A DNA stretch of 64,000 bases from Aerococcus urinaeequi (lineage in GTDB: Bacteria; Bacillota; Bacilli; Lactobacillales; Aerococcaceae): NCBI RefSeq assembly GCF_001543205.1, contig NZ_CP014162.1, forward strand, positions 1,116,001 through 1,180,000, in the 5' to 3' direction. This document shows, piece by piece, positions 1 to 64,000 of this stretch. The translations under genes were made by a program, and so were the position numbers. A model generated the notes under the pieces. That model worked only from the letters and a program-made list of their open reading frames with translations. It made no database searches and was not told the DNA's origin. The number at the start of each line of letters is the position of its first letter. The first letter of the stretch is position 1.

Positions 1-3
1 GTT

Positions 4-1371
4 ATGGCAATATTATCATTCTTACAAGATATTCTTAGTGAGCCGGCTTTTTTAATGGGATTAATAGCCTTTATAGGTTTGGTAGCTATGCGTTCAAGAT
101 GGGATAAGGTGCTGACAGGTACTTTAGGTCCAATTTTAGGATACTTAATGCTTTCGGCAGGATCAAGTGTTATTACCGCTAATCTTGACCCATTAGCACA
201 GATGATAGAGACAGGTTTTAACGTTACAGGTGTTGTACCGAATAATGAGGCTGTTACTTCAGTAGCTCAGGAACTTTTAGGTGTGGAAACAATGTCAATT
301 CTAATTATGGGATATGTATTCAATTTATTGATTGCAAGATTTACGAGATTTAAGTACATATTTTTAACTGGTCACCACAGTTTCTTCATGGCTTGTTTAT
401 TATCTGCAGTTTTAGGTTCTTTAAACTTTGAAGGTATACAAATGATCCTTATTGGAGGTTTTATTTTAGGATCATGGTCAGCAATCTCCCCAGCAATAGG
501 ACAAAAATATACTTTACAAGTAACCGATGGTGAAGAAATTGCAATGGGGCATTTTGGTAGTTTAGGTTATTATTTATCAGCTCTTATTGGAAAGTATGTA
601 GGAAAGAATAGTAAATCAACAGAAGATTTTGAAGTTCCAGAACAATTTGGATTCTTAAGAAATACTACGATTTCGACTGCGATAACCATGGTTGTATTTT
701 ATTTAGGTGCGGCCGTTGCAGCTGGTCCTAAATTTGTAAGTAGTCTATCGGGAGAAACTAATCCGTATGTTTATGCTTTATTATGTGGTTTAACTTTTGC
801 AGTAGGGGTAACTATTGTTTATAACGGTGTTCGATTGATTCTAGCCGATTTAATCCCAGCGTTTGAAGGAATAGCAACAAAAATTATTCCTAACTCAGTT
901 CCCGCGGTCGATTGTGCTGTTTTCTTCCCGTTTGCTCCAACTGCAGTAATTTTAGGTTTTGTTTCTAGTTTTATTGGAGGTGTGATTGGTATGTTAGCTC
1001 TAGGAGCTATTGGAGGAGTAGTAATAATTCCAGGTCTTGTACCACACTTCTTTTGTGGGGCAACAGCTGGAGTTTATGGAAACTCAACTGGTGGTGTTCG
1101 GGGAGCAACTTTAGGAGCTTTTGTAAATGGGTTGTTGCTTGCTTTTATCCCAGCCTTCTTATTGCCTGTACTAGGAGAACTAGGATTCTCAAATACAACA
1201 TTTGGGGATGTAGACTTTGGTGTGATAGGAATAGTTTTAGGAAACTTAGGTACATGGTTAGGACAAGTGGGTATATATATTATCTTGGCTTTAATCGCGG
1301 TATCACTACTGCTTCCTAGTTTAGGAAAAAATAAAAATGATGCGATAAATAACGTCGAAATGGAGGACTAA
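4..1371 (+). CDS. ulaA: PTS ascorbate-type transporter subunit IIC (UlaA/SgaT family)
   Basis: This is a 455-residue, very hydrophobic protein with about ten or more predicted membrane segments. It resembles the UlaA/SgaT IIC family, which imports L-ascorbate or a related acid and hands it to phosphorylation by IIA and IIB. The family look rests on the N-terminal 'FLMGLIAFIGLVAMRS' stretch, the glycine-rich internal loops and a length near the usual 460-480 residues. Only three bases precede the ATG, so the ribosome site and the IIA/IIB genes would lie off the left edge. The next gene starts 3 bases after the stop, so the two are co-transcribed. The substrate is inferred from family only; the transaldolase-like neighbour suggests a sugar-acid or pentulose-type route. 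Confidence 0.85.
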   Translation: MAILSFLQDILSEPAFLMGLIAFIGLVAMRSRWDKVLTGTLGPILGYLMLSAGSSVITANLDPLAQMIETGFNVTGVVPNNEAVTSVAQELLGVETMSILIMGYVFNLLIARFTRFKYIFLTGHHSFFMACLLSAVLGSLNFEGIQMILIGGFILGSWSAISPAIGQKYTLQVTDGEEIAMGHFGSLGYYLSALIGKYVGKNSKSTEDFEVPEQFGFLRNTTISTAITMVVFYLGAAVAAGPKFVSSLSGETNPYVYALLCGLTFAVGVTIVYNGVRLILADLIPAFEGIATKIIPNSVPAVDCAVFFPFAPTAVILGFVSSFIGGVIGMLALGAIGGVVIIPGLVPHFFCGATAGVYGNSTGGVRGATLGAFVNGLLLAFIPAFLLPVLGELGFSNTTFGDVDFGVIGIVLGNLGTWLGQVGIYIILALIAVSLLLPSLGKNKNDAINNVEMED

Positions 1372-1373
1372 AA

Positions 1374-2075
1374 ATGGTGAAGATTTTTACTGATGGAGCA
1401 AATATTGATGAAATGTTAAATGATTTGAAATCGCCTACAGTAACGGGGGTCACAACAAACCCCTCGTTGATGAAGGTAGCAGGCATTACTGACTATATAG
1501 AGTTTGCTAATAAAGTAGTAACTAATATAAAAGATTATCCTATTTCATTTGAGGTATTTAGTGACGATATTCAGGTTATGAAGCAAGAAGCTGAAAAAAT
1601 TGCATCTATAGCAGATAATGTTTATGTGAAGATTCCCGTTATGAACACTAAAGGAGAGAGTACATCTGAGTTAATCAAAGAATTATCAGGAAAAGGAATC
1701 AAGCTAAATGTAACAGCGATTTTTACTTTAGATCAAGTTGAAGAAGTAGTAAATAGTTTGCAAAATGGAATTCCGAGTATTGTATCAGTATTTGCAGGTA
1801 GAATAGCAGATACTGGAGTAGATCCTATTCCTTTGATGAAAAAGGCATTATCTATTACTTCACAAAAAGAAGGCTGTGAATTATTGTGGGCAAGTACTAG
1901 AGAAATTTTAAATATTTATCAAGCAAATGATATTGGAGTTGATATAGTTACGGTACCACCAGCTTTATTGAAGAAATATGATAAATTAAAAGATAAAGAT
2001 TTATATGAATATTCATTAGAAACAGTAGAGGGATTTGTAAAAGATGGAAAAGAATTAGGGTATTCAATCCTTTAA
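1374..2075 (+). CDS. Transaldolase-like / fructose-6-phosphate aldolase family protein
   Basis: A 233-residue TIM-barrel class I aldolase of the small transaldolase/FSA group. The start 'KIFTDGANIDEM', the 'GVTTNPSLM' motif near residues 25-33 and the Schiff-base lysine K86 in 'VYVKIPV' are all present. The length is slightly above the usual 215-220 residues. The ATG sits behind a GGAGGA ribosome site that overlaps the end of the upstream PTS gene, so this is the second gene of that operon. It probably cleaves or forms a ketose phosphate arising from the imported substrate. Whether it is a true transaldolase or an FSA-type aldolase cannot be settled from sequence alone. Confidence 0.85.
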   Translation: MVKIFTDGANIDEMLNDLKSPTVTGVTTNPSLMKVAGITDYIEFANKVVTNIKDYPISFEVFSDDIQVMKQEAEKIASIADNVYVKIPVMNTKGESTSELIKELSGKGIKLNVTAIFTLDQVEEVVNSLQNGIPSIVSVFAGRIADTGVDPIPLMKKALSITSQKEGCELLWASTREILNIYQANDIGVDIVTVPPALLKKYDKLKDKDLYEYSLETVEGFVKDGKELGYSIL

Positions 2076-2102
2076 TTAAATAAGTCTGAATATTTAGTGG
2101 GT

Positions 2103-2157
2103 AATAGTTGAATGATTAGCTGATTCAAGATGAAGGCTAATTATTCAACTATTTTTT
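2103..2157 (+). terminator. Rho-independent terminator after the PTS/aldolase operon
   Basis: A long inverted repeat, AATAGTTGAAT-g-ATTAGC paired with GCTAAT-t-ATTCAACTATT, is followed by a T run. It lies 27 bases after the aldolase stop. Confidence 0.85.
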
Positions 2158-2660
2158 CTATATTTACTGCTAATGTATTTATCATAGAATCGGTTTTAGT
2201 ATATGTAGTTAAGTTAATCAAATATTTTTAAAGTTATGTGTTATATAGTAAATACAAATATTGTATTATAAAATGTTTTAGTAGTATAAAGTAAAGCGAT
2301 TCTGCAAAGAGGATATGCATAATAGCAATATTTTGAACATTCTGACGGATAAAAAATTCGCTTTTTAACGATCTTTATATACTTATAAAAAAAACAAAAA
2401 AATAAAAAGACTGTCATATCAATGTTTATAAAAAATAATATTAAAATACGATTAGATAAAAATGGGTTATTTTCTAACGAATAAACTTATAGGATATAAA
2501 AAGAACAAATTTGAAATACTAGAAACTATTTTTCAAGATAAATATACACTATATAACATAATGGATTCTCATTCATTTCTACTATACTTACAAATATGTT
2601 AGAATGATAAGGATTGAAGGGCGTTATCCGCTCTCATTAAACTGCCATAATTCAAAAAAT
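2158..2660. other. AT-rich non-coding stretch
   Basis: About 500 bases of very AT-rich sequence separate the PTS operon from the cysS control region. I see no open frame with a ribosome site, no T-box antiterminator motif and no clear repeat here. It may be remnant sequence at the border of an accessory segment. Confidence 0.5.
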
Positions 2661-2666
2661 GGCGAT

Positions 2667-2696
2667 TTGTATTTATAGGCAAAATGTTTCTATAAT
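2667..2696 (+). promoter_or_regulatory. Candidate cysS promoter
   Basis: TTGTAT (2667-2672), an 18-base spacer and a perfect TATAAT (2691-2696). It lies about 115 bases before the cysS start and would place the transcript start just at the hairpin described next. Confidence 0.6.
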
Positions 2697-2702
2697 GAGC
2701 CT

Positions 2703-2746
2703 ATACGAAATAACTCGTTACTTGCATGCAAACGACTTATTCGTAT
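2703..2746 (+). promoter_or_regulatory. Long hairpin in the cysS leader
   Basis: ATACGAAATAA (2703-2713) pairs with TTATTCGTAT (2737-2746) with one bulged A. After a C-C mismatch, TCGTT (2715-2719) pairs with AACGA (2731-2735). There is no T run, so it is not a terminator. It is not a T-box either. It may stabilise the message or be a regulatory leader of unknown type. Confidence 0.45.
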
Positions 2747-2809
2747 CGCCTCGAATAGACCGTTTGCTTCATCGCTGAACAAATTATCGGACATAGGAAG
2801 GGCAAATTT

Positions 2810-4231
2810 ATGTTAAAAATTTATAATACATTAACCAATCAGAAGGAAGAGTTTAAACCACTAGTGCCAGGAAGTATTTCAATGTATGTATGTGGTCCTA
2901 CTGTTTATAACTACATTCATATTGGGAATGCCCGGTCTACTGTTGCTTTTGATACAGTACGTCGTTACTTTGAATACCGCGGTTTTGATGTGAAATATGT
3001 CTCTAACTTTACGGATGTGGATGATAAGATTATTAACCGCGCTAACGAAGAAGGGTTAACGCCTGAACAAATTGCGGATAAGTATATTGAAGCATTCTAT
3101 GAAGATACCGATGCTTTAAATGTTAAACGTGCTACTAAAAATCCACGTGTTGTGGAGAATATGGATGATATTATCCAATTCGTAGCCGATTTAGTAGATA
3201 AAGACTTTGCATATGTAGTGGACGGTGATGTGTACTATAGAACGCGTAAATTTGAGAAATATGGTCAGTTATCTGATCAAAATATCGATGATTTACGGGC
3301 GGGGGCATCTGAACGTTTAGAGGCAGACAGCCAATCGAAGAAAGAAGATGTTGTAGACTTTGCTTTATGGAAGTCAGCTAAACCTGGTGAAATTTCTTGG
3401 ACTTCTCCTTGGGGTGAAGGTCGCCCTGGTTGGCATATTGAATGTTCTGTGATGGCAACAAAACTGTTAGGGGATACTTTAGATATCCACGCAGGTGGTC
3501 ATGACTTAACTTTCCCTCACCATGAGAATGAGATTGCTCAATCCGAAGCACATACAGGTCATACCTTTGCCAATTACTGGATGCATAATGGTTTTGTAAC
3601 AATGGGTGATGACGATGAAAAAATGTCTAAATCTTTAGGCAACTTTGTCTTAGCGCATGACTTAATCCAACAAGTCGATCCACAAGTGGTTCGCTTCTTC
3701 TTAGCTTCAGCACATTACCGGTCGCCTTTAAGATTCAATGAAGAAAATATTCAAGATGCAACCAACAACTTAAACAACTTGAAAACTGCTTATGCGAACT
3801 TAAATTATCGTTTTGAAGATGCTAAAGAGCAATTAGATAACGATGCGAAAGTATTGGCACAAATCAAAGCTTTAGAGAATGAATTCGTGGAAGCTATGGA
3901 TGATGACGTCAATACGCCAAATGGTTTAACTGTTGTGTACCGTTTGATGCGTGATATGAATGTATATACAAACCAAAAAGAAGTATCTGTACCAGTTCTT
4001 GAAGCTTTTAAAGAGTCTTTTACAGCTTTACTAACGATTTTTGGGGTCACTTTATCAGATGAAAAAGAGTTGTTGGCGGATGATATTCAAGCCTTAATCG
4101 ATGAACGTAACCAAGCCCGTGCAGATAAAAACTTTGCCCGTGCCGATGAAATTCGCGATCAATTAAAAGCTGAAGGCATTATCCTTGATGATACTGCCCA
4201 AGGTACGCGCTGGAAACGTGCGCAATCCTAG
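2810..4231 (+). CDS. cysS: Cysteinyl-tRNA synthetase
   Basis: A 473-residue class I aminoacyl-tRNA synthetase that charges tRNA-Cys with cysteine. The zinc-ligand region '[16 protein letters not shown]' has C28, and the HIGH-type motif HIGN is at 37-40. The second zinc motif region ('GWHIECSVM', '[13 protein letters not shown]') is present, and KMSKS is at 271-275. Length is standard for Firmicutes. The start follows AGGAAGGG. It opens the conserved run cysS-mrnC-rlmB-yacP. Confidence 0.97.
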
Positions 4232-4277
4232 TTGCAGTCTATATTAATGAAAATCAATACAGAAATGAGTCGACTAA

Positions 4278-4715
4278 ATGTCAGAGAATAAGTCTTTAAC
4301 GAAAAATGAAATAAAACAACTAAGTGGCCTAACCTTAGCTTATTTAGGCGATGCTTCTTGGGAGGTAGTAGTCCGCGACCATTTGGTTCAAAGTGGTTTA
4401 ACGAAACCCAAAGAACTACATAAAGCAGCGACTGAATTTGTGTCTGCAAAAGGGCAAGCCCTATTAGTTGAAGCGATGCAAGCTGAGGAAGGGTTCCTTA
4501 CTGAAGATGAAATGACAATCTTTAAAAGAGGCCGCAATGCCAAAAGTCACTCAAGCGCTAAAAACGCAGATATTCATACCTATAGAATTGCAACCGGATT
4601 TGAAGCTTTGATGGGTTTTGCCTATTTAAATGATCAAGACCGTTTTAAGGAAATTGCAGCTTTCTGTATTCAATACATTCAACACGCACAAAAAGAGGAG
4701 CAAGAAAATGGCTAG
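4278..4715 (+). CDS. mrnC: Mini-ribonuclease III
   Basis: A 145-residue RNase III catalytic domain without the dsRNA-binding domain. In B. subtilis the enzyme matures 23S rRNA. The RNase III helix signature appears as 'LAYLGDASWEVVVRDHL' and the second half as 'RGRNAKSHSSAKNADIHTYRIATGFEALMG' in pieces typical of MrnC. The gene follows cysS by 46 bases and overlaps rlmB by 8. The ribosome site before the ATG is weak (GAAATGAG), so the start is less certain than the identity. Confidence 0.93.
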   Translation: MSENKSLTKNEIKQLSGLTLAYLGDASWEVVVRDHLVQSGLTKPKELHKAATEFVSAKGQALLVEAMQAEEGFLTEDEMTIFKRGRNAKSHSSAKNADIHTYRIATGFEALMGFAYLNDQDRFKEIAAFCIQYIQHAQKEEQENG

Positions 4716-5523
4716 AGACAATCAAAGACAACAAAACAGAGATAGAAGACCCCGTAGTACAAATAATGAAGAAGAACTGGATCAATCTCCTGATTTCGTC
4801 TATGGTTTCCATGCCGCTATGGAAGTATTAGAAGGCGACCATGATGTGAATAAAGTCTTCCTACAAACTGGCTTAAACGAGAAGAACGCCCAAGCTATTT
4901 TAAAAGCAGCCAACAAGCGAAATATCTTGGTATCTAATGTACCAAAGGAAAAATTAGATACCCTTTCTGATGGCGGCAATCACCAGGGTGTTGTCATGGC
5001 TATTGCAGCATACAAATACGCTGAACTAGAGGATATCTTCAAAAAAGCTGAAGAAGCGAATGAAGACCCAATTATCATGGTCCTAGATGGTATTGAAGAT
5101 CCGCATAACTTAGGTTCTATTTTAAGAACAGCTGATGCTTCAGGGGTTCATGGTGTTATTATTCAAAACCGTCGCGCTGTGGGGTTAACGCAAGTTGTTG
5201 CCAAAACTTCAACTGGTGCGATTGAGCATGTACCCGTTGTACGTGTAACCAATATTTCTAAAACCATTGATCTGTTAAAAGAACGTGGTGTATGGGTATT
5301 TGGTACCGATATGAAGGGTCAATCAATGTGGCAAATGGATGCGACGCTCCCAATTGCTGTTGTGATTGGTAATGAAGGTAAAGGCGTATCACCAGGTGTG
5401 AAGAAACATCTAGACGGTATGATTACAATCCCAATGCGCGGGCATGTGCAAAGTTTAAATGCCAGTGTAGCAGCAGGGTTATTAATGTACCAGATTTATC
5501 AAAGTCGTATGGGTAATAGCTAA
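4708..5523 (+). CDS. rlmB: 23S rRNA (guanosine-2'-O-)-methyltransferase, SpoU/TrmH family
   Basis: A 271-residue SPOUT methyltransferase, of the group that modifies a guanosine of 23S rRNA. It has a charged N-terminal extension, a substrate-binding domain ('DFVYGFHAAMEVLEGD') and the SpoU motifs 'LDGIEDPHNLGSILRTADASG', 'VVIGNEGKGVSP' and the knot end 'IPMRGHVQSLNASVAAG'. I start at 4708 because GAGGAG stands 7 bases upstream. The longer open frame reads back into mrnC and lacks a ribosome site. In some annotations the product is called YacO/TrmH. Confidence 0.94.
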   Translation: MARDNQRQQNRDRRPRSTNNEEELDQSPDFVYGFHAAMEVLEGDHDVNKVFLQTGLNEKNAQAILKAANKRNILVSNVPKEKLDTLSDGGNHQGVVMAIAAYKYAELEDIFKKAEEANEDPIIMVLDGIEDPHNLGSILRTADASGVHGVIIQNRRAVGLTQVVAKTSTGAIEHVPVVRVTNISKTIDLLKERGVWVFGTDMKGQSMWQMDATLPIAVVIGNEGKGVSPGVKKHLDGMITIPMRGHVQSLNASVAAGLLMYQIYQSRMGNS

Positions 5524-5570
5524 TCAGTGAATTGATTTTATAGTAAGTTGATGAAGAAAGGAGGGGTGAC

Positions 5571-6110
5571 ATGGTACTAAGAAAAGAACGGTTAATCGTT
5601 GATGGCTACAATATGATTGGCTCTTGGCCTTTACTTGTAAAGTTGAAAAATCGAGATGAAATTGAGGCTGCAAGAGACTTGTTACTAGCAACCCTTTCTA
5701 ACTATGTAGGCTATCATGATATCGAAACGTGGGTGATTTTTGATGCCATGTTTGTCCCAGGCATTTCTAAATCCTATGATCAATTTAACTTACATGTCGT
5801 CTTTACCAGTGAAGGACAAACCGCTGATTCATATATCGAAGAGATGATAGTTGATTTGGTGAGCCCTTTACATAATGTAACGGTTGCGACAAGTGATTTA
5901 GCTGAGCAGCGAATTGTTTTCCAAAAAGGTGCTTTAAGGCAATCAGCACAAGAGTTATATAGAGATGTGCAAAAAACCAACGCGGAAATTGCACATGGTG
6001 GTAATGATTATGAATACAACAAATATCAAAGATCCATACCATGGTCAGTCCATCAGCTAGATAAATTAAATGACTTTTATAGAGATTTAATTGACAAGAA
6101 AAGTGAATAG
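5571..6110 (+). CDS. NYN-domain ribosome-associated endonuclease, YacP/Rae1 family
   Basis: A 179-residue PIN-like NYN domain protein. The opening 'RLIVDGYNMIGSWPLL' carries the conserved early aspartate. 'VIFDAMFVPG' and 'TSEGQTADSYIEEMI' follow, then the 'ATSDLAEQRIVFQKGALRQSAQEL' core. In B. subtilis Rae1 (YacP) cleaves mRNAs on the ribosome. Its place directly after rlmB is the usual one. GGAGGGG precedes the ATG. Confidence 0.9.
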   Translation: MVLRKERLIVDGYNMIGSWPLLVKLKNRDEIEAARDLLLATLSNYVGYHDIETWVIFDAMFVPGISKSYDQFNLHVVFTSEGQTADSYIEEMIVDLVSPLHNVTVATSDLAEQRIVFQKGALRQSAQELYRDVQKTNAEIAHGGNDYEYNKYQRSIPWSVHQLDKLNDFYRDLIDKKSE

Positions 6111-6175
6111 TAGGATTTTGGTGCGTTTGGTCTTTTGGATTGAGCCTGGGTGGTCTATTTGGAGAGGACAAATCT

Positions 6176-6802
6176 ATGGCAAAGCAGAAACAAAGTAAAG
6201 ACCAGTCACAGGTATTGGATTTAGTGTTGCAGGGTAAAAATGAACTTACTGAGGAAATATTTGATGCATTATACCAAGAAGTTTTACCTACCTTATATGC
6301 TAACCGTTGGCGCATCCCTAAGTATATTTTGGAAAATGATGATTACTATCAAGAAGCTAGAATTAGTCTAGTACAAGCTGTTCAAACATATCGCATCAAT
6401 AGTAAGGCAGCCTTTACAACTTACTTTGCGAATGTATTCAAAAATAGGTTGCTCGATATTCGCCGGATGCACATGACGGATAAACGGATTGCTAATTTCA
6501 AAGTGGAACGTTCGCTAGATTTATTTGCAAGTGAAGGTGAAGAAAACAATATAGAAAACCGCTTGAGAACCAAAGAGTTTCCACCTGAATATGTATATCT
6601 CTTCAATGAGACAATTAATAGATATGAAAAAAGTTTGTCTGATATGGAAAGAACGGCATATGGTTATTTCAAAAAAGGTTTTTCTTACGAAGAGATGGAA
6701 AAACTCACGGGCTTTACCAGAAAACAGGTTCATTCATTAATCGCTAAGTGTAAACGAAAGTATCGCAAAATATTATCAGAATATTTTGATGATAGGGACT
6801 AA
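6176..6802 (+). CDS. RNA polymerase sigma factor, SigH/ComX-like
   Basis: A 208-residue sigma-70 family protein. It has a region 2-like segment ('DDYYQEARISLVQAVQTYRINSKAAFTTYFANVFKNRLLDIRR') and a C-terminal region 4-like helix-turn-helix ('FSYEEMEKLTGFTRKQVHSLIAKCKRKYRKI'). Its place between yacP and rpmG/secE is that of sigH in B. subtilis. In non-sporing Lactobacillales this protein is likely a competence-type (ComX-like) sigma factor, which fits with the prepilin peptidase at 43.8-44.5 kb. The start at 6176 follows GGAGAGG; the frame extends further upstream without a ribosome site. Confidence 0.82.
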   Translation: MAKQKQSKDQSQVLDLVLQGKNELTEEIFDALYQEVLPTLYANRWRIPKYILENDDYYQEARISLVQAVQTYRINSKAAFTTYFANVFKNRLLDIRRMHMTDKRIANFKVERSLDLFASEGEENNIENRLRTKEFPPEYVYLFNETINRYEKSLSDMERTAYGYFKKGFSYEEMEKLTGFTRKQVHSLIAKCKRKYRKILSEYFDDRD

Positions 6803-6814
6803 AACGAAATTAGG

Positions 6815-6847
6815 CCATGCTCGGGTTGAAACTGTGCATGGTTTTTT
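6815..6847 (+). terminator. Rho-independent terminator after the sigma factor gene
   Basis: CCATGC (6815-6820) pairs with GCATGG (6836-6841), followed by six T residues. Confidence 0.75.
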
Positions 6848-7005
6848 CTCTGTTCATTTATGGATTAATTTTTATGGGATAGCTTACATTTACATAGTGA
6901 AAAAGTGAGCAAAGTAGTTTATGATATTTTTGGAAGTTTTGCCAGTTTTTCATTTATATGGGCGGTTTGCGCGAACGCTTGTAAATACATTTTAGGAGAT
7001 TGTGT

Positions 7006-8337
7006 ATGGAAATCTTGGGTATTATTGGTGTGTTTATCGGTATTTTACTGATTATTTGGTTTTCTGTTAAAGGGTTGCATATTATTATTGCGGCACCTTT
7101 ATCTGCTTTGGTTGTAATTCTCGCTAACCAGATGGATATTTTTGGGTCTTTGGTTGGACAAGAGAATTCGTTTATGACAGCTTTGGCTGGGTTCTTGATT
7201 AATAACTTTGCGATTTTCTTATTGGGAGCTATTTTGGCACAATATATGGAAAAGAGTAATGCGACAGTGTCTATTGCCAACTTCATCTTGAGTAAGGTGG
7301 GGATGGGGTCTAAATATATGATTATGGTAGCGATTATGGCTATTGCAGCATTGTTAACTTATGGTGGGATTTCTTTATTTGTGGTTATGTTTGCGCTAGT
7401 ACCGTTAGCCAAGCGAATCTTCAAACAAATGGATATCAACTGGGAATTGTTCCCTATTCCTTTATTTTTAGGTGCTGGGACCTTTACTATGTCTAGTTTG
7501 CCAGGAAATCCTTCGGTTCAAAATGCGATTCCAACTACAGCTTTGGGGACATCGTTAACGGCGGCACCGATTCTAGGGTTAATCGGGTCAGCAGTTCTTT
7601 TAGCTTTTGGCTTGCTGTATATGAAATGGTGCTTGGACCGGTCTGTGAAGAACGGCGAACATTTTGATACCTATTTAGAAGGTAAGGTGGATCTTAAAGG
7701 GGTAGCTGGTGATGTGGATGAATTGAAATTGCCATCTATTTGGATTTCATTAGCGCCGATTGTTACCTTGATTGCCATTATCTTGATTTTCTCTAGTGTG
7801 GCAAACATTATTTTAGTGGCTTTAGCAGCAGCGATTGTCTTATCAGCTATTCTATACCACAGCTACATTCCATCACAGAATATGACCTTGAATGCGGGGG
7901 CGACAGGGGCAATTATGGCAGCCTTCTCAACTTCATCTTCTGTAGCCTTTGGTTCAGTATTAACCTTGGCACCTGGTTTTGTGGTCATCCAACAAGCGAT
8001 TACCTCTATTCCCGGTAGTCCAGTGATTGGATTGGTTGCATCGTCTGCCTTACTAAGTGGGATTACCGGTTCTGCTTCTGGGGCGATTGGGATTGTGATG
8101 AATACCCTAGCGCCAGATTATATTGCTATGGGGATTAATCCAGAGTTGGTCCACCGAATTACAGTGATTGCGGCGGCAACATTAACGGCGATGCCACACT
8201 CTGGGGTCGTGATTACCTTTAATAATCTGACTGGATTATCCATTAAACATGGCTTTATACACCAGTTCATTATTACAAACGTGGCGCACTTGTTGGCTTT
8301 GATTGCGGTACTTATTGCTTCAGCCTTTTTATATTAA
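7006..8337 (+). CDS. GntP-family permease (gluconate/organic-acid proton symporter type)
   Basis: A 443-residue membrane protein with about 12 hydrophobic segments. It looks like the GntP family of proton-coupled carriers for gluconate, hydroxybutyrate and similar acids: the N-terminus 'IIGVFIGILLIIWFSVKGLHIIIAAPLSAL', the 'LTYGGISLFVVMFALVPL' segment, and 'PHSGVVITFNNLTGLS' near the end. The ATG at 7006 follows AGGAG by 7 bases. The gene has its own terminators on both sides, stands alone, and interrupts the usual sigH-rpmG order, so it is probably an acquisition. The substrate cannot be told. Confidence 0.85.
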   Translation: MEILGIIGVFIGILLIIWFSVKGLHIIIAAPLSALVVILANQMDIFGSLVGQENSFMTALAGFLINNFAIFLLGAILAQYMEKSNATVSIANFILSKVGMGSKYMIMVAIMAIAALLTYGGISLFVVMFALVPLAKRIFKQMDINWELFPIPLFLGAGTFTMSSLPGNPSVQNAIPTTALGTSLTAAPILGLIGSAVLLAFGLLYMKWCLDRSVKNGEHFDTYLEGKVDLKGVAGDVDELKLPSIWISLAPIVTLIAIILIFSSVANIILVALAAAIVLSAILYHSYIPSQNMTLNAGATGAIMAAFSTSSSVAFGSVLTLAPGFVVIQQAITSIPGSPVIGLVASSALLSGITGSASGAIGIVMNTLAPDYIAMGINPELVHRITVIAAATLTAMPHSGVVITFNNLTGLSIKHGFIHQFIITNVAHLLALIAVLIASAFLY

Positions 8338-8355
8338 TAAAATAAATTTTTGAGG

Positions 8356-8386
8356 GAGTTGCCTTATGATAGTGCAACTCCTTTTG
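8356..8386 (+). terminator. Rho-independent terminator after the GntP gene
   Basis: GGAGTTGC (8356-8363) pairs with GCAACTCC (8375-8382), followed by TTTT. Confidence 0.8.
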
Positions 8387-8394
8387 CTGTTTGT

Positions 8395-8403
8395 GGTATA
8401 ATT
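8395..8403 (+). promoter_or_regulatory. Extended -10 promoter for rpmG-secE
   Basis: TGGTATAAT, an extended -10 element, with no good -35. It lies just after the GntP terminator and 84 bases before rpmG. Confidence 0.55.
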
Positions 8404-8487
8404 AGGGGTGCAGGAAAAATAAATTGACATTGACCATCGGAGTAAGTACCATGTACAATGAATCAGAAATCAAGGAGATTGTGAATT

Positions 8488-8640
8488 ATGGCAACGAAAA
8501 AAGTATCACTTGCTTGTTCAGTATGTGGCTCAAGAAATTACACGACAAATAGTAATGCCAATAACCGTACTGAGCGTTTAGAAGTGAAGAAATTCTGTAG
8601 ACACTGTAATCAACATACAATACATAAGGAAACCAAATAG
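8488..8640 (+). CDS. rpmG: Ribosomal protein L33
   Basis: A 50-residue protein beginning [15 protein letters not shown]. It holds two CxxC pairs (CSVC and CRHC), so it is the zinc-binding form of L33. AAGGAG stands 10 bases before the ATG. It directly precedes secE, the usual order in Firmicutes. Confidence 0.95.
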
Positions 8641-8680
8641 TCGGTATTGACTAATAGATGGTAGAGGGCGAGGGAAGTAG

Positions 8681-8854
8681 ATGCAATTTTTAAAAGATGT
8701 ATGGCATGAAATGCGATTGACTACATGGCCAAGTGGTGGCGAGTTGGTGCGCTACACTGGTATCGTATTATCAACTATTATCATGGTTGCCATTTTCCTA
8801 GGGATTATTGATACCTTAGCACAATGGGCTTTTGCATGGTTTATTAACTTATAA
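8681..8854 (+). CDS. secE: Preprotein translocase subunit SecE
   Basis: A 57-residue single-span membrane protein. The amphipathic start 'FLKDVWHEMRLTTWPSGGEL' has the SecE signature (W-P-x-x-x-E-L), followed by one membrane helix. SecE forms the SecYEG channel with SecY. It starts 40 bases after rpmG behind GAGGGAAG and is followed by nusG, as in most bacteria. Confidence 0.95.
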   Translation: MQFLKDVWHEMRLTTWPSGGELVRYTGIVLSTIIMVAIFLGIIDTLAQWAFAWFINL

Positions 8855-8887
8855 TTGTAACTTGTTATGGCGCGCGCATGGGCGGTG

Positions 8888-8896
8888 TGTTATAAT
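8888..8896 (+). promoter_or_regulatory. Extended -10 promoter before nusG
   Basis: TGTTATAAT in a locally GC-rich stretch (8868-8890). No -35 at a standard distance (a TTGTTA at 8862-8867 is 23 bases away). The transcript would begin near 8903, just before the hairpin at 8918. Confidence 0.5.
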
Positions 8897-8917
8897 GGGC
8901 ACGAATAAAGCGAAGAG

Positions 8918-8945
8918 AAAACCTTTCATGTGGGGAAGGTTTTTT
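8918..8945 (+). terminator. Terminator-like hairpin in the nusG leader
   Basis: AAAACCTT (8918-8925) pairs with AAGGTTTT (8936-8943) and runs into six T residues. It stands between the nusG promoter and the nusG start, so it may attenuate nusG or end read-through from secE. Confidence 0.6.
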
Positions 8946-8998
8946 AATTTGCCTAAAAGTTGATCGGTTATGAATGAATTAAGAGAAGGAGCATATCA

Positions 8999-9553
8999 AT
9001 GGTAGAAGAAATCGAAATTGGTAAAGAATGGTATGTAATCCATACATACGCTGGATATGAAAATAAGGTCAAACAAAACTTGGAAATGCGTATTACTTCA
9101 ATGGATATGGAAGAATATATTTACCGTGTAATCGTGCCTGAAGAAGAGCATGTAGAGAAAACAAAATCAGGTAAAGAAAAAATTGTTAAAATTAAAAACT
9201 TCCCAGGTTATGTATTAGTTGAGATGATCATGTCTGATGAAGCCTGGTTCGTTGTACGTAATACACCAGGTGTTACAGGGTTCTTAGGTTCTCACGGTCA
9301 AGGTTCAAAACCAACACCATTGTTACCTGATGAAGTACGTAATATCTTATCAAGCCTTGGTGAAGGTGGCCGTAACCGTAATATCTCATTCGATATCGAT
9401 GAAGTGGTTAAGGTTATCGATGGTGCCTTTGATGGTATGGAAGGTCGCGTTCAAGAGATCGATGCAGAACATGGCAAGTTGAAACTGACTGTTGAAATGT
9501 TTGGACGTGAAACATTAGCAGAAGTAGACTATGACCAAGTAGACAAATTCTAA
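8999..9553 (+). CDS. nusG: Transcription termination/antitermination protein NusG
   Basis: A 184-residue NusG with the NGN domain ('EWYVIHTYAGYENKVKQNLEMR', 'FPGYVLVEM', 'WFVVRNTPGVTGFLGS') and a C-terminal KOW domain ('EVVKVIDGAFDGMEGRVQEIDAEHGKLKLTVEMFGR' in part). It binds RNA polymerase and couples it to ribosomes or Rho. AGAAGGAG precedes the start. A strong terminator follows, so rplK is transcribed separately. Confidence 0.97.
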   Translation: MVEEIEIGKEWYVIHTYAGYENKVKQNLEMRITSMDMEEYIYRVIVPEEEHVEKTKSGKEKIVKIKNFPGYVLVEMIMSDEAWFVVRNTPGVTGFLGSHGQGSKPTPLLPDEVRNILSSLGEGGRNRNISFDIDEVVKVIDGAFDGMEGRVQEIDAEHGKLKLTVEMFGRETLAEVDYDQVDKF

Positions 9554-9609
9554 TTTGCGATATTTTACAAATCATAGTTGAGGTAAAATAAGCCATAGTT
9601 AAATGAATA

Positions 9610-9655
9610 AATAGCGGGTAAAGATTCTTAAACAAAATCCTTACCCGCTATTTTT
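9610..9655. terminator. Strong bidirectional terminator between nusG and the minus-strand gene
   Basis: ATAGCGGGTAAAGATT pairs with AATCCTTACCCGCTAT (one mismatch), with T runs at both ends. It serves the convergent genes nusG and 9687-10100. Confidence 0.9.
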
Positions 9656-9686
9656 CTCTATTGATCAATATTCATTTTCTAATTGT

Positions 9687-10100
9687 TTATTTTTCATTCT
9701 TCCAGCGGTAAAGATACATGTATTTTAAAATATCGTACAATATATAACCGGAAATTACCGAATGCATAAAGGGGAATGTGTATAGTGAATAGAAACTACC
9801 ATTAAAACGTAAAACGTTAGAATGTATGAACCATACAATGAATGTACTTGAAATAACTGAGAATACTGCGAACTTTTTTAATTGCACATTATCTTTGGTG
9901 TTCTCTTTCTTTAAAACAAAAAAATATTTTGTTATCGCTAAACTAACACAAAATAAACATAATGCAGAGAGTAGCCAGTTGCCAGTCATAATGATGAGTG
10001 CATTAGGGTGAATGACGTTAGCAAAAAGTATCATAATGGCCCATAAACCAAGGGCAAATTTTGCTTCATTTTTAACTTCTGTTTGATTGATTTTAGACAA
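9687..10100 (-). CDS. Small four-span membrane protein of unknown function
   Basis: A 137-residue protein with about four hydrophobic segments (roughly residues 14-35, 39-62, 76-96 and 104-125) and a basic C-terminus. I do not recognise the family. The start is a TTG behind GGAGAG at a 5-base spacing; no other start in frame has a ribosome site. It stands alone between nusG and phoU, a place where relatives usually have nothing, so it may be an acquired or lineage-specific gene. Nothing in its surroundings suggests a role. Confidence 0.6.
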   Translation of the reverse strand: MSKINQTEVKNEAKFALGLWAIMILFANVIHPNALIIMTGNWLLSALCLFCVSLAITKYFFVLKKENTKDNVQLKKFAVFSVISSTFIVWFIHSNVLRFNGSFYSLYTFPFMHSVISGYILYDILKYMYLYRWKNEK

Positions 10101-10280
10101 TTAGTCTCTCCATTACCGACCTTCTAAATTGTGACTTCGCTTTAGTGTGAATAAATATTACTTAATACAATTAATTTAAGTGGTTATATGTTTAATCCGC
10201 AACATCAAATGCTTCTATTGTTAAGCTCATTATAACAGGTTTATTGGTAGAAGAGGCGAATGGCAAACCGAAGATGCACA

Positions 10281-10316
10281 AAAAAATCAGTTGCTTTTAT
10301 GGGCAACTGATTTTTT
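10281..10316 (-). terminator. Terminator for phoU (bidirectional hairpin)
   Basis: AAAAAATCAGTTGC (10281-10294) pairs perfectly with GCAACTGATTTTTT (10303-10316). On the minus strand it comes 20 bases after the phoU stop. Confidence 0.85.
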
Positions 10317-10336
10317 CTATATTATATATGTAGATT

Positions 10337-11008
10337 TTAATCGTTTAAATTCACGATGTCTGCATCTTCTGTATAAATAACGCGTTCGCATAGGTTTGTT
10401 GCATAATCACCGATACGTTCGATATCATGTAAAATGGCATTAATAGCTGAACCTGTTTGAACAGTTTCCGGTTGATTCTTCATAATCACTAAAATTTGAT
10501 CGACAAGTTCTCTAAAAGCCTTGTCTACTTCGTCATCCATAGCAGCGATTTCTTTAGCGCGTTCAACGTTATGTTGGCTAAAGGCATCAATCGCTTGTCC
10601 AAGCATGTTTTTCGCTAACTCACCTACGGCAAAAACATCATCCATAACTGGATCAAATGGTGCTAAGTTTTCAACACGTAAAATACCTTTCGCTACGGAT
10701 ACTGCGTGGTCGGCTACGCGCTCTAGGTCAGAACTTGAAGCAAATACTGACAGAATCATACGAAGGTCTGTACCGATTGGTTGTTGACGAGCGATTATAC
10801 GCATTACATAATATTCGATTTCTTTTTCTAGCTTGTTAATCTCAGCATCGCTTTCAATGACAGTTTGTGCGCCATTGTGGTCATTGGTTTTTAATGCTTG
10901 GAAAGATCGTTCTAACATAGCCGCCGTACCAAATCCAAGTTTTGCGTGCATACCCTCCAAAGTCTTTAGTTGGTCATCGTAAAATTTTCTTACTGGACGT
11001 TCCATCAT
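10337..11008 (-). CDS. phoU: Phosphate signalling complex protein PhoU
   Basis: A 223-residue all-helical protein with the two PhoU three-helix bundles. The metal-binding style motifs appear as 'ESDAEINKLEKEIEYYVMRIIARQQPIGTDLR' and 'SSDLERVADHAVSVAKG', and the repeat 'LHDIERIGDYATNLCERVIY'. PhoU tempers phosphate uptake and Pho signalling through the Pst transporter. No pst genes or kinase lie nearby, so this is a detached copy. The start at 11008 follows AAGGAG by five bases; a second ATG directly follows. The longer open frame has no ribosome site. Confidence 0.93.
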   Translation of the reverse strand: MMERPVRKFYDDQLKTLEGMHAKLGFGTAAMLERSFQALKTNDHNGAQTVIESDAEINKLEKEIEYYVMRIIARQQPIGTDLRMILSVFASSSDLERVADHAVSVAKGILRVENLAPFDPVMDDVFAVGELAKNMLGQAIDAFSQHNVERAKEIAAMDDEVDKAFRELVDQILVIMKNQPETVQTGSAINAILHDIERIGDYATNLCERVIYTEDADIVNLND

Positions 11009-11167
11009 TATCACTCCTTTGCAATGTACTTTTTCCTTATCAAGGATACAGTTTACCATATTTTGTCGGTCTTGTCATCTAGTAAATATTGTTAAATAGG
11101 TAATGTAACCCTTTACAAATCGTTTGCATCATTTACGTATAAAGTATAGCATATTTAAAAAAAACTC

Positions 11168-11196
11168 TTGCAATAACTAAAGATGTATGGTTAAAT
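11168..11196 (+). promoter_or_regulatory. Promoter of rplK-rplA
   Basis: TTGCAA (11168-11173), a 17-base spacer and TTAAAT (11191-11196) preceded by TGG. It is followed by the L1-type site in the leader. Confidence 0.6.
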
Positions 11197-11221
11197 AGGT
11201 TATTGTGTGTAGACACATGTA

Positions 11222-11254
11222 GTGGGAGGAGGAATCTCAACTCCATTAAACCAC
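11222..11254 (+). promoter_or_regulatory. L1-type autoregulatory mRNA site before rplK
   Basis: GTGGGAGGA ... TAAACCAC forms a short GTGG/CCAC stem with an asymmetric purine-rich internal loop. The same motif recurs before rplA. Ribosomal protein L1 is known to bind such a mimic of its 23S rRNA site in L11/L1 operon messages. Confidence 0.6.
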
Positions 11255-11281
11255 AACGCGAAAAACAAGGAGGAATGTTTC

Positions 11282-11707
11282 GTGGCTAAAAAAGTACAAC
11301 AAATCGTAAAATTACAAATTGAAGCTGGTAAAGCAAGTCCAGCTCCTCCAGTAGGTCCTGCATTAGGTCAAGCTGGTGTGAACATCATGGGATTCACTAA
11401 AGAATTCAATGCGCGTACACAAGATCAAATGGGTATGATTATCCCTGTAGTGATCACTGTATTCGAAGACCGTTCATTTACATTTATTACTAAAACACCA
11501 CCAGCTGCAGTATTATTGAAAAAAGCTGCTGGCGTTGCTAAAGGTTCTGGCGAACCTAACAAAAATAAAGTCGCTACCGTAACTCGCGACCAAGTTCGTG
11601 AAATTGCAGAAACAAAAATGGAAGACTTGAACGCTGCAGATGTAGAAGCTGCTATGCGTATGGTTGAAGGTACTGCACGTTCAATGGGCTTTGAAGTAGA
11701 AGGCTAA
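11282..11707 (+). CDS. rplK: Ribosomal protein L11
   Basis: A 141-residue L11, part of the GTPase-associated centre of the large subunit. Typical features are '[30 protein letters not shown]' in pieces, '[12 protein letters not shown]' and '[12 protein letters not shown]'. The start is a GTG at 11282 behind CAAGGAGGA. The frame is open 60 bases further upstream, but that stretch is the leader RNA with the L1-type site, so the longer start is wrong. Confidence 0.96.
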
Positions 11708-11762
11708 TTGTCACACTGTATTACAAGAAACCCATGCGCCACAAATCGATAGTGATTTGTGA

Positions 11763-11788
11763 GTGGGAGGATTATCCGCTAAAACCAC
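11763..11788 (+). promoter_or_regulatory. L1-type autoregulatory mRNA site between rplK and rplA
   Basis: GTGGGAGGA ... CTAAAACCAC, nearly the same sequence and fold as the site at 11222-11254. It ends 18 bases before the rplA ATG and next to its ribosome site, so bound L1 could block translation. Confidence 0.6.
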
Positions 11789-11806
11789 ATAGGAGGAACA
11801 TATATA

Positions 11807-12496
11807 ATGGCTAAACAAACTAAAAACCAAAAAGCTGTTTTCGAAAAAATCGAAAAAAATAAAAAATATGCTTTAACAGAAGCAATTGAATTATTAAAAG
11901 AAGTAGACTACGCTAAATTTGATGGATCAGTTGAAGTTGCATACCGTTTAGGTATCGACACTAAGAAAAATGACCAACAAATCCGTGGTGCTATGGTATT
12001 ACCTAACGGTACTGGTAAAGACCAAACTGTATTGGTTTTTGCTAAAGGTGAAAAAGCACAAGAAGCTAAAGACGCTGGTGCTGACTACGTTGGTGACGAC
12101 GAGTTCATCCAAAAAATCCAAGGTGGCTGGTTTGACTTCGACGTGATCGTTGCAACTCCAGACATGATGGGTCAAATTGGTCGTTTAGGTCGTGTATTAG
12201 GTCCTAAAGGCTTAATGCCAAACCCTAAAACTGGTACTGTAACACAAGATGTTACTAAAGCAGTTCAAGACATCAAAGCTGGTCAAGTTGCTTACCGTGC
12301 TGATAGCGCTGGTAACTTACACTTACCTGTTGGTAAAGTATCATTTACTGCAGATGCATTAGCTGAAAACGTAAAAGCTGTTCAAGAAATGGTATTACGC
12401 GTGAAACCTGCATCTTCTAAAGGTACATACATCAAAAACTTAGCAATTACATCTACTATGGGTCCTGGTATCCAAGTTGATGTTTCATCAATCTAA
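11807..12496 (+). CDS. rplA: Ribosomal protein L1
   Basis: A 229-residue L1, the protein of the mobile L1 stalk. It shows '[25 protein letters not shown]' in part, the domain 2 signature '[23 protein letters not shown]' and the C-terminal '[23 protein letters not shown]'. Length and sequence are standard. TAGGAGGA stands before the ATG. It also probably represses its own operon through the two sites noted above. Confidence 0.97.
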
Positions 12497-12515
12497 GATT
12501 AAATTAAAATAATAC

Positions 12516-12544
12516 TTGACCCACTTATACTATTCTGTTAGTAT
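12516..12544 (+). promoter_or_regulatory. Promoter of rplJ-rplL
   Basis: TTGACC (12516-12521), a 17-base spacer and TAGTAT (12539-12544). It opens the L10 leader. Confidence 0.6.
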
Positions 12545-12549
12545 AAGTG

Positions 12550-12680
12550 AGGTTATTTATATAGCTTACCGAAGACAGTTGGCGGCTTTGCCTTAATTTT
12601 GCCAACCGAGGGAGATACGTTGTTCACTACTAGATGGTGAACGTTATCCTCTATGTCTTCAGTGACATAGAGTTTTTTTA
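12550..12680 (+). ncRNA. L10 leader (ribosomal protein L10(L12)4 autoregulatory region)
   Basis: A structured leader before rplJ. The inner part holds the pairing GTTGGC ... GCCAAC and a second stem GTTCACTA ... TGGTGAAC. It ends in a clear intrinsic terminator, CTCTATGTC (12649-12657) paired with GACATAGAG (12664-12672) and seven T residues. This matches the known L10 leader architecture of Firmicutes, where the L10-L12 complex binds and favours termination. Confidence 0.8.
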
Positions 12681-12720
12681 TTTAAAAAACTCTAATAAAA
12701 TCAGTGGAGGTGAAATATAA

Positions 12721-13224
12721 GTGAGTGAACAAGCAATTGCTAAAAAACAACAAGAAGTAAATGAAGTCGTTGAGAAAATGAACGCTGCAAATTCTTTAGT
12801 TGTGGTTGACTACTTAGGATTATCAGTAGCAGAAGTGACTGAATTACGTAAACAATTACGTGAAGCGGGCGTTGAGTTTAAAGTTATTAAAAACACAATC
12901 ATGCGTCGTGCTTTAGATTCTCAAGAGTTAGAATACCATGAAGAAGTTTTCCAAGGCCCTACAGCTGTAGCGTTTGGTATGGAAGACGCAGTTGCCCCAG
13001 CTAAGATTCTTTCTGATTTTGCTAAAAAAGCAGAAGCGTTAGAACTTAAAGGTGGTATCTTAGAAGGTAAAGTACTTTCTAAAGAAGAAATTCAACAAAT
13101 TGCGAAATTGCCAAACCGCGAAGGTCTACTTTCAATGCTATTATCAGTATTGCAAGCTCCTGTCCGCAACGTGGCATACGCTGTCAAAGCTGTTGCAGAT
13201 GCAAAAGGCGAAGACGCAGCGTAA
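12721..13224 (+). CDS. rplJ: Ribosomal protein L10
   Basis: A 167-residue L10, the base of the L12 stalk. It has the N-terminal rRNA-binding domain ('[33 protein letters not shown]' in pieces, '[10 protein letters not shown]') and the C-terminal L12-binding helix ('[25 protein letters not shown]'). The start is a GTG behind GTGGAGGTG. It is co-transcribed with rplL. Confidence 0.96.
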
Positions 13225-13280
13225 TTTATTACCAATTTAATCATACAAAACAAACTATTTAAAAACGGAGGAATTTTATA

Positions 13281-13649
13281 ATGGCTTTAAACATTGAACA
13301 AATCATTGCTGATTTAAAAGAATCAACAATTTTAGAATTAGCTGACTTAGTATCAGCAATCGAAGAAGAATTTGGCGTATCTGCTGCTGCTCCTGTAGCT
13401 GCTGCTGGTGCTGCTGCTGGTGAAGCTGCTGAAGAAAAAACTGAATTTGACGTAGAATTAACTTCTGCTGGTTCAGCTAAAATTAAAGTAATCAAAGCTG
13501 TACGTGAAGCTACTGGTTTAGGCTTGAAAGAAGCTAAAGCATTAGTAGACGGTGCTCCAGCGATCGTTAAAGAAGCATTACCTGCTGAAGAAGCAGAAGC
13601 TTTAAAAGCTGCTATCGAAGAAGCTGGCGGTACTGCAGAAGTAAAATAA
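13281..13649 (+). CDS. rplL: Ribosomal protein L7/L12
   Basis: A 122-residue stalk protein. It has the N-terminal dimer domain (about residues 1-35), an alanine/glycine-rich hinge (about 36-53) and the factor-binding C-terminal domain ('[27 protein letters not shown]' in pieces). GGAGG stands before the ATG. In relatives the next genes are ybxB and rpoB; here about 22 kb of accessory modules intervene before rpoB. Confidence 0.97.
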
Positions 13650-13682
13650 TCTTTAACAGATTATCTTATTATGTATATGAGG

Positions 13683-13714
13683 GGAGTTCGGAATTATCCG
13701 AGCTTCTTTTTTTT
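13683..13714 (+). terminator. Terminator after rplL
   Basis: AGTTCGG (13685-13691) pairs with CCGAGCT (13698-13704), followed by a T-rich run to 13714. Confidence 0.75.
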
Positions 13715-13727
13715 ATCATTTTTATTA

Positions 13728-13765
13728 GGCCACATCCGTTTTTAATTATTGGATGTGGTCTTTTT
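13728..13765 (+). terminator. Second terminator after rplL, twin of the one at 16855
   Basis: GGCCACATCC (13728-13737) pairs with GGATGTGGTC (13751-13760), then TTTTT. Its stem is nearly the same as that of the terminator at 16855-16886, so the accessory segment between them is bracketed by related terminators. Confidence 0.8.
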
Positions 13766-14009
13766 CTGTTTTCAGGCTTTTGTTTAGGGAATTTTCAGGT
13801 ACAAAGTTTGCTTTTTATTTTGACCGGTAAAATCTCTTTTGTATCAATTGTGTTCGGACGAATAGATATAGCCTATAAGAATCGTTTATTTAATGGGATT
13901 TTATCCCAAATACTTGTGTAAATAAGCTAATTGGCTAGTGTTTGCAGTGAGCAAGTGAATTGACCGTAAAGGTTGATATTGGTAGCCTAAAGCGAAGTGT
14001 AATTGCCTA

Positions 14010-14357
14010 ATGAGGTCATTTAATGCGTGGGTTACGTTAAATAAACTTTTATATCAAATCCTAGGAGGCTCGGATAATGTCCTATTTATTCAACGGGACA
14101 TTGTTGATGCAGCGTCTTGGCCGGGGGGAGTTGATCAGGTAGAAGCCGTTTTTGAACCGGTTAATATTTTAGTTAATAATGCTGGTATCAATTATTCTGA
14201 TAGTATTGAAGACTTTCCGTTTGACGCCTATGAGTGTGTGATTGCGACCGCGACCAAGGAGAAAGTGTCTAATTTAGTCTTATTACTTGCTTCTGATGAA
14301 CTTTCTTATATGACCGGATCAGAAAAACGGATTTACGGCGGTTTAAGCGCATGTTAG
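14010..14357 (+). pseudogene. Short-chain dehydrogenase/reductase remnant
   Basis: The frame carries pieces of an SDR oxidoreductase. 'VNILVNNAGINYSDSIEDFPFDAYE' is the NNAG region, and the end 'KVSNLVLLLASDELSYMTGSEKRIYGG' is the usual SDR C-terminus. The N-terminal nucleotide-binding TGxxxGIG motif is missing. So is everything between these two pieces, including the catalytic Ser and YxxxK, so an internal deletion has joined them. It cannot be an active enzyme. The 240 bases before it (13766-14009) hold no gene that I can see. Confidence 0.85.
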
Positions 14358-14383
14358 TTGAAATGAAAAATTGGAGGATATAT

Positions 14384-15226
14384 ATGATTATTGATTTTAA
14401 GATGAAGGCCCCTATTCCAAGTTGGGAACCTTTATTTGATGCTGGAAAGACCAGCGTGCTAGAGCTTTTCCCCTATTTGAAGAATGAACAACCAACAAAA
14501 GCGGTTACTTTTGCGGATGTTATCCAGGAAATGGATGACCGTGATATAGGCTATGGTGTGATTCTTGGCCGTGACAATGTACCTGGGTCAAGCAATGAAG
14601 AATTGTATCAATTCTTGCAGTCGCCAGAAGCTGAACGTTTTCGTGGTTTTATTGGTTTGGAAAATATGACGATAAATGAAGCGGTTGAAACCATTCACCG
14701 GTATGGTGCCACAGGTGCTTTCAGTGGGGTCACTGTGAATCCAGCGAAAATTTTACCGCTAACCAATATTGATGATCCGACGTTAGACCCTATTTTTGAA
14801 GCTTGTTTGGCATATGATTTACCTTTCTGTATTACCATGAGTTTATTGATTAGTTTGCTGAGTGATAAACCCGACTACGATTATATTCACCCTAAACGTT
14901 TAATCCCTATTGCCAAGAAGTATCCAGATTTAAAATTGATTGTGTCGCATGCGGCTTGGCCTTTTGTGGATGAGATGATCGCGGTAGCGATTCATTTTCC
15001 AAATATATTCTTGGTCCCAGATTTCTATAGTGGTTTCCCAAATGCTAAGGCTTATTTCGATGCGGCGAATTCAGGGCTTGAAGACCAGGTGATTTTTGGG
15101 TCATGTTATCCAAATGTGAATTACGATTATGCCTTAGGTTTTTATCAGGAATACCTGACAGATTCTGAAATTGCAGACAAGGTCTTCTATGCCAATGCCG
15201 CTAAACTGTTGGGGATAAGTGAATAA
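14384..15226 (+). CDS. Amidohydrolase-like TIM-barrel protein (Amidohydro_2 type), metal site altered
   Basis: A 280-residue protein with the general plan of the amidohydrolase-2 superfamily. It begins 'MIIDFKMKAP', continues with 'VTFADVIQEMDDRDIGYGVILGRDN' in pieces, and has 'LKLIVSHAAWPFVDEM' and 'QVIFGSCYPNVNYDYAL'. The early HxH of classic members is replaced by KMK, and the late FG(T/S)D aspartate position reads FGSC. Zinc-dependent hydrolysis is therefore doubtful and the true role is unknown. The start at 14384 has TTGGAGGA upstream; the longer frame runs into the SDR remnant. It is followed by an amino-acid ABC permease. Confidence 0.75.
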   Translation: MIIDFKMKAPIPSWEPLFDAGKTSVLELFPYLKNEQPTKAVTFADVIQEMDDRDIGYGVILGRDNVPGSSNEELYQFLQSPEAERFRGFIGLENMTINEAVETIHRYGATGAFSGVTVNPAKILPLTNIDDPTLDPIFEACLAYDLPFCITMSLLISLLSDKPDYDYIHPKRLIPIAKKYPDLKLIVSHAAWPFVDEMIAVAIHFPNIFLVPDFYSGFPNAKAYFDAANSGLEDQVIFGSCYPNVNYDYALGFYQEYLTDSEIADKVFYANAAKLLGISE

Positions 15227-15311
15227 ACTAATGGTAGCTGTTTTGACAGGATGATTTAAAAGGGCTTCAAGCTTGCATTTAAAATAAAAGGATGTAATAG
15301 AAGGGATATTT

Positions 15312-15983
15312 ATGGATTTCGATTTTCAGTACATGTTAGAGGTTATACCAAACCTACTAGTTTATATACCAACCACCTTGTATATCACGGTGATTTCGAT
15401 GATAGTTGCGATCATTATCGGTGGACTTTTCGCCATTATACTATTTAATAAGGTGCCGGTCTTATCACAGCTGGTGCAAGTCTTGTCTTCCTTTTTTAGA
15501 GGAACACCGGCCATTGTGCAGTTATTACTAGTTTATTTTGGATTGCCACAAATTATACCGGCTTTAACCAGCATGACAGCAACGCAGGCGTCGATTCTGG
15601 CCTTATCATTGAATACCGCTGCTTATTTAGCGGAAGTATTCAGGGCTGCCTTGGCATCTGTAGATGCTGGTCAGGTGGAAGCCGCCATGTCTGTTGGTTT
15701 GAATTACCGCCAGACATTAAAGGGGATTATTCTGCCTCAGGCCCTACGAAACGCCCTACCGGGTACGGGAAACACCTTCGTTTCACTGATGAAAAATTCC
15801 TCGCTGGCCTTTACCATTGGGGTAGTGGAAATTGTGGCTCAAGGAAAAATCTTAGCAGCTGCATCTCTTCGATTCTTTGAAGTATACTTTGCCATTGCTT
15901 TGATTTATTGGGGGCTAACAATTCTCTATACTTGGATTCAAGAGTGGTACGAAGATTATATCAATAGACCGTATATTAGATAG
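15312..15983 (+). CDS. Polar amino-acid ABC transporter permease (HisM/GlnP family)
   Basis: A 223-residue inner-membrane permease with about five spans. The ABC permease EAA loop reads 'EAAMSVGLNYRQTLKGIILPQALRNALPGTGN' in pieces, and the 'SFFRGTPAIVQLLLVYFGLPQ' segment is typical of the polar amino-acid uptake group. AGAAGGG precedes the ATG. The next gene, a binding protein, starts 12 bases later. No ATP-binding subunit is encoded here, so an ATPase from elsewhere must energise it. Confidence 0.9.
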   Translation: MDFDFQYMLEVIPNLLVYIPTTLYITVISMIVAIIIGGLFAIILFNKVPVLSQLVQVLSSFFRGTPAIVQLLLVYFGLPQIIPALTSMTATQASILALSLNTAAYLAEVFRAALASVDAGQVEAAMSVGLNYRQTLKGIILPQALRNALPGTGNTFVSLMKNSSLAFTIGVVEIVAQGKILAAASLRFFEVYFAIALIYWGLTILYTWIQEWYEDYINRPYIR

Positions 15984-15994
15984 TGGGTGAGAGA

Positions 15995-16828
15995 ATGAAA
16001 TTAAAAGTAAAGCCGATAAAGGCTATAGTGGCGGCCCTGATACTCTTGGGGCTTGTTTTTTATGGTGTGTATATGCAGACCTCGACGAATCAAAGCGATA
16101 AAGAAGCATCTGGCGACCGTGTTATTACCATCGGTGGTACGCCGACTTCTTACCCCATGCTCTATATGGAAGGGGCTGAGGTGAAGGGGTCCTACGTTGA
16201 TTTTGCCAATGCGATAGGCGAAAAGGTGGGCTATGAGATCGATTGGGAGCTTGGCGAGTGGTCAGGTATTTTGGCATCACTACAAGCTGGGCGGATTGAT
16301 TCGGCAGCCAACTTTGCTGTGACACCTGAGCGGAAAGAGATGTATGATTTTACTGATACCGTTCTTTATTCTGGTGTTGGTATTGGTGTTGCAGAAGGGA
16401 ATACCGATATTGAGATTTTTGATGATCTGAAGGGCAAGACAGTCAATTCCATTGTTGGGACCAACTATGGCAAGGTTGTCGAAGATATGGATACTGATAA
16501 TGAAATCATGATTGAACCCTTGGAAGACATCAATGTGGCCTTTAATAATGTCTACCAAGGCAAAACGGACGCCGTTGTCTTTGGTTACGAAACTTTGAGT
16601 GCTTTAAACAAGGACCGCGATGCTAATATCGTCATTTTAGATGAGGTATTCGGGGTCAATGAAGTGGCCTTTCCTTTCGCTAAGACAGCGGAAAATGAAG
16701 AGTTGATTGCGGATTGGAACCAAGCCATTGAAGAGTTGCGTGCGGACGGGACTTTAGCCGAGATTTCAGAGAAGTGGTACGGTATGGACGTGACGACGTC
16801 GCCAGAAGCATCTGCAGATGTTGAATAA
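15995..16828 (+). CDS. Amino-acid ABC transporter substrate-binding protein
   Basis: A 277-residue type II binding protein of the polar amino-acid (SBP_bac_3) family. The fold signatures are 'VITIGGTPTSYPMLYMEG', 'GSYVDFANAIGEKVGYEIDW' and 'ILASLQAGRIDSAANFAVTPERKEMYDFTD' in pieces. The N-terminus is a hydrophobic anchor without a lipobox cysteine, so it is either tethered by that helix or released by signal peptidase. The start at 15995 is an ATG after GTGAGAG. A GTG start overlapping the permease stop is also open. Cystine or a polar amino acid is the likely ligand, by family only. Confidence 0.87.
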   Translation: MKLKVKPIKAIVAALILLGLVFYGVYMQTSTNQSDKEASGDRVITIGGTPTSYPMLYMEGAEVKGSYVDFANAIGEKVGYEIDWELGEWSGILASLQAGRIDSAANFAVTPERKEMYDFTDTVLYSGVGIGVAEGNTDIEIFDDLKGKTVNSIVGTNYGKVVEDMDTDNEIMIEPLEDINVAFNNVYQGKTDAVVFGYETLSALNKDRDANIVILDEVFGVNEVAFPFAKTAENEELIADWNQAIEELRADGTLAEISEKWYGMDVTTSPEASADVE

Positions 16829-16854
16829 TATATGAAAAAAATTTGAATTTACAA

Positions 16855-16886
16855 GACCACATCCGGTTTTAGGGTGTGGTCTTTTT
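16855..16886 (+). terminator. Terminator after the amino-acid ABC genes
   Basis: GACCACATCC (16855-16864) pairs with GGGTGTGGTC (16872-16881) with one G-T pair, followed by TTTTT. It is a near twin of the terminator at 13728-13765. Confidence 0.85.
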
Positions 16887-16985
16887 GACTGCTTGAATAA
16901 GTTTGCCTGATTGTCTAGATGGACAGCTTGGCAGGGGGCGTTATTTTTCAAAAAATCCTAGTGAATTAGACTAGACTCTTATATG

Positions 16986-17011
16986 TTTTTAGGTTAAACT
17001 AAAAATATAAT
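16986..17011 (+). promoter_or_regulatory. Palindromic metalloregulator operator overlapping the promoter of the Mn/Zn operon
   Basis: TTTTTAGGTTAAACTAAAAA (16986-17005) is a palindrome with a single imperfect base pair. It abuts a perfect -10, TATAAT (17006-17011), and so covers the -35/-10 spacer. It resembles operators of DtxR/MntR-type repressors, which shut metal uptake when Mn or Fe is plentiful. The regulator gene is not in the window. Confidence 0.55.
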
Positions 17012-17078
17012 TAACAAAAGCTAAGGGCGAACCACTTGGTTACCCCTTGAATATAGAAAATAGGAGTAAAGAATTCAA

Positions 17079-18014
17079 ATGAAGAAGATTTGGAAATTAT
17101 TGAGTGTAATGGTTGTGGCCCTAGCCTTGGGTGCATGCGCGAGCGGCGGAGACTCAGCTAGTGGCGGTGGCGATGCTGCGGATGAAAAACCGGTTGTCAC
17201 AGTATCCACCTCTTTTCTACGGGATATGGTAGAACAACTGGCGGGCGACCAAGTAACGGTTGAAACGATTATCCCAGCGGGCGAGGACCCTCATGGCTAC
17301 TTAGCGCGTCCTGATGACTTAAAGAAAATCCAAGGGGCAGACTTGGTTTTATATCACGGGTTACACTTAGAGGCGCAAATGGTGGAAGCCTTGGAAGCGA
17401 CAGGTGTGGCGGTGACGAAAGATTTCACTGACGAAGATTTAACGATGGTTGACCAAGACGGGGAAAGTGAAGTAGACCCGCATTTCTGGTTTGATATCAC
17501 CCTTTACCAAAAAGCGGTGGCTACAGTAGCAGCTGAATTGGTGACTTTAACTGGTGACGAGTCGATCAACGATACGGCAACGGCTTATAAGGAAGAGTTG
17601 ACTGAATTGGATACTTGGGCGCAAGCAGAAATCGACTCAATTCCTGAAGGTCAACGTTACTTGATTACACCACATGATGCCTTCAACTACTTCTCACAAC
17701 GTTACGGGATTGAAGTAGTGGCACCACAAGGGATTTCAACACAAGCTGAAGCTTCTAACGCAGATATTTCAACTATTGCAAGCTTTATTGTAGAAAACGA
17801 AGTGCCAGCGATCTTTGCGGAATCAACAACTGACCCAGCGCGTATGCAACGTATCCAAGAGGCTGTAAATGCTGATGGTGGCGAAGTGACAGTTGTTTCT
17901 GGTGAAGGGCAGGAATTGTTCTCAGATTCACTTGCGAGTGAAGGACAAGAGGGCGATACCTATATCAATATGTTTAAACACAATGTGAACCTAATTGTGT
18001 CAAATCTTAAATAG
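17079..18014 (+). CDS. Manganese/zinc ABC transporter substrate-binding lipoprotein
   Basis: A 311-residue cluster A-I binding protein (TroA/PsaA/MntA type). The signal peptide ends in the lipobox LGAC with C20. A glycine/serine-rich linker follows. Putative metal ligands are H72 (DPHGY), H135 (DPHFWF), H199 (TPHDAF) and D283 (LFSDS), the three-His plus Asp set seen in TroA-like proteins. That set is compatible with Mn or Zn. Four genes follow the order binding protein, ATPase, permease, permease. The palindromic operator upstream favours manganese control, but the metal is an inference. Confidence 0.9.
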   Translation: MKKIWKLLSVMVVALALGACASGGDSASGGGDAADEKPVVTVSTSFLRDMVEQLAGDQVTVETIIPAGEDPHGYLARPDDLKKIQGADLVLYHGLHLEAQMVEALEATGVAVTKDFTDEDLTMVDQDGESEVDPHFWFDITLYQKAVATVAAELVTLTGDESINDTATAYKEELTELDTWAQAEIDSIPEGQRYLITPHDAFNYFSQRYGIEVVAPQGISTQAEASNADISTIASFIVENEVPAIFAESTTDPARMQRIQEAVNADGGEVTVVSGEGQELFSDSLASEGQEGDTYINMFKHNVNLIVSNLK

Positions 18015-18067
18015 ATAAGGTTTAGTAAGATAAATTTTGATGATGTAATGAGAGGATGATAGACAAG

Positions 18068-18805
18068 ATGCCAGCAATAATTAAAGTAGAAGACTTGGCC
18101 ATGTCTTATGACGACCAACTCGTATTAGAGGATATAAATATTGGCATTAAAGCAAATTCGAAGACCGCGATTATCGGGCCGAATGGTGCCGGCAAGTCGA
18201 CTTTGTTGAATTGTATGCTTGATTTTTTGAAGCCCTTGAAAGGTGATGTAACCTTCTACGGCAAGGCGTACAAGGACTATTACAAGAAAATCGCTTATGT
18301 ACCCCAATCATCTTCGGTGAATTGGGACTTCCCAACAACGGTTTTAGATGTTGTTTTAATGGGACGGTATGTACATCAAGGCTTCTTCAAAAAGGTCAGC
18401 CAAGCGGACAAGAGCCGGGCGCTTGCGGCCTTAGCGAGCGTCAATATGACTGACTACGCTGACCGGCAAATCGCTCAACTTTCTGGTGGGCAACGGCAAC
18501 GGGTTTTCTTAGCTCGTGCCATCTGCCAGGATGCGGACATTTACTTCTTGGATGAACCAATGAAGGGAATTGATATTAAGACGGAGAAACTTTTCGCAGA
18601 GATTATTAACCAATTTCAACGCGACGGGAAGACCATTATTATCGTTCACCACGACTTGGCCACAGTCCGTGAGTACTTTGACCATGTCATTTTATTGAAT
18701 AAGACAGTCATTGGCCAAGGTTCAGTTGCGGAAACCTTTAATGAAGCGAATATTGCAGCGGCATATGATCAAAGGATTGGTGAGATCTATGGCCATATTT
18801 ACTGA
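18068..18805 (+). CDS. Manganese/zinc ABC transporter ATP-binding protein
   Basis: A 245-residue ABC ATPase with Walker A GPNGAGKST, signature LSGGQRQR, Walker B IYFLDEP and the switch histidine in 'IIIVHHDLATV'. It energises the two permeases that follow. The start is uncertain: an ATG at 18056 is also in frame but touches the GAGAGG ribosome site directly, while the ATG at 18068 lies 12 bases from it. It overlaps the next gene by 17 bases. Confidence 0.92.
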   Translation: MPAIIKVEDLAMSYDDQLVLEDINIGIKANSKTAIIGPNGAGKSTLLNCMLDFLKPLKGDVTFYGKAYKDYYKKIAYVPQSSSVNWDFPTTVLDVVLMGRYVHQGFFKKVSQADKSRALAALASVNMTDYADRQIAQLSGGQRQRVFLARAICQDADIYFLDEPMKGIDIKTEKLFAEIINQFQRDGKTIIIVHHDLATVREYFDHVILLNKTVIGQGSVAETFNEANIAAAYDQRIGEIYGHIY

Positions 18806-19703
18806 TTTCTCTTTTCAAATCGTCTTACTGGGGACAGTCGTCCTAGCTATGGCATCAGGTGTCGTCGGGACAGTCACTGTCCTTAGAGGACAAAGTCTGA
18901 TAGGGGACGCGATTGGTCACGCCACCTTTGCGGGTATCGTTATCGCCTTTATGCTTTTTCAATCAAAGAATACCCTGATTTTAACCCTGGGTGCTTTGGT
19001 TGCGGGTATGGTGGCCTTCTACTTTATCGAGTTGATCCATAAGCATTCCTTGGTCAGCCTTAATTCGGCCCTGGCTTTAGTTTTGTCTTCTTTCTTTGGA
19101 TTGGGGATGGCCCTGAAGTCATATATCCAAGGCAATCCGCAGTTTGGTGACGCATCACAAGCAGGCCTCCAACACTATATTTTCGGGCAGGCAGCCTTTT
19201 TGCTGAAATCAGATGTCTGGTTAATCATCATCGCTTCAGTGATCGCCTTAACGATATTCATCGCTTGCTACCGACAAATCAAGATTTTTGTCTTCGACCC
19301 GAATTACGCGAAAGCAGTCGGAATCCAGGCCAACGTATTGAACTGGGTCATTCTCCTGATGGCTATCGTCATGATCGTTGTCGGGCTAAAGGCAGTCGGC
19401 GCCATCCTTATCTCCAACATGTTGATTACGCCAGCGATTACCGGCCTACAATGGTCAAAACGATTCCCAGTCGTCTTGCTGGTGGCTGCTGTATCGGGCG
19501 GGATCTCAGCTGGTATCGGCACCTACTTGTCATCAACTATCTCAAACTTGCCGACCGGACCAACCATTATCGTGGTCATGTCGATCGTCTCACTATTGTC
19601 CATTATTTTTGGGCCAAGAGGTTATGTGGTCGCTTATTTACGGAAGAAACGGTACTTAGCGACCCATCAAGATGATACGTTTGAGACAGAGGAGGTGGCA
19701 TGA
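18789..19703 (+). CDS. Metal ABC transporter permease (ABC-3 family), first of two
   Basis: A 304-residue membrane protein with about eight spans, of the ZnuB/MntC/PsaC type. It shows 'RGQSLIGDAIGHATFAGIV' near the N-terminus and 'VGLKAVGAILISNMLITPAI' in the second half, both typical. The start at 18789 lies inside the end of the ATPase gene; the longer frame has no ribosome site. The C-terminal tail is longer than usual and charged ('FGPRGYVVAYLRKKRYLATHQ'), as seen in B. subtilis MntC-type subunits. Confidence 0.9.
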   Translation: MAIFTDFSFQIVLLGTVVLAMASGVVGTVTVLRGQSLIGDAIGHATFAGIVIAFMLFQSKNTLILTLGALVAGMVAFYFIELIHKHSLVSLNSALALVLSSFFGLGMALKSYIQGNPQFGDASQAGLQHYIFGQAAFLLKSDVWLIIIASVIALTIFIACYRQIKIFVFDPNYAKAVGIQANVLNWVILLMAIVMIVVGLKAVGAILISNMLITPAITGLQWSKRFPVVLLVAAVSGGISAGIGTYLSSTISNLPTGPTIIVVMSIVSLLSIIFGPRGYVVAYLRKKRYLATHQDDTFETEEVA

Positions 19704-20560
19704 TGGGGGCTTTATCAGTTGTAATGATTACAGCCGTTTCCTGCGCCTTGCTCGGGGTATTTTTAGTTTTGAAGAACATGGCCATGGTGGCTGACGCCTT
19801 GTCGCATACAGTTTTACTAGGGATTGTCCTTGGTTACTTTATTGCCGGCGACCTAGATTCACCGATCCTATTTGTGGGGGCAGCCCTATTTGGTGTGATG
19901 ACTGTCTATGCCATTGAATACGTGGTCAACAAGTTTGCCATCCAAAGTGATGCGGCCACTGGCTTGGTCTTTACCTTGCTTTTTGCTCTTGCTATCATCC
20001 TGATTTCAAAATACGCGCGAAATGTTCACTTAGATGTGGATGTGGTCTTGAGCGGTGAAGTGGTCTTTGCGACCTTAAATACTATGGAAATCTTTGGTAT
20101 CCAGGTGCCGATTTCCTTTGCCCGAATGTTTGTCATGTTGGTGATTAATCTGGCCTTTGTCGCAGTGACCTACCAACAACTCAAAGTCAGCATTTTTGAC
20201 CCCGTTTACGCGAAATCAATCGGTGTAGCGGTTGGGTTCTTGAATCTGGTCTTGATGACACTTGTATCCATCACCACCGTTGTTGCCTTTGATACCGTCG
20301 GTGCAATCCTAGTGATCTCCCTTATGGTAGCGCCAGCCTTGAGTGCCCATTTACTGTCAAAACGGTTATCCATCATGTTGTTAGTAGCCTTATTGTACGG
20401 GGTAATCAACAGTGTCCTTGGGTACTATGTAGCCATCTACTTTAACGTGTCCATTTCAGGGACCATCGCCTTCGCAGGCTTTGTAACCTTCTTATTGACA
20501 CTTTTGTTTGCACCAAATGGTTTAATTGGCAAGAGGTTCAAGCGGGCTAAGCAAGCCTAG
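19700..20560 (+). CDS. Metal ABC transporter permease (ABC-3 family), second of two
   Basis: A 286-residue homologue of the preceding permease, with 'MVADALSHTVLLGIVLGYF' and 'FDTVGAILVISLMVAPALSAHLL'. The ATG overlaps the previous stop (ATGA) and has GGAGGTGG before it, so translation is coupled. Two different permeases per system is the plan of TroCD, SitCD and B. subtilis MntCD, which supports a manganese/iron/zinc type transporter. A terminator follows 35 bases after the stop. Confidence 0.9.
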   Translation: MMGALSVVMITAVSCALLGVFLVLKNMAMVADALSHTVLLGIVLGYFIAGDLDSPILFVGAALFGVMTVYAIEYVVNKFAIQSDAATGLVFTLLFALAIILISKYARNVHLDVDVVLSGEVVFATLNTMEIFGIQVPISFARMFVMLVINLAFVAVTYQQLKVSIFDPVYAKSIGVAVGFLNLVLMTLVSITTVVAFDTVGAILVISLMVAPALSAHLLSKRLSIMLLVALLYGVINSVLGYYVAIYFNVSISGTIAFAGFVTFLLTLLFAPNGLIGKRFKRAKQA

Positions 20561-20594
20561 ATTTTGATTTAAGGAAAGTGAACGTATGTAAGTC

Positions 20595-20636
20595 AGCGTC
20601 TTATTCAGGCTACAAGGTCTGAGTGGGGCGCTTTTT
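20595..20636 (+). terminator. Terminator of the metal ABC operon
   Basis: AGCGTCTTATTCAG (20595-20608) pairs along its full length with CTGAGTGGGGCGCT (20619-20632), with several G-T pairs, then TTTTTC. The right arm already belongs to the first copy of the 138-bp direct repeat. Confidence 0.8.
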
Positions 20637-20762
20637 CTTTTTGACAAAAGTATCAAGCAGATTTTACCTACTTGCGCCTAGTCCACACAAACTATAAAAT
20701 GGAAGAGATGATAATGTGCATTTACAAAAATAATGAAAATAGTAACGATATAGAACGGAGGG
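20625..20762 (+). repeat. 138-bp direct repeat, copy 1
   Basis: This stretch is the same as 28449-28586 except for two bases. It starts inside a terminator arm (GGGGCGC TTTTTC), runs through a short leader reading frame (MEEMIMCIYKNNEN...) and ends at the ribosome site CGGAGGG. In copy 2 that ribosome site serves the ybxB-like methyltransferase; in copy 1 it leads straight into a broken permease. Confidence 0.95.
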
Positions 20763-20763
20763 A

Positions 20764-21045
20764 ACGAAAGAAATCGGTATTCGTCGTGCATTAGGTGCTT
20801 CTCAAAGCAGCATCCGCGCACAATTTGTGTTAGAAGGGGTATTGATGACTAGTATCGGGGGAGTCATCGGCTACTTATTAGGTCTATTATTTTCTTCTAT
20901 CGCGGCAGCGCTATTGCCGTTTTCTGTCGGAGTGGACCTGGTTACTGTTCTGATTTCATTAGGCGTTTCTTCCTTGGTTGGTCTGATTTTCAGTTATGCA
21001 CCGGCTAATGCAGCCAGCAAGAAAGAGATCATTGAAATCATCTAG
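20764..21045 (+). pseudogene. 3' fragment of a MacB/FtsX-type ABC transporter permease
   Basis: The frame reads 'TKEIGIRRALGASQSSIRAQFVLEGVLMTSIGG', then two membrane segments and the end 'SYAPANAASKKEIIEII' (shown here in part). That is the C-terminal quarter of an antimicrobial-peptide or macrolide type ABC permease, whose full length is 380-420 residues or more. The homology begins exactly where the 138-bp repeat ends. The 5' part was lost, or replaced by the repeat, in a recombination event. No partner ATPase is present. Confidence 0.88.
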
Positions 21046-21152
21046 TAGGGCGATAGTTAGGTTAAACGCAAAATGAAGAGCTTTTAGGATACTGAGACTC
21101 GAATGGGAGAGGAAACTTTTTATGCGAGTCCTTATTATTATGCTATCCCCTG

Positions 21153-23015
<1,863 letters not shown>

Positions 23016-23021
23016 TAATAG

Positions 23022-23068
23022 GTCTCTCAAAAATCTGATTACTCTAATTAGATTTGAGAGACTTTTTT
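23022..23068 (+). terminator. Terminator after the first GH1 gene
   Basis: GTCTCTCAA (23022-23030) pairs with TTGAGAGAC (23054-23062), extended inside by AATCT/AGATT, followed by six T residues. Confidence 0.85.
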
Positions 23069-23125
23069 AGTATGTTTGAGGCTGGTGTAAATTTGATATA
23101 ATAGGGCGATATGGAGGTGTTTGTA

Positions 23126-24877
23126 TTGGAGTTGACAAAAAGACAAATTCAAATCTTAGCGCTCTTAGTTAATGAACATGATTGGCTGACAAGTGATAAA
23201 ATTGCTGCAAACTTAAGAACCAATAAAAAAACTGTACAAGCAGAAATCAAAATGTTAACTGAAGGATTAGGCAGTCAATTTATCTTAGAAAGCAATAAGC
23301 GGAATGGCTATTATCTCTCTTTTCTTTCTCCTGAACTTCAAAAACAACTTATTGAAGAAGCGTCAAAACACCAAATTTACTCAAGTATGAACTTTCGCGC
23401 ATCCACACTGGTCATCTATTTGTTGTTTCAAGATGATTACGTTAGTATGCAGCAATTAGCAGATGTCTTTTTTCTCTCCAAAACAGCTGTATCTAACGAA
23501 ATAAAGACGATTCAACGCTGGATGGAAAGGAACTCAGAAATTGATATAGACGTTTCCAACACTGAAGGGCTAAAGATGATTGCTTCTGAGAACATGAAAC
23601 GTTTTTTTATTTCAATGGTGGGGACCGAAAAAGTAATCGCTGAAGCACATTTGAGCGAAAAGATCGTCAAGCGTTTTTTAGAGTTGTTTTCAGAAATCAG
23701 ACCGATTCTAAGAGACACATTAACTCGATACAATTACATTATTCCTGGGGAAGATTTCACACGGTTCACGCGTTACTTGGTACTGATGATGATCAGAAGC
23801 AAGCTCGGGTGGAGGATGGATAACGTTCAAGGTAAAACAACAGTGCCTATGATGGATTATTTGTACAGCCAAATCGAATCAGTCACAGGATACAGTTATA
23901 CGGCTTCAGAAAAAGCAGATACTACGCAACGGCTGCTTGAGATGAACTATCTTTATGGCGGCAGCGGTTCAAATGAAGAAATTGAACAGAATCTGCGGCA
24001 CTTTGAACAAAAAATTATTGAGACACTCCATCTTTCAACAAATGTTTTATTCAAAGAGCCCCAATTCTTGCTGACTCACATTAGGCAAGTGAAGATTCGA
24101 ATTGCCGCTGGCCATAATGTGATGAATCATTTTGCACAACGAACGATTCAAACTTATCCTTTAGAGATGTATCTTATCCGAAAGTATTTTCCTTTATATT
24201 TTCATATTCGTCCGAATCTAGCAGAGACTTCTTACCTAGTTTTATATTTAGCTGCAGCTTTAGAACCCTTTAAATCTAAGCATAATGGCCTAATCGTCAG
24301 CAATCAGCCCTTTAGCGTAATCAATTCTCTGAAGATTCAGTTAATGGAGATGTCAGGACAACGCATGAATGAATTTCGAATCGAGCCTCTATATTTGTTC
24401 GAAACTCATTCAGAAGAACGGGAACAGTTTGATTTATTCATCACCACAGAGCAAGAAGTTATTTTTGCCTATGATTATTTTTTTTACGTGAATAGTGTAT
24501 TGTCAAACGAAGATATTTTATCTTTGACACCAATATTGCAGAATCGACTAAAATCAATCGAAGAAAAGCAGATAGATGAATTGCTAAATCAATTCTTTCC
24601 AGCAGAAAATCAGACGACGATCCCTAAAAAACTAGAAGATGTGCTGCAACTTTTTCCTGCATCAAAGGACCTCATTGTCCAGCCTGTAGGGAAAGAGGGG
24701 GTATTTGCTTGTAGAATTGGAGAAAATGCGGATACACAAATTAAAGAATATACTCTTTCTCAAGCCATCATTTTTAGGCAAAAGAGAGTTAAAAAAATAG
24801 TTTATGTGGAATGCAGCGAGTCTGAAGATATCCTTCTTTTCTTTGATGCAGTAGCAAGGGTTTTGACCGATATTTAA
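23126..24877 (+). CDS. PRD-domain transcriptional regulator with DNA-binding HTH (BglG/LicR/MtlR type)
   Basis: A 583-residue regulator. The N-terminus is a helix-turn-helix ('RQIQILALLVNEHDWLTSDKIAANLRTNKKTVQAEI' in pieces) and a second HTH-like domain follows ('SMQQLADVFFLSKTAVSNEIKTIQRWM'). Two PRD-like regions come next, then an EIIB-like segment ('NGLIVSNQPFSVINSLKIQL') without the usual cysteine, and a weak EIIA-like tail. With DNA-binding HTHs instead of an RNA-binding CAT domain, it should act as an operon activator controlled by PTS phosphorylation. The TTG at 23126 has GGAGGTG at a six-base spacing. The ATG at 23111 lies upstream of that site and is less likely. Confidence 0.83.
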   Translation: MELTKRQIQILALLVNEHDWLTSDKIAANLRTNKKTVQAEIKMLTEGLGSQFILESNKRNGYYLSFLSPELQKQLIEEASKHQIYSSMNFRASTLVIYLLFQDDYVSMQQLADVFFLSKTAVSNEIKTIQRWMERNSEIDIDVSNTEGLKMIASENMKRFFISMVGTEKVIAEAHLSEKIVKRFLELFSEIRPILRDTLTRYNYIIPGEDFTRFTRYLVLMMIRSKLGWRMDNVQGKTTVPMMDYLYSQIESVTGYSYTASEKADTTQRLLEMNYLYGGSGSNEEIEQNLRHFEQKIIETLHLSTNVLFKEPQFLLTHIRQVKIRIAAGHNVMNHFAQRTIQTYPLEMYLIRKYFPLYFHIRPNLAETSYLVLYLAAALEPFKSKHNGLIVSNQPFSVINSLKIQLMEMSGQRMNEFRIEPLYLFETHSEEREQFDLFITTEQEVIFAYDYFFYVNSVLSNEDILSLTPILQNRLKSIEEKQIDELLNQFFPAENQTTIPKKLEDVLQLFPASKDLIVQPVGKEGVFACRIGENADTQIKEYTLSQAIIFRQKRVKKIVYVECSESEDILLFFDAVARVLTDI

Positions 24878-24946
24878 CTTTAAAGGGCATGGAATAAATG
24901 AATTTTTGAAAGCAGTTGTTTTATTCAAAAACTTTCTCTTTTGGTA

Positions 24947-25009
24947 GGCATTTTCATTGAATGGATTAGAAAAAGGATACAAACTATACTAAGTTCATAA
25001 AGAAAATGC
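24947..25009 (+). promoter_or_regulatory. Inverted repeat flanking the promoter of the PTS/GH1 operon
   Basis: GGCATTTTC (24947-24955) and GAAAATGCC (25001-25009) are perfect inverted copies. Between them lies TATACT (24984-24989) as a likely -10, with no good -35. An activator-dependent promoter controlled by the neighbouring PRD regulator would look like this. Confidence 0.4.
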
Positions 25010-25079
25010 CATTTATTTATAGTTTTTATACCGTTCGCATGTCCTATAGATTTTACAAATGTTCAAAGGAGGAACAGAA

Positions 25080-26882
25080 ATGAATTACAAACAATTAGCG
25101 TCAGACATTATACAAAATGTTGGAGGAGAAGGTAACGTTGAGAATGTTTATCACTGTGCCACTCGGTTACGTTTTACTTTAAAAGAGGATAAAAAAGCAA
25201 ATAAAACAGCTATTGAAAATCTTGACGGTGTCATCACGGTTGTTGAAGCTGGAGGAATGTTTCAAGTAGTTATTGGCAACAATGTCAACAATGTCTATGA
25301 GGCATTAGTAGAAAATACAGATTTGGGTGAACAGGATAGCAGCGAAGAAGAACCTAAAGAGAAGAAAGGTTTATTAAATGCTTTTATTGATATGATCGCG
25401 GGTGTTTTTGCGCCTACACTTGGAGTTTTAGCTGGAAGCGGTTTGATTAAAGGGGTATTGGCACTGCTTTCAAGTACAGGTGTTTTAGCTCCTGAGGCTG
25501 GAACTTATGTGATTCTTAATGTAGCAGCTGACACATTCTTTTACTTTTTGCCTGTTTTCTTAGCTTATACGGCTTCTAAGAAGTTTAAGACAGATCCGTT
25601 TATAGCCATGACTCTAGGAGCATCGTTGATCTATCCGACACTCTTGACTGCTTTTAATGACGGAGTCAGCCTAGACTTTGTGGGTATTCCTGTCATTTTA
25701 GCTAAATATTCAAGTACAGTCATTCCAGCTATTTTAGCTGTTTGGGTACTTTCGTATGTCGAACGGTTTTTCAGAACCAGATTACATGAAAGTGTTCGGA
25801 ATCTGCTGACACCATTCTTTTCATTGATGATAATGGTACCGTTAACATTGATAGTGGTTGGTCCGATTGCCGACTTTGCTTCCACTATGCTTGCTAATGG
25901 GTATTTAGCCGTTTACAACTTTAGTCCAGCTCTTTCTGGTGCCGTGATTGGAGGACTATGGCAAGTATTTGTGATATTTGGTCTTCATTGGGGTCTTGTG
26001 CCAGTAATGACGAATAATCTTGCTTTCTATAGTCGTGATACTTTAGGACCTGCATGTATGATGGCCGTTTCGGCGCAAGCAGGAGCAGTTCTTGGTGTCT
26101 TTTTAAAAACCAAAAATAGTAAGTTGAAAAGTTTATCTTTATCTGCCTTCATCAGTGCCCTCTTCGGAATCACTGAACCTGCTGTTTATGGGGTAACGTT
26201 AAAATATAAGAAACCATTTATTATTGCCTGTTTGACAGGAGCCGTCTTTGGCGGGATTTCAGGGGCTGCAGGTGCCGGAGCTTTAGCGGTTGCTACGCGT
26301 AGTATTTTATCTTTTCCAGTTTATATTGGTCAAGGGTTTGTTTGGGTGGTAGCTGGATATTTCTTATCCATGATTAGTGCTTGTATTCTAACTTATTTGT
26401 TTGGGTACAAAGATGAAGTGAGTGAAGAAGAAACAGCTGCATCAGTTGTTGAGAAAAAGGAAATTACTTTAGCAACTCCTGCTACTGGCCAAATGGTGGA
26501 CTTAATAGATGTTAAAGATGCAACCTTTTCTAGTGGTGCATTAGGAGATGGATTTGCAGTTATTCCAACTGAGGGAAAAGTCTATAGCCCAGTAAATGGT
26601 GAAATCAGTTCTATTTTTCCAACTAAACATGCTATTGGAATTACCAGTGATGAAGGTGCTGAGGTATTAGTCCACATTGGTATAGATACAGTCAATCTGA
26701 ATGGCAAGTACTTTGATACTGTTGTACAAGATGGGGCTAAAGTAAAAGCTGGCGATTTATTGACCACTTTTGATTTAGAACAAGTTAAAGAAAATGGATA
26801 CGATCCAACGATTATAGTTGTTGTTACGAATAGTAATCGAATCTCAAATATTACGGTAGAAAATGAACTGCATAGCCAATAA
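25080..26882 (+). CDS. PTS beta-glucoside transporter, EIIBCA
   Basis: A 600-residue fused PTS permease in the order IIB, IIC, IIA. The IIB phosphocysteine is C26 in 'YHCATRLRF'. About ten membrane spans of the IIC domain run from roughly residue 100 to 450, with the GITEP motif in 'SALFGITEPAVYGV'. The IIA domain shows 'EVLVHIGIDTVNLNGKYF' with its active-site histidine. It takes up and phosphorylates beta-glucosides such as arbutin, salicin or cellobiose. AAAGGAGG precedes the ATG. It is followed by the second GH1 gene after 48 bases. Confidence 0.94.
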   Translation: MNYKQLASDIIQNVGGEGNVENVYHCATRLRFTLKEDKKANKTAIENLDGVITVVEAGGMFQVVIGNNVNNVYEALVENTDLGEQDSSEEEPKEKKGLLNAFIDMIAGVFAPTLGVLAGSGLIKGVLALLSSTGVLAPEAGTYVILNVAADTFFYFLPVFLAYTASKKFKTDPFIAMTLGASLIYPTLLTAFNDGVSLDFVGIPVILAKYSSTVIPAILAVWVLSYVERFFRTRLHESVRNLLTPFFSLMIMVPLTLIVVGPIADFASTMLANGYLAVYNFSPALSGAVIGGLWQVFVIFGLHWGLVPVMTNNLAFYSRDTLGPACMMAVSAQAGAVLGVFLKTKNSKLKSLSLSAFISALFGITEPAVYGVTLKYKKPFIIACLTGAVFGGISGAAGAGALAVATRSILSFPVYIGQGFVWVVAGYFLSMISACILTYLFGYKDEVSEEETAASVVEKKEITLATPATGQMVDLIDVKDATFSSGALGDGFAVIPTEGKVYSPVNGEISSIFPTKHAIGITSDEGAEVLVHIGIDTVNLNGKYFDTVVQDGAKVKAGDLLTTFDLEQVKENGYDPTIIVVVTNSNRISNITVENELHSQ

Positions 26883-26927
26883 AAGGGATATTTAAATGCT
26901 GAACCAATAAATTAAGGAGGAGTTTAA

Positions 26928-28391
<1,464 letters not shown>

Positions 28392-28436
28392 CTGTTATAG
28401 ATCTTTAAGTATGCGAATCTTTTTGTATTGTATGAG

Positions 28437-28460
28437 AGCGTCCTTTTAGGGGCGCTTTTT
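28437..28460 (+). terminator. Terminator of the beta-glucoside operon
   Basis: AGCGTCC (28437-28443) pairs with GGGGCGCT (28449-28456), then TTTTTC. Its right arm is the beginning of copy 2 of the 138-bp repeat, just as in copy 1. Confidence 0.75.
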
Positions 28461-28586
28461 CTTTTTGACAAAAGTATCAAGCAGATTTTACCTACTTGCG
28501 CCTAGTCCACACAAACTATAAAATGGAAGAGATGATAATGTGCATTTACAAAAACAATGAAAATAGTAATGATATAGAACGGAGGG
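28449..28586 (+). repeat. 138-bp direct repeat, copy 2 (leader of the methyltransferase gene)
   Basis: Identical to 20625-20762 except for two transitions (one in a run of A near the middle, one near the end). Here it leads into an intact gene, so this copy is probably the native position and copy 1 the duplicated one. Confidence 0.95.
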
Positions 28587-28591
28587 TGTTC

Positions 28592-29209
28592 ATGAAAGAG
28601 AGTCATCAGTACTTCGAAAACAATGAAGATCTTGGACACGACTTTAAACAATACGAGACCGTGATTTTCGACCGATCATTTACCTTCAAGACCGACTCAG
28701 GCGTCTTTTCTAGGGATAATTTAGATTTTGGGACCCGGGTCATGCTTGAAGCCTTGGACCTTGACCAACTTGCACCAGGCGACCTGCTTGATTTGGGCGC
28801 TGGCTACGGGCCTGTAGGGGTCATTATGGGGACTATGTTGCCTGACCGTGCCATTTACGGGGTAGATATCTCTGAGCGGGCAATTGGTCTGGCTAAGGAC
28901 AACGCAGCAGCTAACCATGTCGACAACGTCACTTTTAGCGTTTCAAATGCCTATGAAGCCATTGGCAAAAGAGATTTCGGTGTCATTCTGACGAATCCAC
29001 CAGTTCGCGCCGGTAAGGAAATGGTTCATCATTTTATGAGCGAAGCCATTCACTATTTAAAACCGGGTGGCGAAATTTATGTAGTTTTACAAAAGAAACA
29101 AGGGGCACCTTCAGCGATGAAGAAATTAGAAGAAGTTTTTGGTAACGCTGAAGAAATCGAACGCCGTAAAGGCTATTGGATTTTAAAAAGTGTAAAAGAA
29201 AGCGAATAG
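28592..29209 (+). CDS. Class I SAM-dependent methyltransferase, RsmC-like (YbxB family)
   Basis: A 205-residue methyltransferase. The SAM-binding motif I is 'LLDLGAGYGPVGVIMG', an acidic 'IYGVDISERAI' follows, and the catalytic motif is 'ILTNPPVRAGKEMVH', typical of N2-guanine rRNA methyltransferases. In B. subtilis ybxB sits between rplL and rpoB, so this gene marks the original neighbourhood. The start at 28592 has GGAGGG five bases upstream. The longer open frame reads back through the repeat and would add the short leader peptide, which I do not accept as part of the protein. Confidence 0.88.
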   Translation: MKESHQYFENNEDLGHDFKQYETVIFDRSFTFKTDSGVFSRDNLDFGTRVMLEALDLDQLAPGDLLDLGAGYGPVGVIMGTMLPDRAIYGVDISERAIGLAKDNAAANHVDNVTFSVSNAYEAIGKRDFGVILTNPPVRAGKEMVHHFMSEAIHYLKPGGEIYVVLQKKQGAPSAMKKLEEVFGNAEEIERRKGYWILKSVKESE

Positions 29210-29222
29210 ACCATCATGGTGG

Positions 29223-29253
29223 GCATTGCATCCTTTGGATGTAATGCTTTTTT
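29223..29253 (+). terminator. Terminator after the methyltransferase
   Basis: GCATTGCATCC (29223-29233) pairs with GGATGTAATGC (29237-29247) with one G-T pair, then six T residues. Confidence 0.85.
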
Positions 29254-29389
29254 ATTTGGGTAGGAAAGTTTTCAAATAGAACAATGATTGTACTTTTGTG
29301 AGTTTGTGAAATGAAGCCCTTTCATTTTTAGTCTAAAGGGGGTGTAGAAAGTTAACATAAAAATGTTCGATTTATGAAACGCGTCAAAT

Positions 29390-29413
29390 CAACCTTTTTA
29401 AGGGTTGTTTTTT
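29390..29413 (+). terminator. Weak terminator-like hairpin before the betaine operon
   Basis: CAACC (29390-29394) pairs with GGTTG (29403-29407) and runs into six T residues. It could be a second stop signal or part of the leader of the betaine operon. No convincing promoter was found between it and the first gene. Confidence 0.35.
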
Positions 29414-29497
29414 GAAATTTTTTGGTGAGCATGTTACGGTAATATGGTGAGTTACGTTGCTTTTTGTAACAAAGTGTCAAAATAAAGGAGGATTATG

Positions 29498-30742
29498 ATG
29501 ACTACAGCAGTAAAAATTGAGAATTTAACCAAAATTTATGGATCGCGCGCTCAAACTGAGAAAGCGAAAAAACTATTAAATGAAGGAAAGTCTAAAGAAG
29601 AAATCGTTCAACAAACAGGTGCCACAGTCGGGGTCGACAACGCCAGTTTAGATATCAAGCAAGGTGAAACATTCGTAATCATGGGATTATCTGGTTCAGG
29701 TAAATCAACTATGTTACGTATGATCAACCGTTTAATCGAACCAACAGCGGGTAACATCACAATTTTAGGTGATGACGTGACAGGTGCTAATAAAGAAGAA
29801 TTACGTGAAATCAGACGTAAAAAAGTGAGTATGGTATTCCAAAGCTTCGCCTTATTCCCACACAAAACAATTCTTGAAAATACAGAATTCGGTTTGGAGA
29901 TTCAAGGTGTCAGCAAAGAAGAACGTCAAAAAGCTGCTGAAAAAGCACTAGAAAACTCTGGTCTATTAACTTTTAAAGACCAATATCCAAACCAATTATC
30001 TGGTGGTATGCAACAGCGTGTTGGTTTAGCACGGGCCTTAGCAAATGACCCAGAAATCCTACTAATGGATGAAGCCTTCTCAGCGCTTGACCCATTAATC
30101 CGTCGTGACATGCAAGATGAGTTAGTTGATTTACAAGAACGTGTAAACAAAACAATCGTCTTCATTACCCATGACTTGGATGAAGCATTAAGAATTGGAG
30201 ACCGTATCGCCTTAATGAAAGACGGAGAAGTCGTTCAAGTAGGTACTGGTGAAGAAATCTTAACGCATCCAGCTAACGATTACGTTGAACGGTTTGTTGA
30301 AAGTGTTGACCGTTCTAAAGTCCTTACTGCTGAACATGCTATGGAGCGTCCAAACTTCTTATTAAATGTTGAGAAGCATGGTGCCAGAATGGCCCTACAC
30401 CGTATGGAAGAAGAAAACTACAGCTTCCTAATGGTGACAAATAACAAACGTGAATTATTAGGTTACGTTCGTGACACTGATGTTGTCAAAATAATTAAAG
30501 GCAATCAAAATAAAGAATACTTATCTGTTGAATCTATTATTCGTACAGACCATCCAACAGTTCATCCAGAAACATCTATTAATGAGATTTATGATGTGAT
30601 GGGTAATGCATTTATGCCGATTTCAGTAGTAGATGAGGAAAACCACTTATTGGGTATGGTGAGTTCTAAGATGGTTATCAATAGTCTAGCAAATGACAAT
30701 AGTGATAATGAAGTTGAAGAGGAGGAAGAATTGAATGTTTAA
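29498..30742 (+). CDS. opuAA: Glycine betaine/proline ABC transporter ATP-binding protein
   Basis: A 414-residue ATPase of the ProV/OpuAA group. The N-terminal insertion 'AKKLLNEGKSKEEIVQQTGATVGV' is typical. Walker A is GLSGSGKST, the signature is LSGGMQQR and Walker B is ILLMDEAFSALDP. Two CBS domains at the C-terminus (about residues 275-405) sense ionic strength in homologues. AAGGAGG lies six bases before the ATG at 29498; an adjacent upstream ATG is too close. It overlaps the permease gene by 8 bases. The operon imports osmoprotectants under salt stress. Confidence 0.93.
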   Translation: MTTAVKIENLTKIYGSRAQTEKAKKLLNEGKSKEEIVQQTGATVGVDNASLDIKQGETFVIMGLSGSGKSTMLRMINRLIEPTAGNITILGDDVTGANKEELREIRRKKVSMVFQSFALFPHKTILENTEFGLEIQGVSKEERQKAAEKALENSGLLTFKDQYPNQLSGGMQQRVGLARALANDPEILLMDEAFSALDPLIRRDMQDELVDLQERVNKTIVFITHDLDEALRIGDRIALMKDGEVVQVGTGEEILTHPANDYVERFVESVDRSKVLTAEHAMERPNFLLNVEKHGARMALHRMEEENYSFLMVTNNKRELLGYVRDTDVVKIIKGNQNKEYLSVESIIRTDHPTVHPETSINEIYDVMGNAFMPISVVDEENHLLGMVSSKMVINSLANDNSDNEVEEEEELNV

Positions 30743-31592
30743 TTTAGCTATGTATCCAATCCCGAAACTGCCAGTGGCGGATTGGGTTGAATCAGCAACA
30801 AACTGGTTAACCGTAACCCTATCAGGTCTTTTTGGTGCCATTCAAAATGGTGGTTCAATCTTTATGAACGGTATTACGAACTTACTATTATTAATTCCAC
30901 CATTTGCCTTTATCCTAATCGTGGCAGTGGTTGCTTATTTTATGAATAAGAAACAATTGTCATTATCTGCCTTTGCTTTGGTTGGCTTAGGTTATATCTT
31001 AAACCAAGGTTTATGGTCAGAGCTAATGAACACAGTAACATTGGTACTTGTATCAAGTCTTGTTTCGATTATTATCGGTGTACCTTTAGGAATTTGGTCC
31101 GCAAAAAATAAAACTGTCCACAATATCCTAAAACCAATCTTGGACTTCATGCAAACAATGCCTGCCTTTGTCTACTTGATTCCAGCCGTTGCTTTCTTCG
31201 GTATTGGTATCGTACCAGGGACGTTTGCATCAGTTATTTTTGCATTACCACCAACAGTACGATTTACTGAGTTAGGTATCAAACAAATTTCTACTGAATT
31301 AGTAGAAGCAGCGGACGCCTTTGGTTCAACTGGTAAACAAAAATTATTCAAAGTAGAATTACCTTTAGCTAAATCAACAATTATGGCTGGTGTAAACCAA
31401 ACAGTTATGCTTGCTTTATCTATGGTTGTTACAGCGTCAATGATTGGTGCGCCTGGTCTAGGTCGTCAAGTCTTAACCGCTCTACAACGTGCATCAGTAG
31501 GTTCAGGGTTTGTTTCAGGTTTAGCAATTGTTATCTTAGCAATCTTGATTGACCGCTTAACAAATCGTTTCACAGCTGATAAAAATAGCTAA
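30735..31592 (+). CDS. opuAB: Glycine betaine ABC transporter permease
   Basis: A 285-residue ProW/OpuAB permease with about six to seven spans. It has the EAA-type loop 'LVEAADAFGSTGKQKLFKVELPLAKSTIMAG' in pieces and the 'IPLGIWSAKN'-like segment ('IIGVPLGIWSAKNKTVHNILKP'). The ATG overlaps the end of the ATPase gene, behind GAGGAGGAAG, so translation is coupled. Unlike lactococcal OpuA, the binding domain is not fused here but encoded by the next genes. Confidence 0.93.
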   Translation: MFNLAMYPIPKLPVADWVESATNWLTVTLSGLFGAIQNGGSIFMNGITNLLLLIPPFAFILIVAVVAYFMNKKQLSLSAFALVGLGYILNQGLWSELMNTVTLVLVSSLVSIIIGVPLGIWSAKNKTVHNILKPILDFMQTMPAFVYLIPAVAFFGIGIVPGTFASVIFALPPTVRFTELGIKQISTELVEAADAFGSTGKQKLFKVELPLAKSTIMAGVNQTVMLALSMVVTASMIGAPGLGRQVLTALQRASVGSGFVSGLAIVILAILIDRLTNRFTADKNS

Positions 31593-31614
31593 TTTAAAGA
31601 AAGGAGAATTTATT

Positions 31615-32511
31615 TTGAAGAAAAAACTTAAAGGTATCTGGATTGCAGTCATTGCAATCTTGGGATTAGTTCTTACTTTTGGGAGTGCTGATGCTTACAA
31701 ATCGAACGTCTTTAACCTTGTTTCTGGCGAAAGTAAAGGGAACATCAATCTATCTTACGTAACATGGGATACTGAAATTGCTTCTACAAATGTTATCGCA
31801 GAAGTTTTACGTCAAGCTGGCTATACAGTAGAAACTACGCCACTAGATAATGCTATTATGTGGTCATCAGTTGCGTCAGCTGAAGCGGATGCGATGGTTG
31901 GTGCTTGGTTACCTAACACACATGCACCGCAATACGAACAATATGGTGATCAGATGGAAGACCTGGGTCCTAACTTAGAGGGTGCGATTACAGGTTTAAC
32001 CGTACCAACTTACATGGAAGATGTGAACTCAATCGAGGACTTAAGTGACCAAGCGAACCAAACAATTACAGGTATTGAACCCGGTGCTGGTGTTGTAGCG
32101 GCTGCAGAAAATGCAGTAGATACATACAGCAACCTAAGTGATTGGACAGTTCAAACATCATCTTCAGGTGCCATGACGACTGAACTAGGGACATCTATTG
32201 CGAATGAAGAAGAAATCGTTATTACTGGTTGGTCACCACACTGGATGTTCCAAGAGTATGACTTGAAATATCTAGAAGATACTGAAGGTGTCTTCGGAGA
32301 CGGTGAAACAATCAATACAATGGTTCGCCTAGGATTACAAGATGACATGCCAGAAGCTTATCAAATCTTAGACAACTTCTTCTGGGAAGTTGCAGATATG
32401 GAATCTGTAATGGCTGAAATCAACAATGGTGCAGATCCACAAGCTGCAGCCCAAGCGTGGATTGAAGAGAACCAAGAAACAGTTGATCAATGGTTAGCTG
32501 TTGAAGAATAA
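31615..32511 (+). CDS. opuAC: Glycine betaine ABC transporter substrate-binding protein (first)
   Basis: A 298-residue OpuAC-type binding protein. It has an N-terminal hydrophobic anchor without a lipobox cysteine, then 'LSYVTWDTEIASTNVIAEVL', 'AMVGAWLPNTHAP', 'IEPGAGVVAAAE' and 'GWSPHWMFQEYDLK', the aromatic-rich pieces that cage the quaternary amine. The start is a TTG behind AAAGGAG. It ends the operon before a strong terminator. Confidence 0.92.
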   Translation: MKKKLKGIWIAVIAILGLVLTFGSADAYKSNVFNLVSGESKGNINLSYVTWDTEIASTNVIAEVLRQAGYTVETTPLDNAIMWSSVASAEADAMVGAWLPNTHAPQYEQYGDQMEDLGPNLEGAITGLTVPTYMEDVNSIEDLSDQANQTITGIEPGAGVVAAAENAVDTYSNLSDWTVQTSSSGAMTTELGTSIANEEEIVITGWSPHWMFQEYDLKYLEDTEGVFGDGETINTMVRLGLQDDMPEAYQILDNFFWEVADMESVMAEINNGADPQAAAQAWIEENQETVDQWLAVEE

Positions 32512-32576
32512 TTGAATAAAAGCTTGACAATGCTGTTCGTGATAATTAATGAACAGTAACGTCTCAATGAGCTTAT

Positions 32577-32615
32577 AACAGGAGTGAGGCACTAATAGCC
32601 ACTCCTGTTTTTTTT
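32577..32615 (+). terminator. Terminator after the first betaine-binding protein
   Basis: AACAGGAGTG (32577-32586) pairs perfectly with CACTCCTGTT (32600-32609), followed by a run of T residues. Confidence 0.9.
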
Positions 32616-32674
32616 ATAAAAAGTAAGTAGTCGAACATTTGTAACTAAGGAAGATTATTTTCGGGAGTGTAAAA

Positions 32675-33544
32675 ATGTTTAAGAAAATCAGTTTAGTCGT
32701 AGCAATTATTGTTGGGTTATTATTTACCTTTGCTAGTGAAGATTCGTATAAAACGACTGTAGGTTCTGATTCTGGTGGCCAAACAGTGACTCTAGCAACT
32801 GTGAATTGGGAGTCTGAAATGGCTTCAACAAATGTCCTGGCACAGGTGCTAAAAGAAGCAGGGTTCAACGTACAAATTACAACAGTAGACCCGGCCATCA
32901 TGTTTAGTTCGGTTGCAGAAGGGCAGTCGGATGCTATGGTCGGCGGTTGGGTGCCTACAACGCACCAGGCCTATGCAGAGAAATACGGTGACTCGATGGT
33001 TGATTTAGGGGCTAACCTAGAAGGTGCTATTTCAGCATTAACTGTTCCAACATATATGGAAGATATCAATTCGATTACCGACCTCACGGATGAAAATGGT
33101 TCAACTATTACAGCAATTGAACCAGGGGCAGGTGTTACCAACAGTGCCCAAAATGCTGTTAAGGAGTATGACAACCTATCCGATTGGGAGGTTTCTGTGA
33201 GTTCAACAGGTGCAATGATTGCTGAATTAGAGCAAGCTATCAATAATGAAGAGGATATAGTTGTGGTTGGTTGGAAGCCACATTGGATGTTCATGGATTA
33301 TGATCTTAAGATGCTTGACGATCCAGAAAATGTCTTTGGTGGCTACGAGGAAATTCATTCATACGCAAGAGAAGGGCTAAAGGAAGATAACCCAGAAGCC
33401 TATAAGATTATTGATAACTTCTACTGGGAAGTTGAAGATATGTCTTCTGTTATGGAAGAATTAGCGACAGATGTAGAACCAGAAGAAGCAGCGGATAATT
33501 GGATTGAAGCCAATCGTGAAACAGTGGATGGTTGGTTAGAGTAA
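32675..33544 (+). CDS. Glycine betaine ABC transporter substrate-binding protein (second, paralogue)
   Basis: A 289-residue paralogue of the preceding protein. The same landmarks recur in diverged form: 'VNWESEMASTNVLAQVL', 'AMVGGWVPTTHQAYAEKYG', 'IEPGAGVTNSAQNAV' and 'GWKPHWMFMDYDLK'. It is behind its own terminator-separated leader, so it is expressed independently of the permease genes. It has no lipobox either. It may widen the substrate range (choline, carnitine or proline betaine) by feeding the same OpuAB channel; that is an inference. Confidence 0.9.
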   Translation: MFKKISLVVAIIVGLLFTFASEDSYKTTVGSDSGGQTVTLATVNWESEMASTNVLAQVLKEAGFNVQITTVDPAIMFSSVAEGQSDAMVGGWVPTTHQAYAEKYGDSMVDLGANLEGAISALTVPTYMEDINSITDLTDENGSTITAIEPGAGVTNSAQNAVKEYDNLSDWEVSVSSTGAMIAELEQAINNEEDIVVVGWKPHWMFMDYDLKMLDDPENVFGGYEEIHSYAREGLKEDNPEAYKIIDNFYWEVEDMSSVMEELATDVEPEEAADNWIEANRETVDGWLE

Positions 33545-33691
33545 AAATTAGAGGTGTGACAAAAGTCGCTAAGACTCGACGCGCTGGAGCAAAAGCCGAA
33601 CAAGTACTGCTAAGTAATTGGCGTATTTTGGGAAGTGTTGGAAGAGTTTGACCTTTGGAACCGGATATCGTGAGCTACATAATAGAAGAAA

Positions 33692-33739
33692 AAAACAGGC
33701 AGGTAGATTAATGAAATCTACCTGCCTGTTTATTTTTTT
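33692..33739. terminator. Strong bidirectional terminator between the betaine genes and nox
   Basis: AAACAGGCAGGTAGATT pairs perfectly with AATCTACCTGCCTGTTT, with A and T runs outside, between convergent genes. Confidence 0.92.
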
Positions 33740-33785
33740 ATATGGATGTTATATATCTGTGGCGAAAAAGTGGTTTTCGTTTGGA

Positions 33786-35150
33786 TTAGAAAATCATTGT
33801 GTCTGCGCCGTATGGTTGACCTTGAGCTTCTTGCGCTAAGACATTTAAGAAGTTCCAAGGACGGCTGAATTCTGGTTGGAAGAAGAAATCAGCTTGCGCT
33901 AATTGGTCTACAGTCCATTCAGCTTCAATCGCAACAGATACAGCATTAATAGCTTGAAGAATGTCATAAGTTGACATTAATTGAGCACCTAATATACGAC
34001 CGTTATCTGCATCGTAATGAAGCTTCATTAAAACTTTTTCTTCGTCGTGCATAAATGAAGGACGGATTAAGTCTTCTTTGTAAACAGATTTCACATTTCC
34101 TTGGTAAGAGTTTGCGTTAGCATCCTTGATACCAGTAGTAGCGAATTTGTAGTCAAATACAGCAAGACCTGATGTACCGTTTACGCGACCAATTTTAGCG
34201 TCTGCATCACCACTTGCGTGACGAGCCATGATGACACCTTGGCGACGAGCGTTAGTTGCTAAAGCAATGTAAGCTTTGTCGTTTGTAGGTGCAAAAGGAA
34301 TAGCAGTTGCATCACCTGCAGCGTAAACATCTTTAACTGAAGTTTCCATGTGTTCGTTGACTTCAACAAAGCCGCGACCATCAAGGGTTAAAGTGTCTTT
34401 CAACCATTGTGTGTTTGGACGAACCCCAACACTGATAATAACTGTATCTGCTTCGTAAGTGCCTTTGTCAGTGACAACTGCAGTTACTTCGTTGTTTTCG
34501 TTGACTTTAAATTCTTTCACACCTTCGCCAGTTTTAATCTTCATACCTTTTTCTTCCATATGTTTTGTTAGAAGACTAGTGAATTCACTGTCAAGGTAAG
34601 TTGGTAAGATTGAATCAACAAAGTCGACAACTGTCACGTCGATGCCAGCTTGTGCGTAAGCAATTGCTGCTTCGATACCGATGTAACCAGCACCAACAAC
34701 TACAGCTTTTTTAGCTGAAGACATACGATTTTTCACTTTATCTGCCCAGTTTCTACCACGTAAGTAGAAGATGTTTTCGTGTTGGTCATCTACATTCGGG
34801 ATTGTACCTGGTACACCACCTGGAGAAAGCAATAGTTTGTCGTAACTTTCTGTAGCTTCCACACCGTCAGTAGTGCGTGTTGTAATTTCTTTTGTGTCTG
34901 GGTTGATGGCAATCACACTTGTGTTCATGCGGATATCAACACCTTGTTCTTTATATGATGCTTCATTTGCGTAGTGTAATTCATCCAAAGATTTTGAAAT
35001 GTCTTCTAGATAGGACTGAATACCACATGATAAGAAAGAAGCGGTTGATCCAGCTTCAAATACAACGATTTCTGCATCTGAGTCTTTTTTCAATAGAGTT
35101 TGCACAGCTTCAAAACCAGCATGTGAAGTTCCTACTATAACGTATTTCAT
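33786..35150 (-). CDS. nox: NADH oxidase, FAD-dependent (water-forming type)
   Basis: A 454-residue flavoprotein of the NADH oxidase/peroxidase/CoA-disulfide reductase group. The FAD-binding start is 'MKYVIVGTSHAGFEA' with H10, the single redox cysteine C42 lies in 'SFLSCGIQSYLE', the NAD-binding GxGxxG is 'VVVGAGYIGIEAA', and 'VYAAGDATAIPFAP' is the second FAD contact. It lowers oxygen to water and regenerates NAD in lactic acid bacteria. The start at 35150 follows GGAGGT; five further residues upstream have no ribosome site. NADH peroxidase cannot be fully excluded. Confidence 0.9.
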   Translation of the reverse strand: MKYVIVGTSHAGFEAVQTLLKKDSDAEIVVFEAGSTASFLSCGIQSYLEDISKSLDELHYANEASYKEQGVDIRMNTSVIAINPDTKEITTRTTDGVEATESYDKLLLSPGGVPGTIPNVDDQHENIFYLRGRNWADKVKNRMSSAKKAVVVGAGYIGIEAAIAYAQAGIDVTVVDFVDSILPTYLDSEFTSLLTKHMEEKGMKIKTGEGVKEFKVNENNEVTAVVTDKGTYEADTVIISVGVRPNTQWLKDTLTLDGRGFVEVNEHMETSVKDVYAAGDATAIPFAPTNDKAYIALATNARRQGVIMARHASGDADAKIGRVNGTSGLAVFDYKFATTGIKDANANSYQGNVKSVYKEDLIRPSFMHDEEKVLMKLHYDADNGRILGAQLMSTYDILQAINAVSVAIEAEWTVDQLAQADFFFQPEFSRPWNFLNVLAQEAQGQPYGADTMIF

Positions 35151-35361
35151 TCGTATTACCTCCAAAGGTTAATGTTTATCGTAAATAGAATTTATTTACC
35201 CAACTAAGTATACACTTCTTTGTGAAAAAAAGTGACATTTGTCATATATAACAATTTTTTCTTACTTTTAGGAACAATTATGTACAAAAGTATACAAATA
35301 ACATATATTTCGGCTCCATTTTCATCGAGTAGGATAGCTAACATTTAACTAGCATAAATGA

Positions 35362-35389
35362 TTGACAATATATGGGAAAGGTGTATAAT
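35362..35389 (+). promoter_or_regulatory. rpoBC promoter
   Basis: TTGACA (35362-35367), a 16-base spacer and TATAAT (35384-35389), both perfect. It lies about 209 bases before the rpoB start, giving a long leader. Confidence 0.85.
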
Positions 35390-35413
35390 AAAAACTGTAT
35401 ATTATTAATTGGA

Positions 35414-35550
35414 TTGGAACGTTCCGAAATATTGTCCGGACGCGTTTCTAGGCGAAAACAAAAGGTAATGACAGGAAAGTCAAATCATCTTTTGTTATTT
35501 TTTTGCCCTTTTTTAGGGTAAAAAGGCCTTAATGGGCAATTTCTTAGCAA
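35414..35550 (+). promoter_or_regulatory. Structured rpoB leader with an attenuator-like terminator
   Basis: The leader holds a GGAACGTTCC palindrome (35418-35427 region) and a TCCGGA palindrome. It then has an intrinsic-terminator shape: AACAAAAG (35457-35464) paired with CTTTTGTT (35489-35496) before a T-rich run. A further inverted repeat follows, TTGCCC paired with GGGCAA around 35503-35542. No rpoB-specific regulatory family is assigned. Confidence 0.5.
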
Positions 35551-35597
35551 ATTCTCATTAAATTCTAACAGTTTAAATTTCGGAGAGGTGGCTTTTA

Positions 35598-38500
35598 ATG
35601 ACTGGGCATAATGTCAATTTCGGTAAACATCGCGTGCGCCGCAGTTACTCACGTATTAATGAAGTGCTAGAATTGCCAAACTTGATTGAAATCCAAACGG
35701 ACTCATACAAATGGTTCTTGGATCAAGGGATGAAAGAAATGTTTGAGGACATTTCTCCTATTGAAGATCATGCTGGTAAATTAGCCTTAGAATTTGTTGA
35801 TTATTCATTTAAAGAAGCTAAATACAACTTAGCAGAAGCGCGTGCACATGACACAAACTACTCAGCGCCAATTTATGTTAAATTGCGCTTAATGAATAAA
35901 GAAACTGGTGAAATCAAGGATCAAGAAGTATTCTTCGGTGATTTCCCACTAATGACTGACGGTGGTACGTTTATCATCAACGGTGCGGAACGTGTAATCG
36001 TTTCTCAATTAGTGCGTTCTCCAGGTGTCTACTTCCACGACAAATTAGATAAAAATGGTCGCCAATCATTTGGTACCACTGTAATCCCTAACCGTGGTGC
36101 ATGGTTAGAAATGGAAACAGATGCGAAAAACATCTCTTACGTACGTATTGACCGTACACGTAAAGTGCCGATGTCAGTGTTGATGCGTGCATTAGGTTTC
36201 TCTTCTGATGACCAAATTCGTGAAATCTTCGGAGAAAGCGAAACATTAGAATTAACTTTAGAAAAAGATGTCCACAAAGACTTATCTGATTCTCGTACAG
36301 AAGAAGCATTAAAAGAAATTTACGAACGTCTACGTCCGGGCGAACCAAAGACTGCAGACTCATCTCGTAACTTATTAACTGCTCGTTTCTTTGACCCACG
36401 TCGCTATGACTTAGCAGCTGTTGGTCGTTACAAAGTAAACAAAAAATTAGATATCAAAAACCGCTTATTCAACCAAATCTTGGCTGAAACTTTGGTTGAC
36501 CCAGAAACTGGTGAGATCTTAGCGGATAAAGGTACTGAATTAAACCGTGAAGTTATGGACAAATTAGAGCCATATTTTGACAATGGTTTAAACGTGACAA
36601 CATTGTATCCAAATGACGATGCTGTTCTAACAGAACCTGTTGATTTACAAATCGTTAAAATCCAAGCACCTAAAGATGCTGACCGTGTAATTAACGTTAT
36701 TGGTAACGCGGGCCCAGGCAAAGAAGCTCGTGCCTTAACAATTGCTGACGTGTTAGCTTCATTAAACTACTTCTTAGGTTTATATGAAGGTATTGGTAAA
36801 ACAGACGACATCGACCATTTAGGTAATCGTCGTATCCGTTCAGTTGGTGAATTATTACAAAACCAATTCCGTATCGGTTTATCTCGTATGGAACGTGTTG
36901 TACGTGAACGTATGTCTATCCAAGACATTGAAAAAGTAACGCCACAACAATTAATCAACATTCGTCCAGTCGTTGCGTCAATTAAAGAGTTCTTCGGTTC
37001 TTCTCAATTGTCTCAATTCATGGACCAAACCAACCCATTAGGTGAGTTGACGCACAAACGTCGTCTATCTGCCTTAGGACCTGGTGGTTTGACTCGTGAC
37101 CGTGCCGGATACGAAGTTCGTGACGTTCACTATTCTCACTATGGTCGTATGTGTCCAATCGAAACACCTGAGGGACCAAACATCGGGTTGATCAACAACT
37201 TGGCGTCATATGCGAAAATCAATGAATTTGGTTTCATTGAAACACCTTACCGTCGTGTTGACTGGAACACACATAAAGTAACAGACCGTATCGACTACTT
37301 AACAGCTGACGAAGAAGATAATTTCGTTATCGCCCAAGGTAACTCTATCTTGAACGAAGACGGTTCATTCGCAGAAGAAGTTGTTATGGCTCGTTACGTT
37401 GAAGAAAATATCGAAGTGAAACCTGAACGTGTAGACTACATGGACGTTTCACCTAAACAAGTAGTATCTGTTGCAACAGCATCAATTCCTTTCTTGGAAA
37501 ACGATGACTCTAACCGTGCCTTAATGGGTGCCAACATGCAACGTCAAGCTGTGCCATTGTTACAACCACATGCACCACTAGTTGGTACTGGTATGGAACA
37601 TAAAGCAGCAGCTGACTCAGGTGCTGCAGTCGTTGCACAATACGATGGTGTTGTTGAGTATGTTGATGCACGTGAAATCCGCGTACGTCGTGAAGATGGT
37701 GCTTTAGACAAGTATCCATTAATCAAATACCACCGTTCAAATGCCTCAGCATCTTACAACCAAACGCCTAACGTGACTATTGGAGAAAACGTAACTGCTG
37801 GAGAAATCCTAGCAAACGGACCTTCAATGGAAAAAGGGGAAATGGCTTTAGGTCAAAACCCTCTGATCGCCTTCATGACTTGGGATGGTTATAACTACGA
37901 GGATGCGGTTATCATGTCTGAACGTTTAGTTAAAGACGATGTCTACACTTCTATTCATATTGATGAATTAGAATCTGAGGCACGTGATACTAAACTAGGA
38001 CCTGAAGAAATCACACGTGAAATCCCTAACGTAGGTGAAGATTCTCTACGTAACTTGGACGAACGCGGTATTATCCGTATTGGTGCTGAAGTTCATGACG
38101 GTGACATCTTAGTTGGTAAAGTAACGCCTAAAGGTGTAACTGAGTTATCAGCAGAAGAGCACTTATTACATGCGATCTTTGGTGAAAAAGCACGTGAAGT
38201 TCGTGATACATCATTACGCGTACCACATGGTGGTGGCGGTATCGTTAACGACGTGAAAGTATTCTACCGTGAAAACGGCGACGAATTATCACCAGGTGTT
38301 TCTATGTTAGTTCGTGTATACATTATCCAAAAACGTAAGATTCAAGTTGGGGATAAAATGGCCGGACGTCATGGTAACAAAGGGGTTGTGTCTCGTATCT
38401 TACCTCAAGAAGACATGCCTTACATGCCTGACGGAACACCAGTTGATATCATGTTAAACCCTCTAGGGGTACCTTCTCGTATGAACATCGGGCAAGTATT

Positions 38501-39179
38501 AGAGTTGCACTTAGGTATGGCTGCACGTGAGATGGGCATTCATATTGCAACACCAGTATTTGATGGTGCGAACGAAGAAGATGTATGGGAAACAATCAAA
38601 GAAGCAGGTATGGCAAGCGATGCTAAAACTGTTCTTTACGATGGTCGTACAGGTGAACCGTTCGACAACCGTGTTTCTGTAGGGGTTATGTACTACTTGA
38701 AACTTTCTCATATGGTCGACGACAAATTACATGCGCGTTCAACAGGTCCTTACTCACTTGTTACACAACAACCTTTGGGTGGTAAAGCACAATTTGGTGG
38801 ACAACGTTTCGGTGAGATGGAGGTTTGGGCACTAGAAGCATACGGTGCGGCATACACATTACAAGAAATCTTGACTTACAAGTCAGATGACGTTGTAGGA
38901 CGTGTACAAACATACGAAGCTATCGTTAAAGGTGAACCAATTCCAAAACCAGGTGTACCTGAATCATTCCGTGTATTGGTTAAAGAATTGCAATCATTAG
39001 GTCTAGACATTGAAGTATTAGACTCTGATAAGAAAGCAGTAGATTTACGTGACATGGATGAAGTAACACCGGGCTTCCCTAAAAAAGATCAAGAAAACAA
39101 AGAAAATGCAGTTGATGCAGATGCAACTGTTGAATCACAAGCAAGTGAAATCACTGCACAAAAACAAGTAAACGAATAA
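35598..39179 (+). CDS. rpoB: RNA polymerase beta subunit
   Basis: A 1193-residue beta subunit. The rifampicin pocket is intact and reads '[20 protein letters not shown]' followed by '[16 protein letters not shown]', with the usual Asp, His and Ser at the positions that mutate to resistance. Other core motifs are '[17 protein letters not shown]', '[14 protein letters not shown]' and '[23 protein letters not shown]' in pieces. The tail after about residue 1150 is acidic and variable ([19 protein letters not shown]). GGAGAGG precedes the ATG. Confidence 0.98.
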
Positions 39180-39211
39180 TTTGGGCAAATTAGATAAGGG
39201 AGGTTGGCCCC

Positions 39212-42200
39212 TTGGTAGATGTAAATAGATTTGAAAGCATGCGTATCGGGTTGGCTTCACCAGACAAGATCAGATCTTGGTCTTATGGTGAGGTTAAGAA
39301 ACCTGAAACCATCAACTACCGTACACTTAAATCAGAAAAAGAAGGTCTATTCGATGAAAGAATCTTTGGACCTTCTAAAGATTGGGAATGTTCTTGTGGT
39401 AAATACAAGGGCATTCGCTATGCTGGTGTTGTTTGTGACCGTTGTGGCGTTGAAGTTACACGTTCTAAAGTACGTCGTGAGCGTATGGGTCACATTGAGT
39501 TAGCGACACCTGTAACACATATTTGGTACTTTAAAGGTATCCCATCTCGTATGGGCTTAATGTTAGACATGAGCCCACGTTCTCTTGAAGAAGTAATTTA
39601 CTTTGCATCATATGTTGTAACAGATGCAGGTGATACACCACTAGATTACAAACAATTGTTATCTGAAAAAGAATACCGCGATAATAAACGTGAGTATGGT
39701 GAAGGCTTCAAAGCAGCAATGGGTGCAGATGCAATCAAGACCTTGTTATCACAAGTACAAATTGATAGCGAAGTTGCTGAATTAAAAGAAGAATTGAAAA
39801 CAGCTAAAGGTCAAAAACGTACACGTGCAATCCGTCGTTTAGATGTTTTAGATGCTTTCCGTAAGTCTGGTAACGATCCAGCTTGGATGGTTATGGATGT
39901 TATTCCAGTTATCCCACCAGAACTACGTCCGATGGTTCAGTTAGATGGTGGTCGTTTCGCTACTTCTGACTTGAATGATTTATACCGTCGTGTAATTAAC
40001 CGTAACAACCGTTTGAAACGTCTATTAGACTTAAATGCACCAAATATTATCGTGCAAAACGAAAAACGTATGTTACAAGAAGCAGTGGATGCCTTATTCG
40101 ATAACGGTCGCCGTGGTCGTCCAGTTACTGGTCCAGGTAACCGTCCGTTGAAATCATTGTCACACATGCTTAAAGGTAAGCAAGGACGTTTCCGTCAAAA
40201 CTTACTTGGTAAACGTGTTGACTACTCTGGTCGTTCTGTAATCGTTGTTGGTCCATCATTGAAGATGTACCAAGCTGGTTTACCAAAAGAAATGGCCCTT
40301 GAATTATTCAAACCATTCTTAATGCGTGAATTGGTAGCCCGTGATATGGCAATCAACGTGAAACATGCTAAACGTAAAATTGAGCACCATGATGAAGATG
40401 TTTGGGACGTTTTAGGCGAAATCATTCGTGAACATCCAGTGCTATTGAACCGTGCACCTACCTTACACCGTTTAGGTATCCAAGCCTTTGAACCAGTATT
40501 GGTTGAAGGTAAAGCGATTCGTCTTCACCCACTTGTGTGTGAAGCCTATAATGCCGACTTTGATGGTGACCAAATGGCCGTCCATTTACCATTAGGTGAA
40601 GAAGCGCAAGCAGAGGCACGTTTATTAATGCTAGCTGCTACGCATATCTTGAACCCTAAAGATGGTCAACCAGTTGTTACACCGTCTCAAGATATGGTCT
40701 TAGGAAACTACTACCTAACAATGGAAGAACCTGAAGTAATGGGTGAAGGTATGTTAATGTCTTCTATTAATGAAGCGCATATCGCCTACACTAACGGTTA
40801 CGTGCAATTACATACACGAGTTGCATTCCCAACAGATGCACTACCTAAAAAACCTTGGACTGAAAACCAAAAAGGTAAATTGATGGTGACAACTATCGGT
40901 AAATTATTCTTTAACGAGGTAATGCCTGAAGAATTCCCGTACATCAACGAACCAACAACTGAAAACTTAGAATCATCTCTATCTGACAAGTTCATCATGG
41001 AACCAGGTACAGACGTAAAAGAGTTCATCAGTCGTCAAGATATGGTTTCACCATTCAAGAAAAAATACTTAGCGCGTATCATCGCACAAGTATTTAAAGT
41101 ATCTAAGATTACTGAAACTTCAATTATCTTGGATAAAATGAAAGACTTAGGTTTCAAATACTCTACACGTTCAGGTATTACCGTAGGTGTGGCAGATATT
41201 ACAAACCTAGAATCAAAAGCGGCGTCTATCCAAAAAGGACATGACCGTGTTGACAAGATTACAAAACAATACCGTCGTGGTTTGATTACAAACGACGAAC
41301 GTTATGACCAAGTTATCGATACTTGGAACAAAGTAAAAGATGAAATCCAAATCGCCCTAATGGACTCACTTGATCAAGATAACCCATTCTTCATCATGTC
41401 CGATTCAGGTGCCCGTGGTAACATTTCTAACTTTACCCAACTTGCTGGTATGCGTGGTTTGATGGCCGGACCTAACGGTAAGATCATCGAGTTACCTATC
41501 TTGTCTAACTTCCGTGAAGGTTTGACCGTACAAGAAATGTTTATCTCCACTCACGGTGCCCGTAAAGGTATGACCGATACGGCCCTTAAGACAGCCGATT
41601 CAGGTTACTTGACTCGTCGTCTTGTTGACGTTGCCCAAGATGTCATCATTCGTGAAGCAGACTGTGGCACTGACCGTGGTTTAGCGATTGAAGCAATCAA
41701 GAATGGTAACGAAGTGATTGAAACACTTGAAGAACGTTTGACTGGCCGTTACTTACAAAAAGAAGTACGTCATCCAGAAACTGGCGAAATCATTGCGCAC
41801 CACAACGAATTAATCGACGAACAAACTGCTCGTCGCATCGTTGAAGCTGGTATTGAGCAAGTAACGATTCGTTCAGCCTTCACATGTAACACTCGTCACG
41901 GTGTATGTAAACATTGTTACGGACGCGACCTATCTACTAACCAAGAGGTAGAAGTAGGGGAAGCAGTTGGTACAATTGCTGCACAATCTATCGGTGAGCC
42001 AGGTACACAGTTAACAATGCGTACATTCCATACTGGTGGGGTTGCCGGTGATGACATCACTCAAGGTCTTCCTCGTATCCAAGAGATTGTTGAAGCACGT
42101 CATCCAAAAGGTCGTGCCGTGATTACTGAAGTTGCTGGAGAAATCGAAGCAATCGAAGAAGACGAAGCAAGCCGTACGAAGACAGTATTTGTTAAAGGTA

Positions 42201-42868
42201 TGACAGACTCTCGTGAGTATAAAGTACCTTACACAGCGCGTATGAACGTTGCTGAAGGCGATACTGTTCACCGCGGACAACAATTAACAGAAGGTTCAAT
42301 CGATCCTAAAGACTTACTACGTGTAACAAACACACTAACTGTTGAAACATACATGTTAGATGAAGTTCAACGTGTATACCGCTCTCAAGGGGTAGACATC
42401 AATGATAAACACGTGGAAGTTATGGTTCGTCAAATGCTACGTAAAGTACGTGTCCTTGATCCAGGTTCAACAGACTTGTTACCAGGTAAATTAATGGATA
42501 CTGCAGACTTTACAGATGCCAATACGCAAGCTATCCGTTCAGGTGAACTACCTGCAACTGCTCGCCCAGTATTATTAGGTATCACCAAAGCAGCCTTAGA
42601 AACAAATAGTTTCCTATCTGCAGCTTCATTCCAAGAAACAACTAAAGTCTTAACTGACGCGGCAATCCGTGGTAAAGAAGACCACTTACTTGGATTAAAA
42701 GAGAATGTTATTATCGGTAAGATCATCCCTGCAGGTACAGGTATGGCTCGCTACCGTGAAATGGAACCGAAAAAAATCGGTGACACACAACAATTAATCT
42801 ACGGAGAAGAAGCAGACGTAGATACTGAAATTAGCCCAATTGACTACTCAAGTATTCAAGAAAACTAA
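39212..42868 (+). CDS. rpoC: RNA polymerase beta' subunit
   Basis: A 1218-residue beta' subunit. The N-terminal zinc site has the cysteines of '[20 protein letters not shown]'. The catalytic loop is '[13 protein letters not shown]' with its three aspartates. The second zinc site is in '[14 protein letters not shown]', and the trigger loop runs into '[16 protein letters not shown]'. The start is a TTG behind AAGGGAGG, 33 bases after rpoB. The length is standard for Firmicutes. Confidence 0.98.
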
Positions 42869-42910
42869 TTCACCATTGTAGAAACGACAACTGAATATTC
42901 AGACGAGAAA

Positions 42911-42942
42911 AAATCCCTAGGCCAAATTGGTCTAGGGATTTT
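42911..42942. terminator. Terminator after rpoC (bidirectional)
   Basis: AAATCCCTAGGCCAAATTGG pairs with the following CTAGGGATTTT arm; the core is AATCCCTAG/CTAGGGATT. The minus-strand PP2C-like gene converges on it. Confidence 0.88.
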
Positions 42943-42971
42943 GTGTTTTATAGAGAGAAAAATTTTGAAAT

Positions 42972-43772
42972 TTACGACCGGGCCGTCACTTTGAAGGCAA
43001 TATAAGACCGGTCATCAAAGCTGACTTGGTCAGGGTTGAGGCCTTTTGTGGAAATATATTGATCAATTAAATACGGATCATTGTGGATAATTGCTTGCAG
43101 GTAAGCTTCCGTTTCTTCAAAAGTTGGTCGAATATCTGGATAACCATCTGATGTTAGGGCTATTTCATCCCCAGCTTGAACAGGTATAGTTGTGATTAAG
43201 CTGCTTGGAATCTCTTGTCCGTTTAAAACCGAATAACCAAACCGTGTATCAGCCTTGTTGGCAAATGCGTTTGAGGAAATTAAATAGGGCATAATGGCGT
43301 CTCTGGCCTCTTGGTGGTGATTAGGGTCGATATGCAAGATGAGTGACCGGAAGGCGCTTAAAATATCATCAGAGACCTTTGGTTGGGTATATAATTGCCC
43401 GTTTACACTAGCTTGGCAATCCCCAATTAGGTAGATACACTTGTAGAAATCAGAATACAAAGCCATAGCAGCTTGTGGACCATGTTCGATTCGGTCTAGC
43501 GGGAAATCCACATGTGTATAAAACTTGTCCTCAAAAGCTTGGTTAACACCTGAAATAACCGTTTCGATAGGTGCTTGTGGATCTAATGTGGCTAAGAAAT
43601 CATGGATGATGTTGGACGCCATTTTGCCAGTTTTCATGCCTTTATGGGTAAAGTTCGACTTGGATGTTACCCCGTCTATAACAGCGATGAAGTGGTCATT
43701 TTTAAAAAGAGCGTCCTCGCATAAAGCTGGCTGGTCATATTTACCTTGGATGAAAGTGTGTTGAATTTGCAA
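42972..43772 (-). CDS. PP2C-like serine/threonine phosphatase-fold protein
   Basis: A 266-residue protein with PP2C-family landmarks: an N-terminal 'CEDALFKNDHFIAVIDGVTSK' (D-G motif), a middle 'YLIGDCQ', and late 'ALTSDGYPD' and 'DDRSYIAFK' (metal-binding Asp). The match is looser than to PrpC/Stp, so it belongs to a divergent branch. Some metal ligands may differ. The start is a TTG behind GGGAGAG. It is alone, convergent with rpoC. A regulatory phosphatase role is possible; the target is unknown. Confidence 0.7.
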   Translation of the reverse strand: MQIQHTFIQGKYDQPALCEDALFKNDHFIAVIDGVTSKSNFTHKGMKTGKMASNIIHDFLATLDPQAPIETVISGVNQAFEDKFYTHVDFPLDRIEHGPQAAMALYSDFYKCIYLIGDCQASVNGQLYTQPKVSDDILSAFRSLILHIDPNHHQEARDAIMPYLISSNAFANKADTRFGYSVLNGQEIPSSLITTIPVQAGDEIALTSDGYPDIRPTFEETEAYLQAIIHNDPYLIDQYISTKGLNPDQVSFDDRSYIAFKVTARS

Positions 43773-43803
43773 ATTCTCTCCCTCACATTCTATACTTTGC
43801 TAA

Positions 43804-44520
43804 TTACAGTATATAGAAGACGATGGGATAGGCAAAGAATAAGTAAGGGATAAATGGCAGACCAGTCGGCGGGTTAACATTTTTTATTTTCACATAACAG
43901 ATGTGGCAGAGGGCTAGACCACTAGCGATCAACAGAAGATATGAGAAGGTTAAGGGACCGAGCATTAGGCCTAAGACTGCTAGCGTCTTAACATCACCAC
44001 CACCTATACCTTGATGAAGCAGGTAATTGCAAGTGATTAAAGTGGTGAAGACCAGCAGGGAAAAGGTAACGTGGGTTAAGAGCGCTAGGTGCGGGTTTCG
44101 GTAAAGATAATAAATAACAACTAATAATAATATGACTTGAAACCGGTCTGGTATGATTTGTAAAGCCAGATCGGCACTGGTCATGATGAGTAAGGTGGCA
44201 AAAATCATGCAGAGAAGAATAGCAGTTACAGTCGGGTGGTTCAGAAAAAACAAGAAAGAAAATATAGCGAAAAATCCTTCACAGAATGGATAAATAAAAG
44301 GTATTGATTGGCGACAAGTCTGGCATTTACCTGTTGATAGTCCGTAACCGATAATTGGTATCAAGGCTAAGGGTGAAATCGTGACTTGACAATTGTCGCA
44401 TTTGGAACGACCGCGGATAAAGGATTGTCCAAGGACTGTTCTTGAACCGACCACCATAAAAAACGAAGCAAGACTAGCAAAAAGGGCCAATAAAATGCTA
44501 TAATAAACAAACAATATCAT
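43804..44520 (-). CDS. Type IV prepilin peptidase (A24 family), ComC/PilD-like
   Basis: A 238-residue membrane protease. It carries the two N-terminal CxxC pairs (CDNC and CQTC) of the methylase/zinc domain, the first catalytic aspartate in 'TSADLALQIIPDR' and the second in 'GIGGGDVKTLA'. It cleaves and methylates prepilin-like proteins such as those of the competence pseudopilus. The start at 44520 follows GGAGG by six bases. Together with the SigH/ComX-like factor at 6.2 kb it suggests that the organism has a competence system. Confidence 0.9.
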   Translation of the reverse strand: MILFVYYSILLALFASLASFFMVVGSRTVLGQSFIRGRSKCDNCQVTISPLALIPIIGYGLSTGKCQTCRQSIPFIYPFCEGFFAIFSFLFFLNHPTVTAILLCMIFATLLIMTSADLALQIIPDRFQVILLLVVIYYLYRNPHLALLTHVTFSLLVFTTLITCNYLLHQGIGGGDVKTLAVLGLMLGPLTFSYLLLIASGLALCHICYVKIKNVNPPTGLPFIPYLFFAYPIVFYIL

Positions 44521-44605
44521 TTTCAACCTCCATATGTTTTATATACGTGTTTTTTCTGCCGATGCGCTAAAAATGACGAAAAATAAAATTTTTATGGAAA
44601 TAGTA

Positions 44606-44634
44606 TTGACAGTGTCTAAATCAGATGGTATTAT
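44606..44634 (+). promoter_or_regulatory. tRNA operon promoter
   Basis: TTGACA (44606-44611), a 17-base spacer and TATTAT (44629-44634) preceded by TGG. It precedes tRNA-Val by about 40 bases. Confidence 0.85.
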
Positions 44635-44675
44635 TTAATAGTTGTCTTTGATAGATAACTAATTGAAATATTTAC

Positions 44676-44751
44676 GGAGAATTAGCTCAGCTGGGAGAGC
44701 GTCTGCCTTACAAGCAGGATGTCGGGGGTTCGAGCCCCTCATTCTCCACCA
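44676..44751 (+). tRNA. tRNA-Val (anticodon TAC)
   Basis: A full cloverleaf: acceptor GGAGAAT/ATTCTCC, D-arm GCTC..GAGC, anticodon loop CTTACAA with TAC, and a T-arm with TTCGAGC. The CCA end is encoded (44749-44751). Confidence 0.96.
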
Positions 44752-44752
44752 T

Positions 44753-44825
44753 GACTCGTTAGCTCAGTCGGTAGAGCAACTGACTTTTAATCAGTGGGTC
44801 GTAGGTTCGAATCCTACACGGGTCA
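44753..44825 (+). tRNA. tRNA-Lys (anticodon TTT)
   Basis: Acceptor GACTCGT/ACGGGTC, anticodon stem ACTGA/TCAGT with loop CTTTTAA, and T-arm GTAGG TTCGAAT CCTAC. No CCA is encoded. It follows tRNA-Val by one base. Confidence 0.96.
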
Positions 44826-44850
44826 TATTCATTTTGAATAAAAAATATTT

Positions 44851-44923
44851 GCCGGCTTAGCTCAGTTGGTAGAGCATCTGATTTGTAATCAGAGGGTCGA
44901 GGGTTCAAGTCCTTTAGCCGGCA
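44851..44923 (+). tRNA. tRNA-Thr (anticodon TGT)
   Basis: Acceptor GCCGGCT/AGCCGGC, anticodon stem TCTGA/TCAGA with loop TTTGTAA (anticodon TGT), and a T-arm with TTCAAGT. No CCA is encoded. Confidence 0.96.
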
Positions 44924-44930
44924 TATATAG

Positions 44931-44967
44931 AAAAACTCCTTCATCGAAAGATGGAGGAGTTTTTTTG
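44931..44967 (+). terminator. Terminator of the tRNA operon
   Basis: AAAAACTCCTTCATC pairs with GATGGAGGAGTTTTT across a GAAA tetraloop, then T residues. Confidence 0.9.
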
Positions 44968-45065
44968 CGTACATTTAAATACAAATGATTCATAAATTGA
45001 GGAGAATCCCTACAAGTTATGCTGTAAAAAGAATTATGAGTTTTTACTGTGAAGTGTAAATTTTT

Positions 45066-45079
45066 ATAAACCGGTTTCA
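45066..45079 (+). promoter_or_regulatory. Candidate cre (CcpA) site before the Ugp-like operon
   Basis: ATAAACCGGTTTCA fits the right half and centre of the catabolite-response consensus, with two mismatches in the left half. The 280 bases between the tRNAs and the first gene hold no other clear element; a firm promoter was not found. Confidence 0.35.
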
Positions 45080-45247
45080 AGAAACATTTTACGTAATCCT
45101 TACAATTACCTAGCGATATTTACCCGATATATGTAAAGAATTAATATTGGATTGTTAAGATAATTGAGGAATTAAAGAGTGAGCTTCGAAGTCTATTCGT
45201 TAACGTAAGAAGTATTTATTCAAAATAAATGGAAAGGAGACATTGTA

Positions 45248-46036
45248 TTGGCAGACTTACAGTTTTTGCATATGTCAGATACGCACTTTTTAAAGGTTTA
45301 TCAAAATGCACTTGAGAAATGGGGCGTTGAATACAACCCTACAGAAATATTAGAAGGCTTTTTAAAGACGATTGATTTTACTAAATTTGATTTCGTTGTT
45401 CATACAGGGGACTTGGTTCATGATGGTGAATTGGCAGATTATCAATCTTTTAAAGAATTGATGGAAACCTATATTCCAGAAGAAATCCCGGTATTTTATT
45501 GTTTAGGAAATCATGATAAGAAAAGACTATTCCATCAAGTTTTCAACGGTGAAGATACTGATAAAAAGTGGGATTACATATCTGAATGTAAGGATTATCA
45601 GCTAATCTTTCTAGATAGTTCATCGGAAGAAATGCATGATGGCGTAATTGACCTGTCACAAGCTGAGTGGTTGAAAGCACAATTAGAGGCTAATAGAGAC
45701 AAGGAAATTTTTATTTTCCAACACCATCCACTAGATATTAGTTGGATAAATGGGCTGGAGAAAACCCAAGTGCCAGATAATTATGATCAATTATTAAATC
45801 AATATGATATTAAAGGGATCTTTACAGGTCACTTACATCAGAATAGACATTACATGGTGAACAATCGTATTCCACAGCATACAGCAAATTCACTCGTATT
45901 TGGGATGACGATTGACGATGTATGGAATAATAATCGCTTAGGATATAGCGTTGTTAAAGTGGTTAATGGCAATTTAGATGTGTATACAGACATTGTTAAT
46001 CCAGTTGTTGAGCGGTTTAATCAGAATATTTTATAA
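45248..46036 (+). CDS. Calcineurin-like metallophosphoesterase (GpdQ/CpdA-like)
   Basis: A 262-residue binuclear metallophosphoesterase. The five family blocks are visible: 'FLHMSDTHF' (D-x-H), 'VVHTGDLVHDG' (GDxxxDG-like), 'YCLGNHDK' (GNHD), 'IFQHHPLD' (H-H) and 'FTGHLHQNR' (GHxH). Such enzymes split cyclic nucleotides or glycerophosphodiesters. Placed at the head of a Ugp-like ABC operon, a glycerophosphodiesterase role is the most likely. The start is a TTG behind AAAGGAG. The binding-protein gene follows after 17 bases. Confidence 0.88.
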   Translation: MADLQFLHMSDTHFLKVYQNALEKWGVEYNPTEILEGFLKTIDFTKFDFVVHTGDLVHDGELADYQSFKELMETYIPEEIPVFYCLGNHDKKRLFHQVFNGEDTDKKWDYISECKDYQLIFLDSSSEEMHDGVIDLSQAEWLKAQLEANRDKEIFIFQHHPLDISWINGLEKTQVPDNYDQLLNQYDIKGIFTGHLHQNRHYMVNNRIPQHTANSLVFGMTIDDVWNNNRLGYSVVKVVNGNLDVYTDIVNPVVERFNQNIL

Positions 46037-46053
46037 AGTAAGGGAGAAAGAAA

Positions 46054-47340
46054 ATGAAATTAAATAAAAAGTTATTTTTGTTGGGGGCAGCGGCACTCTC
46101 GCTAGCAGCATGTGGCAATAGTGGTAGTGCTGATTCAAGTAATGGAGATGGGCCGATTACTATTGAGTATTGGCACCCAAATGCGGATACACAAGGTGGA
46201 CAAGCTGTTACAGAATTAGTTGAAGAGTTTAATGCCTCTCAAGATGAGATTGTTGTTGAAGCAACCTTTAATGAAGGGATGTATCAAGGGTTGATGCAAA
46301 ATCTTCAAACAGCAGTGGCGAGTGGAGATGCCCCAGCCCTCGTACAAATTGGTTGGTCTTACCGTGAATATTTTGCCAATAATTTTGAGTATACAGAACC
46401 GCAAACTGTTATTGAAGAGTATTTCCCAGATGATGCTGAATACCTTTCAACTAAATTTGCAGAAAATATTTTTGCTTTAGGTACGGGAAATGATGGTAGA
46501 CAAGTGGGTACACCATACTCGCTATCAGTTCCTGTTTTATATTTAAATATGGACATTTTAAATGAAGCAGGTGTAAATCCAGACGATTTAACAACTTGGG
46601 AGGCAGTAGAAGAAGCTGCCAAAACGATTTCAGAAAAAACAGATGCTGATGGCTTATATATCGCAGAGCATGCAGATAACTGGAATATTCAAGCAATGAT
46701 TGAATCAAATGGTGGAAAAGTCATTGGTGAAGATGGTAAGGCTGCATTTGCCGAACAAGCTGGCTTAGATACTTATACATTCTACCAAGATATGGTAAAT
46801 GATGGGGTTGCCTTACATGCACCAAATGATCAAGGGCAACAAGCCTTTATCTCTGGCCAAGTTGGTATGGCACATATGACGATTGCTCAACGTTCAAATG
46901 TTACTTCTAACAGTACTTTTGAAGCTGCTGCTGTAGCGTCGCCTGCCTTTGAAGGACAAGAAGCAAACTTACCAGCAGGTGGTTCAATGTTAGTGATGAC
47001 TGCTGAAGAAGAGGCTGAGCAACAAGCAGCTTGGACCTTTATGAAATTCTTGTATGAGCCGGATAATGTTGCTACGTGGACTGAAAGTACGGGCTATGTG
47101 CCAGAAACTGCTGATGCAACTGAAAATGCTGAATTAGATAAATTATTAAATGAAGATCCAATTTTCTCTGCAGCAAATAGCTCGCTAGATAAAATGGTAC
47201 CTTGGGCGCCGTTCCCTGGAAACTCAGGTTTAGAAGCAGAACAAATGCTAATTGACTTACGTGATCGTATTTTAGGTGGCGCAGATGTTGAAACAGAAGT
47301 TCCAGCTACTCAAGATGATATTAATGCATTAATTGACTAG
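46054..47340 (+). CDS. ABC transporter substrate-binding lipoprotein (UgpB-like)
   Basis: A 428-residue extracellular solute-binding protein of family 1. The lipobox is LAAC, with the lipidated cysteine at residue 21 of 'LSLAACGNSG'. 'ITIEYWHPNADTQGGQAVTELVEEFNAS' in pieces, 'ALVQIGWSYREYF' and 'MAHMTIAQRSNV' fit UgpB-type proteins, which bind sn-glycerol-3-phosphate or its diesters. A terminator-like hairpin follows, which would raise its level over the permeases. Confidence 0.88.
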   Translation: MKLNKKLFLLGAAALSLAACGNSGSADSSNGDGPITIEYWHPNADTQGGQAVTELVEEFNASQDEIVVEATFNEGMYQGLMQNLQTAVASGDAPALVQIGWSYREYFANNFEYTEPQTVIEEYFPDDAEYLSTKFAENIFALGTGNDGRQVGTPYSLSVPVLYLNMDILNEAGVNPDDLTTWEAVEEAAKTISEKTDADGLYIAEHADNWNIQAMIESNGGKVIGEDGKAAFAEQAGLDTYTFYQDMVNDGVALHAPNDQGQQAFISGQVGMAHMTIAQRSNVTSNSTFEAAAVASPAFEGQEANLPAGGSMLVMTAEEEAEQQAAWTFMKFLYEPDNVATWTESTGYVPETADATENAELDKLLNEDPIFSAANSSLDKMVPWAPFPGNSGLEAEQMLIDLRDRILGGADVETEVPATQDDINALID

Positions 47341-47369
47341 TGTATTCATCTTTAAAGAATAGAGGCTAA

Positions 47370-47402
47370 GGTAGTATAGATATCCTTTATACTACCTTTT
47401 TT
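47370..47402 (+). terminator. Partial terminator between binding protein and permease genes
   Basis: GGTAGTATA (47370-47378) pairs perfectly with TATACTACC (47388-47396), followed by six T residues. Such internal signals usually set a higher binding-protein level. Confidence 0.8.
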
Positions 47403-47417
47403 ATTAAGGAGGAAATA

Positions 47418-48302
47418 ATGAAGTCATTCATTAAAAATAGACAATCGCTACTAATGCTTTTGCCAGCAATTGTCTTATTTGGTATTTTCGTATTTTGGCC
47501 AACGCTATATACCTTTTATTTGAGTTTTTTTGATTGGAATATGGTAAGTCCCAAGAAAGAATTTGTAGGATTAGAAAACTATATTGCCGTTTTCACAGAT
47601 TCAGAGAGTTATGCTGTCCTATGGAATACGGTAGTTTATATTCTAATTTTAATGGTATTAAATTTTATTGTGCCCTATGTATTAGCTTTTGTACTACAAT
47701 TTATGATTCCAAAATTCAAAGACTTTTTTAAATCAGCATTTTTCCTACCATCATTCATTTCAATGGTTGTAGGGTCAATGATTTATAACTGGATGTTAAA
47801 TCCTTCATCTGGTCCAGTCGCAGAGATTGCTGGATTTATGGGTATGTCGATTCCTAACTGGACTACTTCACAGAATTTGGTAATTTTAGTGATTTGCTAT
47901 ATCACTGCTTGGAAGGTATTTGGTTATAACTTTATTACTTTGTATGCGGCAGTAGCGAGCATTTCTGAAGAAATCATTGAAAATGCACGCTTGGACAATG
48001 TCCCAACTTGGCGATTATTTTTAGATATTGTTTTACCGATGAGTTCTTCTGCTGGTTTATTTGTTTTGATTAATACAATAGTTACGGGTCTACAATATGT
48101 ATATACGCCAATTTCAGTAGTAACTTCAGGTGGACCGGATGGTGCTTCGAGTAATTTAGTGTATGAATCGTATGAACAAGCCTTTGTTTTATTTGATACG
48201 GGTTACTCTGCTGCATTTTCTATGGTTACTTTATTATTATTCGCAATTTTACTATTGGTTCAAATCCGAGTAAGTGAACGGAGTGTGTACTATGAAAACT
48301 AG
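47418..48302 (+). CDS. ABC transporter permease (UgpA-like)
   Basis: A 294-residue sugar-type (MalF/UgpA) permease with six spans. The N-terminus 'LPAIVLFGIFVFWPTLYTFYLSFFDWN' in pieces and the EAA loop 'EEIIENARLDNVPTWRLFLDIVLPM' are characteristic. AAGGAGG precedes the ATG. It overlaps the next permease gene by 11 bases. Confidence 0.92.
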   Translation: MKSFIKNRQSLLMLLPAIVLFGIFVFWPTLYTFYLSFFDWNMVSPKKEFVGLENYIAVFTDSESYAVLWNTVVYILILMVLNFIVPYVLAFVLQFMIPKFKDFFKSAFFLPSFISMVVGSMIYNWMLNPSSGPVAEIAGFMGMSIPNWTTSQNLVILVICYITAWKVFGYNFITLYAAVASISEEIIENARLDNVPTWRLFLDIVLPMSSSAGLFVLINTIVTGLQYVYTPISVVTSGGPDGASSNLVYESYEQAFVLFDTGYSAAFSMVTLLLFAILLLVQIRVSERSVYYEN

Positions 48303-49119
48303 AGTAGGTATTAGTAATATCTTGTGGACAATCATATTCATTTTGATTTGTATTATCTGGTTATTCCCGATTGTTTTTGCAATTGGTACGTCCTTTAGAC
48401 CACTCCAGGATGTATATAACAATGTCTTGAATATCGTGCCATTAAATCCAACATTTTCTAATTATCTGACACTATTTGACCGACTACCTATGTTAAAAAT
48501 TATCATGAATACATTTACTATTGCGACAACTGTTACTGTCGGGAAAATGGTTATTTCATTCTTAGCTGCTTATGTATTTGTATACTTTGATTTCAAGAAT
48601 AAAAGTACCATGTATTTTATGTTTATTGCGAGTATTTTTATTCCATTTACTGTCACTATGGTACCTAACTATTTAATGCTGTCAGATATCAACTTGAATG
48701 ATAATATTATGGGTGTTATTTTCCCTCAAATCGCTGATGCGACAGGTATCCTGCTATTGAATCAAGCGATGCGCAATATTCCAAAATCATTAATTGAGGT
48801 TGCAAAGCTAGAGAATGCTAGCCATTGGCAAATTATGAGAGATATCATCTTACCGATGATTAAATCGCAAATTACATCGTCTGGTATTTGGTTTTTTGTG
48901 AATTCATGGAATGAATTTGTGTGGCCGTCATTAATCTTGCGTTCGCAGGAATCATATACTTTACCCTTAGCATTACAAATGTTCATTTCAGCAGAAGGTG
49001 GTACAAACTTCTCAGTAGCGATGGCAGTATCTGTAGTTACAATGAGTATTCCATTGGTCTTATATCTTATTTTCCAAAAGTATATCATTGGTACTTTCAC
49101 ATCTGCAGGTATTAAATAG
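48292..49119 (+). CDS. ABC transporter permease (UgpE-like)
   Basis: A 275-residue MalG/UgpE-type permease. It shows 'FPIVFAIGTSFRPLQDVY' near the N-terminus and the EAA loop 'KSLIEVAKLENASHWQIMRDIILPM' in pieces. The ATG at 48292 lies 8 bases after CGGAG, inside the end of the previous gene. A start further upstream in the same frame lacks a ribosome site. Confidence 0.92.
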   Translation: MKTRVGISNILWTIIFILICIIWLFPIVFAIGTSFRPLQDVYNNVLNIVPLNPTFSNYLTLFDRLPMLKIIMNTFTIATTVTVGKMVISFLAAYVFVYFDFKNKSTMYFMFIASIFIPFTVTMVPNYLMLSDINLNDNIMGVIFPQIADATGILLLNQAMRNIPKSLIEVAKLENASHWQIMRDIILPMIKSQITSSGIWFFVNSWNEFVWPSLILRSQESYTLPLALQMFISAEGGTNFSVAMAVSVVTMSIPLVLYLIFQKYIIGTFTSAGIK

Positions 49120-49128
49120 GAGGAAATT

Positions 49129-50322
49129 ATGACAAGTATTCAATTAAACCATATTAAAAAAGCATATGGGGAAACAGTAATCATGGAAGACATGGACTTC
49201 CAAATTAATGAAGGAGAACGATTGGTCTTATTAGGACCATCGGGATGTGGTAAATCAACAATCTTACGTATGATTGCAGGTTTTGAAGAAGTTAGCGGTG
49301 GAGAATTGAAGTTTGGCGATAAGGTCATGAATGGTGTAGAGCCAGGCCACCGTAATGTAGCAATGGTTTTTCAAAATTATGCCCTATACCCGCATATGAC
49401 TGTTGAAGAAAATATTATGTACGGTTTAAAGGTAAATAAAGTACCCTTAGAAAAGATTCAAGACCGTTATGATGAAGTTGTAGAAGCTTTAAACTTGAAA
49501 CCCTACTTAGATAGAAAGCCTTCTGAACTATCTGGAGGACAGAGACAACGTGTATCTTTAGCACGTGCAACGGTAAAAGAAAGTTCAGTATTCTTGTTAG
49601 ATGAGCCATTATCAAACCTGGATGCTCAGTTACGTGTATCAGCTCGGGAATCTCTAATGGATATCCATGATAACTATAAACAAACAATGGTTTATGTTAC
49701 CCATGATCAAATTGAAGCAATGACATTTGGTACCCGTATTGCCTTATTGAATTTTGGGGAATTACAACAAATTGATACACCAGAGAATATTTATCGCAAG
49801 CCAGCGAATATTTTTACAGCTAAATTTATAGGTAATCCACCAATGAATGTGATTGAAAATAGTTATGTGGATGCTGGAAATGTTGTTATTGGTAGTCAGA
49901 AAGTGCGTTTAGCAGCTAATTGGCAAGATTATTTGAAAAATAAAGAAGCAGATAATCTACGGGCAGGTATTCGTCCAGAATCTATACGTCTACATAGAAG
50001 ACCTAAACCTAATACCTTTGAAGGGAAACTCATCCATGTGGAACATCAAGGGGCAACTTATGCAAATGTGGTAGAAGTAGATGGCGAACTAGTGACAGCC
50101 GTATCTAAATTTAGAGTTGCTGTAAAAGGGGATAATGTTTATCTAGAATTTATCAACGATCAGCTACACTTCTTTGACCACACTACAACCAACAATGTTG
50201 GTTATCCTGAAAATATTCTACAGAAAATTGAAGCGAATACTGTTGGTAATAGAGAGTTGTTTGAAATGATTGAACAAGATAATGCCAACCAACAAGCTGA
50301 AATGGTAGAAGCTAACCTATAG
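49129..50322 (+). CDS. ABC transporter ATP-binding protein (UgpC/MsmK-like)
   Basis: A 397-residue ATPase of the sugar group. Walker A is GPSGCGKST, the signature is LSGGQRQRVSLARA and Walker B is VFLLDEPLSNLDA; a C-terminal TOBE/OB region runs from about residue 240. The tail is about 25 residues longer than usual and acidic. It completes the binding protein-permease-permease-ATPase set. AGGAGG precedes the ATG by six bases. Confidence 0.92.
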   Translation: MTSIQLNHIKKAYGETVIMEDMDFQINEGERLVLLGPSGCGKSTILRMIAGFEEVSGGELKFGDKVMNGVEPGHRNVAMVFQNYALYPHMTVEENIMYGLKVNKVPLEKIQDRYDEVVEALNLKPYLDRKPSELSGGQRQRVSLARATVKESSVFLLDEPLSNLDAQLRVSARESLMDIHDNYKQTMVYVTHDQIEAMTFGTRIALLNFGELQQIDTPENIYRKPANIFTAKFIGNPPMNVIENSYVDAGNVVIGSQKVRLAANWQDYLKNKEADNLRAGIRPESIRLHRRPKPNTFEGKLIHVEHQGATYANVVEVDGELVTAVSKFRVAVKGDNVYLEFINDQLHFFDHTTTNNVGYPENILQKIEANTVGNRELFEMIEQDNANQQAEMVEANL

Positions 50323-50380
50323 TCATAATATAAACGGAAGTATCCACATTCACTCTTATCAATTGAATCAACTTCCGTAA

Positions 50381-50432
50381 AAACCACTCTTACATTGTCA
50401 CAATTGATGATGACTATATAAGGGTGGTTTTT
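50381..50432 (+). terminator. Terminator of the Ugp-like operon
   Basis: AAACCACTCTTA (50381-50392) pairs with TAAGGGTGGTTT near 50419-50430, then TT. A second long-loop pair, ACGGAAGT/ACTTCCGT, precedes it. Confidence 0.75.
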
Positions 50433-50554
50433 GTATTGATTAACGTTTTCTTCTACAAAACAATTTTCTTAAGAGAATACTAAACAAAACTTTACCTTTA
50501 GGAGTAGCTATCTCACGTATAATTTAAGCTTAGAAGAGAAATGGAGGATATGTA

Positions 50555-52903
50555 ATGGTAGATAATCAATACCAAGGTCTATCGGATGAAGAAGTACAGT
50601 CCAGGGTAGCTGAGGGGCAAGTAAATCAGACAAGTCACTCAACGCAAAAGACAAACATTGAAATTATTAAAGAAAATGTTTTTACTTTATTTAACGCCTT
50701 GAACTTTTTATTGGCTTTCTTACTGTTGCTGGTTGGGGCATATAGTAATATGGCATTCATTGCAATTATCATATTGAATATTATTATTGGGATTGTTCAA
50801 GAAATCAGAGCCCGTAATTTGGTTAGTCAACTCACGATTTTATCGAATAAGCCTGTGAAAGTTATCCGGGATGGTCAAGAAACTACGGTGGCTTCTACTG
50901 ATTTAGTCTTAGGAGATCTTATTTTACTAGAGGGTGGTGACCAAGTACCTTCAGATGCACGGGTAGTAGAGGGTTCAAGTGAATTGAATGAGTCCCTTTT
51001 AACCGGTGAATCAGATGCTATTTTAAAGCAAAAAGACGATGACTTATTATCTGGTTCCTACTTAACAAGTGGTCAATTACTGGCTGAAATAGTGCATGTT
51101 GGGGATGATAATTATGCAGAACAACTAGTAGCTGAAACAAAGTCCCAACCCTATGCACGTTCAGAATTAACCGAAGCGATTAAAAAAATTGCGAAGTTTA
51201 CCTCTTATATTATTATTCCACTAGGAATTGTACTATTCCTACAAGCCTTCCTTTTAAGAAGCGATGCAGTAGATGTGGCTGTGATTAATTCAGTTGCCGC
51301 TTTGATTGGTATGCTACCTAAGGGATTAGTCTTATTGATTTCTTTAGCCTTATCAACGGCGGTATTAAAACTAGGAAAACAGCATGTACTTGTGCAAAAT
51401 ATGTATGCTGTTGAAGCTTTAGCCCATATGGACACTTTGTGCTTAGATAAGACAGGTACAATCACCCAAGGGAAAATGTCAGTTGAAGGGATTTATCCAC
51501 TTGCCAACGTATCTCAACAAGAATTAGGAGAAAAATTGGCTAACTATACCGCTGCAAGCATGGACAGCAACTTAACGATGAGCGCTTTGAAACAACATTT
51601 TGAAGATCAGTCAGCTACAGTAGGTGCAGCGCAAGTGATGCCATTTTCATCCGAACGTAAGTGGGGGGCAATTACTTTTGAAACAGCAGAAACTATTTTC
51701 GTGGGTGCGCCAGAATATTTACTCAATGAAATGATTGATGAGATTATTACAGCACAAAATGAGGGCTTGAGAGTCTTGTTAGTAGGTCAATCTACAAACG
51801 CACTTGGAGATGACCAGCCTGATATTGCTGATATGGGTATTCAGCCTATTGGTTATATCACACTAAGCGATCCTATTAGACCTAACTCGAAAAGTACGAT
51901 GGACTTTTTCCAAAATGAGGGTGTAGATATTAAAATTATCTCAGGTGATAATCCGCAAACCGTTGCTAGAGTAGCGAAAAATGCTGGTCTTGAAGGGAGT
52001 ACTCAAGCAATTGATATGAGTCAAATTCAAGACGAAAAATCAGTTAGACAAGCAGCCCACCAATATAATGTATTTGGCCGGGTATCACCGCAGCAAAAGA
52101 AATTGCTGGTTGCTGAGTTACAGGAGGCAGACCATATTGTTGGGATGACAGGGGATGGGGTAAATGATATTTTAGCCTTATCACAAGCTGACTTGTCTAT
52201 TGCTATGGCAGAAGGAGACGGGGCTACGCGTCAAATGGCTGATTTAATTCTTGTAAATTCAGATTTTGGTGATCTACCAGCGGTAATTTCTGAAGGCCGT
52301 CGTGTGGTGAATAATATTACACGGTCATCGAGTGTCTTCTTTATCAAAACCTTATATTCACTAATTGTGACACTAATCTGTATTGCTTTAAATTTTCCGT
52401 TTCCATTTATTCCATTACAAATTACAATGATTGATGCATTTATTGAAGGTTACCCTGCCTTCTTCATATCATTTGAAGCAAGTAATGAACAAGTGAAGGA
52501 ACGATTCTTACCTAAAGCACTAGCTGCTGCATTACCAAGCGCCTTAACTGTGTCTCTAGCTATATTTGTTTCTTTACTTTTGGTTAAAATGGGTATACTA
52601 GATTTTGAAACAGCCCGTACTTTTGATTATGTCTTTTTAACTGGGGTATCATTATTTGCGGTATGGAAATCTTGCTTCCCATTCAATAAATTACGACTCT
52701 TCCTAGCGTTAACGAGTACGATTGCTATGGCAGTGATTGCGGTGGCATTACCACATTTTTCTGATATTTTGACTATTCAACCGATGACCATCAATGAAGT
52801 GATTATCAGCTTTATTTTATTAGTGGTTGCTTTTGGTTTTTGGAAAATATTACATCGCTATGAATCAGCCTTTAAAGCCCTTTTCATACGATTGCATTTT
52901 TAG
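50555..52903 (+). CDS. P-type cation-transporting ATPase (CtpE/Exp7-like)
   Basis: A 782-residue P-type ATPase. The actuator motif is LLTGES, the phosphorylated aspartate is D298 in 'CLDKTGTITQGKM', and the hinge is 'MTGDGVNDILAL'. About ten membrane spans are present. The family resembles CtpE/Exp7 proteins, linked to calcium uptake or cation homeostasis. The M4 motif reads PKGL instead of the common PEGL, so ion specificity is uncertain. TGGAGG precedes the ATG; TATAAT lies at 50518-50523. Confidence 0.87.
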   Translation: MVDNQYQGLSDEEVQSRVAEGQVNQTSHSTQKTNIEIIKENVFTLFNALNFLLAFLLLLVGAYSNMAFIAIIILNIIIGIVQEIRARNLVSQLTILSNKPVKVIRDGQETTVASTDLVLGDLILLEGGDQVPSDARVVEGSSELNESLLTGESDAILKQKDDDLLSGSYLTSGQLLAEIVHVGDDNYAEQLVAETKSQPYARSELTEAIKKIAKFTSYIIIPLGIVLFLQAFLLRSDAVDVAVINSVAALIGMLPKGLVLLISLALSTAVLKLGKQHVLVQNMYAVEALAHMDTLCLDKTGTITQGKMSVEGIYPLANVSQQELGEKLANYTAASMDSNLTMSALKQHFEDQSATVGAAQVMPFSSERKWGAITFETAETIFVGAPEYLLNEMIDEIITAQNEGLRVLLVGQSTNALGDDQPDIADMGIQPIGYITLSDPIRPNSKSTMDFFQNEGVDIKIISGDNPQTVARVAKNAGLEGSTQAIDMSQIQDEKSVRQAAHQYNVFGRVSPQQKKLLVAELQEADHIVGMTGDGVNDILALSQADLSIAMAEGDGATRQMADLILVNSDFGDLPAVISEGRRVVNNITRSSSVFFIKTLYSLIVTLICIALNFPFPFIPLQITMIDAFIEGYPAFFISFEASNEQVKERFLPKALAAALPSALTVSLAIFVSLLLVKMGILDFETARTFDYVFLTGVSLFAVWKSCFPFNKLRLFLALTSTIAMAVIAVALPHFSDILTIQPMTINEVIISFILLVVAFGFWKILHRYESAFKALFIRLHF

Positions 52904-52948
52904 TAGCCTTTCATTGTGACATTTTAAAGTAAGGCATTATATAAAGAG

Positions 52949-52990
52949 GCCCCCAGTAAAACGGTAGATAACCAGTTTACTGGGGGCTAT
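52949..52990. terminator. Bidirectional terminator between the P-type ATPase and metK
   Basis: GCCCCCAGTAAA (52949-52960) pairs perfectly with TTTACTGGGGGC (52976-52987), between convergent genes. Confidence 0.9.
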
Positions 52991-53000
52991 TTGTGTAACT

Positions 53001-54176
53001 TTATTTCTTCAAAATGTCGACTTTATCTGTTTTTTCCCAAGCAAAATCTTGGTCATCTCGACCAAAATGGCCGTAAGCAGCAGTTTTACTGAAGATTGGT
53101 TGACGTAGTGATAACATATCGATAATCCCATTTGGGGTTAAATCAAAGTTGTCGCGCACAAGGCCGACTAATTCATTTTCAGATAAGTCACTTGTACCAA
53201 AGGTGTCAATCGCAATAGATACAGGTTCTGCAACCCCAATAGCATAGGCTAATTGGATTTCAACTTTACGCGCTAAGCCAGCTGCGACCAAGTTTTTGGC
53301 AATATAGCGAGCCGCATATGAAGCAGACCGGTCAACTTTAGTCGCGTCTTTACCTGAGAAGGCCCCACCACCGTGGTGAGCAGATCCACCATAAGTGTCG
53401 ACGATAATTTTACGACCAGTTAAACCTGAATCGGCTTCTGGACCACCGGATACAAACTTACCAGTTGGGTTGATGAAGTAACGCGTGTTTTCATCTAACC
53501 AGTTGTCAGGCATCGTAGGTTCAACAACGTGTTTGATCACGTCTTGGCGGATTTGGTCTAGTTCAATACCTTCAGTATGTTGTGTTGAAATGACGATGGT
53601 ATCAATGCGTTGTGGTTGGTTGTTGTCATCATATTCGATGGTTACCTGAGTCTTACCATCTGGACCTAAGTAGTTTAATTCACCACTTTTACGGACTTCA
53701 GCTAGTCGACGAGATAGGCGGTGACTTAAAGCAATTGGCATTGGCATTAACTCTGGTGTCTCGTCCGTAGCATAACCAAACATAATCCCTTGGTCACCGG
53801 CACCAATCAGCTTGTTGTCCACTTCGCCCGTTTCCCGGGTTTCAATGGCATCATCTACACCTTGTGCGATGTCAGGTGATTGTTCATCTAGTGAAACCAA
53901 TACGGCGATGGAGTCAGCGTCAAATCCGAATTTTCCATCACGATAACCAATTTCACGAACGGTATTGCGAACGATTTTTTGGATATCCACATATGCGCTA
54001 GTTGTTACCTCACCGAATACTAGGACAAGTCCTGTATTTACGGCAGTTTCGCAAGCAACTCGAGCTTGTGGGTCTTGTGCAAGAATCGCGTCTAGAATGG
54101 CATCAGAAATTTGGTCAGCAACCTTATCTGGATGTCCTTCTGTGACTGATTCAGAAGTAAATAGTCGTTTATTCAT
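53001..54176 (-). CDS. metK: S-adenosylmethionine synthetase
   Basis: A 391-residue enzyme that makes SAM from methionine and ATP. It shows '[21 protein letters not shown]' in pieces, the family signatures '[12 protein letters not shown]' and 'GGGAFSGKD', and '[13 protein letters not shown]'. The length is standard. Its message begins with an SMK-box type leader in which the ribosome site GGGGGAA takes part in the fold, so SAM itself should repress translation. Confidence 0.97.
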
Positions 54177-54180
54177 GTTG

Positions 54181-54260
54181 TTTCCCCCAAAATATAAATT
54201 TTATGGTTACAAGGAATTTTTGCCTAAGCAAACCCTATCGGGAAGAATTTATTGTAACGT
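54181..54260 (-). ncRNA. SMK box (SAM-III) riboswitch of metK
   Basis: On the minus strand the leader reads GTTACAA (54258-54252), a middle helix region with TTCCCGATAGGG and GC..GGC, then CCTTGTAACC (54214-54205), an AT-rich loop and the ribosome site GGGGGAAA (54188-54181) next to the ATG. GTTACAA/TTGTAAC forms the outer helix and the CCTTG-type segment can mask the ribosome site. This is the arrangement of the SMK box known before metK in Lactobacillales. The loop before the ribosome site is longer than in the well-studied Enterococcus form. Confidence 0.8.
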
Positions 54261-54265
54261 CCCCC

Positions 54266-54293
54266 ATTATACATGATATGAAGGGAATAGTAA
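54266..54293 (-). promoter_or_regulatory. metK promoter
   Basis: On the minus strand: TTACTA (54293-54288), a 16-base spacer and a perfect TATAAT (54271-54266). The transcript would start a few bases before the outer helix of the riboswitch. Confidence 0.65.
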
Positions 54294-54438
54294 CGGGAAA
54301 ATGGCGGTATTTTCAATTTTCTGATAAGTTTTTATAGACTATTTTTAAGATTAAGATAACCCTGCATTAATTGCCTTACTATAGTTTCATGTTATAATAT
54401 TCGAGATGATTAAATGTAGCAAGTTTAAGGAGGCAGCG

Positions 54439-56286
54439 ATGAGTTACCAAGCATTATACCGCGTTTGGCGGCCGCAGACATTTGGAGATATTGTTGGCCA
54501 AGAGGCTGTTGCGCGTACGCTGCAAAATGCCATTCGAACTGGCAAAACGAGTCACGCTTACTTGTTTACGGGTCCTAGAGGGACTGGTAAGACGAGTGCG
54601 GCAAAAATTCTATCGAAAGCCATCAACTGTCCAAACCAGGTGGATGGGGAACCATGTAATGAATGTGAAATTTGCCGGGCAATTACTGATGGTACGCTAC
54701 CTGACGTGATTGAAATTGATGCGGCTTCAAATAATGGTGTTGAGGAGATTCGTGATATCCGTGATAAGGTTCGCTATGCACCAACGGAAGCGCAATATAA
54801 GGTCTATATCATTGATGAGGTCCACATGCTTTCAACGGGTGCTTTCAATGCTTTATTAAAAACCTTAGAAGAACCACCAGCTAATGTAATTTTTATTTTA
54901 GCAACGACTGAGCCGCATAAGATACCTGCAACGATTATTTCAAGAACCCAACGTTTTGATTTTAAACGTATTTCACGTCAGGCGATTGAGGAACGGATGG
55001 CATTTATCTTGGACCAGGACGGTATTGAATATGAGAATGGCGCCCTTACTGTAATTGCTCGGGCAGCAAACGGTGGGATGCGGGATGCCTTGTCCTTGTT
55101 AGACCAGGTGATTTCCTTTTCCGATGGGACTTTATCACTTGAAACGAGTCGGTTGGTGACGGGGGCCTTGTCTGAAGAGCAGTTGGTTCAATATACGGAG
55201 GCCCTAGCTAATGGGCAAGTGACGGCAGCTTTAGACCACTTACATGCTTTAATGGCTGGTGGTCAAGATGCGGCGCGTTTTGTGGAAGAGCAGTTGGTTT
55301 TTGTGCGTGATTTAATGATTGCCAAGGAAACCAAGGCGGATACAGCTGAGATTGAAGATTTGACCCAACGTTATGACGAAGCTTTTTATAGTCTAGCGAA
55401 AACGATTGATGTGAATGTCTTGTATAAGATGATGAAAGTCTTCCGAGAAACACAGGCAGAGATTCGTTTTTCATTGCAACCAACGATCTATCTAGAGGTC
55501 GCGACGGTCCAGGTGGCCAGTCAAATCGGTGGTCAGGCGGCTGTTGTTCATAGTGGTAACCAACAAGTGGCGGCCAACCAAGAAGGCGAACATGTCTTGC
55601 CAACGCAAGTGAGTCAAGCGCTAGCTGAATTGCAAGAACAAGTGGCAAATTTAACGGCACAGGTCCAAAATGGAAGCGGAGAGCCAGCTAAACCTGCGCC
55701 AAGTAAGCCAGCTAAGCGGTCAGGGAATGCGACGGCCTTTACGCCAAATTTGACGAAGGTCTTTCAAGTGTTAAATCAAGCGACTAAGAAAGACTTGAAT
55801 GATATCGCGAATTTATGGGAAGGGCTGATAGAGAGTCTACCAAGCATGCAGGCGGCCTTATTGAAGGCAACTTTCCCAGCGGCGGCTTCACCAAATGCAT
55901 TCGTAGTGCGGTTTGATTATGAAATTCTGTGCAAGAAGGTGGATGACGATACGGAGACCCGTCAAGAAATTGAGCGGATTCTATCTAATCAACTAGGTCA
56001 CCCAACGAAGATGTATTATTTAACGAGTGACCAGTGGCAGTCTGCCCGTCAAAGTTATGTCCAAGCTATGAAGAATGGCGAATTGAGTGACTTGGTTGGG
56101 AACGATGCAGTGGCTACTAAAGGGTCGGCGACAGATGCTGAGGCCTTTACTCAGGAAGATGAAGTGGTGGATGATGGGCTGGATGAGAACGGATTGAATG
56201 AGGAAGAATCGCGTTCGCGTCAAGAGCAAGTCGATCAAGCAACTTCACTATTTGGTAAGGATAATGTTACAATAATAGATGATTAG
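54439..56286 (+). CDS. dnaX: DNA polymerase III subunits gamma and tau
   Basis: A 615-residue clamp-loader ATPase. It has Walker A GPRGTGKTS, a zinc module with four cysteines (CPNQVDGEPCNECEIC) and Walker B 'VYIIDEVHML', then the sensor segment 'ILATTEPHKIPATIISRTQRF' in pieces. A proline/alanine-rich linker is near residues 420-450, and the C-terminal tau domain follows. The start at 54439 is an ATG six bases after AAGGAGG. It opens the dnaX-ybaB-recR order. Confidence 0.96.
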   Translation: MSYQALYRVWRPQTFGDIVGQEAVARTLQNAIRTGKTSHAYLFTGPRGTGKTSAAKILSKAINCPNQVDGEPCNECEICRAITDGTLPDVIEIDAASNNGVEEIRDIRDKVRYAPTEAQYKVYIIDEVHMLSTGAFNALLKTLEEPPANVIFILATTEPHKIPATIISRTQRFDFKRISRQAIEERMAFILDQDGIEYENGALTVIARAANGGMRDALSLLDQVISFSDGTLSLETSRLVTGALSEEQLVQYTEALANGQVTAALDHLHALMAGGQDAARFVEEQLVFVRDLMIAKETKADTAEIEDLTQRYDEAFYSLAKTIDVNVLYKMMKVFRETQAEIRFSLQPTIYLEVATVQVASQIGGQAAVVHSGNQQVAANQEGEHVLPTQVSQALAELQEQVANLTAQVQNGSGEPAKPAPSKPAKRSGNATAFTPNLTKVFQVLNQATKKDLNDIANLWEGLIESLPSMQAALLKATFPAAASPNAFVVRFDYEILCKKVDDDTETRQEIERILSNQLGHPTKMYYLTSDQWQSARQSYVQAMKNGELSDLVGNDAVATKGSATDAEAFTQEDEVVDDGLDENGLNEEESRSRQEQVDQATSLFGKDNVTIIDD

Positions 56287-56361
56287 GTCATGGGGCTTGA
56301 TGCCAAAATGACAATGAATATGTAATTTGAAAAATATGAAAAGCTAAAAGGAGACGATAAA

Positions 56362-56676
56362 ATGGCAGGCGGAATGGCAAATATGCAACAAATGATGCGT
56401 AAAATGCAAAAGATGCAACAAGAGATGGAGTCAGAACAAAAGAGTATTGAAACAAAAGAGTTTCAAGGAACTGAACCTTCAGGTATGGTAAACGTGACGG
56501 TAACAGGTGACCGCCGTGTGAAAGCAATCAACATCAAACCGGATGCAGTCGATCCAGAAGACGTTGATATGTTGCAAGATTTATTGATTGAAGCAGTGAA
56601 CAACGGACTTGGAAAAGTAGACGCTGAAACTGCAAACGTTATGGGCAAATACACTAAAGGTATCCCAGGACTATAA
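56362..56676 (+). CDS. Nucleoid-associated protein, YbaB/EbfC family
   Basis: A 104-residue small DNA-binding protein. A methionine/glutamine-rich N-terminal helix (MANMQQMMRKMQKMQQEME) and 'VTVTGDRRVKAINIKPDAVDPEDVDMLQDLL' in pieces are typical. It forms dimers that bind and bridge DNA. Its place between dnaX and recR is conserved. AAAGGAG precedes the ATG. Confidence 0.95.
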   Translation: MAGGMANMQQMMRKMQKMQQEMESEQKSIETKEFQGTEPSGMVNVTVTGDRRVKAINIKPDAVDPEDVDMLQDLLIEAVNNGLGKVDAETANVMGKYTKGIPGL

Positions 56677-56714
56677 TCAAGGCAAAGAATATGGTTGATA
56701 ATGATGGACCATTT

Positions 56715-56751
56715 ATACCATGAGTAGCGGGACTACGCATGGTATTTTTTT
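56715..56751 (+). terminator. Terminator between ybaB and recR
   Basis: ATACCATG (56715-56722) pairs with CATGGTAT (56738-56745) with an inner AGTAG/CTAC(G) pairing, then seven T residues. A second imperfect hairpin (CAGGAT..ATCCTG, 56754-56786) follows without a strong T run. Confidence 0.85.
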
Positions 56752-56865
56752 GACAGGATGTGAGCACCACTTGTGCTAATCCTGCCTTTTATTAGCCAGC
56801 GCGTGACCTTTTTGCCAAGAATGATTGAAACAATGTTAGGAAAGTTAGATGCAGGGGTGTAGAGA

Positions 56866-57465
56866 ATGCAGTATCCAGAACCAATCGCTAAGTTAATCGA
56901 TTCTTTTAGTAAGTTGCCAGGGATTGGCGCGAAGACGGCGTCTAGGTTGGCTTTCTTCGTCTTGGACATGCCTGAGGCGGATGTGCTGCAATTTGCGTCT
57001 TCCTTGGTGGACGCCAAGCGTGAGCTGCGGTATTGCTCAGTTTGCGGGAATATTACCCAGTCTGATCCTTGCGAAATCTGTGCGGATGAAAACCGCGACC
57101 AATCACGGATTTTAGTGGTGGAGCAGGTGCGTGATGTGGTGTCTATGGAACGGATGCGTGAGTATCACGGCCTCTACCACGTCTTGCACGGGGTCTTGTC
57201 ACCAATGGAAGGGACTGGGCCGGAAGACTTAAATATCCAACCCCTATTGACCCGTTTGCAAGATGACCAGGTCAAGGAAGTGATTGTGGCGACGAATGCG
57301 ACAGCTGAAGGGGAAGCGACCGCAACCTACCTGTCTCGTTTGATTAAACCTGCAGGCATTCAAGTATCGCGGATTGCTTACGGATTATCCGTTGGTAGTG
57401 ACATAGAATATGCGGATGAGATGACCCTATTGCGTGCCCTTGAAGGCCGCCGTGATATCGATTAA
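56866..57465 (+). CDS. recR: Recombination mediator protein RecR
   Basis: A 199-residue RecR. It has the helix-hairpin-helix ('[24 protein letters not shown]' in pieces), a four-cysteine zinc finger ([16 protein letters not shown]), the Toprim domain ('[16 protein letters not shown]') and the C-terminal '[29 protein letters not shown]' in similar form. With RecF/RecO it loads RecA at gaps. GTAGAG is a modest ribosome site. Confidence 0.96.
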
Positions 57466-57495
57466 CTAGTCTATAATAGATTTTAAGGAGACCTC

Positions 57496-58155
57496 ATGGA
57501 CACACAAACATTTGCTGGGAAATTTATCACTGTTGAAGGACCGGATGGCGCAGGCAAAACGACCCTTATTCAGGGACTGACACAAAAGCTTGAAGACAAG
57601 TTGGCTGTACCTTTAAAGTTGACCCGCGAGCCAGGTGGCGACCCGATTGCGGAAGATATCAGAGAAGTGATTTTAAGCCCGGAAAACGTGGCTCTAGATT
57701 CTAGAGCTGAAGCCCTTTTGTATGCAGCTAGCCGTCGTCAACATTTAGTCCATACCGTACTGCCTGCACTTGAAGCTGGGCACATGGTCTTATGTGACCG
57801 GTTCGTCGACTCGTCAATTGCCTACCAAGGCTACGGTCGTGAAATTGGCGAAGAGGGGATTATTGCTATCAATCAATTTGCAACTGATGGTTGCCAACCA
57901 GATCTTACTTTATATTTAGATATTACTGCTGAAGAAGGGATTCGCCGGATTCAAGCTAACCGTAGTCAGGCTGAACAAAACCGCTTGGACGTTGAAGCCA
58001 TTGATTTCCATCAACGTGTTCATAAAGGGTATGGCGTCTTGAAAGACCGTTTCCCAGAACGGATTAAAGTCATTGATGCCACCCAAGATCCTGAAAGTAT
58101 ACAGCGGGATGCCTTGGCTATTTTAGAAAGTCATTTCCCAACTTTATTTCGTTAA
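57496..58155 (+). CDS. tmk: Thymidylate kinase
   Basis: A 219-residue kinase that makes dTDP from dTMP. The P-loop is 'VEGPDGAGKTTL', the DR(F/Y) motif is 'CDRFVDSSIAYQGYG', and the lid region 'LDVEAIDFHQRVHKGY' follows. AAGGAG stands before the ATG. It directly precedes holB, as in other Firmicutes. Confidence 0.96.
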   Translation: MDTQTFAGKFITVEGPDGAGKTTLIQGLTQKLEDKLAVPLKLTREPGGDPIAEDIREVILSPENVALDSRAEALLYAASRRQHLVHTVLPALEAGHMVLCDRFVDSSIAYQGYGREIGEEGIIAINQFATDGCQPDLTLYLDITAEEGIRRIQANRSQAEQNRLDVEAIDFHQRVHKGYGVLKDRFPERIKVIDATQDPESIQRDALAILESHFPTLFR

Positions 58156-58212
58156 TAGAGCTAGTCATCCAAATCATTAAAGCGCCTTAAAGCAATGGAA
58201 AGGAGTCCATCT

Positions 58213-59226
58213 ATGGCACACGAACATTTTGATATCGCCAAGAAGCAAGCGGATTTGACCGCTATGATGGACCGGGTCCTCGTCAATAACCGTCTTGGTC
58301 ATGCCTATATTTTTGAAGGGATGGTCGGCGCTGGTCAAGAAGACATGGCACTTTATTTAGCAGCTTATTTGAATTGCTTAAATCCTGATGACCAAGGGGC
58401 TCCTTGTGGTACTTGTAACCATTGTCGTCGGATTCTGTCTGCTGATTATCCGGATGTTTTCCATATTGAGCCAGACGGCAATACCATCAAAATTGACCAG
58501 ACCAGAGATTTGAAAGAACGGTTGTCTATGTCTTCACTTGAAGGGGACAATCAAATTTTTATCATTCATGAAGCAGAGAAAATGACCGTCAATGCAGCCA
58601 ACTCTTTGTTGAAGTTTATCGAGGAACCGCATGAAAATGTCTTTATTTTCCTTCTAACCAATAATAGGGACGCGATCTTGTCGACGATTGTCTCCCGCTG
58701 TCAGATGATTCATTTTCCTCAATTGAACCAGGTAGATTTACAGGCTTTGTTTGAGGAAGCAGGGATTAAACCAAGTATGGCGACAACTTTAACTGCCTTG
58801 ACCAATGATATTGATGAAGCGATTGCCCTGGCTGAGGATGAAGATTTCCAACAACGTTTGACCTGGTCGATGCAATGGGTAGATTTAATCGTGAAAAAGG
58901 ACCCTCGCGGACTAACCATGGTGGCCTCAGACTGGATGAAGGGTCCTAAAGGTAGAGCGGATATGATTCAAGCGCTTAATCTTGTAGCTTTTCATTTTCA
59001 TGATTTACTTTATTTATTGCTGCATGCAGATCAAGGACAAAACAACCAAGATCAGATGGTTTTTCCTAATGATTTTGGGAAATATCAAGGAATGCTGGCT
59101 AAGATTACGGTCGAAGAAGCAACAAAAGCCCTACATTTAGTAGGGCAAGCACAACGGATGATTCAATCAAATGTGAGTGTACAATCCGCTATGGAATATA
59201 TGGTGCTAGCCTATTGGAAGAAATAG
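58213..59226 (+). CDS. holB: DNA polymerase III subunit delta'
   Basis: A 337-residue clamp-loader subunit. 'LGHAYIFEGMVGAGQEDMALYLAAYLNC' in pieces has a degenerate P-loop. A four-cysteine zinc module (CLNPDDQGAPCGTCNHC) and 'FIIHEAEKMTVNAANSLLKFIEEP' follow, with 'IVSRCQMIHF' as the sensor. The start at 58213 is an ATG after AAAGGAG. The minus-strand small-peptide gene ends 11 bases after its stop, with no terminator between them that I can see. Confidence 0.94.
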   Translation: MAHEHFDIAKKQADLTAMMDRVLVNNRLGHAYIFEGMVGAGQEDMALYLAAYLNCLNPDDQGAPCGTCNHCRRILSADYPDVFHIEPDGNTIKIDQTRDLKERLSMSSLEGDNQIFIIHEAEKMTVNAANSLLKFIEEPHENVFIFLLTNNRDAILSTIVSRCQMIHFPQLNQVDLQALFEEAGIKPSMATTLTALTNDIDEAIALAEDEDFQQRLTWSMQWVDLIVKKDPRGLTMVASDWMKGPKGRADMIQALNLVAFHFHDLLYLLLHADQGQNNQDQMVFPNDFGKYQGMLAKITVEEATKALHLVGQAQRMIQSNVSVQSAMEYMVLAYWKK

Positions 59227-59236
59227 GCTTAAATCT

Positions 59237-59302
59237 TTATAAGACACCGATAATACCAAAGATAGAGATATTTGTTAGTAAAGATAAGATCTTTCGTTTC
59301 AT
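59237..59302 (-). CDS. Candidate SHP-like pheromone peptide precursor (21 residues)
   Basis: A very short frame, MKRKILSLLT...NISIFGIIGVL, lies divergent from the Rgg-type regulator gene. AAAAAGGAG stands eight bases before its ATG. It has the shape of short hydrophobic peptides (SHPs) paired with Rgg regulators in streptococci: a basic N-terminus, about 20-23 residues and a strongly hydrophobic, glycine-containing C-terminal part that becomes the signal after cleavage. The usual acidic residue at the start of the mature peptide is not seen. The 83 bases between the two starts would hold overlapping divergent promoters; on the minus strand CTATAATTC lies near 59340. It is too short to be found by length-limited gene calling. 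Confidence 0.6.
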   Translation of the reverse strand: MKRKILSLLTNISIFGIIGVL

Positions 59303-59385
59303 GATTTCGTCTCCTTTTTGTTAGAATATAGCAGAATTATAGGGGAAATTTTATTTATTGTCATATATTACAAAGGAGCAACAGC

Positions 59386-60237
59386 GTGAACATTGGCACA
59401 AAATATAGAGATTTAAGAACGGAGCGAGGGTTAACCTTAAAGGATGCAACCACTGGGGAGATTTCTTATTCCCAACTCTCAAAGTTCGAACGTGGTGAAT
59501 CTAGCATCACAATTCATCATTTGGTGAACTTAGTTCATAATCTGGGTATATCCTTTTCAGAATTTATTGCTGCTATTGAAAAATTCGATAGTCCATATAA
59601 ATTATATATTGAAGAAATTGATAGTGCTTATAAACAAGGTGATATTGCTGCTTTGAAAATGATTATTCAAACTCATGAAAAATTGTACCTTGAAACCAAC
59701 CAGGTGTTGTTTAGATACAATGCTATTATGACGAAACTTTTACTAAATGATTTAACTGAGGTTGAGATTGCTGAAGCAGACAAGGTGGCCATTAGTGATT
59801 ACATTTTGAATTGTTCAATCTGGACGACTTATGAAGTGATTTTATTAGGGAATTCCCTTAGAGGATTAACAATGTCTTTACAGGACTTATTAGTCCATGA
59901 AATGGTTAAAAAACTGTCTACTCTACAAGAGACAGATGCTATCAAAAGTCACTTGCTCAGCATTCTAATCAATGTGTGCTTTGACCGTTTGCGGTCGGGG
60001 CGGACTGACGAAGTGAATGATATTATGGCAGCAATTGAGCCACAATTGAGCACAAATGCGTATTACTTTAAAAACCGTCTCTTATTCCTAAAAGGGATTG
60101 TGGCGATTGTTCAAGGACAAACAGATGAAGGTGTCGCTCAATGCCAAACAGCCATTCAAGTCTTTGAGTTATTTGACCCACCATTCGCTAAAATGCACGA
60201 AGATGAACTGAATAGCTACCTAACTATGGATGAATAA
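59386..60237 (+). CDS. Rgg/GadR/MutR-family transcriptional regulator
   Basis: A 283-residue regulator. The XRE-type helix-turn-helix occupies about residues 5-60: 'YRDLRTERGLTLKDATTGEISYSQLSKFERGESSITIHHL' in pieces, including the Rgg-type 'SKFERGES'. The rest is helical repeats (TPR-like) for peptide binding and dimerisation. The total length matches the family (about 285). The start is a GTG behind AAAGGAG. Rgg proteins bind small secreted peptides re-imported by the Opp permease, and the divergent peptide gene is the likely partner. Probable targets are the peptide gene and nearby genes to the right. Confidence 0.88.
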   Translation: MNIGTKYRDLRTERGLTLKDATTGEISYSQLSKFERGESSITIHHLVNLVHNLGISFSEFIAAIEKFDSPYKLYIEEIDSAYKQGDIAALKMIIQTHEKLYLETNQVLFRYNAIMTKLLLNDLTEVEIAEADKVAISDYILNCSIWTTYEVILLGNSLRGLTMSLQDLLVHEMVKKLSTLQETDAIKSHLLSILINVCFDRLRSGRTDEVNDIMAAIEPQLSTNAYYFKNRLLFLKGIVAIVQGQTDEGVAQCQTAIQVFELFDPPFAKMHEDELNSYLTMDE

Positions 60238-60365
60238 ATGAAAAATTGTTATATATGACTATTTTCGATTTTAACCAATATTTTCTGTAAAATGTAAAGC
60301 AACAATATGACTTTACATATCTGACAGAGAATTGGCAAAATACCGATTCAATAGAAGGATTTAAG

Positions 60366-60398
60366 AGATCTGTAACGAATATTGTTGCAGGTCTTTTT
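60366..60398 (+). terminator. Terminator after the Rgg gene
   Basis: AGATCTGTAAC (60366-60376) pairs at all 11 positions (two G-T) with GTTGCAGGTCT (60384-60394), then T residues. The stretch 60238-60365 before it holds only a small palindrome (60292-60318). Confidence 0.75.
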
Positions 60399-60513
60399 CT
60401 GTTTTGAAAAAGGGCAATCGCCCAAAAAGCTGATAACAGTGTAGACATTATTGTTGCGGGTAAATAAGTTTGGACAGATACATAGATACTTTTAGCATTG
60501 GGAGGTTTTTATC

Positions 60514-61089
60514 ATGAAAAGATTGCTATTGTTTTCCAGTTTAAGTGTATTTTTGATGGCTTGTGCTAATCAAACAATAGAGGAAAATGAAAGTGTGGAT
60601 GCAGAAACATCCGTAAGTAGTGAACAATCATCGAGTTCGGAGGCGTCTGAAGCCACATATCAGAGTATTGTGGAAAACTTTACTTTGGTTACGGCAGAAG
60701 AAGTCACAGATAAAATCAATAATGGCGATGCATTTTATCTATTTGCGGGTGAGGAAAATTCTCAAGACGCAACCTTGTTTGCTTCTAAACTTGAAGAAGC
60801 TTCTGCTATTTTAGAAAATCCATCTACAGCAGGAATAGAAAGTGAGATTTACTATCTGGACCTAACAGAGGTGGATGATCAAGCAACAGAAGCTTTTGTG
60901 GATGAATATGACATTGAATCAGTGCCTATCTTCCAATTCTTCGAGGGTCAGATTTACTATAGTGCCATATCAGATATTGATAGTGAAAGTATCACAGTTG
61001 AAGATATTCAATATTTCATCAATTATCCATACAGCGATGAAGATGTCACAGCAGCACCGGATGTAGAGGATGAAAATGGAGAAGCATAG
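60514..61089 (+). CDS. Lipoprotein with a thioredoxin-like domain lacking cysteines
   Basis: A 191-residue secreted lipoprotein. The signal peptide ends in the lipobox LMAC (C17). A Ser/Glu-rich linker is at about 25-50. A thioredoxin-like core follows: a strand 'GDAFYLFAGEENSQDATLFASKLEEA' where CxxC would be, then 'IYYLDLTEVDDQATEAFVDEYDIESVPIFQFFEGQ'. The latter resembles the 'V-P-T-F/I' cis-proline region of bacteriocin transport accessory (Bta) proteins. The two redox cysteines are absent, so a chaperone or binding role is more likely than redox work. GGGAGG precedes the ATG. It lies 18 bases before the LytTR gene. Confidence 0.65.
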   Translation: MKRLLLFSSLSVFLMACANQTIEENESVDAETSVSSEQSSSSEASEATYQSIVENFTLVTAEEVTDKINNGDAFYLFAGEENSQDATLFASKLEEASAILENPSTAGIESEIYYLDLTEVDDQATEAFVDEYDIESVPIFQFFEGQIYYSAISDIDSESITVEDIQYFINYPYSDEDVTAAPDVEDENGEA

Positions 61090-61107
61090 ATAAAGTGAGG
61101 TAAATAA

Positions 61108-61833
61108 ATGAGAATTATATTCCTTGAAGATAGCATTTATCAGCAAGCTTACTTGAAAAAATTATCAATAAAGCTGGGCGAGCGATTTTCAATTCGTGAA
61201 AAAAACATTGTAATTACATCGAAAGTTGAAGAAGTGATTGATTGTGCAAAACACCATATTGGGCGTACCTTATTTTTTCTAGATTTAGAAATTTATGATG
61301 ATCCTATGTATGGATATAAAGTTGCAAGAGAAATACGGAAATTTGATATTTTTTCAAATATAGTAATCATTACTTCTCATAATGAGTTAATGGATCTCGC
61401 ATTTGACTATAAAATTTCGGCAATTGATTTTATTGATAAAAAAATATTACGAATTGAGGATAAAATTTTTGAAAATGTCGCAATTTTTCAGGAAAAACTG
61501 CGATTAAATTCATCTTCACCAGTACTGACAATTGATAATAAGTTTGAGTTTTTTAAAATTCCTATTTCTGAAATATTTTATATTGAGACCTCTCATGTAC
61601 CACACAAATTGCACTTAGTTGGGGAACATCAAGATATAAACTTTTATGGAAAGCTAAAAAATATATTGCTTGTAGATCCGTTATTTGTGCAGACACATAA
61701 GGCTAATGTAGTGAATGTTGCAAATATTCAACAAGTCGATAAGAAAAATCGCCGAATAATCTTCAGAAATGGTATAGAAACGAATTTAATATCAAGATGC
61801 TACTTCAATCAATTAGTGGAATCATTAAATTAA
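61108..61833 (+). CDS. LytTR-family response regulator (AgrA/ComE type), no kinase nearby
   Basis: A 241-residue response regulator. The receiver domain (1-125) has the acidic pair E7/D8 and the phospho-acceptor candidate D59 in 'LFFLDLEIYDD'. The LytTR DNA-binding domain is about 137-241: 'FKIPISEIFYIETSHVPHKLHLV', 'FVQTHKANVVNVANIQQVDKKNRRIIFRNG' in pieces. AgrA/ComE proteins drive peptide-dependent bacteriocin or competence genes. No histidine kinase is in the window, so this is an orphan or its partner lies elsewhere. Probable targets are the facing minus-strand operon and its own operon. Confidence 0.9.
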   Translation: MRIIFLEDSIYQQAYLKKLSIKLGERFSIREKNIVITSKVEEVIDCAKHHIGRTLFFLDLEIYDDPMYGYKVAREIRKFDIFSNIVIITSHNELMDLAFDYKISAIDFIDKKILRIEDKIFENVAIFQEKLRLNSSSPVLTIDNKFEFFKIPISEIFYIETSHVPHKLHLVGEHQDINFYGKLKNILLVDPLFVQTHKANVVNVANIQQVDKKNRRIIFRNGIETNLISRCYFNQLVESLN

Positions 61834-61836
61834 AAG

Positions 61837-61873
61837 AAAACGAACTTAATTTTTTATGTTAAGTTCGTTTTTT
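61837..61873. terminator. Bidirectional terminator between the LytTR gene and the facing operon
   Basis: AAAACGAACTTAA (61837-61849) pairs perfectly with TTAAGTTCGTTTT (61859-61871), with T residues beyond. Confidence 0.88.
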
Positions 61874-61917
61874 GACATATTTAAATGATTTTATAAGGGT
61901 TGAAACCACTGTTTAAA

Positions 61918-62097
61918 TTACAACCTTGTATTATCTTTTTTTCTCCATAAGTAATTCAAAATAAATGTAATAAAGGTTGGGAATAAAATTGTTGCGGCAA
62001 TTTTTAAATTAAAAGAGGATGTCCCTTTTATTATCCAAGCATAAATAACTAATATAATTAAGAATAAGATGCTTGCAATGATATAATTTTTCTTCAT
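61918..62097 (-). CDS. 59-residue hydrophobic, cationic membrane protein; candidate circular-bacteriocin immunity protein
   Basis: The frame reads MKKNYIIASILFLIILVIYA, continues through a second hydrophobic segment (IAATILFPTFITFILNYL) and ends WRKKDNTRL. It has two membrane helices and a net positive charge. TAAAGGAG stands five bases before the ATG. It is the last gene of the minus-strand operon, 10 bases after the ATPase. Small hydrophobic cationic proteins of about 50-60 residues after the ATPase gene are the immunity proteins of circular bacteriocin loci (circularin, uberolysin type). The assignment rests on context; the family shows little sequence conservation. It falls below most ORF length limits. 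Confidence 0.6.
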   Translation of the reverse strand: MKKNYIIASILFLIILVIYAWIIKGTSSFNLKIAATILFPTFITFILNYLWRKKDNTRL

Positions 62098-62107
62098 AGA
62101 TACTCCT

Positions 62108-62755
62108 TTAAGAATGTAGTTGCTGATTTTTTAAATAATAAATTTTAGATGCTAACTGATTTTGAATTTCGGTAGAATGGGAAGAAAATAAAAATATTCT
62201 CCCTGTTTCAGCCTCCTTCTTAATTAAATTAATCATAATATTTTGACTATCGTGATCTAAAGAGTTAAGTGGCTCGTCTAGTATGACCAGGGGTGTATCG
62301 ATTGAGAAAAAACAGGCCAGGGCTACCTTATATCGCATACCTAGAGAGTATGTCTCAATAAGCTGTGTATTGCTAGTATCAAAATTCAGCTCATCTAAAA
62401 ATTGAAAGACATTATCTATATATGTATTATCTTGTTTCCAAAGGTACTGAATTATTTGAATATTTTCAAGTAAAGACAACTTATCATAGAATTGGGGTTC
62501 ACTGGGGATGAATACTAACTTCTTTTTAAATTCTTCGACATTAAGTGTTGTTGTATCGACTAGAATTTTAAACTTATTTTTAGGATGAATAATCCCGGTT
62601 AAGAGTTTTAGCAGGGTGGTTTTTCCAGTTCCATTATCCCCAATAATGCAACTGATGTCTCCAGCATTCATTTGCAGATGGACGTTGTTTAGTATAGGCA
62701 TTGTGTCATAACTAAAGCTCAGGTCTGCAATTTTTATTAATTCGACGCGATTCAT
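62108..62755 (-). CDS. ABC transporter ATP-binding protein, circular-bacteriocin type (CirD-like)
   Basis: A 215-residue ATPase. Walker A is GDNGTGKTT, Walker B is 'PLVILDEPLNSLD', the switch histidine is in 'FLFSSHSTE', and the signature is degenerate (YSLGMRYK). It is shorter than most importer ATPases, as seen in bacteriocin export/immunity systems. It lies between a SpoIIM/DUF95-like membrane protein and a small hydrophobic protein. GGAGGTG precedes the ATG. Other options are a generic lantibiotic-type immunity exporter (no second EG-type permease is visible). Confidence 0.85.
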   Translation of the reverse strand: MNRVELIKIADLSFSYDTMPILNNVHLQMNAGDISCIIGDNGTGKTTLLKLLTGIIHPKNKFKILVDTTTLNVEEFKKKLVFIPSEPQFYDKLSLLENIQIIQYLWKQDNTYIDNVFQFLDELNFDTSNTQLIETYSLGMRYKVALACFFSIDTPLVILDEPLNSLDHDSQNIMINLIKKEAETGRIFLFSSHSTEIQNQLASKIYYLKNQQLHS

Positions 62756-62766
62756 TTCTTCACCTC

Positions 62767-63291
62767 CTAAAGTTTAATATTTAATCTAGATTCTATCAGA
62801 GCTGCCAATATCAATAGACAAGTTAATAAAATGAAAAAATATAAACTATATCGCAATTTTATATATCGGATTTCCACATGACGGATATTGTAGATAAATT
62901 TCTGTGTTTCAAGCGAGATACTTCCTGCCATTAAAAGGGCGATCATTTCAGGGAAAACATGGGGCAATATCCCAGTTATTAATGGGTTTACGCCATACTT
63001 ATTAAATACAGAAATAAGCACATTACCTAGAAATACACCATTAAAAATAACTATGAATGAGCTACCGATGCCAAAAGATAAATTACCTACGATGATTAAG
63101 ACTAGTGCTAATATAATATTATTTTTAAAGACATATAAAAAGGATACTGATTGAGGATTGATGCTGTATGAACTATCTTTAAAAATAATGATTCCAATCA
63201 ATAATGAGAGGATGTATAGAATAACCATGAATAGAAAGGAATCTTTAAAATAACGAAAAGCATCTGCATATTTAGATAGAAGTGTTTTCAA
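62767..63291 (-). CDS. SpoIIM/DUF95-family membrane protein (CirC-like)
   Basis: A 174-residue membrane protein with about five spans. The family core is 'FIVIFNGVFLGNVLISVFNKYG', then 'GILPHVFPEMIALLMAGSISLETQKF', which matches the LLPHG-x-(F/E)-(L/M)-x-A motif of stage II sporulation protein M relatives. These proteins are found next to the ATPase in circular bacteriocin loci. It overlaps the upstream gene by 20 bases and is followed by the ATPase after 11 bases, so the operon is tightly coupled. Confidence 0.75.
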   Translation of the reverse strand: MKTLLSKYADAFRYFKDSFLFMVILYILSLLIGIIIFKDSSYSINPQSVSFLYVFKNNIILALVLIIVGNLSFGIGSSFIVIFNGVFLGNVLISVFNKYGVNPLITGILPHVFPEMIALLMAGSISLETQKFIYNIRHVEIRYIKLRYSLYFFILLTCLLILAALIESRLNIKL

Positions 63292-64000
63292 AAATGTAAA
63301 CTCCTTTTATAAGCAATTTTTTTTCTTCACGAATTAATGCAAATGTATATGGTAAGATAAAGCCAAAATAAGCTAAGAAAAGAATATATATCAAATTCTC
63401 AGGGATAATGATGACAATGCTATTAAACAATAAAAGGTAATACCAAGGTAGAATGAGTATATTTTTCCATAAAGAATAAATTCTAAGATAAATTTTTTCT
63501 TCAAGAGAATCAGTATCATTTATGTAATTCGTACTCAACAAATTGATTAAACTTTTGCTGAATATAAATGGACTAGCCAACAAACTTAATGTATTCCCTA
63601 TAAAATAGGACCAAATTGTGATTAAAACGATCAAAGTTGAAGTGATTAAGGCTATCACAAAGTTAGGAATAAAATAAAAATTCAATAAATTCACTAAAAC
63701 AAAAGAAATTAAAATTGGTACGATGGTCATTATGAATAACAATTCTTTTTTTACAAGATATAGTTTTTCCAGGCTCGTTCCAGACAATTTGAAAAGATAA
63801 ATGCTTTGTGTATCTATATGGTAACGAAAGATGGATAAAAATTTATATTGAATTTCTTGAATAATACCAGTCACAATCACTAAAGTAATAAATACCAATA
63901 GAAAACTTTTCAATACAAGATTTTCTATATGGGTCATAAAAATAAAAGTAATCCATAAGCTCAAAATAGTTTGCGTAGAAATAAAGTAAGAGATAATATT
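63272..64000 (-). CDS. Multi-spanning membrane protein, 5' end beyond the window (CirB-like candidate)
   Basis: The frame has no stop before the right edge: the codons from 64000 inward read NIISYFISTQTILSLWITF and continue into about 230 more residues with five to six membrane helices. The TTG at 63964 has no ribosome site, so the true start is off the window. It ends inside the next gene (20-base overlap). Circular bacteriocin loci carry a large membrane protein of about 550 residues at this place. An ABC-2 permease half is the alternative. Confidence 0.65.
   Translation of the reverse strand, partial: NIISYFISTQTILSLWITFIFMTHIENLVLKSFLLVFITLVIVTGIIQEIQYKFLSIFRYHIDTQSIYLFKLSGTSLEKLYLVKKELLFIMTIVPILISFVLVNLLNFYFIPNFVIALITSTLIVLITIWSYFIGNTLSLLASPFIFSKSLINLLSTNYINDTDSLEEKIYLRIYSLWKNILILPWYYLLLFNSIVIIIPENLIYILFLAYFGFILPYTFALIREEKKLLIKGVYIFENTSI

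What the first reader, a model, noticed from the sequence alone, without database searches (positions are those of the whole stretch)
61918..64000. Minus-strand operon with the B-C-D-immunity order of a circular bacteriocin locus; precursor gene predicted just past position 64000
Seen directly: four tightly packed minus-strand genes. They are a multi-spanning membrane protein cut by the edge, a SpoIIM/DUF95-like membrane protein, a short ABC ATPase with a degenerate signature, and a 59-residue hydrophobic cationic protein with its own ribosome site. Known: circularin A and uberolysin loci run precursor, large membrane protein, DUF95 protein, ATPase, small cationic immunity protein, in that order. 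Inference: this is a circular bacteriocin (or closely related peptide) locus whose precursor gene lies upstream of 64000 on the minus strand. The sequences are diverged enough that product and group may be new.
Basis: partly seen in the sequence, partly recalled or inferred. Interest (0 to 1): 0.85.

Follow-up and report, generated by a model that had tools for sequence, protein, structure and literature searches.

The report
Circularin A-like circular bacteriocin operon
This Aerococcus genome carries a complete five-gene operon for a ring-shaped antibacterial peptide, 78% identical to the known peptide circularin A; it is a new member of a well-described family, probably acquired horizontally, and not a new kind of system.

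Summary
The window ends 1,265 bases inside the operon. In the rest of the chromosome, the cut gene completes to a 575-aa membrane protein. Directly upstream lies a 74-codon gene encoding MILAF plus a 69-residue core. The core matches the circularin A/uberolysin family far above the curated cut-offs and is identical to circularin A at 54 of 69 positions without a gap. The full order is A (precursor), B (membrane protein), C (SpoIIM/DUF95), D (ATPase), E (small cationic membrane protein), exactly the cirABCDE order. Complete homologous operons occur in Streptococcus saliviloxodontae, Anaerococcus and another genome of the same order. The two closest congeneric flanks lack the operon: one has an empty site, the other a transposase. 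So the operon and a neighbouring AgrA-like LytTR response regulator form a roughly 4.6-kb, AT-rich insertion. No second immunity transporter (cirGHI-like) was found nearby. The suggestion that product and group may be new is not supported: only B, C, D and E are diverged (best C and D relatives share 33-49%). Production, cyclization, activity and immunity are inferred by homology. Verdict: new member of a known kind; the only intact copy in 15 genomes of the genus.

The parts
63272..64000 (-). Gene B, large membrane protein, CirB position; 575 aa in full (continues beyond the edge to 64999, TTG start after GGGGG). Directly upstream and beyond the edge, at 65041-65265 in window numbering (chromosome 1181041-1181265, L002:5042-5266, minus strand), is gene A, the 74-aa precursor: leader MILAF, core VAAALGIPTAVATTVVNVILGAGTLVTVLGIISSVASGGATTIMTIGWAAFKKTVQNLAKKSMASAIAY.
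   Evidence: B; about 11 hydrophobic segments; homologues in the same slot have 541-553 aa; sequence similarity weak (hhalign E 2.7e-4, probability 41%); no Pfam or NCBIfam match. A; TIGR03651 75.1 bits and PF09221 40.3 bits; 54/69 identical to circularin A
62767..63291 (-). Gene C, SpoIIM/DUF95 membrane protein, CirC position
   Evidence: PF01944 E 9.5e-20; 43% identical to the C proteins of L005 and L006
62108..62755 (-). Gene D, ABC ATPase, CirD position
   Evidence: PF00005 83.4 bits; 33-37% identical to the D proteins of L005, L006, L063; Walker A, Walker B and SLGM signature
61918..62097 (-). Gene E, 59-aa cationic protein with two hydrophobic segments, putative immunity protein, CirE position
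   Evidence: similar 53-64 aa proteins in the same slot in L005, L006, L063, L007; no profile match over a cut-off
61837..61871 (.). AT-rich inverted repeat AAACGAACTTAA...TTAAGTTCGTTT between the convergent E and regulator genes; probable two-way terminator
   Evidence: read directly from the sequence; too AT-rich for the pattern scan
61108..61833 (+). AgrA-like LytTR response regulator, 241 aa, convergent with the operon and part of the same insertion; possible regulator
   Evidence: PF04397 47.4 bits, cut-off 22.6; AgrA model 98.9 bits, below its cut-off of 400; no close orthologue in 14 congeners, best 34%

Best explanation
The locus is a complete chromosomal circular-bacteriocin operon of the circularin A type in an Aerococcus. 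A is made as 74 residues. The 5-residue leader MILAF is removed and Val6 is joined to Tyr74 to give a 69-residue, helical, cationic ring of about 6.71 kDa. B, C and D form the membrane complex that matures and exports it, with D supplying ATP. The ring permeabilizes membranes of competing Gram-positive cells. E, perhaps helped by C and D, protects the producer. The operon arrived as a cassette with the neighbouring LytTR regulator, which may control it. Shown here: gene content, order, integrity, family membership, presence as an insertion relative to close congeners. Inferred from the family: cleavage, ligation, export, killing, immunity. Inferred weakly: control by the regulator.
For: Precursor found where forecast; TIGR03651 and PF09221 over their cut-offs; AS-48 is the best solved relative (E 1.9e-7); 54/69 core identity to circularin A, same core length, same V-A start and A-Y end. 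Core charge +4, GRAVY 1.117, calculated ring mass 6714.9 Da, against +4, 1.007 and 6771 for circularin A (PMC6131525). C is SpoIIM, present in all circular bacteriocin clusters (PMC6131525). cirABCDE made circularin A when expressed in Lactococcus lactis, with A the precursor, BCD maturation and secretion, E immunity (PMC10028692). The same A-B-C-D-E order occurs in L006 (A 78%, C 43%, D 33%), L005 (73, 43, 37%) and L063 (80, 49, 34%). Insertion: the flanks of G007 and G011 match at 69-82% and lack operon and regulator.
Against: No expression, mass spectrum or activity data. B and E are recognised by position, size and hydrophobic pattern, with weak or no sequence statistics. The exact leader cut is inferred from alignment. 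No cirGHI-like second transporter was seen within about 7-10 kb, so immunity may be weaker than in circularin A producers.
Confidence: 0.95

Rival explanations
1. Silent or non-producing copy: all genes are open, but the operon is not expressed or the product is not exported or matured.
For: A congeneric MAG (L007) holds a broken copy with only E intact, so decay happens in this genus. The only regulator in the insertion has no partner kinase beside it. Promoter-like matches are no more than chance (26 found, 27.6 expected).
Against: All five frames are open, with ribosome sites and tight spacing. Strong conservation of A against circularin A argues for selection on the peptide.
Confidence: 0.2
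2. An unrelated ABC exporter or lantibiotic-type protection transporter with a chance small frame upstream.
For: D alone scores against many ABC families, including CcmA and lantibiotic protection ATPases.
Against: The 25 best of those scores all lie far below their curated cut-offs. The precursor matches the circular bacteriocin family well over its cut-off and sits in the expected slot. C is SpoIIM.
Confidence: 0.01

Closest known systems
Circularin A (cirABCDE, Clostridium beijerinckii ATCC 25752)
   Same: Gene order A-B-C-D-E; 69-residue core with the same end residues; 54/69 identical; very short hydrophobic leader; cationic and hydrophobic
   Different: Leader MILAF instead of MFL; no cirGHI-like accessory transporter seen nearby; different host; a LytTR response regulator lies in the same insertion
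   Same: Complete A-E operons, precursors 73-80% identical, leaders of 6-7 residues by alignment
   Different: B, C, D, E diverged (C 43-49%, D 33-37%); different neighbouring regulators (TetR-like, XRE-like and Rgg-like by reading, not profile-tested)
Enterocin AS-48 and uberolysin (same family, group i)
   Same: Family profile, SpoIIM protein, ATPase, small immunity protein, presumed saposin-like ring
   Different: AS-48 has a 35-residue leader and a ten-gene cluster; the precursor shows only a moderate match to AS-48 (34 bits); uberolysin itself was not aligned here

Membership tests
Circular bacteriocin, circularin A/uberolysin family (group i) | Precursor matches the family profile above its cut-off | tested here: met
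   TIGR03651 75.1 against 30.7 bits; PF09221 40.3 against 23.6 bits
Circular bacteriocin, circularin A/uberolysin family (group i) | SpoIIM/DUF95 membrane protein and ATPase next to the precursor (criterion used in PMC8534725) | tested here: met
   PF01944 71.6 bits; PF00005 83.4 bits
Circular bacteriocin, circularin A/uberolysin family (group i) | Cationic, hydrophobic core with high pI (above 9 for group i, PMC6131525) | tested here: met
   charge +4, pI 10.2, GRAVY 1.12
Circular bacteriocin, circularin A/uberolysin family (group i) | Large membrane protein and small cationic immunity protein in the operon | tested here: met
   Met by position, size and hydrophobic segments; B homology weak by sequence (hhalign E 2.7e-4, probability 41%)
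Circular bacteriocin, circularin A/uberolysin family (group i) | Head-to-tail peptide bond in the secreted product | not testable with these tools
   Needs mass spectrometry; only inferred from homology
Circular bacteriocin, circularin A/uberolysin family (group i) | Saposin-like bundle of 4-5 helices | not tested
   Only a sequence match to AS-48 structures 4rgd and 1e68; no structure was predicted
Circularin A cluster as in C. beijerinckii | Accessory immunity transporter cirGHI near the operon (not part of the cirABCDE set expressed in L. lactis) | tested here: not met
   Flanking genes read here are flavocytochrome, FMN reductase, BioY and a biotin-ligase-like gene on one side, regulator, lipoprotein, Rgg and DNA polymerase/kinase genes on the other; the rest of the genome was not searched for one

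The most novel reading that the evidence does not exclude
The cassette is self-regulated: the AgrA-like regulator that lies in it answers to a kinase encoded elsewhere in the chromosome or to the bacteriocin itself, so that a mobile circular bacteriocin plugs into host peptide signalling.
Probability: 0.15. Interest if true: 0.45.

Novelty: new member of a known kind. Interest (0 to 1): 0.25.

Why it matters
It adds a complete circularin A-type cluster in Aerococcus; none was found described in the papers searched here (that library lacks most subscription journals). Four natural variants of one peptide (73-80% identical to it, circularin A included) with strongly diverged maturation proteins make a useful set for asking what the unknown ligase/exporter complex recognises. 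The defunct congeneric copy with only the immunity gene left is a testable case of resistance without production.

Tried and rejected
Unrelated exporter or lantibiotic protection transporter: rejected by the precursor match and by scores below cut-offs. New bacteriocin group: rejected by 78% core identity to circularin A. Plasmid origin: no plasmid record covered the operon; the DNA matches listed were to the flanking reductase genes, and the one precursor match was an Anoxybacillus plasmid at 43%. Structured RNA elements: none at Rfam thresholds. LytTR-type direct repeats upstream of A: only two overlapping 8-of-9 matches at 28 nt spacing, not convincing. Promoters: no excess over shuffles. 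The Rgg gene at 59386-60237 as a dedicated regulator: rejected, because a homologous gene holds the same place in G011, which lacks the operon. The original circularin A cluster paper (PMC201212) is not held, so CirB-CirE sequences could not be compared directly.

Full report
Observation. The four minus-strand frames are present as described. The window is positions 1116001-1180000 of a single 2,013,339-base contig, so the region beyond the edge could be read. The cut frame B completes to 575 aa, starting with TTG at 64999 in window numbering, after a GGGGG ribosome site. Forty-one bases upstream of it ends a 74-codon gene at 65041-65265, preceded by GAGAGG. Its product is MILAF followed by a 69-residue core.

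Identity of the precursor. It matches the NCBIfam circularin A/uberolysin family with 75.1 bits (cut-off 30.7) and Pfam Bacteriocin_IId with 40.3 bits (cut-off 23.6). Among solved structures AS-48 is the best relative. Against the published circularin A sequence (PMC10905743) the cores align without a gap, 54 of 69 residues identical, with the same first two and last two residues. The core has charge +4, pI about 10.2 and a calculated ring mass of 6714.9 Da.

The other genes. C is a SpoIIM/DUF95 protein (PF01944, E 9.5e-20) and D an ABC ATPase. D resembles ATPases of many other systems in profile searches, but the 25 best are all below the curated cut-offs. Its SLGM signature is shared by the homologous D proteins. 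B and E have no match over a cut-off. B has about 11 hydrophobic segments and E two. Profile comparison of B with the three homologous operons gives a weak match over its last 200 residues (hhalign E 2.7e-4, probability 41%), and in an HMM search the real sequence ranks above all shuffles and reversals, though only at E 0.26. So the assignment of B and E rests mainly on position, size and hydrophobicity.

Relatives. Complete A-B-C-D-E operons with precursors 73-80% identical occur in Streptococcus saliviloxodontae (L006), Anaerococcus sp. mt242 (L005) and a genome of the same order (L063). More distant clusters include an Anoxybacillus plasmid (43%) and others among the 18 of 399 genomes of the class over the family cut-off. 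The precursor is much better conserved than the C and D proteins (C 43-49%, D 33-37%).

Host and gain. Of 15 genomes of the genus only the window's own and one other match. The other, equal in contig length and place to the record titled Aerococcus sp. S17M_St_25, names the genus, and its copy is broken: the precursor has a stop codon just before the core and lacks its last third; B, C and D are gone; a 53-aa E-like gene with its own ribosome site follows directly. In the two closest congeneric flanks (69-82% DNA identity) the lipoprotein and flavocytochrome genes that border the operon are next to each other (G007, about 0.27 kb between them) or are separated by a transposase gene (G011). The homology stops at about 61082 and resumes at about 65641 in window numbering. 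The operon and the LytTR regulator thus form one insertion of about 4.6 kb. Its genes have 24-33% G+C apart from A (42%); the bordering genes have 37-42%. Loss in both relatives is possible in principle, but gain is simpler given the composition and the rarity in the genus.

Mechanism. Following the published system (PMC10028692), A is the precursor, B, C and D mature and export it, and E protects the producer. In circularin A, mutational work indicates that the recognition signal lies in the core rather than in the leader (same paper), which fits the conserved core and variable leaders here. A further transporter (cirGHI) is reported to take part in immunity to circularin A (PMC8538875); none is present in the neighbourhood read here. 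Response regulators and kinases near some clusters have been noted with unknown signals (PMC6131525). The AgrA-like regulator here fits that pattern, but its role is inference; the genome has candidate kinases elsewhere, a search that is not specific to Agr-type kinases.

Verdict. It is an ordinary but complete new member of the circularin A family in a genus where no such cluster was found described in the papers searched.

Noticed in passing
L007:6990-7311 (G012:C11, Aerococcus MAG): Decayed copy of the same kind of locus: broken precursor, B-C-D missing, an intact 53-aa E-like gene left; possibly immunity without production (or a MAG assembly effect).
   Followed up: partly
L061:3906-5330 (G011): A 474-aa transposase gene (ISL3-like by my reading) sits in the same gap in a congener, whose flavocytochrome gene has lost its middle (residues about 76-734).
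   Followed up: partly
window 61108-61833: AgrA-like LytTR response regulator without an adjacent kinase, inside the insertion.
   Followed up: partly
window 60514-61089: Lipoprotein with a sub-threshold match to PedC/BrcD bacteriocin disulfide isomerases; conserved in congeners that lack the operon, so probably unrelated to it.
   Followed up: partly
G418:C3:57424-58091 (L023, L031): Two precursor-like genes about 300 bases apart in one genome.
   Followed up: no
G123 (L012, L030, L032): Three separate circular-bacteriocin precursor matches in one 1.7-Mb genome.
   Followed up: no
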